A stretch of DNA of 38,745 nucleotides from Promethearchaeota archaeon (GTDB taxonomy: Archaea > Asgardarchaeota > Lokiarchaeia > Sigyniarchaeales > Promethearchaeaceae), in assembly GCA_018238965.1 (NCBI GenBank), contig JABCSI010000006.1, positions 1-38,745 of the forward strand, written 5' to 3'. Below, piece after piece: positions 1 to 38,745 of this stretch (positions are counted from its first letter, which is position 1; every line of letters starts with the position of its first letter). The position numbers and the translations under genes are program-made. Below the pieces are notes generated by a model, which saw only the letters and a program-made list of their open reading frames with translations, made no database searches and was not told the origin of the DNA.

Positions 1-114
1 TGGACTGGGAGTTGTGTTTTCTGAATTTTCCATCATGATATAGAAGTAAGCGGAAAAAAAAAAGATTTAGTTATGGCAATGTTTTTAGCAATTAACATTG
101 AAATTAGTTCATGA

Positions 115-1494
115 GTGAACAAAAGTCCAAGTGAGAGAAATTCCACGTGGATCCATGTTTCTTTTAATTTGAGCCATTTTATGACCAAAAGTGCCGCGGG
201 AATGTTTTTGGCCACGATTTTCTATTTTTATGAAACCGAAATCCTTTTACCCACCATTTATATCGGGGTTGGTAATATTCTCTTCTTTATTTGGGATGCT
301 ATTAATGATCCTCTTATTGGCCACATATCTGATCAACCAAATCGGATGTGGAAAAAATGGGGCCGACGATTTCCATGGATTATGATTGGAACAATTCCGA
401 CTGGAATTACCTTAATTTTACTTTATTTACCTCCAGGAGATCCAGCGATCAATCCATGGCCTGTATTTTTCTGGTTTATTGTCTTGGTATTTTTGCATGA
501 ATTATTCTATACCATGTCTAGCTGTAATATTATGGCTTTGTTCCCAGAAAAATTTCGAAGTGAACCAGAACGTAACAAAAACGCAAGCATTGGCCAGATC
601 TTACAACGATTTGCCAATGTTATTGGCTCTGCTTTGCCCTTAGTCTTAATTGTCGATGGAGATCCAAGTTCTTATTGGAAAGCGGCAACCGTTTTAGTTG
701 GGATTGGTGTATTATTTTTTATTTTGGGCATCCCTGGAGTAAGAGAAAGCGAAACTATGATTACTCGAGCAATCCAAGTTGAAGAAAAGGAACCATTTTT
801 TGCTACAATTAAAGAAGCCATGAAGCTCAAGAACTTTCGATCGGTTGTGATTATCGGGGTGTTAAATACCACATTCAGTGCATGTTTAATTTCTTCAATA
901 TTGTATTGGACGAACTACGTCTTATTTTTACCTGAGGATTCACAAGCCGACATCATTTTAATGGTAGTATGGTTTGTTACGGTTGTATGTTCGATTCCAA
1001 TTTGGAATATAGTAATTTCTAAAATCGGAAATAAAAAAGCCATGATAGCTGGTTTGTTATCTACTGGGATATCTTCATTCCTAGTCCTTTTTATGTCAGA
1101 TCTGACCGGAGCAATAATCAGTGTTGTTCTATTAGGTATCACGATGTCGGGTACGTTCCTTGGGATAACACTTATGTTCTGTGATATTGTGGATGAAGCG
1201 AGTTTAAATGCAAAAAAGAGAAAAGAAGGCATATACGCAGGTACATTCACATTTTTCGATCGTTTGGGCTATGTCTTGCAAACAATCATTTTCACTGTAG
1301 TGCATATTGCTACCAAGTTTGATCCTGAAAGTTCCACTATTTCAGTGTCCGCACAAGCAGGTATTTTGGCTTCGTTTACATGGATCCCTGCAATTGGTTT
1401 ATTCATTGCTGCCTTTATTGCGTGGAAATCCTACACTTTGACCCCGGATAAGATGACGACGATTAAGCATGATTTGAAGGAGCTTGGACTTTAA
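115..1494 (+). CDS. GPH-type (MFS_2) sugar:cation symporter-like transporter
   Basis: Integral membrane carrier of the glycoside-pentoside-hexuronide:cation symporter branch of the major facilitator superfamily. About twelve hydrophobic segments can be traced along 459 residues, the usual family length. The family hallmark between helices 2 and 3 is clear: WDAINDPLIGHISDQ followed by a basic loop with KKWGRRFPWI. It probably imports a sugar or glycoside with Na+ or H+; the substrate cannot be read from sequence. The start is GTG at 115. An ATG at 111 in another frame stops after seven codons, and the first in-frame ATG at 181 would remove the conserved N-terminal helix. The next gene begins 2 bases after the stop, so they are probably co-transcribed. 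Confidence 0.85.
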   Translation: MNKSPSERNSTWIHVSFNLSHFMTKSAAGMFLATIFYFYETEILLPTIYIGVGNILFFIWDAINDPLIGHISDQPNRMWKKWGRRFPWIMIGTIPTGITLILLYLPPGDPAINPWPVFFWFIVLVFLHELFYTMSSCNIMALFPEKFRSEPERNKNASIGQILQRFANVIGSALPLVLIVDGDPSSYWKAATVLVGIGVLFFILGIPGVRESETMITRAIQVEEKEPFFATIKEAMKLKNFRSVVIIGVLNTTFSACLISSILYWTNYVLFLPEDSQADIILMVVWFVTVVCSIPIWNIVISKIGNKKAMIAGLLSTGISSFLVLFMSDLTGAIISVVLLGITMSGTFLGITLMFCDIVDEASLNAKKRKEGIYAGTFTFFDRLGYVLQTIIFTVVHIATKFDPESSTISVSAQAGILASFTWIPAIGLFIAAFIAWKSYTLTPDKMTTIKHDLKELGL

Positions 1495-1496
1495 TT

Positions 1497-2471
1497 ATGA
1501 TAGGTGAAACAGACCCTAAGCCCAAATATTTTGCCTCGCCGTATAATTTCAAAGAAACGCTTGGATGGTTTAGGCGAAATTTTTTTGGAGTAACACGAAA
1601 GAATAAAGACATAGTTACCCCGATCCCAAAGAATTTTACTCTAAATGAAAATATCACGCCGAAATACAGCATTGCTTTTATCGGCGACATTATGGATATG
1701 AATGGGATGAATCTGGTTATTGGCCAAGCACTAAAGGATTTTATACACGAATGCGATTACTTAATTGGAAATTTTGAAGCAACGTTAACCAATGCGAAAG
1801 GGGCCTATATGGCACAGAGACACAGGTCCCAAATATTGGATGCACTTGCTGATCTTTTTGACCCGACCCGCACTTTCCTGTCTCTTGCAAATAACCATGC
1901 AGGAGATTTTGGTCGAAAAATATTTACCGATTCCATTAATGAAATCAAAGCCCGCGGATTTTCGATCTTTGGGATAACCGAACAACCCTATATTGATTTA
2001 CAAGAAAATATAAGAATTATTGCAGGGACGATGTGGTCGAATCAAAAATGTGATTATGTTGTGAAATTTGACGATGTCGACCAGTACTTAAAAACTGATG
2101 CCTTTAATATCTTGTATCCTCATTGGAGTTATGAACTCGAATTATATCCTCGACCTAAGACTGTGGAGATTGGAAATCAGCTGATCAAAAAATTTGATGC
2201 GATAGTAGGGCATCATAGTCATTGCCCTCAACCAATATCGACTTCCAATGATGGAATTAATAAACTTATAGCGTACGGTTTAGGAGATTTCTGCATATGG
2301 GAAAAATTACAACATTATTTATATGGAATTGTTCTAAAAATAGACATCGGACCAAATCAGGAAGGAATATGGCAACTTGGAAAAATAAGTTGGAATTACG
2401 TGAAATCCGCCCCCCAGTCTGAAAATACTTGGTTAACTGATATAACTGATGATTTTCCTTATTTAAAATAG
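1497..2471 (+). CDS. CapA-like metallophosphoesterase (PGA_cap family)
   Basis: Calcineurin-like phosphoesterase of the CapA/PgsA family, which includes poly-gamma-glutamate capsule proteins and many uncharacterised enzymes. Metal-binding motifs appear in order: GD (residues 63-64), GNFE (91-94), ANNHAGDFG (131-139), PHWSYE (208-213) and GHHSH (238-242). The length of 324 residues is normal for the catalytic domain. There is no signal peptide or transmembrane anchor, unlike Bacillus CapA, so it is probably cytoplasmic. It follows the carrier gene by 2 bases and is likely in the same operon, suggesting a role in carbohydrate or surface-polymer metabolism. The family is firm; the substrate is unknown. 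Confidence 0.82.
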   Translation: MIGETDPKPKYFASPYNFKETLGWFRRNFFGVTRKNKDIVTPIPKNFTLNENITPKYSIAFIGDIMDMNGMNLVIGQALKDFIHECDYLIGNFEATLTNAKGAYMAQRHRSQILDALADLFDPTRTFLSLANNHAGDFGRKIFTDSINEIKARGFSIFGITEQPYIDLQENIRIIAGTMWSNQKCDYVVKFDDVDQYLKTDAFNILYPHWSYELELYPRPKTVEIGNQLIKKFDAIVGHHSHCPQPISTSNDGINKLIAYGLGDFCIWEKLQHYLYGIVLKIDIGPNQEGIWQLGKISWNYVKSAPQSENTWLTDITDDFPYLK

Positions 2472-2589
2472 TTCTTTTTTCAAAATATAAAATAAATATG
2501 TAAAAAAAGGATTTAGATCCGAGCCATTGGACTAATTTCAGGGATCAAACTTTGTAGAGAGTTTCGATGAGATCATCCAAAAAACGAGA

Positions 2590-4407
2590 TCACTTCTTAT
2601 CATACAAAGCTTCAATGGACGCGCCATATTTCTCCAGAACGTTCCTACGCTTCAATTTAAAAGTTTGCGTTAACATTTTATTCTCTAACGTAAAATCTTC
2701 CGCAATGAAGTGGAACCGTTTAGGAATCTCATAACTGCCGAAATCTTCTTTTAGATGAGCCCGAATCTCTGCTGAGATTAGTTTTTGGACCTCTGGCATT
2801 TGAATTAAGTCTTTTAGCGGAACTGTGAGATTTAGTTCCTCCGCATACTGCTTGGCTTTGTCCATGTCTGGGATAATTAGTGCCACATTATAGGGTTTTC
2901 CGTCCCCCACTATCATGGCGTTGGCCACCCAAGGAATTAACTTGATGGATTCTTCTATTTCGGCAGGATGTACATATTTCCCGTTTAGTAACTTAAACTC
3001 GGTTTTGATCCGACCGGTGATATAGAGATACCCATCTTCGTCCATCCACCCACGATCGCCAGTTCTGACTCCTTTAACGCCGTTCTCGTCTTCTACCATT
3101 ATAGCGGCGGTTTGTTCGGGTTTGTTCAAATACCCTTGCATGGTATTTGGTCCGTAAGAAATAATTTCCCCATCTTTGGCCCCATCTTCTACCACCGACG
3201 AATCGATTACAACCTTAACTTTCTCAATTGGCTTTCCGATTGATCCTATCTTGTAGGCGGAAGGACAGCTGATGGAAATGGCAGGCGATGTTTCTGTCAT
3301 ACCATATGCATCGAAGACTGGCATACCAATATCGAAGAAGAAATTAGCTATTTCGGGATCGTTCTTTGCACTCGCAGTGAGTGAATATTGCAATTCCCCG
3401 CCCAATTTTTCTCGAATTTTTGAAAAGACCAGTGTATCCAAGAGTTTGAGCTTTAAACCACTTTTTCCGGTCTCTCGTTTCTTTTTTGCGGCAGCGATGG
3501 CTGCGTAGAACAATTTTTCTTTAATCCCGCCTGTTTCAGACATCAAATTGATAACGCCAGCGTAGATTTTGTTAAAGAGGCGGGGCACTGCGACAATAAA
3601 TGTAGGCTTTACCTTTTTTAGATCAGCCGACAGATCATCCATGGTAGTAATCCCCAGCGAAGCGCCCAACATTGTAATACAAGTCATTTCAGCTGTATAA
3701 GCATAAGAATGAGCCCATGGAAGAATTGAAATAACTCGAGTAGTATCATCGAAAGACGGGAAGCAGTGCATCCCAGATTGGGCGTTATTGGTCACACTCC
3801 CGTGCGATAGAAGTACACCTTTTGGATCACCTGTGGTGCCTGAAGTATAAATCAAGACCGCGGTATCAGTTGAGAGGGGTTTGTGTGCTGGAATGGGTTG
3901 TTTTTTACCTTCATCTTCGAGGGTCTGCATGCTATCTTCTTCTGAGCCCATCAGGAAAATCTTTTTGAGAGTGTCAATCTCTTCAACAAATCCTTTAACC
4001 TGCTGATAGATTGTCTTGTTTGCCACAAATAGAATTTTCAACCCGCTATCTTGAACTACATATTTCCACATCTTGAGCAATTCTTTTTCATACATTGGGA
4101 CCCACGAACAGCCGAGCCCATAGGCAGCAAAAGAGCCGATGGCCCATTCCAAGGAGTTATTCGAGATAATTCCAATGCGGTCCCCCTTTTTGAGAATACC
4201 CAATTTTGCGAGACCTGCCCTTAGGTTGTCCACTCGGGCACTGACTTCTTTATACGTGGCATATTGGAAATTACCCGCTGCATCTTTTTCGCCAATATAT
4301 TTGTTATTCGGGAATTTGGCTACCGACGTTTCAAATAAATCGATCTGGTTGGACGGATCGTCATATCGCATTATGGCAACATTGGTGCCGTGTTCTTTGA
4401 GTGTCAT
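2590..4407 (-). CDS. Long-chain fatty acid-CoA ligase (AMP-forming)
   Basis: ANL-superfamily adenylating enzyme, 605 residues, the full length of long-chain acyl-CoA synthetases. The ATP-binding loop YTSGTTGDPKG is at residues 187-197, followed by the AYGMTETSP motif, the TGDRGW motif and the hinge/lysine region around LNGKYVHPAEIEES. The LNGKYVHPAEIE form resembles the eukaryotic/FadD15 type rather than E. coli FadD. The predicted reaction is fatty acid + ATP + CoA to acyl-CoA + AMP + PPi. It could serve fatty-acid activation in an Asgard archaeon that has beta-oxidation genes, but no beta-oxidation gene is in the window. The ATG start at 4407 has a 188-bp upstream gap before the lipoyl cluster, so it probably has its own promoter. 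Confidence 0.9.
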   Translation of the reverse strand: MTLKEHGTNVAIMRYDDPSNQIDLFETSVAKFPNNKYIGEKDAAGNFQYATYKEVSARVDNLRAGLAKLGILKKGDRIGIISNNSLEWAIGSFAAYGLGCSWVPMYEKELLKMWKYVVQDSGLKILFVANKTIYQQVKGFVEEIDTLKKIFLMGSEEDSMQTLEDEGKKQPIPAHKPLSTDTAVLIYTSGTTGDPKGVLLSHGSVTNNAQSGMHCFPSFDDTTRVISILPWAHSYAYTAEMTCITMLGASLGITTMDDLSADLKKVKPTFIVAVPRLFNKIYAGVINLMSETGGIKEKLFYAAIAAAKKKRETGKSGLKLKLLDTLVFSKIREKLGGELQYSLTASAKNDPEIANFFFDIGMPVFDAYGMTETSPAISISCPSAYKIGSIGKPIEKVKVVIDSSVVEDGAKDGEIISYGPNTMQGYLNKPEQTAAIMVEDENGVKGVRTGDRGWMDEDGYLYITGRIKTEFKLLNGKYVHPAEIEESIKLIPWVANAMIVGDGKPYNVALIIPDMDKAKQYAEELNLTVPLKDLIQMPEVQKLISAEIRAHLKEDFGSYEIPKRFHFIAEDFTLENKMLTQTFKLKRRNVLEKYGASIEALYDKK

Positions 4408-4595
4408 AGTTTTTTCATCTTCTCGTTTTTTTTATCAAGTTATTATTAACTCTTAAAATTTAACGATACGAAGCATACTCTGTTTTTGGAACTTTTAAGT
4501 CTTTGAAGAATTATTAGTATTCTTTCTCTAAATGGAGAAAATTCAATCGAACGAAAAAATCACGTAATTCAAAGGGAGTGAGGGGACTAGTGGTC

Positions 4596-5732
4596 TTATT
4601 GGGATGGATATCCAGAAAGAGATGATGCTTCGGCTATAGGATCAAATTCGGAAGGGATCAGACAACATGCTGCAAAAAATCGCTGTGGGTATCCTTGTGA
4701 TTCTGCCCAACGACGGGTTTTGGAAGAAGGCTTCACAACCCTATAGGCACCTGCTTGGATCGACCATTTCTCCATCGCAAACGAATATGATCCGTGGGGG
4801 CGCATGCAACCCAATGAAAGATCGCTGTTTGGAAATAGGGTTTGGGCAATCAAAATCAACTTTGCTACTTCAGAAGGGCTGATCAGGGAAAATCGGGAAT
4901 CCATAACTCCCTTCGTTCTGGGAGGGATCATTACGATGAACACGATAAGTTCCGGTGTGTATCCCCCAGGAAATTCAGTAGATATCTCGTGCAAAAAGCG
5001 TAGAGCATCCAATTCTTCTTCGATCTTTCCAAAATTCGCTCCAATGAGAATGTGGGGGATAACTCGAACTTTTGCTTTTAGTAAGGCCCGAAAGCTATCT
5101 TTGTATTGCTGGGGTGTGTGGGGGAGATGAAACAATTCGGCGATGACCTTCGGGTCCAAATTCAAGTCGAAGGATACCGTATCTATACCCATTGCTTTAA
5201 TTCGCATTGCCTCTTCATCGCTAACCAAACCTACATGGGAGTTAAGGAAAAATTTTTTACCCTCTGCGCCGTTTTTGAAGTCCAGGATCGTTTGCTCAAA
5301 GTTCAAAAGGGGTACCTTTCCTTCAGCATCACACCCTCCCGAGATTAATGTTCCAACTGCCCCTCGGTTGATCAACTGGGAGAAGGTTTCCTTCAAATCA
5401 TCGGGTGTCTCGGCGGCGATCATGTGATTTAAATATTTTTTGTCGCAGTGTTCACAATCGAGGGCACAGTTATTTCCCGAGAGAGAAATAGAGGGAAAGG
5501 CTTTTCCGGGAGCATAAAATTTTAACTGACGGTCTGGATGATTATGAGAAGTGAAGTTTATGGCAATATTCTCGAAAAATATCTCCCAATGTGAATCATC
5601 GGCATCACCAAACTGCATAAATGAGTCTGCATCGGCAAATGTGAATCGTTTTGTTAAAATTTTGTCCAGTATTGATTGGAGATAAGGTGGAATTTTTGAG
5701 TCGGGCTGTGAAAGTGGTTGTAAATGGGGCAT
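4596..5732 (-). CDS. Radical SAM protein of a LipS1/LipS2-type lipoyl synthase pair (LipS2-like)
   Basis: Radical SAM enzyme of 378 residues. The cluster-binding motif CX3CX2C is at C89, C93 and C96 within the segment SGNNCALDCEHCDKKYL. Further cysteines near the C-terminus (GCMRPHG and AACCLIP) could bind an auxiliary Fe-S cluster, as needed for a sulfur-inserting enzyme. It is the last gene of a leftward cluster with a lipoate-ligase domain and a second radical SAM gene. In Thermococcus kodakarensis two radical SAM proteins formerly called biotin synthases (LipS1 and LipS2) together make lipoyl groups. The gene context here matches that system. Which of the two is LipS1 and which LipS2 is my tentative reading. 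Confidence 0.7.
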   Translation of the reverse strand: MPHLQPLSQPDSKIPPYLQSILDKILTKRFTFADADSFMQFGDADDSHWEIFFENIAINFTSHNHPDRQLKFYAPGKAFPSISLSGNNCALDCEHCDKKYLNHMIAAETPDDLKETFSQLINRGAVGTLISGGCDAEGKVPLLNFEQTILDFKNGAEGKKFFLNSHVGLVSDEEAMRIKAMGIDTVSFDLNLDPKVIAELFHLPHTPQQYKDSFRALLKAKVRVIPHILIGANFGKIEEELDALRFLHEISTEFPGGYTPELIVFIVMIPPRTKGVMDSRFSLISPSEVAKLILIAQTLFPNSDLSLGCMRPHGSYSFAMEKWSIQAGAYRVVKPSSKTRRWAESQGYPQRFFAACCLIPSEFDPIAEASSLSGYPSQ

Positions 5733-5824
5733 AAACGTTACACTCTTGGAAATTATATAAGGGGTTATTAAACGGTTAATATGGGTGCAAAAAATGGGAA
5801 ATTCTCTATGTGGTTACCTTGGGA

Positions 5825-6646
5825 TTATGGATGCTTTTCCAACCATGCTGGAGTGCGATATTTCGTTTCAACTAATTTTTCTGCTTTATTCAGCTCTTCA
5901 TCTGTCAGTGGTATAATTTCCAAGCGAATACGGAAGATTTTTGAGAAGCTGTCCTGCAAAACTTGCACAATTTCCCCATCTCCATGTTTCGGTCCGGCAT
6001 TTTCTTTAGCTAGGAGGGAATTAGAATGTAATCCGATGACTTTGCTCCTCACTGATTGCACCATTCTGGTGTAGGATACTCCTATGGGTGCTTTCAACAC
6101 GGAATACATAAATTCGGGGTTTACATCCAGTAAAATTGTTCCGTGCTGCAGCAAAATATTTCGACGTAATAGTTGGGCATTTCCTGAAATTTTTTTGCCT
6201 TGGGTTAGGAGAGCGGGGCAATGGATAGTTCCCACATCGATCGGGTATCCGATTTGTTCCAGACCTTGGGCTAATGCTTCCAAGATAGCTACATAACGGG
6301 GTGAAATTGTGGGATCATAATGACGGGAACTTTGGATCTTTGAAGGAATAGATGAAGTATTTGCAATAACTGAATATGTTATTTCATTATTATGGGAATG
6401 CAAGACAGCACCTCCTCCGGTAATCCGACGTACAACTTGTACATTATTATTACGGGCAAAATCTGTGTTAATTTCTGCGGAAAGGGATTGATTTCTCCCA
6501 ATGGTGGCAGTGGACGGATTCCATTGATAAAAACGCAAGATGTTGGGGGATTGTTTGTTGACTACCCGATTTAACAAGATTTCATCGATGGCCATATTCG
6601 TGTAACCATCATAGGTCATAAAGGGTAGCAGTCGCCAAGTTTCCAT
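5825..6646 (-). CDS. lplA: Lipoate-protein ligase A catalytic domain (LplA-like, short form)
   Basis: BPL/LplA-fold enzyme, 273 residues. The signature RRITGGGAVLHSH is at residues 73-85, and the catalytic-lysine segment GKKISGNAQ is at 150-158, followed by LQHGTILLDV. The E. coli-type C-terminal accessory domain (total about 340 residues) is absent, so this is the short catalytic form that usually needs a separate LplB partner or acts as a lipoyl/octanoyl transferase. It lies 2 bases downstream of the upstream radical SAM gene and 92 bases upstream of the second one. Its role is probably to place octanoate or lipoate on the carrier protein (such as glycine-cleavage H) that the two radical SAM proteins then sulfurate. 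No separate LplB or H protein is in the window. Confidence 0.88.
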   Translation of the reverse strand: METWRLLPFMTYDGYTNMAIDEILLNRVVNKQSPNILRFYQWNPSTATIGRNQSLSAEINTDFARNNNVQVVRRITGGGAVLHSHNNEITYSVIANTSSIPSKIQSSRHYDPTISPRYVAILEALAQGLEQIGYPIDVGTIHCPALLTQGKKISGNAQLLRRNILLQHGTILLDVNPEFMYSVLKAPIGVSYTRMVQSVRSKVIGLHSNSLLAKENAGPKHGDGEIVQVLQDSFSKIFRIRLEIIPLTDEELNKAEKLVETKYRTPAWLEKHP

Positions 6647-6648
6647 TT

Positions 6649-7725
6649 TTAATCGTCCTCTTGCATAGTGTCCAGTAAGGGGGAAAGTTCCTCAAATATG
6701 CGTTTCTTTTCCTGTGGGAAGATTTTTCGGGGAAATCCGTCATGTTCTTGACCTGGGCGGGATGTATAATAAGGTCGATTGCATCCAGGGCACCCTGCAG
6801 TATAAAATGCGATTTCCCTATCGATGATTGCCCTGAGTTCCGATTCGGTGAGCCCCGAAATCTTCACCAGTTCCCCCTTGGATTGGGAGTATTGGAATCG
6901 TTTCGCAGAGTTTTTCTTTTGAAAAAGGAGGAGATACCGGGCAATTTGAATTCGTCGAAATTGTTCAATGGTTGGTCGTGGATGCTTCGCCATTGGTGTG
7001 TGGGAAACAGGAGTAAATAGGAATATTCCTGGCTGGACATGTTTTTGAACGCATTTTTCAATCAAATTAATCATTTCCCGTTCCGTTTCACCCAAACCGA
7101 CAATTAAATGGGTGGTAACCAGCTGATTTCCAAAAACATCCAAAGCTTCATCCAAGGCTTGGAGATGCTTCTCCCATCGGTAGGGTCCTTGATGAGAGGG
7201 ATTCTTAATTTTCTCAAATAATTCCGGAGTACAGGCGTCAAGGGCAATTCCGATGCGATCGAGCCCATTATTCTTCAATTTAGCCATTTGTTCTTTATTG
7301 ATGGGTGGAATGGCTGCAGAAAGAGGTAGAGATGGGAAATTGGCGTGAATTGTAGTGATTATGGAAAGAGCTTCTTCGAAAAAACCGGGATAGTTTAAAG
7401 TTTGGAGACAAATGCGTTGAAATGGTGGTTTTATTTCCTGTTGTTGATTATTCTGTAATTTCAGTAGTCTGTGTAAAAATTCTTCCCATTTGAAGACAGG
7501 CCATTGCACCCGGGATAGTTGCTCGGTTGCTTTATAATGGGTACTACTACCTTGGGGACAAAATTGACATTCTCCCGCACAGGAAGCATCCGTATAGGTC
7601 ATTAAATAGCAAGTAGTTGGCCAAACGTCTACTTTTATATCTGTGAATCCTAATAATGCTGCGCTTCCCGCTGATATTCGAATACCATCGATTTTCTCAA
7701 AAGTTTCTGGTGATTTTCTAAGCAT
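6649..7725 (-). CDS. Radical SAM protein of a LipS1/LipS2-type lipoyl synthase pair (LipS1-like)
   Basis: Radical SAM enzyme of 358 residues from the ATG at 7725; an in-frame GTG at 7737 would add four residues. The CX3CX2C motif is in the segment ASCAGECQFCPQGS near residue 50. A C-terminal CPGCNRPYYTSRPG motif carries two cysteines that could bind a second cluster. It is the first gene of the three-gene lipoyl cluster and is followed within 2 bases by the LplA-like gene. Biotin synthase is a possible mis-annotation, as happened with the Thermococcus proteins, but the lipoate-ligase neighbour argues for lipoyl synthesis. A 16-base direct repeat containing TTTCATGCT overlaps the start and recurs about 30 bases upstream. 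Confidence 0.72.
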   Translation of the reverse strand: MLRKSPETFEKIDGIRISAGSAALLGFTDIKVDVWPTTCYLMTYTDASCAGECQFCPQGSSTHYKATEQLSRVQWPVFKWEEFLHRLLKLQNNQQQEIKPPFQRICLQTLNYPGFFEEALSIITTIHANFPSLPLSAAIPPINKEQMAKLKNNGLDRIGIALDACTPELFEKIKNPSHQGPYRWEKHLQALDEALDVFGNQLVTTHLIVGLGETEREMINLIEKCVQKHVQPGIFLFTPVSHTPMAKHPRPTIEQFRRIQIARYLLLFQKKNSAKRFQYSQSKGELVKISGLTESELRAIIDREIAFYTAGCPGCNRPYYTSRPGQEHDGFPRKIFPQEKKRIFEELSPLLDTMQEDD

Positions 7726-7875
7726 GAAACAATCCACTACCTAAGTTTTTTAGCATGAAATAACCTACTTCATTTAAGGATCTTTCGTTTGTTCACGAGC
7801 TATTTTATTAATAGAATAAATGAAAGAATGCTTGAATAATATTTGAATTAACGGATTATTCTGCATAAATACCAC

Positions 7876-7880
7876 GAGGT
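7876..7880 (+). promoter_or_regulatory. Ribosome binding site GAGGT
   Basis: GAGGT lies 6 bases before the ATG at 7887 and supports that start. Clear Shine-Dalgarno sites are not universal in this window, so it is worth noting. Confidence 0.6.
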
Positions 7881-7886
7881 ATAAAC

Positions 7887-8336
7887 ATGGCTATTCAAAA
7901 AGAAATCGACCTATCCAACGGAGTGAAAATGAGCATCGATTCCGCAGATCTTGACAAAACATACAAAGATTTCATCGATTTGTTCATCAAACCATATTAT
8001 CAGCAGACTAATGATTGGAACAAAACACTACAAACCAGTATTAAGGAAATTGAGCGGATAGCCAGTGTACTGCAAGTATCGAAGGGAGAGGTGATTCAAG
8101 AATTTCTCAAGCGACTGGAGACCCGGTTATCAGACGAAATTGCAGAACTCAAGGGTTTAGACAAAATTGATATTCTTTTCGAATCCGTGGACGATTATAT
8201 AGAAAATATCACAGAAATTGTGCATGATGGATCTTCCCCTGCAGATGTACGCACAAAAGTCTCCAGTTTAATAGAAAACTTGAATCTCTTTGAATTGGCG
8301 GAATTATTGATTCAATTTGCCAAAAAGTCTGCATAA
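7887..8336 (+). CDS. Hypothetical small alpha-helical protein
   Basis: I do not recognise this 149-residue protein. It has no signal peptide, membrane segment, cysteine pair or catalytic motif. After a short N-terminal strand-like part (residues 1-20, KEIDLSNGVKMSID) it is predicted to be almost entirely helical, with charged heptad-like stretches at residues 40-85 and a final helix rich in Leu (NLFELAELLIQF). This suits a small scaffold or partner protein. The start is supported by GAGGT 6 bases upstream. It is divergent from the lipoyl cluster and convergent with the secreted-protein pair, so it is probably monocistronic. That it is a real gene is well supported; its function is not known. 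Confidence 0.7.
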   Translation: MAIQKEIDLSNGVKMSIDSADLDKTYKDFIDLFIKPYYQQTNDWNKTLQTSIKEIERIASVLQVSKGEVIQEFLKRLETRLSDEIAELKGLDKIDILFESVDDYIENITEIVHDGSSPADVRTKVSSLIENLNLFELAELLIQFAKKSA

Positions 8337-8368
8337 GCCCCTTTTTTCAATTTCCCTTTACAATTATT

Positions 8369-9058
8369 TTATCTTCTCTTTTGTTTTGTTTTTTGGACTA
8401 AGTGCCTGCTGCTCCAAATTATAATCACCATAAGTGGGATTAGTGGAAATGAAGGTATTCTTGAAATCCAGGAAGGGTTAGTCGTATCTGTGTTCCCTGG
8501 CGGAATTGTTTCTCCAAACTTGATTGAATCACAAAATTCAGGGTAATAATTAGCATAAATTGTATGAATATCATTTTGAATGGACTCTTGGGAATCATTG
8601 GAATAAAAAGCAAATGCCCGAATTTGAGGTGTATCTTCATGAATATATGGGGCGATTTCAAGAAAAGAAAAATGAATTGTGTAGGGATCATTAAATGCAA
8701 AATGGACTTGAGGTTCTCCCGCATTCCATGATTCGATCACATTTTCAAAATTCCCAATCATGTAATCAAGATTCCATGAGTTTGAGTGACCGTATAAATG
8801 CATCACGCCTAAAATTGTTGTATTTTGCTCGAAAACCACTATTATCGAAATATTGAGTTCCAGAAACTGGCCATCTTCAGATATCTCGGTAAAAGAATTC
8901 TCAAACACCACATCTGTTGTAAATTGATTAGAATAAACCGATTGTATGGGAATAATTTGTTCCATCGCTAGAACAGATGAAGTGGAAAAAGTTCCAGCGA
9001 TAAATATAATTAATAGAGTTCCAATAATTTCCCACTGGTGGTGAAAATTTCGTTTCAT
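8369..9058 (-). CDS. Secreted protein with C-terminal membrane anchor
   Basis: A 229-residue exported protein of unknown function. Residues 1-31 form a signal peptide: basic start MKRNF, then a hydrophobic core ending near VLAMEQ. Residues about 195-215 form a single membrane segment (PLIPLMVIIIW) followed by a basic tail KTKQKRR, so the body is outside and the tail inside. The body is predicted to be beta-rich and has three N-X-S/T sequons. It follows the 189-residue secreted protein by 27 bases on the same strand, so the two are probably one operon. No known domain is recognised. Confidence 0.68.
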   Translation of the reverse strand: MKRNFHHQWEIIGTLLIIFIAGTFSTSSVLAMEQIIPIQSVYSNQFTTDVVFENSFTEISEDGQFLELNISIIVVFEQNTTILGVMHLYGHSNSWNLDYMIGNFENVIESWNAGEPQVHFAFNDPYTIHFSFLEIAPYIHEDTPQIRAFAFYSNDSQESIQNDIHTIYANYYPEFCDSIKFGETIPPGNTDTTNPSWISRIPSFPLIPLMVIIIWSSRHLVQKTKQKRR

Positions 9059-9085
9059 TTTTTTTTCATTTATCCGAAATTTTGT

Positions 9086-9655
9086 TTATACCCTACTAAT
9101 GCCATCGCTGTATTCAATATTTCCATCAATCCAGGTCCATGTTATCTTTTCATAGTCAAATGAGAGCGTTTCTGTAAATCCACCACTGGGTAATGCATGT
9201 GATTCTATTTGAATTATTCGAGCATCTTCTAATACGATCCGATAATATTCATAGAACCCTAAGACATCATCATAGCGATAAAACTTCAGCGTTACACTGA
9301 CTAAATTTTCTCTGTTGCACAAAGCCTGCATTAACAATGGAGATGCTTCATCTACATTCTTAACAATTCTAAAAGGGTTGTGTATATTTGAGCCATCGGG
9401 AGGGGCAGAAATTTGATGATGATACCCCAAAACTTGCATGGATCCTTCCCGGCCCGCATCAGTTACGCTTCCATCGATCACTCCCGAAACTTCACTTTCG
9501 ACCCATAAATTCATCTGAACGGAATCGTCAACTTCTTCAGTCGTATTTGATTCAGGTAACCCTGAATTAACTCCAAGAACTAAATGAGGAATGAATAATA
9601 GACTGATAAGAAGTAATAAACTTACTTTAATCCTTTTTTGTCTAAGCACATACAT
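9086..9655 (-). CDS. Secreted protein of unknown function
   Basis: A 189-residue protein with a clear signal peptide: MYVLRQKRIK followed by VSLLLLISLLFIPHLVLG, with likely cleavage near residue 29. There is no C-terminal anchor, so it may be released or held by its partner. After an acidic linker (ESNTTEEVDDS) the rest looks beta-rich, with alternating hydrophobic strands such as SVTLKFYRY and YYRIVLEDARIIQI. It is the upstream gene of a pair with the membrane-anchored secreted protein 27 bases downstream. I do not recognise a family. Confidence 0.65.
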   Translation of the reverse strand: MYVLRQKRIKVSLLLLISLLFIPHLVLGVNSGLPESNTTEEVDDSVQMNLWVESEVSGVIDGSVTDAGREGSMQVLGYHHQISAPPDGSNIHNPFRIVKNVDEASPLLMQALCNRENLVSVTLKFYRYDDVLGFYEYYRIVLEDARIIQIESHALPSGGFTETLSFDYEKITWTWIDGNIEYSDGISRV

Positions 9656-9741
9656 AATTATTCAAACGTAATATAGTTTTGAAAATTATAAAGCTTATGA
9701 TCATTCGCCAAAATCAGTTGGTAATATTGCACAAAAAAGGG

Positions 9742-11181
9742 TTACTTTTTTTTTTCCTTGCCAATTTTATCAAAATCCAATTCTTCGAGCGCTTGTAGCA
9801 TTGCATCCTCTTCTATGTCCAAATCCACATCATCGTATTCCGAAGCAATTGCCTCAAAATCGGGTTTTGCGCCCGGTGCTTGTACTACAGGCTGCTCATT
9901 AATTGAATATGCTGGAGTACTTGTAATTGCGGGTTGGGAAGATACTTGAGTAGGAGTTGCAGGTTCGCTGCCAGTTAATGAACCAATTTCAAAGGAGACA
10001 TAATCCTGAAGCGGAACTGGAGGAACTTCATTTTTGTAAATAGGAATTCCATAGGGGTGGCTCTGTTGCTGTTCTATTTGCCGAGATTTGGAGGTTGTGA
10101 CTTTAGTTGTGGTTGTTTCGGAGATTTCATTCAGTTCTGCAAGAATATCGTCCGGAATACCTCCGTCATCAATGGTCGCATCAATGGAAAGTCCACTTGT
10201 CGCAACCGCTGAATTCTTTGTAACCGGGGCCAAATCGTCTAAAACACCCAAAATATCATCCAATGATGCTTCGGGGGTTGATGATGATGCACTTGCTTGG
10301 GGTGCGGGGGTAATTGGTGGTGAAATAGGGGTCGCCTTATCGGAAAACTGATCCAATGCTGAAAGTAAATCATCCATATCTTGATCTTGGGGTGCCATGG
10401 TGTCAACGGGAGATGAAGAAGGAGATGGTGTTAGTGAGGGTGAAGGTGCATCTGCACCAATATTATCTAAGGCAGAGAAAATATCTTCCATGTCATTTGA
10501 TGGCTTAATTTGTTGGGCTTGGGAGAGCTGCGTGGGTGAGATGGGAGTAGGGGCCAGATTATCCATACCAAACATTACATCGTTGTCGATGCCTACTATA
10601 TTATTCTCATTGGGTGTTATTGCTCCATCTTCTCCACCCCATTCTTTTAGAAATGAGAGAACACCTTCCATGGCCGATTTATCTGTTTCATTAGTCTTAT
10701 CCATCTGAAATCCAGCTGTTAGGGGAGCCTTAGCTTCTTGTTTCTTTCGAAAATCACGATCGCGGTTTGCTTCGATTTCTTTTTGAAGTTCATCGGTAAT
10801 TTGATTTCCGGCCAGTATAAAGGCAAATTTATGAGAGATATTCCTTAAATATTCCATATAATAGCCAACACGTAGAGGATTGGAGATTCCACCAAATACC
10901 ATGTATTCTTCATTAATGAATTGTAAAATGACAAAACCTTGCTCGGCCTTAACCAATATTTCCCGAAGATTCCCGTGTTGTACAGATTTGCTTAACCGTT
11001 CCGATAAATCGACGAGAGCTGATGAACTCGCTGTTTCTGCATCCGCGTCCATCTGATCCGAACGAGCACTGGCGATCGCCATGCCAATACGGCTGATTAC
11101 TGCGATCCGTTCGAGATCCGTTCCGTTTTCTATCCGCTGAATTTCATGCATAAGTTTTGTCGATATTTCTTGAGAAATCAT
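9742..11181 (-). CDS. Roadblock/LC7-domain protein with long disordered tail
   Basis: The first 130 or so residues have a roadblock/LC7 pattern: an N-terminal helix, then IAVISRIGMAIASA, a helix with ALVDLSERLS, and strands LREILVKAEQGFVILQFI and EYMVFGG. Roadblock domains are dimerisation platforms for small GTPases (MglB/MglA; LAMTOR with Rag proteins). The remaining 340 residues are low complexity, rich in Pro, Ser, Thr and acidic residues. They carry several short repeated motifs of the form DI(F/L)(S/G)(A/V)LD, as in EDIFSALDNI, DDLLSALDQF and DDILGVLDDL, ending in DVDLDIEEDAMLQALEELD. These repeats look like linear binding motifs. The ATG at 11181 is preferred over an in-frame TTG at 11187. 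Two Rag-like GTPases lie elsewhere in the window; an interaction is inference. Confidence 0.78.
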   Translation of the reverse strand: MISQEISTKLMHEIQRIENGTDLERIAVISRIGMAIASARSDQMDADAETASSSALVDLSERLSKSVQHGNLREILVKAEQGFVILQFINEEYMVFGGISNPLRVGYYMEYLRNISHKFAFILAGNQITDELQKEIEANRDRDFRKKQEAKAPLTAGFQMDKTNETDKSAMEGVLSFLKEWGGEDGAITPNENNIVGIDNDVMFGMDNLAPTPISPTQLSQAQQIKPSNDMEDIFSALDNIGADAPSPSLTPSPSSSPVDTMAPQDQDMDDLLSALDQFSDKATPISPPITPAPQASASSSTPEASLDDILGVLDDLAPVTKNSAVATSGLSIDATIDDGGIPDDILAELNEISETTTTKVTTSKSRQIEQQQSHPYGIPIYKNEVPPVPLQDYVSFEIGSLTGSEPATPTQVSSQPAITSTPAYSINEQPVVQAPGAKPDFEAIASEYDDVDLDIEEDAMLQALEELDFDKIGKEKKK

Positions 11182-11458
11182 TGCCAAAATAAATCTACCC
11201 TCGGGATTATTTTCCTATACTTATAATAATAATTTTGCTTTTAAAATGTTTTACTGCTAATTAGTACGTATTGCCCGTTTTTTCCCAGAATTAGTATACC
11301 AAGTTTCCCTTTCATTTAGAATTTTCATATCATCGTCATATCATTTTCAATTTCCTTTTCTTATCAGCTTCAAATCAATTCATCTTCAATTTTACTTTCG
11401 GTGACCACTCTTTCTCGGTCTTTAAATACTCTCCCCAAATTAGAATTGTGATGCTCCC

Positions 11459-12748
11459 ATGACTCAATTCAGAAAACCTCCTAAATCGTTTTCAGCCTAT
11501 CTCAGCATTTTGTCGGATCCCTCAAAAATTCAATACGTCGGCCCCCGTGCAATATTCAATCATAACTATTTACCACCGAAAATAATTCCCCGTCAAAAAA
11601 AGACCGAAGTTCTTCATGGGATCATTCAAGATGCCTTGGAAGACCAATATAATACTAATCTTACCTTGTACGGATTAAAGGGCGCAGGAAAGAACTTGAT
11701 GATGAATGTCATATTTCAGTGGTTTCAATTGCAGAACAAAACAGGTAAATCAGATAAATCAGATTCGCTCTCACCAATAATTCTTCCTGTGGATTGTGCC
11801 GATCAAGAATTAGGCCAAATAATTTTCACAGTATTGCAGGAATTATGCCAAACTCTGAATGTAAGTCTCAGGTTGCAGGATGCTATGACTTGGGATACCA
11901 TAACATTGTGGAATACATTCAAATTGTTACTAAAAAAGTGCAAGCGCCCGGTAATCCTCTATATGCAAAAAATTGAATATGTTGAGGATGAAATTATGGA
12001 AAAATTTCTTAATTTTGCCAAATCAACCGAAAATTTGCACATTCTCTCTTCCATTAACACCGGGAATCAATTTTATGCCTTTAATCAATTTTCTCAATTG
12101 GATCATAGGGTTAGATTGGGGATTTTAGATAAATCGGAGCTGATGGATGTAGTTTCTCAGCGTTCCATCATGGCATTTAAAAATTATATCGATCCTACTG
12201 CTTTGAATCTCATTATCGATTACATAATTGAATATGGTACTAAGGTGCCAGGTAGTTGTATTAACATTCTAAAGAGAATTTATCCCATCATCGAAGAAAA
12301 GGGGGAAATTCTGGCAGAGGATATCCGTCGAATAATACAATATCATTTTGAAGGGGTTACAATTGATTCTCTAGCGATGGCTGATTATGTCATGAAAACG
12401 AGCATGGAAGAGCGGTTGTTTCTGGATTATCTCATTAATTATTTCCGCAATCCCGCCCAATTTTATATAAAGAAAGAGGAGATCACACGGGCTTATAAAA
12501 TGACCGCTGAGGAGATGGGTTTTTCAGTCAGATCGACGGAACTTGGAAGCCGCTTCCAGAATATTACAAACGCACAAATTTTACACCCCAGTCATTTTTT
12601 ACAAAACGAACAAAACGAACAAAAGGAACAATATCCATCAAATGAAAAGGATTTTCTACCAAATAGGAATCACTATTTGTCTCTTCCTGTTGAGGAAGTA
12701 AACCAAATCATCGATATGTCCTTTGGGTTGGTTAAAGATATATTTTAA
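11459..12748 (+). CDS. Degenerate Orc1/Cdc6-like AAA+ ATPase
   Basis: A 429-residue protein with Orc1/Cdc6 layout: lead-in AIFNHNYLPPKIIPRQ, an AAA+ domain at about 45-280 and a winged-helix-like C-terminal domain at about 310-425. Walker A is GLKGAGKNL (residues 72-80), with Asn where Thr/Ser normally coordinates Mg. The Walker B position reads ILYMQKIEYV (167-176), with Gln-Lys in place of Asp-Glu. Sensor 1 Asn is present (SSIN, 200). The sensor 2 region reads GTKVPGSCINILKR (260-273), lacking the usual GDAR arginine. Origin binding is plausible for the family, but ATP hydrolysis looks lost. It may be a regulatory paralogue or a mobile-element-related ATPase rather than the main initiator. 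No SD sequence is seen. Confidence 0.72.
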   Translation: MTQFRKPPKSFSAYLSILSDPSKIQYVGPRAIFNHNYLPPKIIPRQKKTEVLHGIIQDALEDQYNTNLTLYGLKGAGKNLMMNVIFQWFQLQNKTGKSDKSDSLSPIILPVDCADQELGQIIFTVLQELCQTLNVSLRLQDAMTWDTITLWNTFKLLLKKCKRPVILYMQKIEYVEDEIMEKFLNFAKSTENLHILSSINTGNQFYAFNQFSQLDHRVRLGILDKSELMDVVSQRSIMAFKNYIDPTALNLIIDYIIEYGTKVPGSCINILKRIYPIIEEKGEILAEDIRRIIQYHFEGVTIDSLAMADYVMKTSMEERLFLDYLINYFRNPAQFYIKKEEITRAYKMTAEEMGFSVRSTELGSRFQNITNAQILHPSHFLQNEQNEQKEQYPSNEKDFLPNRNHYLSLPVEEVNQIIDMSFGLVKDIF

Positions 12749-12771
12749 TATCCTATTTTGGCAATATTTTT

Positions 12772-13461
12772 TTATTTCTTTTTTACCCAATCCGATAATT
12801 TTGATTGATTTGTAGGGCCCTTAAAGCGATTATCCAATTGAATGCCGGTTATATTCTGGATGATCTCAACTATTTGATCTACCACTTGGTGGGGTGTGAG
12901 TTTTTCTGTATTTATTTTGAAGAGATTGCGTTTTTCCTTGAAATTAAACTCAGTGAAAACTTCGGAATACATGTTCATCACTCGAATCAAATATTGAAAA
13001 TCATTTTCATTCCATTTTTCACGATTAGCATCCAATGAACCCCGTCGATAAATTCTATCCATTATTGTTCGGGGATCGGCATGTAAGTAGATAATATATT
13101 CCTTTTGCCATGATACGGAATTATAAGTATCCAATATCAGTTCGTAGTCGATTTTCGGCAATCCTAATGATCGACCATAAATCAGAGTAGATAGGGGGCT
13201 ACGATCCGTAATCGCCACGTTTTGACTGTGATTGGTGATAAATTGTTTGATATACATGTTCCTTGCGAGCATTTGTTGTTGATAATGTAATTCCGCCCGA
13301 AATGCAATTTGTTTATCCTTAGAACCGAATGGCACAGGTGGATTCGCCCGTAATCGTTCAGGGAAAAGACGTATGGTTGGATGTTCCTCAAATTCAGATT
13401 TCAATAATTCATATATAGTTGTTTTTCCAACTCCATGAACTCCCGCTAACGCAATAAGCAC
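12772..13461 (-). CDS. P-loop nucleoside/nucleotide kinase-like protein
   Basis: A 229-residue P-loop kinase resembling deoxynucleoside and thymidylate kinases. The P-loop GVHGVGKT is at residues 7-14, immediately after the start, and the DRSP motif (86-89, ITDRSPLSTLIYGRS) matches the nucleoside-binding DRS/DRY of that group. A lid-like segment IYRRGSLDANREKW follows IYLHADPRTIMDRI. The likely reaction is phosphoryl transfer from ATP to a nucleoside or nucleotide; the substrate is open. The start is GTG at 13461. The frame stays open upstream for about 46 lysine-rich codons but has no ATG, GTG or TTG, so an N-terminal extension would need an unusual start. It is convergent with the Orc1/Cdc6-like gene, 23 bases apart. 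Confidence 0.72.
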   Translation of the reverse strand: MLIALAGVHGVGKTTIYELLKSEFEEHPTIRLFPERLRANPPVPFGSKDKQIAFRAELHYQQQMLARNMYIKQFITNHSQNVAITDRSPLSTLIYGRSLGLPKIDYELILDTYNSVSWQKEYIIYLHADPRTIMDRIYRRGSLDANREKWNENDFQYLIRVMNMYSEVFTEFNFKEKRNLFKINTEKLTPHQVVDQIVEIIQNITGIQLDNRFKGPTNQSKLSDWVKKK

Positions 13462-13823
13462 TCCATCTCTGCTTGTTTTCTTTTGTCTTTTAGAGGTGCT
13501 CTTCTTTTTTTGAGCAAATTGCGGTTTATCCCGTGGTAATTTGAGTTTATTGGTTAAAGTCGTAAGAATTCCTCGGTGAGTGCTAATGGTGGAATATTAA
13601 TAGTGGAGTATAAATTTTCATATTTCCCTATAAATAATTCATATTTCGTAATGCATCCAGAATTCGATAATCATCAAATACTTATAAAAACGTAAAGGAT
13701 TGTGGTGTTTTACAAAACTAAATTCTCATGGTACGTGAATATCAAAGCCGCCTAGACAAGTATAAATCTATTAAGGGAGGTTAAATTGATAAATCACGAG
13801 CATAATTAACGAGGAAATCTGAG
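13462..13823. other. Intergenic region between divergent kinase-like and tldD-like genes
   Basis: This 362-bp gap separates divergent genes. On the plus strand it has two TATA-like boxes, CTTATAAAAA at about 13681-13690 and TATAAAT at 13761-13767. An 18-codon ORF beginning ATG at 13728 ends at a GGGAGG run and is probably not a gene. A GAGG Shine-Dalgarno site precedes the 13824 start by 8 bases. On the minus side the first 46 codons are an open, lysine-rich extension of the kinase frame. No RNA gene is recognised. Confidence 0.5.
13761..13767 (+). promoter_or_regulatory. Candidate TATA box for the TldD/TldE operon
   Basis: TATAAAT lies 57 bases upstream of the TldD start. A second candidate lies about 80 bases further upstream. 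Both fit archaeal promoters; which is used cannot be told from sequence. Confidence 0.4.
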
Positions 13824-15209
13824 ATGATCATAAGCAAAGAACAAATTATTGCAGAGATGCAGGATCTTATTAACCGCATTCCGAACAAATATTATGCGGA
13901 CTTGCTTTATGATTCAATGTCTTTATTAACAATTAAACGTTCCAATTCGGGATCCAACACAATATCTCGACCGAAAATGCGTGGGTTTGTATTTAGAATT
14001 TTTAATGGTAAGAAATATTTTGAAATTGCCCACCCTGAAATTTTCCACCTAAAGAAGCAAGTGGAACGATTGCTCTCAAAAATTGAATTTTTTCCCAACG
14101 TTGAGTTGATATCCCACCCAAAACATCAATTTGACAAAGAATTGCCCATGCAACGCGATTTTACCGATATTTCCATCGCCGATAAAGTTCAACAAATGAA
14201 TGGATATTTCGATTTGCTAAAATCCAGTGATGATCGCGTCAAAAATGTATTTGTTTACTTTCAAGACTCAATTCAAGAGCGGATCTTTTATAATACCGAA
14301 AATAGTCTTTTACGACAAGTCCTTCCCCGTATTGGATTACAAATATCAACGATAGTCACTGCAAAAGGAAAAGTCGATTCCAATAAAATGACTATAAGTG
14401 GTCAAGGAGGTTGGGAAGTCTTGGACCAACTTACATCGGAACGCTTGGAGTCATTTGCTCAAACTTCAATTGAGATTGCCCAAGCTACGCTACCTCCGAG
14501 TGGAATTTTACCTGTAATTTGTGATCCGAGTGTATCAGGGATTCTTGCCCATGCGATTTTCGGACATGGGGTGCAGGGAGATACAATAGTACAGGACCGT
14601 AGTTATTGGAAGCAGTTTTTTAATAAATCAGTAGCATCGGAATTGGTAAATATCAGCGATGCTCTCCAATCTGGTGTTTATGGAAATTATTTGTTCGATG
14701 ATGAAGGTGTACTAAGCCAAAAAACACCGATGGTTGAAAACGGCATATTGACCCACTATCTTCATTCCCGTATGACTGCCACAATGTTGGATATGCCTAA
14801 GGCGCTTCGAGGGAATGGGAGACGACAGAATTTCATGCATCCTATCTATCCCCGTAATTCCAACACCTTTATTGAACCCGGTGATCAAAGTCTGGAAGAG
14901 ATGATCGCAGATATCCCGCATGGTTTATTGGTCGAAAACGGGGATTATGGCATGGAAGAATTTGATGGCTCCCTTCAATGCAATTCAAAATCGGGTTATT
15001 TAATTGAAAATGGAGAATTATCTAAACGGGTCACTGGAATTACTCTCTCGGGACAGGCTAGGGATTTCTTATTATCGATTACTGGGGTTTCTAAAGGACC
15101 CGTGGATTTTGTGGGCTTAAATAGTCGTAAGGGCCTAGATGAATGGGTACCGGTAACTTATGGGGGAGTCCACATTAAGGCAGATAAGGCATTTGTGAGC
15201 CCGGGGTAA
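13824..15209 (+). CDS. TldD-like protein with altered metalloprotease motif
   Basis: A 461-residue member of the TldD/PmbA family, whose E. coli heterodimer TldD/TldE is a zinc protease that degrades unfolded peptides and matures microcin B17. The active-site region reads LAHAIFGHGVQGDT, with H243 and H248 kept but Ala244 in place of the catalytic Glu of HExxxH. The second acidic residue after the motif is also changed (VQGD instead of the usual LEGD). The C-terminal cysteine that is the third zinc ligand in E. coli TldD seems to be Ser in GLNSRKGLDEWVP. It may be inactive, or may use another mechanism. GAGG precedes the ATG by 8 bases. The partner gene follows after 17 bases. Confidence 0.82.
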   Translation: MIISKEQIIAEMQDLINRIPNKYYADLLYDSMSLLTIKRSNSGSNTISRPKMRGFVFRIFNGKKYFEIAHPEIFHLKKQVERLLSKIEFFPNVELISHPKHQFDKELPMQRDFTDISIADKVQQMNGYFDLLKSSDDRVKNVFVYFQDSIQERIFYNTENSLLRQVLPRIGLQISTIVTAKGKVDSNKMTISGQGGWEVLDQLTSERLESFAQTSIEIAQATLPPSGILPVICDPSVSGILAHAIFGHGVQGDTIVQDRSYWKQFFNKSVASELVNISDALQSGVYGNYLFDDEGVLSQKTPMVENGILTHYLHSRMTATMLDMPKALRGNGRRQNFMHPIYPRNSNTFIEPGDQSLEEMIADIPHGLLVENGDYGMEEFDGSLQCNSKSGYLIENGELSKRVTGITLSGQARDFLLSITGVSKGPVDFVGLNSRKGLDEWVPVTYGGVHIKADKAFVSPG

Positions 15210-15212
15210 AGC

Positions 15213-15218
15213 AGGAGG
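15213..15218 (+). promoter_or_regulatory. Strong Shine-Dalgarno site AGGAGG
   Basis: AGGAGG lies 8 bases before ATG 15227, in the 17-base gap after the TldD stop. It decides this start over the ATG at 15222, which meets a stop one codon later. Confidence 0.75.
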
Positions 15219-15226
15219 AAGATGAA

Positions 15227-16612
15227 ATGACAGCGAATACACAATCTAATCGACCCTTTTCTATAGGAAATCTCGCCGATTTAGTTGAATCTGAAATCCA
15301 CCATGCCCAAATCCCGAAATGGGATCTTTACCTGTATCATGTTCGAATAAACGGTATACATTATTGTAAGACTGAAATTGAGGAACAAACCAACTACAGC
15401 AATCTTTCTTATTTTATTCGAGTCTTTCGAGAAATTGGGGATAATCAGATGGGTTTTGGTTCTATTCACTTGAATTCCACCAATCCCAAACATATTCAGA
15501 AAGCTATTTCCCAAGCCCATTCGTTGGCAGCAATAAATGTTGGTCCCCGATATGAGTTAGTTTCTCCTGGAAAAAAGTATGCTAATCCCCTAACATATGA
15601 TAAACACATTTGGGATGACCCTGAATCCTTTCTAGAATCGAAGGGGAAGGAAATCCAGCAGAATTTGAAAGAAATTATTCCCGCAACTACCACTGCGGGA
15701 CATTTTCGTTACTTCCGAAAACAGAAAATGCTGGTAAATAGCCAAGGTTTTCACAAACTCAAACTATCCAGTAATTTTTCCTATGAATTTTCCTTCAAAG
15801 CCGAAAAAGGAGGGAAAATGGCGGAATATTGGCCCAGGGGGTATTTCAAACTTGCACGGGATTTAAAATTTAGCCAATTGGTACCAGAATGGGCTTCTCG
15901 TGCCCGGGATGCCCTTAATGCCAGCCCTCCTTCTGGAAATGAAAAGATAGATGTAATTTTTACCCCTGAATTGATCAGAAAAGGGCTTTTGATGACTGCG
16001 GGATATTCGGCCAATGCCAAATCTCTCTATGAAAAAACTTCCCATTTTGCAGTGGGGGACAAAGTGGGGGTGGAAGAATTTTCCCTCGTGGATGACGGTC
16101 TTATCGAAGGGGGGTTGAACACTTCGGCATGGGATTCTGAGGGAAATCCAAAACAACGCACGGAGGTGATTTCCAATGGAATTATGCAGAATTATCTCTA
16201 TGATCAAAAATATGCAACTCTCCTTAATCAAGAATCCACCGGGAATGCCCAACTCAATCCAAAACGCGGCGGATCCATAAACATTGCAATGAATAATTTG
16301 GTGGTTGAACCTGGTGACCAATCACTGCGGGATATAGTCCAAGATAGTCCTCGTGCTATCCTCATTATCAATATCCCCTGGTTGCATCCAAATCCCATCA
16401 GTGGTGATTTCGGGGCACCCATTGACAATGCTTATATGATAGAAAACGGTTCGATGACTTCTCCTGTGAGGGGTGGCATTATTTTCGGGAATATATACAA
16501 GATGCTCCATAACATTGATGCTATTTCAAAGGAAACACGGCTCGTAATGAATGCTCAGGTGCCCTATATCAAATTCAAGGGAATGCAAATATCTTCTGAA
16601 ATATACAAGTAA
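15227..16612 (+). CDS. TldE/PmbA-like partner protein
   Basis: A 461-residue TldD/PmbA-family protein lacking any HExxxH motif, as expected for the TldE (PmbA) subunit. Family features include the middle region DVIFTPELIRKGLL, the SLVDDGLIEGGLNTSAWDSEG segment, and the ending NLVVEPGDQSLRDIV ... GAPIDNAYMIENG. In E. coli TldE is the non-catalytic half of the TldD2E2 complex. Here it is coupled to the TldD gene by a 17-base gap and a strong SD site, so the two are co-expressed and probably form the complex. Because the TldD partner has lost the catalytic Glu, the pair may act as a peptide-binding rather than a peptide-cutting complex; that is inference. Confidence 0.82.
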   Translation: MTANTQSNRPFSIGNLADLVESEIHHAQIPKWDLYLYHVRINGIHYCKTEIEEQTNYSNLSYFIRVFREIGDNQMGFGSIHLNSTNPKHIQKAISQAHSLAAINVGPRYELVSPGKKYANPLTYDKHIWDDPESFLESKGKEIQQNLKEIIPATTTAGHFRYFRKQKMLVNSQGFHKLKLSSNFSYEFSFKAEKGGKMAEYWPRGYFKLARDLKFSQLVPEWASRARDALNASPPSGNEKIDVIFTPELIRKGLLMTAGYSANAKSLYEKTSHFAVGDKVGVEEFSLVDDGLIEGGLNTSAWDSEGNPKQRTEVISNGIMQNYLYDQKYATLLNQESTGNAQLNPKRGGSINIAMNNLVVEPGDQSLRDIVQDSPRAILIINIPWLHPNPISGDFGAPIDNAYMIENGSMTSPVRGGIIFGNIYKMLHNIDAISKETRLVMNAQVPYIKFKGMQISSEIYK

Positions 16613-16621
16613 TATACTTGA

Positions 16622-16708
16622 AATTTAATCGAACTTCAATCAACTTTGATCAAATTTTAATCAAACTTTAAGCGAACTCTAATTAAATTTAATCGAATCT
16701 GAATCGAC
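16622..16708. repeat. Degenerate AATC(G/A)AACTT-type short repeats
   Basis: Immediately after the TldE stop, seven or eight imperfect copies of an 11- to 12-base unit (AATCGAACTTC, AATCAACTTTG, AATCAAACTTT, AATCGAATCTG and similar) follow each other. It lies between the operon and the surface-protein gene and may be a replication-slippage tract. No coding potential is seen. Confidence 0.5.
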
Positions 16709-16748
16709 TATTCTCCAATAATACTCTCCGAATGCTGTGTGAAACTAT

Positions 16749-18683
16749 ATGAACCGTTCTTCTCTTTCCCTTCTACTTATCGGTAATATTCTGCTTGTTT
16801 TATGTATATCCAGTTTGATTTCTATAACTCCCGTTTCCGGGGTTTACATCTCACATTCTGCGGAATTGGAAATTAATCCATTCGTGGTTGGAACGCCTAC
16901 AGAAATCGGACAAGGTATAGGTGCTGCTTTCTTTCAAGATGTTAATAATTCCATACATCTCGCTTCAACCGAAGCCGATTTATCCCAATACTATCTATAT
17001 TACTCGGTGTTCGATTCTGCATTTCAGCTTATTTCTCGAGAAAAGATCTTCCAACATGGAGAAAAACTTCTCAATCCTCAAATACGGGTAGGTTCCGATG
17101 GTAGCACGCATATCATCGTAGGTATAGAAGAAGTTGGCCATCGTTATTTGGTTATGGATCCGTCTGAGGGAAACGGGACCGAATGGGTCCAGACATCCTT
17201 ATCTGCCATTCCTTCAATGAATTCCACCATTCAATTCGAGCTCGATGAGTGGAATAAGCCCCATATTGGGTGGTTCTCTCGAGACATCAATCAAGTGGTC
17301 ACATACTTTTTTCCCAAACATACCTTTACCTCGTGGACGGAAACCAATACCACATTTCACAATACCACCGTAATGAATTCTACTTCCCAAAGCGGCACCG
17401 AGCGCACCGTGGAATTTGGGCAAGAAGATTTCAGTGTGGATTTGGATTTATTCGTGCTGTCACTTGGGATGGTATTACAGAATTCTACGCGGGCACAATT
17501 CGTGTTGCACACTAAATCCATCTTCCCTGCCAATCGCTCAAACGAATCCACCCATGCCTTTTCTTTTGTATCTTATCAACATAGTTATACTCCCAATGAA
17601 GTTAACTCCTCATCGGTGGTGATCTCGAATTTTAATTCCTCGGAAAATTACACTACCGATGTTTATGAATGGTCAAACACAACCTATTCCTATTTGAATT
17701 ATTCCAGTGGGGAATTTGGCGATTCCACAGTTTTTCTCAATGTTTCCAGCAATATCACCCTGAAATCCCCTCAACTGCATAGTAATTCTGAGGCTCTCCT
17801 CCATCTTGCGTGGTTGCAATCTGAGGCGCAAAATCCATGGTCATGTGAGTCACTCACCCTAAATTCTACGTTTGGTGTGGTGACAAATCAGAGTTATGTT
17901 TCATCCCAATTTCCGATTATCCCCACTTTTCTCGTCAGCGACATTACTCCAGTCGGGCAATTTGAGGCCCTAATATTGGTAAATTCCACCGGTGGTCAAA
18001 TATATCTCATGAAATTGAAGGATGGTGTTTACGTTGAAAATAGCGAGAATGGGTGGAGTCTGGAACCGATATCTATGATTACGGGTCCTTTTTATCCCAA
18101 CTTTGACCCTTCTTTCGCTATCTCGTCGTCTGCGCATCTTATTCTACAATCATCCTATAACCCTACCCAAGTGATCAATTACTTTTCATTGCATCATTCA
18201 CCCTCTCCTTACTATTCCGCGGCCTATAACCTTTCCGCCTCCATAGATTTTACTCCCCTCAATATTCCGCCCCGCTTTAATGAAACCATTGATAGTGGGT
18301 ATTCTTCCCTGCAGATTTCGGATCAACGTCCAATTCAGGTTAGCATGTCGGTTCTGCCGTTCTATCCCCAAAATTCAACCTGTAATTTAACGTTTCAACT
18401 TGATCCTTCCTTTGCAACTCTCCGAAGTGATTATCCGGCCAATCAGAGTGTATTGGAACTCACTTCTTCTCCTGTCCAATTTTCTTGGGTAATGGATGCA
18501 AACGAAGAATATCCCTACGAAACACAAATTGCCATTAATATTTTTGCGGAAGGCGAATTCGTAGATTCGGTGGGATTTGCTGTCATTATCATACCTGGAA
18601 TTGATTTCCTCAGCTTGGGATTGTATGTTGTGGCACTCTTCGGGTTTTCATCGTTGTTCTTTTACTACAAGAAGATTCGTTAA
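16749..18683 (+). CDS. Large secreted, C-terminally anchored, sequon-rich surface protein
   Basis: A 644-residue protein with an N-terminal signal peptide (about residues 1-31, LLLIGNILLVLCISSLISI) and one C-terminal membrane helix (FLSLGLYVVALFGFSSLFFYY) followed by KKIR. The body is outside the cell. I count 24 N-X-S/T sequons in the mature part, densest at residues 195-335 (for example NTTFHNTTVMNST and NYTTDVYEWSNTT). Dense N-glycosylation is typical of archaeal S-layer and other surface proteins. The N-terminal half (residues 40-180) has repeated short strand patterns that could form a propeller, though I do not claim one. No enzyme motif is seen. It stands alone between the TldE and GTPase genes. 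Confidence 0.75.
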   Translation: MNRSSLSLLLIGNILLVLCISSLISITPVSGVYISHSAELEINPFVVGTPTEIGQGIGAAFFQDVNNSIHLASTEADLSQYYLYYSVFDSAFQLISREKIFQHGEKLLNPQIRVGSDGSTHIIVGIEEVGHRYLVMDPSEGNGTEWVQTSLSAIPSMNSTIQFELDEWNKPHIGWFSRDINQVVTYFFPKHTFTSWTETNTTFHNTTVMNSTSQSGTERTVEFGQEDFSVDLDLFVLSLGMVLQNSTRAQFVLHTKSIFPANRSNESTHAFSFVSYQHSYTPNEVNSSSVVISNFNSSENYTTDVYEWSNTTYSYLNYSSGEFGDSTVFLNVSSNITLKSPQLHSNSEALLHLAWLQSEAQNPWSCESLTLNSTFGVVTNQSYVSSQFPIIPTFLVSDITPVGQFEALILVNSTGGQIYLMKLKDGVYVENSENGWSLEPISMITGPFYPNFDPSFAISSSAHLILQSSYNPTQVINYFSLHHSPSPYYSAAYNLSASIDFTPLNIPPRFNETIDSGYSSLQISDQRPIQVSMSVLPFYPQNSTCNLTFQLDPSFATLRSDYPANQSVLELTSSPVQFSWVMDANEEYPYETQIAINIFAEGEFVDSVGFAVIIIPGIDFLSLGLYVVALFGFSSLFFYYKKIR

Positions 18684-18773
18684 TTTTTCTCCATGCGTGA
18701 AGTAGTTGTAGGCTAACTGTTCTTTTTTCCATTTTCCAGCTTCTCATGGGAATTCATAGGATCGCCCAAGAAA

Positions 18774-18804
18774 TTTAAATTGTTATTTCACTAACTTACA
18801 CCTA
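18774..18804 (+). promoter_or_regulatory. Promoter of the first Rag-like GTPase gene, shared with its paralogue
   Basis: A TATA-like TTTAAAT (18774-18780) is followed by CACTAACTTACACCTA (18789-18804). The same block, CACTAATTTACACCTA behind a TTAAATTAT box, lies in front of the paralogous gene on the other strand (22595-22629). Both genes also share GGAGAATT(A/T)TGAA next to the start. The match shows that the promoter was duplicated with the gene or has been kept under selection. Confidence 0.6.
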
Positions 18805-18814
18805 TAGGAGAATT

Positions 18815-19738
18815 ATGAATAAAATGGTAGAAAAAATACCCATAGTAGGGCTTCAAAACAGTGGAAAGACCAGTTTAATACGCACATTTCAGAGAGAATT
18901 CAAAGCCCTCGCTAAGTTGAAACCAACTAAAGGTATCGAGCGCACCAAAATTACGTTCCTCGATCAAGAGATCGTAATTTGGGACTTTGGCGGCCAAGAA
19001 AAATATCGGGGGAAATATATGCACAAGGCGGAGGTATATTTTTCTGATCTCGAGCAGTTATTCTTTGTAATTGATATCCAAGATCAAAACCAATTGAGTG
19101 AAGTAATTAATTACTTTCAACTCATTCGGACGGCGCTATTGGAATATTCGCCCCATGTCATGCTCAACCTCATTATTCACAAATACGATCCGGGCATGGA
19201 ATCTGATTCCAATATGGCGAAATTGGTGGATACAGTCTCCACGAAATTTAAAAGTCTAGCGGATCCATTGACCTCGAAAATATACCAAACCTCTATCTTC
19301 AATCCTATTTCGGTCATTCATGCACTTTCCAAAGCAGTTTTGGGAAATAATATTCTCAGCGGGAATCTGGAAGTGATTTTGGGCAAATTTGTGGAAGAAA
19401 ATAATTTTATCGAACAAATTGAAATGATGTTGATCTATTCTCCCGATCTGGTGGAGTTGGGTAGCTATTTCAGGGAAGGAATTGATCCCCAAGAACTGAA
19501 AATGGCTGCCAAGGATATTTTTGAAGCCTTTGAGCCCAAGAAACTGAAGATTCAATCGGGCGAGTTTTCGATAGATTCAGCTAATATGGAGCTTTTAACG
19601 CACAGAATTAAGGGCGGCGATGACGATTATTTCCTTCTCGTGGGATTCAAGCACGACAATGTATACAATGTGCTTGATCTGAAAGATAAGGTGCGGTATT
19701 TGATTGACCACATCGAAAAAATCATGCTCTATATTTAA
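18815..19738 (+). CDS. Rag/Gtr-like small GTPase with C-terminal roadblock-like domain
   Basis: A 307-residue GTPase of the Rag/Gtr type. The G1 loop GLQNSGKTS is at residues 12-20, G3 is WDFGGQ at 56-61, G4 is HKYD at 122-125 (Rag proteins use HKMD instead of NKxD) and the G5 region is TSIFN at 159-163, like TSIW in RagA. The last 115 residues look like the roadblock-fold C-terminal domain through which Rag/Gtr proteins dimerise. Eukaryotic Rag heterodimers recruit mTORC1 to lysosomes; an archaeal role in nutrient or membrane signalling is only analogy. The ATG at 18815 is 4 bases after GGAG; a second ATG at 18824 aligns with the paralogue start MVDKIP. The GTPase switch residues look intact. 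Confidence 0.85.
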   Translation: MNKMVEKIPIVGLQNSGKTSLIRTFQREFKALAKLKPTKGIERTKITFLDQEIVIWDFGGQEKYRGKYMHKAEVYFSDLEQLFFVIDIQDQNQLSEVINYFQLIRTALLEYSPHVMLNLIIHKYDPGMESDSNMAKLVDTVSTKFKSLADPLTSKIYQTSIFNPISVIHALSKAVLGNNILSGNLEVILGKFVEENNFIEQIEMMLIYSPDLVELGSYFREGIDPQELKMAAKDIFEAFEPKKLKIQSGEFSIDSANMELLTHRIKGGDDDYFLLVGFKHDNVYNVLDLKDKVRYLIDHIEKIMLYI

Positions 19739-19752
19739 ATTGCAATATTATT

Positions 19753-19802
19753 TTTTGCTTTCTGCTTTTCTGCTTTTCTGCTTTTTTGCTTTTTTGCTTT
19801 TA
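19753..19802. repeat. T-rich (TGCTTTT)-type tandem repeat
   Basis: About six copies of TTTTCTGC or TTTTTTGC (7 to 8 bases) follow the GTPase stop codon. On the RNA this is a U-rich tract, which could help terminate transcription in archaea. Slippage-prone; no coding potential. Confidence 0.6.
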
Positions 19803-19862
19803 TTTCTTTCTCTGAATTTTGCTATCGGTATATTATTATACTCTTAGTTTCTTTTACTACTC

Positions 19863-20144
19863 ATGGCTGTTGTTAAAATCAAAAATAAGGAAGAAATTGA
19901 TAAACTTCAAGCCATCCTCATCCAGAAATTGGGTAGAAAGATATCTCAGCAAGAAACTTTGGAGTTATGTGTTAAATTTGGGAAAAAAAATATTGAAGAA
20001 CTTGTCAAATTAGCTTCTTCTCAACCAATATTAACTCCAGAGATAGCTGAGCAAATAATCCAAGGTTTCGAACAATATAGCGGAACTTATTACAATCCAA
20101 ATGCCGAGTTTGCGTCAGATAATGATAATGATGCATATCTATAG
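19863..20144 (+). CDS. Small RHH-like protein with acidic tail
   Basis: A 93-residue protein. Residues 1-47 (VKIKNKEEIDKLQAILIQKLGRKISQQETLELCVKFG) have the strand-helix-helix pattern of ribbon-helix-helix or VapB-type antitoxin domains, with the KISQQETLELC helix as the second element. The tail (residues 70-93, ending FASDNDNDAYL) is acidic. No partner toxin is next to it: the neighbours are a GTPase and a thioredoxin. It could be a small DNA-binding regulator. The gene has its own upstream A/T-rich promoter region with TATATTATTATAC about 30 bases before the ATG. Fold assignment is tentative. Confidence 0.55.
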   Translation: MAVVKIKNKEEIDKLQAILIQKLGRKISQQETLELCVKFGKKNIEELVKLASSQPILTPEIAEQIIQGFEQYSGTYYNPNAEFASDNDNDAYL

Positions 20145-20244
20145 GGAAATTTAATACCGGACTAATTTTTGGATTTGGATATCTTATGGTAAGGTAAAAA
20201 AAATGCCCAACCTTTATATACTGCCGTGTATTAAATTTATTTAG

Positions 20245-20281
20245 AGTTGGAGAAAAAACCATCTGTTATGGTTTCCCAACT
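20245..20281. repeat. Long imperfect inverted repeat upstream of the thioredoxin gene
   Basis: AGTTGGAGAAAAAACCAT pairs with ATGGTTTCCCAACT around a CTGTT loop, giving a stem with 6 plus about 8 base pairs and small bulges. It sits 42 bases before the thioredoxin ATG, upstream of a likely TATA element (AATTATATTC at about 20290). It may be an operator or a leader hairpin if transcription starts at the earlier TTTATATA near 20213. Confidence 0.5.
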
Positions 20282-20322
20282 ACTTAATTGAAAATTATAT
20301 TCTTATATCAAAGTGAACCCTT

Positions 20323-20757
20323 ATGGCAGACAATACCAAAGATATGGAACTTGAAATGCTCCGACAGAAAAAAGCGGAAGAAATGATGGGTGCTGGCTCC
20401 AAAAGCGCCATCCCCGACGAAGTTATCGACATTACCTCAATTGATCATTTCAATCAAATTGTAAACGATTATCAAAATAATCTGATTATAGTAGACAACT
20501 GGGCAGAATGGTGCGGACCTTGCAAAGCCTTCGGACCCATTTATGAATCTCTCCAAAAAGAATACCTTACCCAGGGCGTAATCTTCACAAAGCTCGATGT
20601 CGATCACAATCAAGCCATTGCTCAGCAATTCCAAGTAACTGGTATTCCAACTACACTGTTCATCCATAACAAGAAATTGGTCCACCGACAAGTTGGGATG
20701 GCGCCTAAAGCCCAGTTCAAACAAATTGTTGATGCGGTTTTGGCAAAACTCGAATAA
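20323..20757 (+). CDS. Thioredoxin with N-terminal charged extension
   Basis: A 144-residue thioredoxin-fold disulfide reductase. The active site WCGPC is at residues 63-67, and the conserved cis-proline motif GIPTT follows about 45 residues later. The thioredoxin domain occupies about residues 35-144. The first 30 residues (MADNTKDMELEMLRQKKAEEMM...) form a charged helix not found in standard 105- to 110-residue thioredoxins; similar extensions occur in some archaeal members. It probably reduces protein disulfides using a thioredoxin reductase located elsewhere. A large inverted repeat lies upstream. The gene is monocistronic by spacing, 158 bases before the next gene. Confidence 0.9.
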   Translation: MADNTKDMELEMLRQKKAEEMMGAGSKSAIPDEVIDITSIDHFNQIVNDYQNNLIIVDNWAEWCGPCKAFGPIYESLQKEYLTQGVIFTKLDVDHNQAIAQQFQVTGIPTTLFIHNKKLVHRQVGMAPKAQFKQIVDAVLAKLE

Positions 20758-20916
20758 TAATATATAATAATTGATTGTAATCTAATAAAATCCTTTACAA
20801 CTGATTATCGTTAACGGACAACTGAGATTTACAATACTTTTTTTTTTTCAATTTATCATTTTATCAGTTTTTACATTTTATCTCCAGCCTTTACTACAAA
20901 ACTACAAATAGGGAGA

Positions 20917-21387
20917 GTGAATATTATACAAACAGTGGTCGATGTGGAAGAAGACTTTTCGGATGAGAAAGAAGGGTTTCGTACTAAGTTTCAAGATGCC
21001 CTGGAGAAAGAACTTTCTCGAATGATCAAATCTCTGTTTGGACTGACTAAAAGTCAAGTCGCATGTTTCATCAAACTACGTTCGATTGGTACGGATGGAA
21101 CCTGTGTGCAAAACTTGGTCGCACAATCATCTTCTGAAAGGTCAGTTGAACAAAAAAAACTGAAACGCTTACTCGACCAAGGTTTAGTCACCCGGGAACA
21201 ATTTAAATTGGCTGCCTTTGAAAAGCGTTGTAAATCCAAAAATCGGGATGATCTCTCACCCGGCACCACCAAGGGCTATCTCTACATCTATTCGGCAATA
21301 TCCGATGAAGAATTGCTCGATAAAGTAACCTCCAAGATGGAGAATTGGCAAAATTTTATGGGTAATCTTATTCAACAAAAGCCTTAG
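20917..21387 (+). CDS. Winged-helix transcriptional regulator
   Basis: A 156-residue protein with a winged helix-turn-helix at residues 25-85: SLFGLTKSQVACFIKLRSIG, then VQNLVAQSSSERSVEQKKLKRLLDQGLVTREQF. This pattern (start helix, helix 2, recognition helix, then 'LLDQGLV') is that of MarR/TrmB-like regulators, which bind DNA as dimers. A basic segment (residues 105-120, AFEKRCKSKNRDD) and the C-terminal helix could form the dimer interface. The start is GTG at 20917, just behind GGGAG; the spacing is short, and a second GTG at 20935 is an alternative. Target genes are unknown; the adjacent thioredoxin gene is a possibility. Confidence 0.7.
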   Translation: MNIIQTVVDVEEDFSDEKEGFRTKFQDALEKELSRMIKSLFGLTKSQVACFIKLRSIGTDGTCVQNLVAQSSSERSVEQKKLKRLLDQGLVTREQFKLAAFEKRCKSKNRDDLSPGTTKGYLYIYSAISDEELLDKVTSKMENWQNFMGNLIQQKP

Positions 21388-21414
21388 TGCGGACGATTTA
21401 ATCCCTATTTATTT

Positions 21415-21480
21415 TTATTTATCCCGATAATTCTTACCTATTTATCCCGATATTTCTTATCTATTTATCCCTTGATATTC
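21415..21480. repeat. Three tandem 23-bp repeats
   Basis: Copies of CTATTTATCCCGATATTTCTTAT stand at 21415-21437, 21438-21460 and 21461-21480 (the last truncated and diverged). They lie downstream of the regulator, next to a purine-only tract. Too few and too spacerless for CRISPR; they may be a slippage array or a protein-binding site array. Confidence 0.65.
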
Positions 21481-21513
21481 ATTTCCTAATATATTTACCT
21501 TAACGAGTAGAGA

Positions 21514-21602
21514 ATGAAAGAAATCAAAGTAAGAGAAGGGAAGAGAAAGGGAAGAGAAGGGAATAGAAAAAGAAGAGAAAGTAAAAATTCTAAAATTAGA
21601 AA
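21514..21602. repeat. Purine-rich GAAGGGAAGAGAAAG tract
   Basis: About 90 bases almost free of pyrimidines on the plus strand, built of AGAGAAGGGA-like units. It lies in the gap between the convergent regulator and the second GTPase gene. An ORF can be read through it (Lys/Arg/Glu only), but its composition makes coding unlikely. Confidence 0.5.
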
Positions 21603-21641
21603 AGTACAAAAAAAATGTTTTAGGGATGTGTTTTTGAAATT

Positions 21642-22559
21642 CTACATCATCTGGATAAGTTTTTCCAATTGGGTGCGTAGGATTTTTACCTTATCCTTTA
21701 ATTCGAGGACGTTGTGCACCATATGGGGATGATAACCGATCAGAATATAGAAGTTGGTTGTTTCTTTCCCCTTTACACGGTGGACGAGTAATTCCATATG
21801 CTGATTTTCGATCTCGAATTCTCCGGATTGGAGACTGAGCATTTTTGGTTCAAAAGCGGCGAAAATATCGAATGCAGCATCCTTTAACGTTGTTTGATCT
21901 ACATCTGCTTTGATAAAACTGCCGATCTCAACCAAATTATCGGAATAACACAGTACCAAATCCACTTGGTCGTGATACTTGTTTATTTTAACAAAATCTC
22001 GCAAAGCTTCAGTAATTGTGTCGGCTAATTCGCTATTGCCAATAATTGCTTTGGAAAAGGCGTGGATCACGGAGAGGGGATTAAATATCGAAGTCTCAAA
22101 CATTACCGTTTGCAAAGGTTCGGCCATCTTCATGAATTTCTGCCCCACAGTGCTGAGCATTCCTTTTAAATTAGAATCGTGCTCCATTCCAGGGTCAAAT
22201 TTATGCATGACTAGATTGAGGTGCACTTCCGGGGAATATTCCACGAGAGCATCTCTGATCATCTGAAAGTATTCGAGGGATTCCTGATAGGATGCTTGAT
22301 CTTGTATGTCAACCACAAAGAACATTTCTTCAAGGTCGCCGAAATGCATGTCGGCCAAGCGCAAATATTTTTCCCTGAATCTGGTCTGCCCCCCATAGTC
22401 CCATAAAATTAAGTCGGTGTCCAAAAAAGTGACTTGTGTTCGTTCAATTCCCTTGGTTGGTTTAAGGGTTGCAAGTTCTCCGAATTCTCGTTGGAAGGTG
22501 CGGATTAACGATGTTTTTCCCGAATTATCTATCCCCACTATGGGTATTTTATCAACCAT
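21642..22559 (-). CDS. Second Rag/Gtr-like small GTPase with roadblock-like C-terminal domain
   Basis: A 305-residue paralogue of the GTPase at 18815, about half identical by eye along its whole length. G1 is GIDNSGKTS (residues 9-17), G3 is WDYGGQ (53-58), G4 is HKFD (119-122), and the G5 region is TSIFN. The C-terminal 115 residues again fit the Rag-type roadblock-like domain, with the ending HNVLELKDKVKILRTQLEKL mirroring HNVYNVLDLKDKV in the paralogue. The start MVDKIPIVG is clear; a TTG three codons upstream aligns with the first ATG of the paralogue. It is transcribed towards the first gene. The two products could form a heterodimer, as RagA/RagC do. Both, however, keep a RagA-like GGQ. 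Confidence 0.85.
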   Translation of the reverse strand: MVDKIPIVGIDNSGKTSLIRTFQREFGELATLKPTKGIERTQVTFLDTDLILWDYGGQTRFREKYLRLADMHFGDLEEMFFVVDIQDQASYQESLEYFQMIRDALVEYSPEVHLNLVMHKFDPGMEHDSNLKGMLSTVGQKFMKMAEPLQTVMFETSIFNPLSVIHAFSKAIIGNSELADTITEALRDFVKINKYHDQVDLVLCYSDNLVEIGSFIKADVDQTTLKDAAFDIFAAFEPKMLSLQSGEFEIENQHMELLVHRVKGKETTNFYILIGYHPHMVHNVLELKDKVKILRTQLEKLIQMM

Positions 22560-22594
22560 TTTTTCAAAATTCTCCTTTTTTTCGAAATTTTCCT

Positions 22595-22629
22595 TAGGTG
22601 TAAATTAGTGGAATGACCTTATAATTTAA
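22595..22629 (-). promoter_or_regulatory. Promoter of the second Rag-like GTPase gene, shared with its paralogue
   Basis: On the minus strand a TTAAATTAT box (22621-22629) precedes CACTAATTTACACCTA (22595-22610), matching the block before the first GTPase gene. The leader here is about 20 bases longer because of an inserted A-rich stretch. Confidence 0.6.
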
Positions 22630-22738
22630 CTTTTTTCTGTCCAACAATTTTTTCGGTTTGAAGGAAGGAGAGGTGATTCTCTTAATGGATGAAGGCAATT
22701 CATTTTTAAGTTGATCTGCGTTTAAGTATGTGAGAACC

Positions 22739-23095
22739 ATGAACATCAGTCCAGAGGCGGTTCAGTTTGCCCGTGAGAAATCTCAAGGACTGGCCGATCC
22801 CGTGATTGTGGTGTTTGAACGGGTTTATCGGGGATGATGTGGAGTATCCAAGATAGCCCAAGTAACGATACAATCTAGGGAAGAAATTCTCTTGAATTCC
22901 GACACTGGGTACGTGGAAAAAACCGTTGAAAATTGTCCTATCCCCCTTCTGTTAGAAGATAAAGTGGCCAATCTGTGGAATCACGCAAAAATTGAACTCA
23001 GTGGCTGGGCGGTGTATAGAAAACTGTTCGTGTTTAAACTAGCTCCCTATTCGAATGACAGCTATTCGCAAACCCCGGTGAAAACCCCCGAATAG
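22739..23095 (+). CDS. HesB-like selenoprotein candidate (in-frame TGA at codon 33)
   Basis: From ATG 22739 the frame reads MNISPEAVQFAREKSQG then VIVVFERVYRG, meets TGA at 22835-22837, and continues in the same frame with CGVSKIAQVTIQSREEI to TAG at 23093-23095. The total is 118 residues with selenocysteine at 33. Both sides of the TGA read as one HesB/IscA-like fold: the sequence before it ends in VYRG and the TGA is followed at once by Cys-Gly, giving a G-U-C-G site. The part after it has NCPIPLLLED and WNHAKIELSGW, as in the family. Archaeal HesB-like selenoproteins are known in methanococci and Lokiarchaeota. A TATA-like TTTTTAAG lies about 33 bases upstream. A nonsense-mutated pseudogene is the alternative. 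Confidence 0.72.
23062..23095 (+). other. Hairpin over the selenoprotein stop codon, possible SECIS-related structure
   Basis: CTATTCG (23062-23068) and CGAATAG (23089-23095) form a perfect 7-bp stem around a 20-base C/A-rich loop that contains GGTGAAAACC. The stem includes the TAG stop. I cannot match it to the archaeal SECIS consensus with certainty; the downstream 3' region has other stems. Confidence 0.35.
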
Positions 23096-23250
23096 ACTTG
23101 ACGGCGAAGCCAATCGCTACATAGGGCGAGTATTATATTGTATATGATCCGCATAGCTACATGAACCATCACCGCCCAGTTAACCCGCCAAGAATAAAAT
23201 CAAAAACTTAACATTTTTTCCTACATTCAATTATTTGAGATTAGATACAT
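23096..23250 (+). other. GC-richer 3' region of the HesB-like gene with inverted repeats
   Basis: The expected place for an archaeal SECIS element. It holds a GGCGAAGCC mini-hairpin (23103-23111) and TCGC/GCGA (23114-23117 with 23126-23129). CACCGCCCAG (23170-23179) is the exact complement of CTGGGCGGTG inside the coding region (23005-23014). The segment is more GC-rich than other gaps in the window. No gene is seen. Confidence 0.35.
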
Positions 23251-24165
23251 ATGTCTGACCCTGACCCTAACCTTGACCCTAACCTTGACTCTGATCATGA
23301 TCATGATCCTGTTCTTCCAGAGACCTACAACCAGAAATCCGATAAGGAAATCTTCGAAAGAGGGCTATCGCTCTATAGTCAACGTCAGTATGCCGAAGCT
23401 CTTCCATTTTTCCACCATTTGGCAGATTCCAACTTTGAGCTGTTAAAATACTATCATCTGGGCTTAACCTATGTCCAGCTTGGGCAATTTGAAACCGGGT
23501 TAGGCTATTATCGAAGGATTCGGGAAGTACCGGCCCAGGTGCAAGGAATAGAATACGATCGAATAATGTATGGATTATATCTCAATATGGGTTCGACTCT
23601 GCAGGTTCTAGCCAAGAAGAAAGGCACAATACTCTATAACGAGTCAATTGAGTGTTATAAATATGCTTTGGATATAAAGGACAGCGATCACCGCGTGTGG
23701 AACAATCTGGGTAATGCTTATATTGAAGTTAATCGCTATTCGGATGCCATCGAAGCCCTTCAGCATGCCCTGCAATTGGAACCCGAGTATTCCGAAGCCC
23801 ACTATTCCATCTCCCTAGCGTATGAATTTTCAACCCAATACCCCCAGGCCCTGCAGCATTTGAAGGAAGCCCTGAAAAAAAAACCAAGTAATAAACTAAT
23901 TCTCAATAGAATTGCCGCAATTGAATTTGGTACTGGAAATTTTTCGCAAGCCCAACGGTATGCCGAAAAAATTCTCCAACTTTATCCCGACGATCCCACT
24001 GCTACGAAAAATTTAACCCTTGTTCTCTACAATTTAGGTGAATATTCTCAAGCTTACCAACACTATCAAAAATTTAAGGTATTGGTTCCCGATTTTGCGG
24101 ATAAGCAAGTTTTGGGCATATTTCGGGATCTGGAGAAACGAGTGAGAAGCGAAACCGAAAAATAG
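23251..24165 (+). CDS. TPR-repeat protein
   Basis: A 304-residue tetratricopeptide-repeat protein. After a low-complexity acidic start (residues 1-24, with DPNLDPNL and DHDHDP encoded by a GACCCTAACCTT repeat), helix pairs cover about residues 30-290. The clearest repeats are FERGLSLYSQRQYAEALPFF, VWNNLGNAYIEVNRYSDAI (about 150-168), AHYSISLAYEFSTQYPQAL and NLTLVLYNLGEYSQAY. TPR arrays bind other proteins, so this is probably a scaffold. It is followed after 10 bases by the APH-like kinase gene and is likely co-transcribed with it. The start ATG at 23251 follows an A/T-rich stretch with no clear SD. Confidence 0.82.
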   Translation: MSDPDPNLDPNLDSDHDHDPVLPETYNQKSDKEIFERGLSLYSQRQYAEALPFFHHLADSNFELLKYYHLGLTYVQLGQFETGLGYYRRIREVPAQVQGIEYDRIMYGLYLNMGSTLQVLAKKKGTILYNESIECYKYALDIKDSDHRVWNNLGNAYIEVNRYSDAIEALQHALQLEPEYSEAHYSISLAYEFSTQYPQALQHLKEALKKKPSNKLILNRIAAIEFGTGNFSQAQRYAEKILQLYPDDPTATKNLTLVLYNLGEYSQAYQHYQKFKVLVPDFADKQVLGIFRDLEKRVRSETEK

Positions 24166-24175
24166 CACCCATATA

Positions 24176-25951
24176 TTGGTGGATTTCATAGATTTTTCTT
24201 TTTATAGACATTTGGTCGATATTAGAGAACTTTTTAAGATCGATTTACTGATCATTTTATATACAATGGAACAGAAGGGGATTGACGATCGAGGTATCGG
24301 AGATTTTGATCAGTTTGTGGTAATTCTTTCTGATTTTCTTCGTCGTCGTGGAATTCGGCGGAAATTGATGTATTCTCGAGAAAAATTTCGGGAAGTCGGA
24401 AGCATCCGAATTCTCGACCAAAATGCCAAAAATGCCGTTTGTGAAGTAAATATCCATTATATGACCTCGCAAAAAATCCCCGAAGTCCGAGTATTTTCCC
24501 TTGTAATCTATTTTCAAACCGAAAAGCATAATCAGATGGAGTTGGATACAGCCCAACTGAAAGAAATCAAGAAACTTAATATCTACCCGCTTGGTAAACA
24601 ACTTTTAGAACCTTCCGCCAAAAAAATCGGTTTTCCCTTTATTCTCTTAGAAAATATCCCAAAAGAAAATATGATGCGCAATCTTCGGATCACCCTCGGG
24701 CTGCGGAATTCCCTTGCGGTTGGAAAACGTCTCGAACGATATCTGCAAAAACATGCACTAACCCAACGATTCCAAAAACGGGGACAATTATTAGTTCAAC
24801 CAGAGGAAAAGTATAATCGGGTTATTGAAACATATGAATTGGCTTTGGGTTTGAATAACGCGGTCTATACTCTGAAAATCCAGTATTGGAATTCCGATAA
24901 TGAGGCTCTTACCAAGGATTTAATCCTTAGGGTTTATCCCCGTAATGAAAACTTGATTAAAGCACAAAATGAAGCCCGTAACCTACAGGAAATTCAAGAT
25001 TTAGATATTCCCAAAGCCAAATTTTATCTCTATGAAGAGGACACCTCCCACATCGGCTACAGATTTTTAATTCTCGAGAAGCTCAAGGGGAAACCCGTTT
25101 TAGAAACCATTCACACATTTAGCTTGGAGCAAACTCGGCAATTTTTGGCGGATTTGGCCCGAATTCTGGGGAAATTGCATAATATTCGCACAAAAAAATT
25201 CCAATCCTACTATTTGGATCCAAAATCAACGCGCAAAATGTCCTACTCGACATATATTTACAGTGAAGTTTCTCAGGTATTGAAATCTTTTCGTGAAATG
25301 AAGTTGGATGAAGAATATAAGGCAGATACTAAATTTCTCTATAAATGGTTCAAGGGGCATAAACCTTTGCTCGCTCTTTCCGGTTATTCCTTTACCCACG
25401 GAGATATGCGTCCCAGCAATATTATTGTGAATGGACACAAAATCTCGGGTTTAATTGATTGGGAAATGAGCTGTTACTCGGATCCGGCTCAAGATTTGGG
25501 TTGGACGCTATTCTTTTTCAAGCTTTATAGGAATTTGGAAAAAGAACGTGGATATTTCTTTGAACAATATTGGAAATTCTGCGAGAAATATGACTTTGAG
25601 GCCCGTGTTTTCTTTTATGAATTCGTAGCTGCAATAAAATTGTTTATTTATGCGCGGGCTAATAAACGGGATAATCCCGAAAAATACCAATCGAATGTGA
25701 ATTTTTTCTCCCGAGTGGAGAAAACTTTTCCCCAATACTTGGAAACTGTGACCTATAAAATCAATGAGGGTGGTCAAGATTTTCCAGATATGATCTTCGA
25801 TGAAGATACCCAAAAAGAAATGGAATTCAAGATTAAAACTTTGCTAACCGATACTTTTGCCAAGGATCTTGATATTTTTAACAATGAAATCAAAGAAAAA
25901 ATCGATACCATTGCTCGGGATATTGTAGATATGATTAATGATTATGTTTGA
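24176..25951 (+). CDS. APH-type phosphotransferase-family protein
   Basis: A 591-residue protein whose middle (about residues 215-500) has the aminoglycoside phosphotransferase/choline-kinase fold. The catalytic loop HGDMRPSN is at residues 408-415 and the metal-binding segment LIDWEMSCYSDPAQDLGW has its Asp at 428. The first 190 residues are an additional domain I do not recognise; it may be a diverged N-lobe-like or targeting part. The last 60 residues are helical and charged. The substrate cannot be read; small molecules or proteins are possible. Starts TTG 24176, GTG 24179 and ATG 24266 are all possible. It follows the TPR gene by 10 bases and overlaps the region before the next small gene. 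Confidence 0.72.
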   Translation: MVDFIDFSFYRHLVDIRELFKIDLLIILYTMEQKGIDDRGIGDFDQFVVILSDFLRRRGIRRKLMYSREKFREVGSIRILDQNAKNAVCEVNIHYMTSQKIPEVRVFSLVIYFQTEKHNQMELDTAQLKEIKKLNIYPLGKQLLEPSAKKIGFPFILLENIPKENMMRNLRITLGLRNSLAVGKRLERYLQKHALTQRFQKRGQLLVQPEEKYNRVIETYELALGLNNAVYTLKIQYWNSDNEALTKDLILRVYPRNENLIKAQNEARNLQEIQDLDIPKAKFYLYEEDTSHIGYRFLILEKLKGKPVLETIHTFSLEQTRQFLADLARILGKLHNIRTKKFQSYYLDPKSTRKMSYSTYIYSEVSQVLKSFREMKLDEEYKADTKFLYKWFKGHKPLLALSGYSFTHGDMRPSNIIVNGHKISGLIDWEMSCYSDPAQDLGWTLFFFKLYRNLEKERGYFFEQYWKFCEKYDFEARVFFYEFVAAIKLFIYARANKRDNPEKYQSNVNFFSRVEKTFPQYLETVTYKINEGGQDFPDMIFDEDTQKEMEFKIKTLLTDTFAKDLDIFNNEIKEKIDTIARDIVDMINDYV

Positions 25952-26013
25952 GAAATTTTCTTATCCAAAACTTTTCCAAATCCGAAACTTTTCCAAATAA
26001 AAACGTGACAAAA

Positions 26014-26433
26014 ATGACAGAATTACCCAAATTTCAAGAATTTAGTTTTGTGGAGTTGAAAGATATGGTTAGAGCCATTGCTCGCACTAAACATAAGAGT
26101 CGTGAAGGGCAATGGAAGAATGGCTATGGCCTTCAATCAATTGATCATTTAGAGACCCATGTCGATGATATTTTGAAAGAGATGGCGCGGCGAATAAGAG
26201 AAGCATTTTCCATTGGTCGAATTCATTACAATTTTCGGCATAATAAATCAAATCTGCCCCCTGAAATTTACAATCTAAATAATATCAACGATACTCAATT
26301 AAACGGGATGCTTTATAAGAATGCAGAGCTCGTGGGGGCTGACCTAAACGCCGAGGGCGAGGAAGAGATTTTTATTTGTTTCAATGACAAAAAATATAGA
26401 ATGAAAAAAGACGGTTCAATTCAAGTAGAATAG
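26014..26433 (+). CDS. Hypothetical small protein
   Basis: I do not recognise this protein. From ATG 26014 it has 139 residues; GTG 26005 adds three. The frame is open back to the kinase stop, but that stretch is a tandem 16-base repeat (AAACTTTTCCAAATCC-like) and unlikely to be coding. The body has a helical part (residues 10-70, with VELKDMVRAIARTKHKSREGQW and a long basic/acidic helix IDHLETHVDDILKEMARRIREAF) and a C-terminal strand pair (EEEIFICFNDKKYRMKKDGSIQVE). No membrane segment or catalytic motif is seen. It sits 62 bases after the APH-like gene on the same strand, so the three genes from 23251 may be one operon. Confidence 0.62.
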   Translation: MTELPKFQEFSFVELKDMVRAIARTKHKSREGQWKNGYGLQSIDHLETHVDDILKEMARRIREAFSIGRIHYNFRHNKSNLPPEIYNLNNINDTQLNGMLYKNAELVGADLNAEGEEEIFICFNDKKYRMKKDGSIQVE

Positions 26434-26445
26434 AAACGAGCATAT

Positions 26446-27252
26446 TTACTTTTTCATCTGCCCCAGCGCCGCTTCAATAATCGGCATGAAGGTTTCTGAG
26501 GATAAGGATGCGCCCCCGATCAATCCACCATTGATCTCCGGTAATGCAAGAAGATCAACACAATTACCCGCTTTCATACTGCCCCCGTATTGAATGGGTA
26601 TCTGGGATCCGGCTGTTTCTCCGAATGTGGAAACCAACCATGCGCGAATAAAGTTGTGGGCATCGCTTGCCTGTTCTGGTGTGGCGGTTTTGATTTCAAC
26701 GTTCGGATTTAAGAATGGATTGTTTATTGCCCACACCGGTTCATAGGCGATAATTATGTTGGATAATTGTTCTGGTTCAACGTCGGCCAAGGATTCTGCC
26801 AATTGTTGCCGATTTACCGCTTCCATTTGACCATCCTTCCGTTCTTGGGCGGTTTCACCAATACATAACACAGGTTTTAGATTTTTTTCTAATGCTTTTT
26901 TTACTTTTTGGTTGATCTGTGCGTTAGTTTCGCCGAAAATTCTTCTTCGCTCACTGTGTCCCAAGAGAACATATTCACATCCAACATCCTTCAAAGAGTC
27001 CGGAGAGATTTCTCCCGTAAAGGCGCCCTTATCGCGGAAATACATGTTTTGCCCGGCTAATTTCAATTTCGTACCCTTTATTGCCTGTGCCACTGCATAC
27101 AGAGCAGTATAAGAAGGAGCAATAAATACTTCGGTGGTACCCAAATCAAGCTTCTCGAGAGCTTCGGCAATTGCGGTAGCAATCGATACAGCTTCTTCAA
27201 CTCGTAAAATTTGTAACTTCCAGTTTCCGCCTATTACATATTTCGGTGTCAT
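26446..27252 (-). CDS. tpiA: Triosephosphate isomerase, bacterial type with altered lid loop
   Basis: Interconverts dihydroxyacetone phosphate and glyceraldehyde 3-phosphate. The 268-residue length and motifs fit the bacterial/eukaryotic type, not the shorter archaeal form. Catalytic residues are present: K12 (GNWK), H99 (LLGHSERR) and E171 (AYEPVWAI), and the phosphate loop YGGSMKAGN is intact. The mobile lid is unusual: after PVWAI the canonical GTGKTATPEQ is replaced by NNPFLNPNVEIKTATPEQ, about five residues longer and without the GTG phosphate-gripping tip. The gene is 138 bases downstream of the ECF gene on the same strand, with its own TATA-like box and a 16-bp near-palindrome. Transfer from bacteria is likely. 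Confidence 0.88.
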   Translation of the reverse strand: MTPKYVIGGNWKLQILRVEEAVSIATAIAEALEKLDLGTTEVFIAPSYTALYAVAQAIKGTKLKLAGQNMYFRDKGAFTGEISPDSLKDVGCEYVLLGHSERRRIFGETNAQINQKVKKALEKNLKPVLCIGETAQERKDGQMEAVNRQQLAESLADVEPEQLSNIIIAYEPVWAINNPFLNPNVEIKTATPEQASDAHNFIRAWLVSTFGETAGSQIPIQYGGSMKAGNCVDLLALPEINGGLIGGASLSSETFMPIIEAALGQMKK

Positions 27253-27277
27253 AGGAATCAGTAATTATCCGAAAAAT

Positions 27278-27293
27278 TTAACCCTTGAGTTAA
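27278..27293. promoter_or_regulatory. Near-palindrome at the isomerase promoter
   Basis: TTAACCCTTGAGTTAA is a 16-bp imperfect palindrome at 26-41 bases before the isomerase ATG, touching the TTAAATTTTT TATA-like box (minus strand). Position and shape fit an operator. Confidence 0.35.
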
Positions 27294-27390
27294 AAGAAAA
27301 TTAGAGGAAAAATTTATGAAAAGTTAAGGAAAAAAAGGAGAGATACAATAAGTAATAATAGACAATACAACGCATCTGCAATGTCTGATT

Positions 27391-28011
27391 TTATTTCTTA
27401 TTTGGGACGTTAAGCATAGATGTTATTTGGGTCATTTGGGGCACCTGCTCGATAGCAACTGTTACTGGAATCGCTAAAGCCATACCAAGAAGAGCTTGTA
27501 AAAGATTAAATGGTAATTCACCAACGGCACCACCATATCCTAACATAAAATATTGGGCAAAAAAATAACCACCAATCATTATCGGGGCACCACAAACAAT
27601 TGCTAAAATTTTGTAGACTAATTTTCCACCAAATTGTTTGGAACTGGCGAATTTGTGATAAATCCAACCAACAACAAATCCTTGTAGTCCCTTGACAACA
27701 AGTGTAATTGGAGCATAAACCGAATATCCTAGAATGATATCGGCCAAGGCGGCACCAAAACCCCCTGCAAAACCGCCAATGTAGGATCCAAAAAGGATTG
27801 CGGTGATATATATGATTCCATCCCCCAGATTGAAATAGCCCTGCGTAGCTGGAATATATATGGATAGCAAAATGGTAGCAACTGTTTCTAAAGCAGTCAT
27901 TATACCGAGAATTGCAATCTTGAGTGCATAATTGGGGTTTTCCGCTTCGGGGATTGTTCGTTCGGTGACATCCGGGGTAAATTGAGACTTGGTTTCGATT
28001 TGATTATTCAT
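27391..28011 (-). CDS. ECF transporter S component (substrate-binding membrane subunit)
   Basis: A 206-residue membrane protein with five or six hydrophobic segments. The strings GYFNLGDGIIYITAILFGSYIGGFAGGFGAALAD and ITLVVKGLQGFVVGWIYHK are typical of S components of energy-coupling factor transporters, which import vitamins, metals or precursors with a shared ATPase/T module. The cut is limited to describing the family; the vitamin cannot be told from sequence, and the ATPase and T subunits are not in the window. The first 25 residues are a soluble, acidic lead-in (MNNQIETKSQFTPDVTERT). The ATG at 28011 is preceded by two inverted repeats, so it may be regulated by substrate. Confidence 0.78.
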   Translation of the reverse strand: MNNQIETKSQFTPDVTERTIPEAENPNYALKIAILGIMTALETVATILLSIYIPATQGYFNLGDGIIYITAILFGSYIGGFAGGFGAALADIILGYSVYAPITLVVKGLQGFVVGWIYHKFASSKQFGGKLVYKILAIVCGAPIMIGGYFFAQYFMLGYGGAVGELPFNLLQALLGMALAIPVTVAIEQVPQMTQITSMLNVPNKK

Positions 28012-28027
28012 TGTAACACTCCGATTA

Positions 28028-28045
28028 CTCGATAATTATATCGAG
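28028..28045. promoter_or_regulatory. Inverted repeat upstream of the ECF gene
   Basis: CTCGATA-ATTA-TATCGAG is a perfect 7-bp inverted repeat, 17 bases upstream of the ECF start. A second one follows 13 bases further out. They may be operator half-sites. Confidence 0.4.
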
Positions 28046-28058
28046 AAACTGAATAAAT

Positions 28059-28074
28059 TATAGTTTCAACTATA
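28059..28074. promoter_or_regulatory. Second inverted repeat upstream of the ECF gene
   Basis: TATAGTT-TC-AACTATA is a perfect 7-bp inverted repeat with a 2-base centre, about 50 bases before the ECF start, with TATA-like content. It could be part of the promoter or an operator. Confidence 0.35.
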
Positions 28075-28133
28075 TTAAAGTTTCATGTTGTATAGTCATC
28101 GGTAAAATGCAAAAAGAAACCCCGTCATTAGTT

Positions 28134-29558
28134 TTAAAGGTCGATTATTTCTCTCATCTTGACATAAATTTCCATACCTCTTCCAGTTAACGAAAAAAAT
28201 GCCCGTTTTCCTTTTTGATTATCGTTTCGGATTAGTTTATCTTCCTCTAAATTTTTTAAATGTTGATAGATCGATTGAATTGTGTTTTTTTTTCCTGTGG
28301 ACTGCCATATTCCATATCCATGGTGCGCTTTGCCTTCAGCAATTATTCTTAATATCTCAAATTTGGCTGTTGCGGGCGACAGACCCCACACCACCTTTTT
28401 CTTTTCGCGCAATTGGGTAGCAAAAACATTCATTGAATTAAGCCCTGAGCCGGTAAGAATCGCCATACTCTTTTCCATATTAAGGGGTATTTCTTCGTGC
28501 AATATCTGTGAAGCAACAATAACCGATGCCGAGGCGGGTTCAATGAGTAAACCTTCATATTTTGCTACGGCAAGAGCTTCTTTTACCATTCGTTCGCCTG
28601 TGATATTCATTTCCTTGCCTCCAGTTTCTTTCACGACTTCTTTTATCATATCTGACCAGCGTGGATCCCTTTGAATATCTAAAGATTCTGCCAAATGCGA
28701 ATCATCGGTCTTCTTCAAAGCTACTCCAAATAGATGGGGTATTGTTTCTATCCAACCGGATTTCTTAGCATCTTGCAGTCCCCGATAAATTGAATAGAGC
28801 AATGATCCCGATCCCCTGGGAATGATTATGTTTTCAATCTCAGGATATTCCAAGGCAATTTCTAAGCCGATTGTTTTTTGTCCTTCAATTGTCAGTAAAT
28901 TTTTTTCGGGTGTAGGCGTGTAAAAATTTGAATACAACGATTTAGCCTGTAATTCCTGAATATAATTCTGCGATTCAGCCAAAGTTTTTTCTAAATTATC
29001 TCCTTTGATGATAACCTCTGATCCGTACAATTTCATTTGTTCAATTCTCGATAATTCAATATTTTGTGGAACAATGCTAGTCGATTTTATTCCCGCGGAT
29101 GCTGCATAGGCTGCAATACTTATGCTAAAGGATCCGGTCGACACGCTTATTATATTCGTCTTTTTTCGGGCGAGGGCTTCGGATAAAATAAGAGCCGCAG
29201 CACGGTCTCGAAAACTCCCAGTGGGATTTCTAAATTCCAATTTCAACTTTAATCCAGTTAGAGCAGGTATGCTCTTAACGGAAACCACTGGTGTGAGACC
29301 TTCTTGCAGTGAAATATGGTGTGAAAATGATGGAAAGAAATCTGAAAAATCCCAAAGGGTAGATGGATTCATTTTTGAGCGCATCCTCCCTTGAATTGCT
29401 TGGATTGTATTGATTCCATTACATTTTTCACACCATAATTCGGGAAGGTCATGGGAAGTATTACATTGCGAACATACAGGGGGATTTTTCCACCGAACAG
29501 AATATTTCACTTTTTTTTTTGAGCCTCGGGGGTAATTCGATACAATTATTATATACAT
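28134..29558 (-). CDS. Threonine synthase-like protein lacking the PLP lysine, with C-terminal winged helix
   Basis: A 474-residue fold-type II PLP-enzyme homologue. A zinc-ribbon with C29, C32, C43 and C46 precedes the threonine-synthase core (residues about 75-380). The motif that holds the PLP lysine, normally NPTGSFKDR, reads NPTGSFRDR with Arg117. The STGN PLP-contact motif reads STGSF (140-144), and the phosphate loop reads PRGSGSLL. It therefore probably does not bind PLP as an enzyme does. Residues about 385-474 form a PadR-like winged helix (EILRIIAEGKAHHGYGIW ... LEEDKLIRN). It may be a regulator that senses an amino acid or phospho-compound. ATG 29558 overlaps a TATA-like string; GTG 29510 is an alternative start. 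Confidence 0.78.
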   Translation of the reverse strand: MYIIIVSNYPRGSKKKVKYSVRWKNPPVCSQCNTSHDLPELWCEKCNGINTIQAIQGRMRSKMNPSTLWDFSDFFPSFSHHISLQEGLTPVVSVKSIPALTGLKLKLEFRNPTGSFRDRAAALILSEALARKKTNIISVSTGSFSISIAAYAASAGIKSTSIVPQNIELSRIEQMKLYGSEVIIKGDNLEKTLAESQNYIQELQAKSLYSNFYTPTPEKNLLTIEGQKTIGLEIALEYPEIENIIIPRGSGSLLYSIYRGLQDAKKSGWIETIPHLFGVALKKTDDSHLAESLDIQRDPRWSDMIKEVVKETGGKEMNITGERMVKEALAVAKYEGLLIEPASASVIVASQILHEEIPLNMEKSMAILTGSGLNSMNVFATQLREKKKVVWGLSPATAKFEILRIIAEGKAHHGYGIWQSTGKKNTIQSIYQHLKNLEEDKLIRNDNQKGKRAFFSLTGRGMEIYVKMREIIDL

Positions 29559-29644
29559 AACCCACAGAAATTATATTACTTCTTTTATTATTTCACCTTG
29601 AGTTATTGTATCTAACCATCACCCGAAGATAGGAACCAAACCAC

Positions 29645-30175
29645 ATGACTGAAGAAATTCTAGAGACCTCGGAACATACACGGAAAGAATTAATTAGCGA
29701 CAAGATGGGTTTTAATCAAATGCGTAACGGGATTTATTGGTTACAGCGCATTATGAAACGATTTAATTTAACCGATGAAGAAACTTACAGAAGAATGAAA
29801 GAAATGGGTACAAATATTGGAGCGACCTATGCGATGAATTACGTTCCAATCGCCAAAGATTTTTCAGAACTTCTCAAAGAACTTTATAAAATCACGCTAA
29901 ACAGCAAAGTTACGGTCACCCAGAAAGAAAATCGATATTACGTTGAAGATAAGAAATGTGCTTTGTGTAAATATAAGTACGATGATGTCTTTGTTCCGGG
30001 GTGCAATATTTCCGTTTCCATGATTAATGAGATGCTGGTGCGGGAAGGCTATGAAATTTCGAGCTACGAAGTGATTGAAAGTCGGGCTTTGGGAAACAAA
30101 TCCTGTATCCACGAATTCAAACTAAAATCCGATCCTGATTCTGGATCCAACCCAGAGGTGGTTTCAAATGGGTAA
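29645..30175 (+). CDS. V4R/TRAPP-like domain protein
   Basis: A 176-residue protein with the pattern of the V4R/Bet3-like fold. Helices at residues 10-85 (NQMRNGIYWLQRIM, YRRMKEMGTNIGATYAM) are followed by strands and a Cys-rich part: CALC (105-108), a further Cys at 120 (VPGCNISVSMINEML) and SCIHEF (153-158). V4R domains bind small ligands or act as dimer modules, and TRAPP subunits of eukaryotic vesicle tethers share the fold. The Cys set could bind a metal. The stop overlaps the next ATG by 8 bases, so translation is coupled. The function is not known. Confidence 0.7.
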   Translation: MTEEILETSEHTRKELISDKMGFNQMRNGIYWLQRIMKRFNLTDEETYRRMKEMGTNIGATYAMNYVPIAKDFSELLKELYKITLNSKVTVTQKENRYYVEDKKCALCKYKYDDVFVPGCNISVSMINEMLVREGYEISSYEVIESRALGNKSCIHEFKLKSDPDSGSNPEVVSNG

Positions 30176-31622
30176 CACTTTCAAATGGATAGCCTTGAAA
30201 GCCGGGACTCTTCTGGGAAGAAAAGTACCTTCCCTATTTTACCAACTTATTTATCGTGAGATCTATCAACAGCTCCTAGATATCACCCAAGATCCAAAGA
30301 TGACGGTCGATCTCAGCTATAAATTAGGATATGTTTCAGCTGAAGAAAGTGCGCAGCGACAAACGCCTGTGTTCCGTATGTTTCCTTCAAAACCCGAAAA
30401 GGTATTGGAGTATATTCCTTTAATGTGGCAAATTTATTTTGGGCAACCTATGCAGGATTACACAACCGAGTGGGATCGGACTGATCCCGATCGTCCTATA
30501 CTAAATTACAAGATAAAAGTTGACCCTATGTCTTTCGATTTTGGACAAGATGCCCAACGGGATCGTTTACCCTTCAAAAAATTGTGGTATAAGGAAAATG
30601 GGTATGGTGCGATGATGGCAGGCTTGCTGACCCAATGTAGTAGTTTTGTGCTTTCCTTAAAGGGGAGAGATGTCCGCATCGTGCTTAAAAATACTAAAAA
30701 TACCCTTCGGGGAGACGACCTTTTTGAATTTCAATGCCAAATTGTACCAGCAGATGAATTCCCTGATTTTGAGCTCATTGAGGGTTTTGATCGTGAACAA
30801 TATTTTGCCCAATTTCAAACTCAAAAGAGTGATTTTGAAACACGGGCCGAGGATCTATGGGCAAAAATTACCAATGTTGTGGATATCGATCAACTTGATG
30901 AAATGCTGGAGAATTCAGCAGGTTTATTCCGGGTTGCATTAAAAAGCATGATCACAAAATTTGCAAAAATGGATCCCTATGATTTGATGGATCATTTTAC
31001 CCACGATGAAGATAAATTTTTACAAGTTTTAGGTTTTGTTGGAGTGCTTATAGTCAACGAGAAAGGGCAATATTTAGATAAATTGTTCGAAAATGATCAA
31101 GTTAGGAGAGTATACGGGCATATTTTTCGATTTATTAAACAAAATGCTACAAATTTCGTTCCCGTCTCTGTCATTCGTGATTTCCAAGAATATTTTGGTG
31201 ATGTTTTGGTTGGAATGGCTCCCGAATCGTTTATTTCCCGATTCCGAGAATTTACTGCCGAAGATATCCTATTAAATATTAATTTGGGTGCAGAAAGAGC
31301 ACTCACAGATCTCGGTATTCCATTTTCCGAGCTTAAAACCAATTTATATGAAGAAATATCGGTTTATGGAAAAACTGAAGACGATCTTTCGAGTGGCATT
31401 CCCTTAGATCAAGTTTTAGCAAAAAGAGAAAAGCTTTACGGAGAATTAAACCACCATATTATGTTGATTTCAATGACAGTTCTCAGTATCCCTGCCCAGA
31501 TTTTGATCATGCTTCTATACAAAGCCATTGCAGGATCTACTGAATTGTTAACCGGCTTATTTAAAACGATTCGGGAGAGTGGACAGAAGATAGTTGATAT
31601 ATTGGATGCCCTAAAGGAATAA
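30168..31622 (+). CDS. Hypothetical protein coupled to the V4R-like protein
   Basis: A 484-residue protein that I do not recognise. It starts at the ATG at 30168, inside the end of the V4R-like gene (8-base overlap). Residues 1-215 mix helices and strands (LIYREIYQQLLDITQDPK, RIVLKNTKNTLRGDDLFEFQCQIVP). Residues 215-430 are mostly helical and acidic (WAKITNVVDIDQLDEMLENSAG ...). A hydrophobic stretch at about residues 437-455 (IMLISMTVLSIPAQILIMLLY) could be a membrane-bound helix. The ending is amphipathic (FKTIRESGQKIVDILDALKE). The strict coupling suggests that it works with the V4R-like protein, perhaps at a membrane. No enzyme motif is seen. Confidence 0.68.
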   Translation: MGNTFKWIALKAGTLLGRKVPSLFYQLIYREIYQQLLDITQDPKMTVDLSYKLGYVSAEESAQRQTPVFRMFPSKPEKVLEYIPLMWQIYFGQPMQDYTTEWDRTDPDRPILNYKIKVDPMSFDFGQDAQRDRLPFKKLWYKENGYGAMMAGLLTQCSSFVLSLKGRDVRIVLKNTKNTLRGDDLFEFQCQIVPADEFPDFELIEGFDREQYFAQFQTQKSDFETRAEDLWAKITNVVDIDQLDEMLENSAGLFRVALKSMITKFAKMDPYDLMDHFTHDEDKFLQVLGFVGVLIVNEKGQYLDKLFENDQVRRVYGHIFRFIKQNATNFVPVSVIRDFQEYFGDVLVGMAPESFISRFREFTAEDILLNINLGAERALTDLGIPFSELKTNLYEEISVYGKTEDDLSSGIPLDQVLAKREKLYGELNHHIMLISMTVLSIPAQILIMLLYKAIAGSTELLTGLFKTIRESGQKIVDILDALKE

Positions 31623-31699
31623 GCAAAAAATATTGTATTAAGTAAATCGTAAAATCGAAAAATCGTAAATTTTTTTTTCCACCGTGCGTTATTTTTATT

Positions 31700-31894
31700 A
31701 TGGCTGAAGAGGATAAATTGGAAGAATTTGAGTTCTATGAAGAAGATATTCTATTAAAGCGACAGTTACCGTATTCTTTGACCGTTGAAAAGGTCGAAGG
31801 AGATTTGATTTACACCCATAATCAATGGGGTAATAATTCTCTGTATAAGCGCTTAGAAGATGGGAGTTACCTGCTTTTAGATAACGAAACCTAG
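31700..31894 (+). CDS. Small acidic hypothetical protein
   Basis: A 64-residue ORF with an ATG start, a T/A-rich region (ATTTTTATT) just upstream, and a balanced composition unlike the noise ORFs nearby. The acidic N-terminus (MAEEDKLEEFEFYEEDILL) is followed by strands (SLTVEKVEGDLIYTH). No family is recognised. It stands between the V4R pair and the membrane-protein gene on the opposite strand. Confidence 0.5.
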   Translation: MAEEDKLEEFEFYEEDILLKRQLPYSLTVEKVEGDLIYTHNQWGNNSLYKRLEDGSYLLLDNET

Positions 31895-31936
31895 AACTAA
31901 TTCTAATAAAAGAATTCACTTAATATGTATACTTTT

Positions 31937-32842
31937 TTAGCTCCTTGCTATTTCGTTCATAATTTGTTCCTTCTGAATAGATGTTAGTGCTTCCTTCCCT
32001 GATTTTTTGTGGATTACATTTTCTATGAAGGATACCATCCAATCCGCCTCTGGAATGCCTTTTTCGTGGATTAATTTGTTTAATGCCTGAAAATTAATGT
32101 TTTTGTAAAGGTAATAACCATATCCGATGCTTACAAACATTGAGATTATTCCAACCGCAAAAAGGATAATAAAAAAATAACTAAAAACCAAGGTAACCGA
32201 TAATCCAGAGGCGGTTAAATTTAATAATTCCTGAATTGCATATCCAGAGTCATTTTCTCCTCCATATGGCTTAGTCAACGTAATTATCATGAAAATCAGA
32301 AATAATAATGGCAGTAGTGTTATTTGGGAATATAGGATTGCTGTGGAAAGTCTAGTTCTCACTTTTATATGCAAATCGGAATCTTTCGCGCCCCTATGAA
32401 TATTAAGTTGCGAATCAGAGTGCGATTTGATATATATAATCATAATACCCACGAATTGTAATAGTATAAGCAAAATCGAATACATATGCTTATAATAATC
32501 AATAATTGAGGCATTTTTCTGAACATCAATGAAAAACACTATCAAGATTAGAAATTGTGCGAAGGAAATAATCATTGACCAACGGGCTTTTGTAATTACA
32601 TTACCCAATGGATTGATGGAAAATCGGGGAGTATGGTAATAGGATTGTGCAAGATGGTCGTGGAAACTATACCAAAAAGTCGCAAAGAAAAACGAACTCA
32701 GGGGAAATAATAAAAATATCAGTGATGTTAACCCTCCTCGGATTAAATAAATAAAACACCCCATAACTCCCAAGGAAAAGATGAAAAATTCATTCTGGTT
32801 CCAAAATTGGGTAAGTTTTTCCCTCAGCATATCGAAGTTCAT
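31937..32842 (-). CDS. Multi-pass membrane protein of unknown function
   Basis: A 301-residue integral membrane protein. Hydrophobic segments occur at about residues 18-35, 38-56, 90-108, 120-142, 172-192 and 212-245 (the last may be two), giving six or seven helices. The N-terminus and the C-terminus (residues 250-301, with LIHEKGIPEADWMVSFIENVIHKKSGKEA) are soluble. The C-terminal part is charged and may act in the cytoplasm. No transporter motif is seen. The ATG at 32842 is preceded by TATATATG-like sequence. It diverges from the helicase gene, with 138 bp between the starts. Confidence 0.65.
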   Translation of the reverse strand: MNFDMLREKLTQFWNQNEFFIFSLGVMGCFIYLIRGGLTSLIFLLFPLSSFFFATFWYSFHDHLAQSYYHTPRFSINPLGNVITKARWSMIISFAQFLILIVFFIDVQKNASIIDYYKHMYSILLILLQFVGIMIIYIKSHSDSQLNIHRGAKDSDLHIKVRTRLSTAILYSQITLLPLLFLIFMIITLTKPYGGENDSGYAIQELLNLTASGLSVTLVFSYFFIILFAVGIISMFVSIGYGYYLYKNINFQALNKLIHEKGIPEADWMVSFIENVIHKKSGKEALTSIQKEQIMNEIARS

Positions 32843-32980
32843 ATATGTGTAATTAGGCGTTGGAACTAAAAAAATCTATTAATCAATTAACGAGGAACAA
32901 TAAAAATGATCTCGGGTTCCTAACTCTATTGGGAAGACACACACACTCTAATGCCTATCCCATTAATATGACGTGAATCC

Positions 32981-35032
32981 ATGAATCAAACTCCGCCTGA
33001 CCCAATTCATCAACAATCTCCATCTCCATCATCCCCTCCTTCTTCTGGGAATATTCCTTTAGGATTTCGTGATTTCTTTCCGTATCCTCAGTTTCGTAAA
33101 AATCAAGAGAGAGTTATTGGCCAACTTACCGAGGCAATGGCTCTTGGAAAAAATTCAATTCTAATTGCCACGAATGGGACGGGGAAAACGATCATGGCCT
33201 TGAGTGCGGCGCTTCCGATTGCTTTGCATGATAAAAAACGAAAAATCATATTTTGCTCCCGAACTTTCACCCAAAATGCGCGCGTCATTCAGGAAACTAA
33301 AACTATTACCCAGCATTTTGCCAAGAATAATGTTTCTCAAATGATCGGGGCGTTGAGTTTAAGGGGGCGTAATGAGATGTGTCCCCATAAAACGATCCAG
33401 CGTCTCCAATTACCCCCCAGCGAAAGTATGAGTGTATGTTCCACTTTACGGAAGAATAAGAAATGCCCATATTTTAACCATTTAATGAAAAAACGAAAGA
33501 AAACCTATTTTGTGGATCAATTGAAGAGTCTATCTTCTTTTCCTTTGGACGCGCAGGATCTCCTGGATTTTGCGGAGCAGGATGATGTATGTCCTTATTT
33601 TCTCAGTAAATTTCTTATGGAAAATGAGGATATCATTGTATGTAATTATATGTGGATTTTTGATCCAATTATTCGTAAAAATTTCCTCGAAACCATCGGG
33701 TGTGAGCTTTCGGACTGCATTATTATAATGGACGAATGCCATAATTTGCCCGAAATGGCCAACAATATCAATTCATATCGTATCACCCCCTATTCTATCC
33801 GGCAAGCACTAAAGGATTTGGAAGTCGCCCGAGCAACCTTTAGATTGTTGAATTTTGTAAAAAATTGCCGAGACCTGTTAGGTGGGATTAAAAATCGGGT
33901 GGAGGAGGAAATTAAACTTGATGCTTCCCGTTTTCTGCAAAAAATACTCCAAAAAAACAAACTCTCATCGATGCAAGAGTTACAGGATGTTTTGGCTGAT
34001 CTTCGGGAATACGGTGAAGCAATCAATCAAGAAAAAATTGATCAGGGTCAGACCCCCCGGGATTTTATTGCACCCCTTGTGAAATTCTTTTCGAAGTTTA
34101 TCGAAACTCTGGATGATCCCGCATATTTCCCCTGCGTCACTGCAAAAAACTCCCGAAATGGAAAAACAATTGCTCTGGAATTGAAATGCCTCTCACCCCG
34201 TTTCATCACAGACCCGATATTTACAGAGAGTTTTGCGACTTTATCCCTATCTGGGACTTTACATCCAATCACCTATACCCAATTATTGGGTTTAAATGAT
34301 ACGGGAAAAACTCTTAAAATCATAAAAATGGAACCTCCCTTCCCTGAAAAGAACGTAAAGGTCCTTATCACAAAACATCTAAGTACAAGGGGAGCATCAC
34401 GAACTGTTTCCATGTATCGGGATATCTTGGTAGCACTGAAACCGGTATTACAAAATACACCGAAAAATGTGGGTGTTTTTTGTGCATCCTACGAAGTTGT
34501 TGAGGGTTTATGGAATAATGGATTCGAAAAATTAGCTAAAATGTGTAAAAAGAAAGCTTTTCGGGAACAGAAGGGGAACAGTGCTTCGGATAATGATATA
34601 CTAGTTGAGCAGTATAAAAATTGCATTAACCATCAAAAATTTGATGGTGGGGTCCTTCTTGGGGTGTGTGGTGGCCGAAACAGTGAAGGTGAAGATTTTC
34701 CTGGAGACTATATGAATGCTGTGGTAATTGTGGGTATACCCTTTCAGCGCCCAACACCAAGTGGAAATGCCAAAATTCAATACTATGATCGCTTGTTTCC
34801 AGGAAAAGGGCGTGATTTTGGTTACATTGTTCCCGCGTTGCAACGTTCCAATCAAGCTTGTGGCCGTCCTATCCGAAAAATGGATGATAAAGGACTAATC
34901 ATCCTAATGGATTTCCGGTTTAAACATTATCGCACTTTTCTCTCAGAATGGGTGCGGAAATATATGAAGCTAATTCCCTTTAATACCCAACTGCTTGAAA
35001 GCGAAGTTCGGTCGTTCTTTGCGCCAAAATAA
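32981..35032 (+). CDS. XPD/DinG-like Fe-S superfamily 2 helicase
   Basis: A 683-residue DNA helicase of the XPD/Rad3/DinG type. Walker A is ATNGTGKT (residues 63-70). Four cysteines suited to a 4Fe-4S cluster are C134, C153, C162 and C204. Motif II is DECH (251-254) in place of the usual DEAH, followed by NLPEMA. Motif VI, QACGRPIRKMDDKGL, is close to the end. The first 25 residues are Pro/Ser-rich and probably disordered. Members unwind DNA 5' to 3' in repair and transcription. The size fits DinG-like archaeal members better than a full TFIIH XPD complex. The stop codon at 35032 is 22 bases before the insertion sequence. Confidence 0.88.
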   Translation: MNQTPPDPIHQQSPSPSSPPSSGNIPLGFRDFFPYPQFRKNQERVIGQLTEAMALGKNSILIATNGTGKTIMALSAALPIALHDKKRKIIFCSRTFTQNARVIQETKTITQHFAKNNVSQMIGALSLRGRNEMCPHKTIQRLQLPPSESMSVCSTLRKNKKCPYFNHLMKKRKKTYFVDQLKSLSSFPLDAQDLLDFAEQDDVCPYFLSKFLMENEDIIVCNYMWIFDPIIRKNFLETIGCELSDCIIIMDECHNLPEMANNINSYRITPYSIRQALKDLEVARATFRLLNFVKNCRDLLGGIKNRVEEEIKLDASRFLQKILQKNKLSSMQELQDVLADLREYGEAINQEKIDQGQTPRDFIAPLVKFFSKFIETLDDPAYFPCVTAKNSRNGKTIALELKCLSPRFITDPIFTESFATLSLSGTLHPITYTQLLGLNDTGKTLKIIKMEPPFPEKNVKVLITKHLSTRGASRTVSMYRDILVALKPVLQNTPKNVGVFCASYEVVEGLWNNGFEKLAKMCKKKAFREQKGNSASDNDILVEQYKNCINHQKFDGGVLLGVCGGRNSEGEDFPGDYMNAVVIVGIPFQRPTPSGNAKIQYYDRLFPGKGRDFGYIVPALQRSNQACGRPIRKMDDKGLIILMDFRFKHYRTFLSEWVRKYMKLIPFNTQLLESEVRSFFAPK

Positions 35033-35054
35033 AAAAATAAAAAATAAAAAAAAA

Positions 35055-35071
35055 TGGTAATTCCGATCCAT
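35055..35071 (+). repeat. Left terminal inverted repeat of the insertion sequence
   Basis: TGGTAATTCCGATCCAT; 14 of 17 positions match the right end in inverted orientation. Confidence 0.7.
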
Positions 35072-35159
35072 GTTAAGATCAAGATGCTGCAAATTACGTA
35101 GCTTCGACACAAATCGTAGATATTTGCTTTTTTTCTCCCCTTTTCAGTCCTTTCTATGG

Positions 35160-35182
35160 TGTATTCTTGCCCGCAAGATACA
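35160..35182 (+). repeat. Hairpin in the insertion sequence leader
   Basis: TGTAT-T-CTTG and CAAG-ATACA pair around a CCCG loop, with one bulged T. It stands 84 bases before the transposase ATG and may limit transposase expression from outside promoters, as leader hairpins of some insertion sequences do. Confidence 0.4.
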
Positions 35183-35265
35183 TACTTGACCTGTACTTGG
35201 AACCCCCAATTCGTCCGTTCCAGATTTCCAATAGCCTTTTATGTGAGTAGTTTTTTAATTTCATT

Positions 35266-36947
35266 ATGACCTCGCAACAAAACTTGTCTGTACGGGAAGA
35301 ATGGAGAGATGTCTCCGATGCTGACACCCCTCCAACCTGTTGCCCGAGCTGTGGGGCTCAAGAATTTACTAGGAGTACCTACTATTTTCGCGATCTCCAA
35401 GAACTCGGAAGCCCAGTAGTAGTTAGAAAGGTGAGATATGAAGCAGTGACGTGGAAATGTAAACACTGTCAAGCTTCATTTGCTTTCCACAATCCTTTGA
35501 TACCCCTAAGAACTCCATATATGCCAGAAATAGTGGAATATGTTAAGCACAGAGTGATAAAGAAAGGAGATTCTTCAAGACGAGTGGCGGAAGATCTCAA
35601 ACAACTTCACAATGTCACGATTTCTGATGACACCATTTTAACTTGGGTCAATCCCAAACCAAAAACTCCTGAATCAACGAAAAATGCATCGTTTTCCTTT
35701 AAACCAAATACAGATTTTACAAAAAGCCCATTGGTGGAAGATTTCTCTGGGGTTTTGGGGATAGATGGGACATTTAAAGCGGTAAAAGCAAAAAAAAACG
35801 AACGGCCCGGGGTCGAGAGCGAGCCATTCTTATTGCATCTGACCCATCTACCGGACGGGCGCTTGGTGGCGTACTGGCAACCGGCGAAAACGAAAAAGAA
35901 GTTGCACAATTCCTCCAAAACCTCAAAGTGATCTTACAGAAAGAACCATTCTTTGCGATCTGTGATTTCGGAGCATCACTGTTGAGTGGAATACGAGCTG
36001 TGTTTCCAAATATTCAAATTGGTCATGATTACTTCCATACTGCTAAGTTACTTAATGAAGGGCTCCTTAAGGAGATGAGGCAGCTCAGGAAACATGCATA
36101 TACCAATCCAATAAAAGAGTATCATCTTGCTAGGAAAGCTTCTCAGATGGCAGTGAAATCAAAAATTCTCCCATCTATCCAATTTAATGACTCATTTCTC
36201 CAAAAAGCATGGGGCTTTTACCACAATCTCCACAGCTTAGTATCGTCGTCCTCAGTCAATCATTTTATCAAAAATTGGAATGACTTGAAAGATCTCCAAA
36301 CCACTAATAGTTGGCAACTGGGTCTTCAGATCATCCAAAAAGTGGAAGCATCCATTCCTTTGTGCGGGTTTACTCGAAAAAACTATCTAAAATATTGGGA
36401 AATCACCTGTAATGCTTGGAGAGGATCTATTCGTAATGAACGAAATACTCTTGAAGAGAAGCAAAAGGGGTATTCCAAAGCGTGCTATCGTGTTCTCATG
36501 AATCCGAGCAATATGAACCAGAGAGATGAACAAAAACTTCGTGAATCTTTAAAAAAGTTTCCTTTTTTAAGAGACATCAGGACTTGTGTGCGAGAATTTC
36601 ACTATCAATTTAAGACAAAAAAATCAAATTGGCGATCTTTGGCCTTTCTTCAAAAAGTGATCAATGAAAAGTCACATAAAGGTCTTAAATCTGCAGTTAG
36701 AACCCTTATAGGTGCAGAATCACGCATATTTGCCTACCGCGATATTCTGGTCAAACATCCCCATTTGATGAAGGGAAAAAGTATTCGCACTAATCGGGAA
36801 GAATTAAACCGGAAAATCGGGTTAGTGGCGCGGAATCAATATGGACTTCGCTCGACTTCGGGAGCATGTGTGCGAATCGCCGGGGTCCTAAACTGCAGCG
36901 TTGTATCATCTGAGGCACTTTGGAAAAAAGAGAAGAAAGAACTATAA
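35266..36947 (+). CDS. DDE transposase, two reading frames joined by a -1 shift at A9
   Basis: The first frame (35266-35931) holds an N-terminal zinc ribbon (CCPSCG and WKCKHC), an HTH-like part and the first catalytic Asp (D167, GIDGTF). The second frame is open from 35778 to 36947 and holds the second Asp (ICDFGASLL), HDYFHTAK and the last Glu (REELNRKIGLVARNQYGLRS). The frames join at nine A (35790-35798). The 0-frame codons AAA AAA AAC form the slippery heptamer A AAA AAC, followed closely by the GC-rich GAACGGCCCGGGGTCG. A -1 shift there yields about 560 residues, with KKRTARGRERAILIASDP across the junction. Alternatives are transcript slippage or a fresh one-base mutation. Confidence 0.75.
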
Positions 36948-36964
36948 ATCAATCGGTATTACCA
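36948..36964 (-). repeat. Right terminal inverted repeat of the insertion sequence
   Basis: ATCAATCGGTATTACCA on the plus strand, the inverted partner of the left end; it begins one base after the transposase TAA. Confidence 0.7.
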
Positions 36965-37020
36965 AAAAAATTAAGAAAATAAAAATTTATTTCTATATGG
37001 AAAACAATGCTTAGATATTG
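36965..37020 (+). promoter_or_regulatory. Short region between insertion sequence and glycogen synthase gene
   Basis: 56 bases, A/T-rich, with TTTATTTCTATATGG about 25-35 bases before the ATG. This is the only room for a promoter of the synthase gene outside the element, so its expression may depend on this stretch or on read-through from the element. Confidence 0.4.
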
Positions 37021-38745
37021 ATGACGGCCAATCACGGAAAAAAAATCTGGGTATTTGCTTTCGAATATGCGGGAATTGCCAAAGTAGGGGGTCTTGGGGA
37101 AGTATCTGCCAATCAATGTCGATGTTTGGCCGGTGATCCCGCATTGGACCTCACTGTTTTCCTTCCTTCCCATGGGAGACATCTTTCTTTACGAAAAAAA
37201 TTACAGTTATCACCCCTCCATGAACCCACTGGTGAAAAACTTGTGCTACGGGGTCATTTGGATCCAAATTATTTTGGGGTCCCTCCCCCAAAGTCGATTG
37301 ATACCGATCTCGACTATTTTGATAACGATCCGGGTTATTTTGAAGTTGAAATGTGGCATGGGCAATTGGATGGAGTGCCTATTAATCTTTTAGTTGGGGT
37401 TAATCCCCTTGCTGCCAGTATTTTACATGATTCTGAAGTATATGGATCTAAAACCCTCAATGCCAAATTGGGTCTTTTTGCACAGGCGATGAGAGAATAT
37501 ATGCGCTATTGCATCTATTCCAATCCCGATGATATTCCTGAATTGCTCCATGTTCACGATCATCATCCTGTGGCTGCTATGCTCAATTGTAGACAGGAAC
37601 TCAATTTGGTGCAGCGGGATTTGGAAACTGTGATTACGATGCATCTCCTCACCTGGCCACGGAAAGAACTGGAGTTTTTCTGGAAGTGTGGAGTAAATAA
37701 TGAAAATATGGCGATATGGTTGGGAAAGTATCGAACAAAGAGAAAATTTCTCGACATTTTTCATCTTGCCCAGACCGAGGCAGATTTATCCCCGACCTTA
37801 GAAAAAATTGGGTGTTTGCTGGCCGACCGGGTTATTGCCGTCAGTGAAAGTTTTCTCCATTCGGATATTATTCCCAATTGTGGCGGTGATTCGATACGTT
37901 GGAAAAGCGATTTTACATGGAACGGATGTGATTGGGAATATGAGGATTTACTTCGGGATGTCAAAAATCGTTTTAAGGACGAATTTAAGCAAAATTTGGC
38001 ATCCGATTTTCACTCCTCGGCCTTTCGATCCTTTTTTCTGACCAAAAAGTTAGGGGATTTGGAAGAATCCGAACCCAAAATCCATAGTCCCTTGATCCAT
38101 GATTTTGTTCGAGACCAATTTAATATTCTACCTTATCGTTCCGATTGTACTGTCGAAGCCTTTGACCAAGATGGACCTCTTGTATTGATAACTGGTAGAG
38201 TTTCACCCCAAAAGGGAATTGAAACACTGCTTGAAACCCTTCCCAATGTAATTCACCATATCCCAAATGTGAAATTTGTTTTTCTTATGGTGCCCACTGC
38301 CTTCACACTTCCTGATCTTGAATATTATATGGAGGTTGCACGCAAATATCCCGACAACGTTCGATTTCTTTTTGGGATCGCAGGAAGCATCTACTTTTTA
38401 GCCCATCTATCCGCAGATGTCTATTGTTGTCCCAGTCGGTGGGAACCATTCGGAATCGTGGCTTTGGAGGCAATGGCCGCCAAAATTCCCGTTATTGCTA
38501 CGGTGGCTGGCGGATTGAAGGAATCGATTATTCCACTTGACCAAGATTTGGAAAATGGCACCGGATTATTGGTTCAGATCGATGATGTGGAGGCGCTTTC
38601 TCGGGCTTTGGTCTCTCTCTTAAGTGTGATGATTATTGCGGAGAAGAATCAAAAATCTCAAGAAATTTCAGAATCCGAATTCACCGCCCTTCTTAGCAAA
38701 ATTATTTATCCCGCTCTTCGGAAAAAGGTTCAATCCGACCTTGGA
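37021..38745 (+). CDS. glgA: Glycogen/starch synthase (GT5), 3' end beyond the window
   Basis: Open from ATG 37021 to the last base, 575 codons with no stop, so the C-terminus is cut by the window edge. The nucleotide-sugar-binding start is seen in AKVGGLGEV near residue 22, where bacterial enzymes have KTGGLADV. The C-terminal domain has GRVSPQKGIETLLE and SRWEPFGIVALEAMAAKIPV, containing the E-x7-E motif of GT-B retaining enzymes. ENGTGLLVQIDD follows. It transfers glucose from a nucleotide-glucose donor to the growing alpha-1,4-glucan. A helical insertion in the middle (about residues 290-370) makes it longer than the E. coli enzyme. The IS element lies 56 bases upstream. A TTG directly before the ATG is an alternative start. 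Confidence 0.85.
   Translation, partial: MTANHGKKIWVFAFEYAGIAKVGGLGEVSANQCRCLAGDPALDLTVFLPSHGRHLSLRKKLQLSPLHEPTGEKLVLRGHLDPNYFGVPPPKSIDTDLDYFDNDPGYFEVEMWHGQLDGVPINLLVGVNPLAASILHDSEVYGSKTLNAKLGLFAQAMREYMRYCIYSNPDDIPELLHVHDHHPVAAMLNCRQELNLVQRDLETVITMHLLTWPRKELEFFWKCGVNNENMAIWLGKYRTKRKFLDIFHLAQTEADLSPTLEKIGCLLADRVIAVSESFLHSDIIPNCGGDSIRWKSDFTWNGCDWEYEDLLRDVKNRFKDEFKQNLASDFHSSAFRSFFLTKKLGDLEESEPKIHSPLIHDFVRDQFNILPYRSDCTVEAFDQDGPLVLITGRVSPQKGIETLLETLPNVIHHIPNVKFVFLMVPTAFTLPDLEYYMEVARKYPDNVRFLFGIAGSIYFLAHLSADVYCCPSRWEPFGIVALEAMAAKIPVIATVAGGLKESIIPLDQDLENGTGLLVQIDDVEALSRALVSLLSVMIIAEKNQKSQEISESEFTALLSKIIYPALRKKVQSDLG

Follow-up and report, generated by a model that had tools for sequence, protein, structure and literature searches.

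A UGA-containing gene of Candidatus Harpocratesius as a very probable selenoprotein gene of a Lokiarchaeia family remotely related to HesB/IscA

The locus and its reading frame

The DNA analysed here, called the window throughout, is a stretch of 38,745 nucleotides that forms contig 144 of a metagenome-derived assembly (3.85 Mb, 374 contigs, 87% complete) of an archaeon of the genus Ca. Harpocratesius, which NCBI places in Promethearchaeia, Promethearchaeales, i.e. Lokiarchaeia. Its forward strand carries a frame that opens at ATG 22739, meets its sole internal stop at codon 33, a TGA (22835-22837) directly followed by TGT (22838-22840), and ends at TAG 23093-23095, giving 118 residues when read through. 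The initial annotation had described this frame as broken by the TGA alone and then continuing with TGT, and its coordinates and codons were exact; it had also expected a standard gene caller to return at most a C-terminal fragment from 22892, and ORF calling indeed yielded TTG 22892-23095 alone, a product of 67 amino acids. The features of the locus are as follows.

21642..22559, - strand: upstream gene for a Gtr1/RagA-like small GTPase (Pfam PF04670), a partly conserved neighbour, also found beside L061 and L058
22739..23095, + strand: predicted coding sequence of a HesB/IscA-like selenoprotein with selenocysteine (Sec) at position 33, from the read-through translation and from whole-domain homologues that share the TGA codon
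22835..22837, + strand: UGA codon, putatively Sec33, aligned with the invariant cysteine of the IscA GGC-x-G motif (TGA in 21 genes; C in paralogues L062 and L097; hhalign)
22838..22840, + strand: Cys34, vicinal partner of Sec33 in the motif YRGUCG, from the sequence
23055..23101, + strand: candidate eukaryotic-like SECIS element of type II (the scanner's top match in the window; fold; 3.2 bits in the family covariance model)
23093..23095, + strand: stop codon TAG of the selenoprotein gene, within the candidate SECIS element, from the sequence
23251..24165, + strand: downstream gene for a TPR-repeat protein (Pfam TPR), a conserved neighbour, also found beside L061, L058, L059 and L060

The synteny of the selenoprotein gene is common to Harpocratesius and Prometheoarchaeum. 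A second ATG, at 22685 and behind the Shine-Dalgarno-like AGGAGAGGUGAUU, opens the same frame, which reads as a 9-codon leader because it meets a TGA at 22712-22714; the starts of homologues coincide with the position of ATG 22739. The region 22661-22739 possibly encodes a leader peptide, or else an N-terminal extension that lacks conservation and contains another UGA. Elsewhere in the window, two overlapping ORFs at 35266-36947, the second of which matches the ISL3 transposase domain PF01610, suggest a split or frameshifted transposase.

Conservation of the UGA codon across the phylum

To delimit the family, 228 genomes of the phylum were searched with a profile and the hits translated directly; an alignment-based scan of contigs, which needed close sequences, returned four loci. 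In total, 21 TGA-containing genes were found in 13 genomes, the window's gene included, and homologues of its read-through product match both sides of the TGA (E-values down to 1.7e-26) with TGA at the same codon in each. Four of the genes sit on one 4.36 Mb contig, the genome of Ca. Harpocratesius repetitus FW102 (G088), from the same genus as the window, and G089-G091 are MAGs of the same taxonomic family named Ca. Prometheoarchaeum sp.

The residue after the predicted Sec varies among paralogues and may be C, U, S or G. Sec-Cys-Gly is the site of 14 of the 21 genes (GUCG, SUCG and the NUCG of L051, a long-branch and uncertain member counted among the 14), USG that of three (L045, L048, L049) and UGG that of one (L046). 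The remaining three have two consecutive TGA codons (GUUG), each gene being followed by a eukaryotic-like SECIS element: L064 (G090 C34:15179-15484), L065 (G091 C211:2571-2876) and L066 (G088 C1:2668775-2669080). Read as selenoprotein genes, they apparently encode vicinal Sec-Sec proteins in three genomes. The comparison for Cys or Sec at this site in other Asgard genomes, which the initial annotation had proposed as a check, came out in its favour, with TGA in the 20 other genes and Cys in two related paralogues, L062 (own genome, C4:701-997; KDCFG) and L097 (Harpocratesius; HDCFG). The motif DCFG is conserved in these two Cys paralogues. Six further loci (L047, L050, L052, L053, L054 and L056) encode a small protein that is present in several genomes of the sister family f3 and bears the motif PGCP[KR]CNSS; these GCPKC proteins matched weakly and were left out of the membership, and they are perhaps CxxC relatives of the selenoprotein family.

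Seven pairs of close relatives, compared downstream of the TGA, gave dN/dS values of about 0.01-0.3 (in the pair L037/L038, dS is 0.55 and dN 0.007), which indicates that translation continues past the TGA under selection.

Decoding of the UGA codon

Components of selenocysteine synthesis were identified in the window's own genome. A tRNA-Sec with anticodon UCA (C150) scored 60.3 bits, over the cut-off, and SepSecS (C93) scored 440 bits; a PSTK-like kinase (C161) reached 107 bits at an E-value of 2e-30, below the strict cut-off, and SelD (C339) has its own in-frame TGA in the motif HGUSCK. Across the phylum, SepSecS is present in 132 of 228 genomes and in 10 of the 13 that hold the selenoprotein family, the other three (G085, G090, G158) having a completeness of 66-81%. 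The search for Sec genes advocated by the initial annotation thus recovered tRNA-Sec, SepSecS, a PSTK-like kinase and a Sec-containing SelD, but a search with a bacterial SelB model did not identify EFSec in this genome, which is 87% complete. The matches of that search, which were set aside, were EF-1alpha, IF2-type proteins, a CysN-like protein and a protein that fits SelB best and lacks a P-loop. L106 (own genome, C299:21098-21745) is EF-Tu-like, with SelB as its best model and no P-loop.

Selenoprotein genes of Asgard archaea mostly carry eukaryotic-like SECIS elements, defined by AUGA, an upper stem of 7-15 bp, a loop starting with adenines, GA and, in some, an apical ministem (PMC11227280). 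With a pattern scanner, 19 of the 21 family genes were found to have such an AUGA_GA element at their end or shortly beyond it, the window's included, and none at L061 or L042; L061, the nearest homologue of the window gene, thus has no clear SECIS element. Eleven of the 35-nt elements align gap-free, with AUGA, AAA and GA invariant, and all eight pairs are changed on both sides, with a covariation score of 1.07, compared with 0.27 after shuffling and no more than 0.39 after sliding of the alignment. Stem cells are paired in 95.5% of cases, a figure that is partly built in because the elements were chosen for forming stems; the case for SECIS elements is better made by their position, length and loop adenines, all of which recur. 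The covariance model built from the relatives recovers the unseen elements of L065 and L064, as well as that of selD in the window's own genome at an E-value of 0.01. In L058 and L060, the UGA stop is no more than a few bases away from the SECIS AUGA; the window's gene, for which the corresponding AUGA is out of frame, continues through the SECIS to TAG.

The window's candidate, 23055-23101, has the sequence AUGACAGCUAUUCGCAAACCCCGGUGAAAACCCCCGAAUAGACUUGA, begins about 220 nt past the Sec codon and covers the last 13 codons and the stop. Its layout, which is that of the published type II, comprises AUGA, an interrupted 9-bp stem, the unpaired CAAACCCC, a ministem GGU-GAAA-ACC and UGA; it folds by pairing CUAUUCG with CGAAUAG plus two pairs across a bulged A, leaving a 20-nt loop that contains the ministem. 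It is the top scorer on both strands of the window (77 kb), where scores of at least 16 occur at 0.05 per kb in shuffled sequence; the candidate had already been spotted by eye when this scanner was written, so the ranking is not fully blind. An earlier whole-fold scanner missed it because the ministem leaves too small a loop. The type I family covariance model from the relatives did not recognise it, at 3.2 bits, and for this reason it is given as a candidate; no credible RNA family was found near the gene with Rfam. The SECIS search that the initial annotation had called for therefore yielded the window's top match, but in the form of an atypical element with a low score in the family model, a good candidate rather than a proven SECIS.

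These observations bear directly on whether the TGA is a codon at all. In a pseudogene, a HesB-like gene containing Cys would have acquired it recently by nonsense mutation, for instance from TGY to TGA, as would suit a frame broken by a single TGA with an atypical SECIS candidate at its end; a recent mutation is nevertheless contradicted by the same-codon TGA in 20 other genes of 12 genomes, by purifying selection past the TGA in relatives and by the Sec machinery in the same genome. We consider this explanation very improbable: by the conservation of the TGA, 22739-23095 is not a pseudogene, as the initial annotation had argued from the lack of a second disabling change across 118 codons. 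A one-base sequencing or assembly error, conceivable in a metagenome assembly of 374 contigs, deserves hardly any weight, as TGA stands at the homologous codon in independent assemblies, among them the single-contig 4.36 Mb genome.

A different kind of alternative accepts read-through but has UGA read as an ordinary amino acid (e.g. Trp or Cys, by a near-cognate tRNA), a reading that draws on the missing identification of EFSec with the bacterial SelB model. The presence of tRNA-Sec and of Sec synthesis genes, the classic Sec site of the genome's own SelD, the SECIS-like elements after the genes and the Cys that otherwise occupies the site all speak against it, and we regard it as highly unlikely. 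We are thus confident, to a degree approaching certainty, that the gene at 22739-23095, from the genus Ca. Harpocratesius, is intact and encodes a selenoprotein, that its UGA is translated as Sec by means of a SECIS at the gene end and that its product derives from IscA/HesB. Both the Sec coding and the homology are established by comparative evidence, as predictions drawn from sequence. The initial annotation's view of a probable selenoprotein is borne out by the TGA shared by 21 genes in 13 genomes, the Sec machinery, the SECIS-like elements and the selection after the TGA. In the proposed mechanism, UGA 22835-22837 would be decoded as selenocysteine by a tRNA-Sec that is charged by way of PSTK and SepSecS, with SelD supplying the selenophosphate, and the eukaryotic-like SECIS at 23055-23101 would direct the insertion.

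Kinship and probable role of the product

Taken alone, the window protein has no Pfam match, PF01521 included. The best-matching named model is NF041239 (NCBIfam CC/Se motif family (seleno)protein), with an E-value of 2e-5 and 24.6 bits, under the curated cut-off of 40 bits; it matches 15 of 17 family members, at least one of which (L024) is above the cut-off at 45. TIGR01911 (HesB_rel_seleno) has no match in the window's own genome or in the 17 family members. PF01521 touches seven of the 17, with E-values of up to 1 and 7.9e-6 at best, and a search with it picks up the TGA-bearing L092 in G081 at an E-value of 1e-4. Aligned as a family to the IscA proteins of Asgard archaea with hhalign (P 4.2e-4, probability 34%), the sequences place Sec33 on the invariant cysteine of GGC-x-G. 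A PDB profile search with the family gave no match, and an AlphaFold model (five sequences) reached a pLDDT of 52, without a Foldseek match in the PDB at an E-value of 0.001; as the predicted structure is poor and has no PDB match, the fold assignment rests on sequence profiles. The HesB/IscA kinship is best described as a remote but consistent homology, predicted at the level of the family. The HesB/IscA-like domain claimed by the initial annotation holds in this sense, through hhalign and the PF01521 matches, but not for the window protein by itself, which matches neither PF01521 nor TIGR01911.

Of the three cysteines that characterize IscA (that of GGC-x-G and a C-terminal CxC), the first is replaced by the predicted Sec, and the C-terminal pair is missing throughout the selenoprotein family. 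The product would therefore be a single-domain IscA/HesB-derived protein, in which Sec takes the place of the first conserved cysteine in a Gly-Sec-Cys-Gly site and the CxC has been lost. The loss of the C-terminal ligand pair and the conversion of the site into a vicinal Sec-Cys make it unlikely that the product is a classical Fe-S scaffold, and we infer that it is most likely a redox or soft-metal-binding protein using its Sec-Cys pair. Our best guess is a selenenylsulfide redox pair or else a soft-metal ligand, and the Sec-Sec version in three genomes points to the same role.

Relation to known selenoproteins and significance

Several known proteins resemble the product in part. The Moor_selen_rel family of NF041239, predicted in Moorella thermoacetica, agrees with the window protein in length and motif region, but its motif is CxxU, with no archaeal mark in Table 1 of a 2026 review (PMC13188914), whereas Sec comes first, as UCG, in the window protein. 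The HesB-like selenoprotein of methanogens (TIGR01911) is likewise archaeal and IscA-related, with Sec at a U-x-G site; its motif is UxGP (PMC13188914), whereas the window protein has V in place of P after UCG. In Methanococcus maripaludis, this HesB-like protein was found by 75Se labelling and no function was assigned (PMC11097638). IscA/SufA/HesB proteins (PF01521; PDB 1r94, 1nwb, 2d2a) show remote profile similarity, with Sec falling on their GGC-x-G cysteine, but they possess both the first Cys and the C-terminal CxC.

A survey of over 400 Asgard genomes described seven selenoprotein families, SelD, FrhA, HdrA, FrhD, Prx-like, AhpF-N and DsbA-like, and named five of them, with no HesB, as reported earlier in Lokiarchaeia (PMC11227280). 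The window family shares the decoding system and the eSECIS-like elements of this selenoproteome but lies outside the seven, and the statement of the initial annotation that HesB-like selenoproteins are known in Lokiarchaeota finds no backing there. Small proteins recoded at UGA and accompanied by an eSECIS-like element are thus of a known kind. What appears to be new, within the literature searched, is that Asgard archaea have this family and that some of its members carry tandem UGAs.

The family adds one to the seven published Asgard selenoprotein families. Its genes contribute 19 more SECIS elements of the eukaryotic-like type, many of which are clean and show covariation, from archaea that, as relatives of eukaryotes, are used for tracing how the eukaryotic SECIS originated. 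Genes of this sort, the window's included, are overlooked or cut short by standard gene calling. A broader proposal, to which we would give even chances, is that Lokiarchaeia underwent a lineage-specific radiation of IscA-derived selenoproteins, in which the Fe-S site was turned into GUCG, Sec-Ser, Sec-Gly or GUUG. Such a site would be a redox switch of the selenenylsulfide or diselenide type or else a ligand for soft metals, and two adjacent UGA codons would share one SECIS. The natural tandem-UGA genes of this family make processive Sec insertion testable in archaea.
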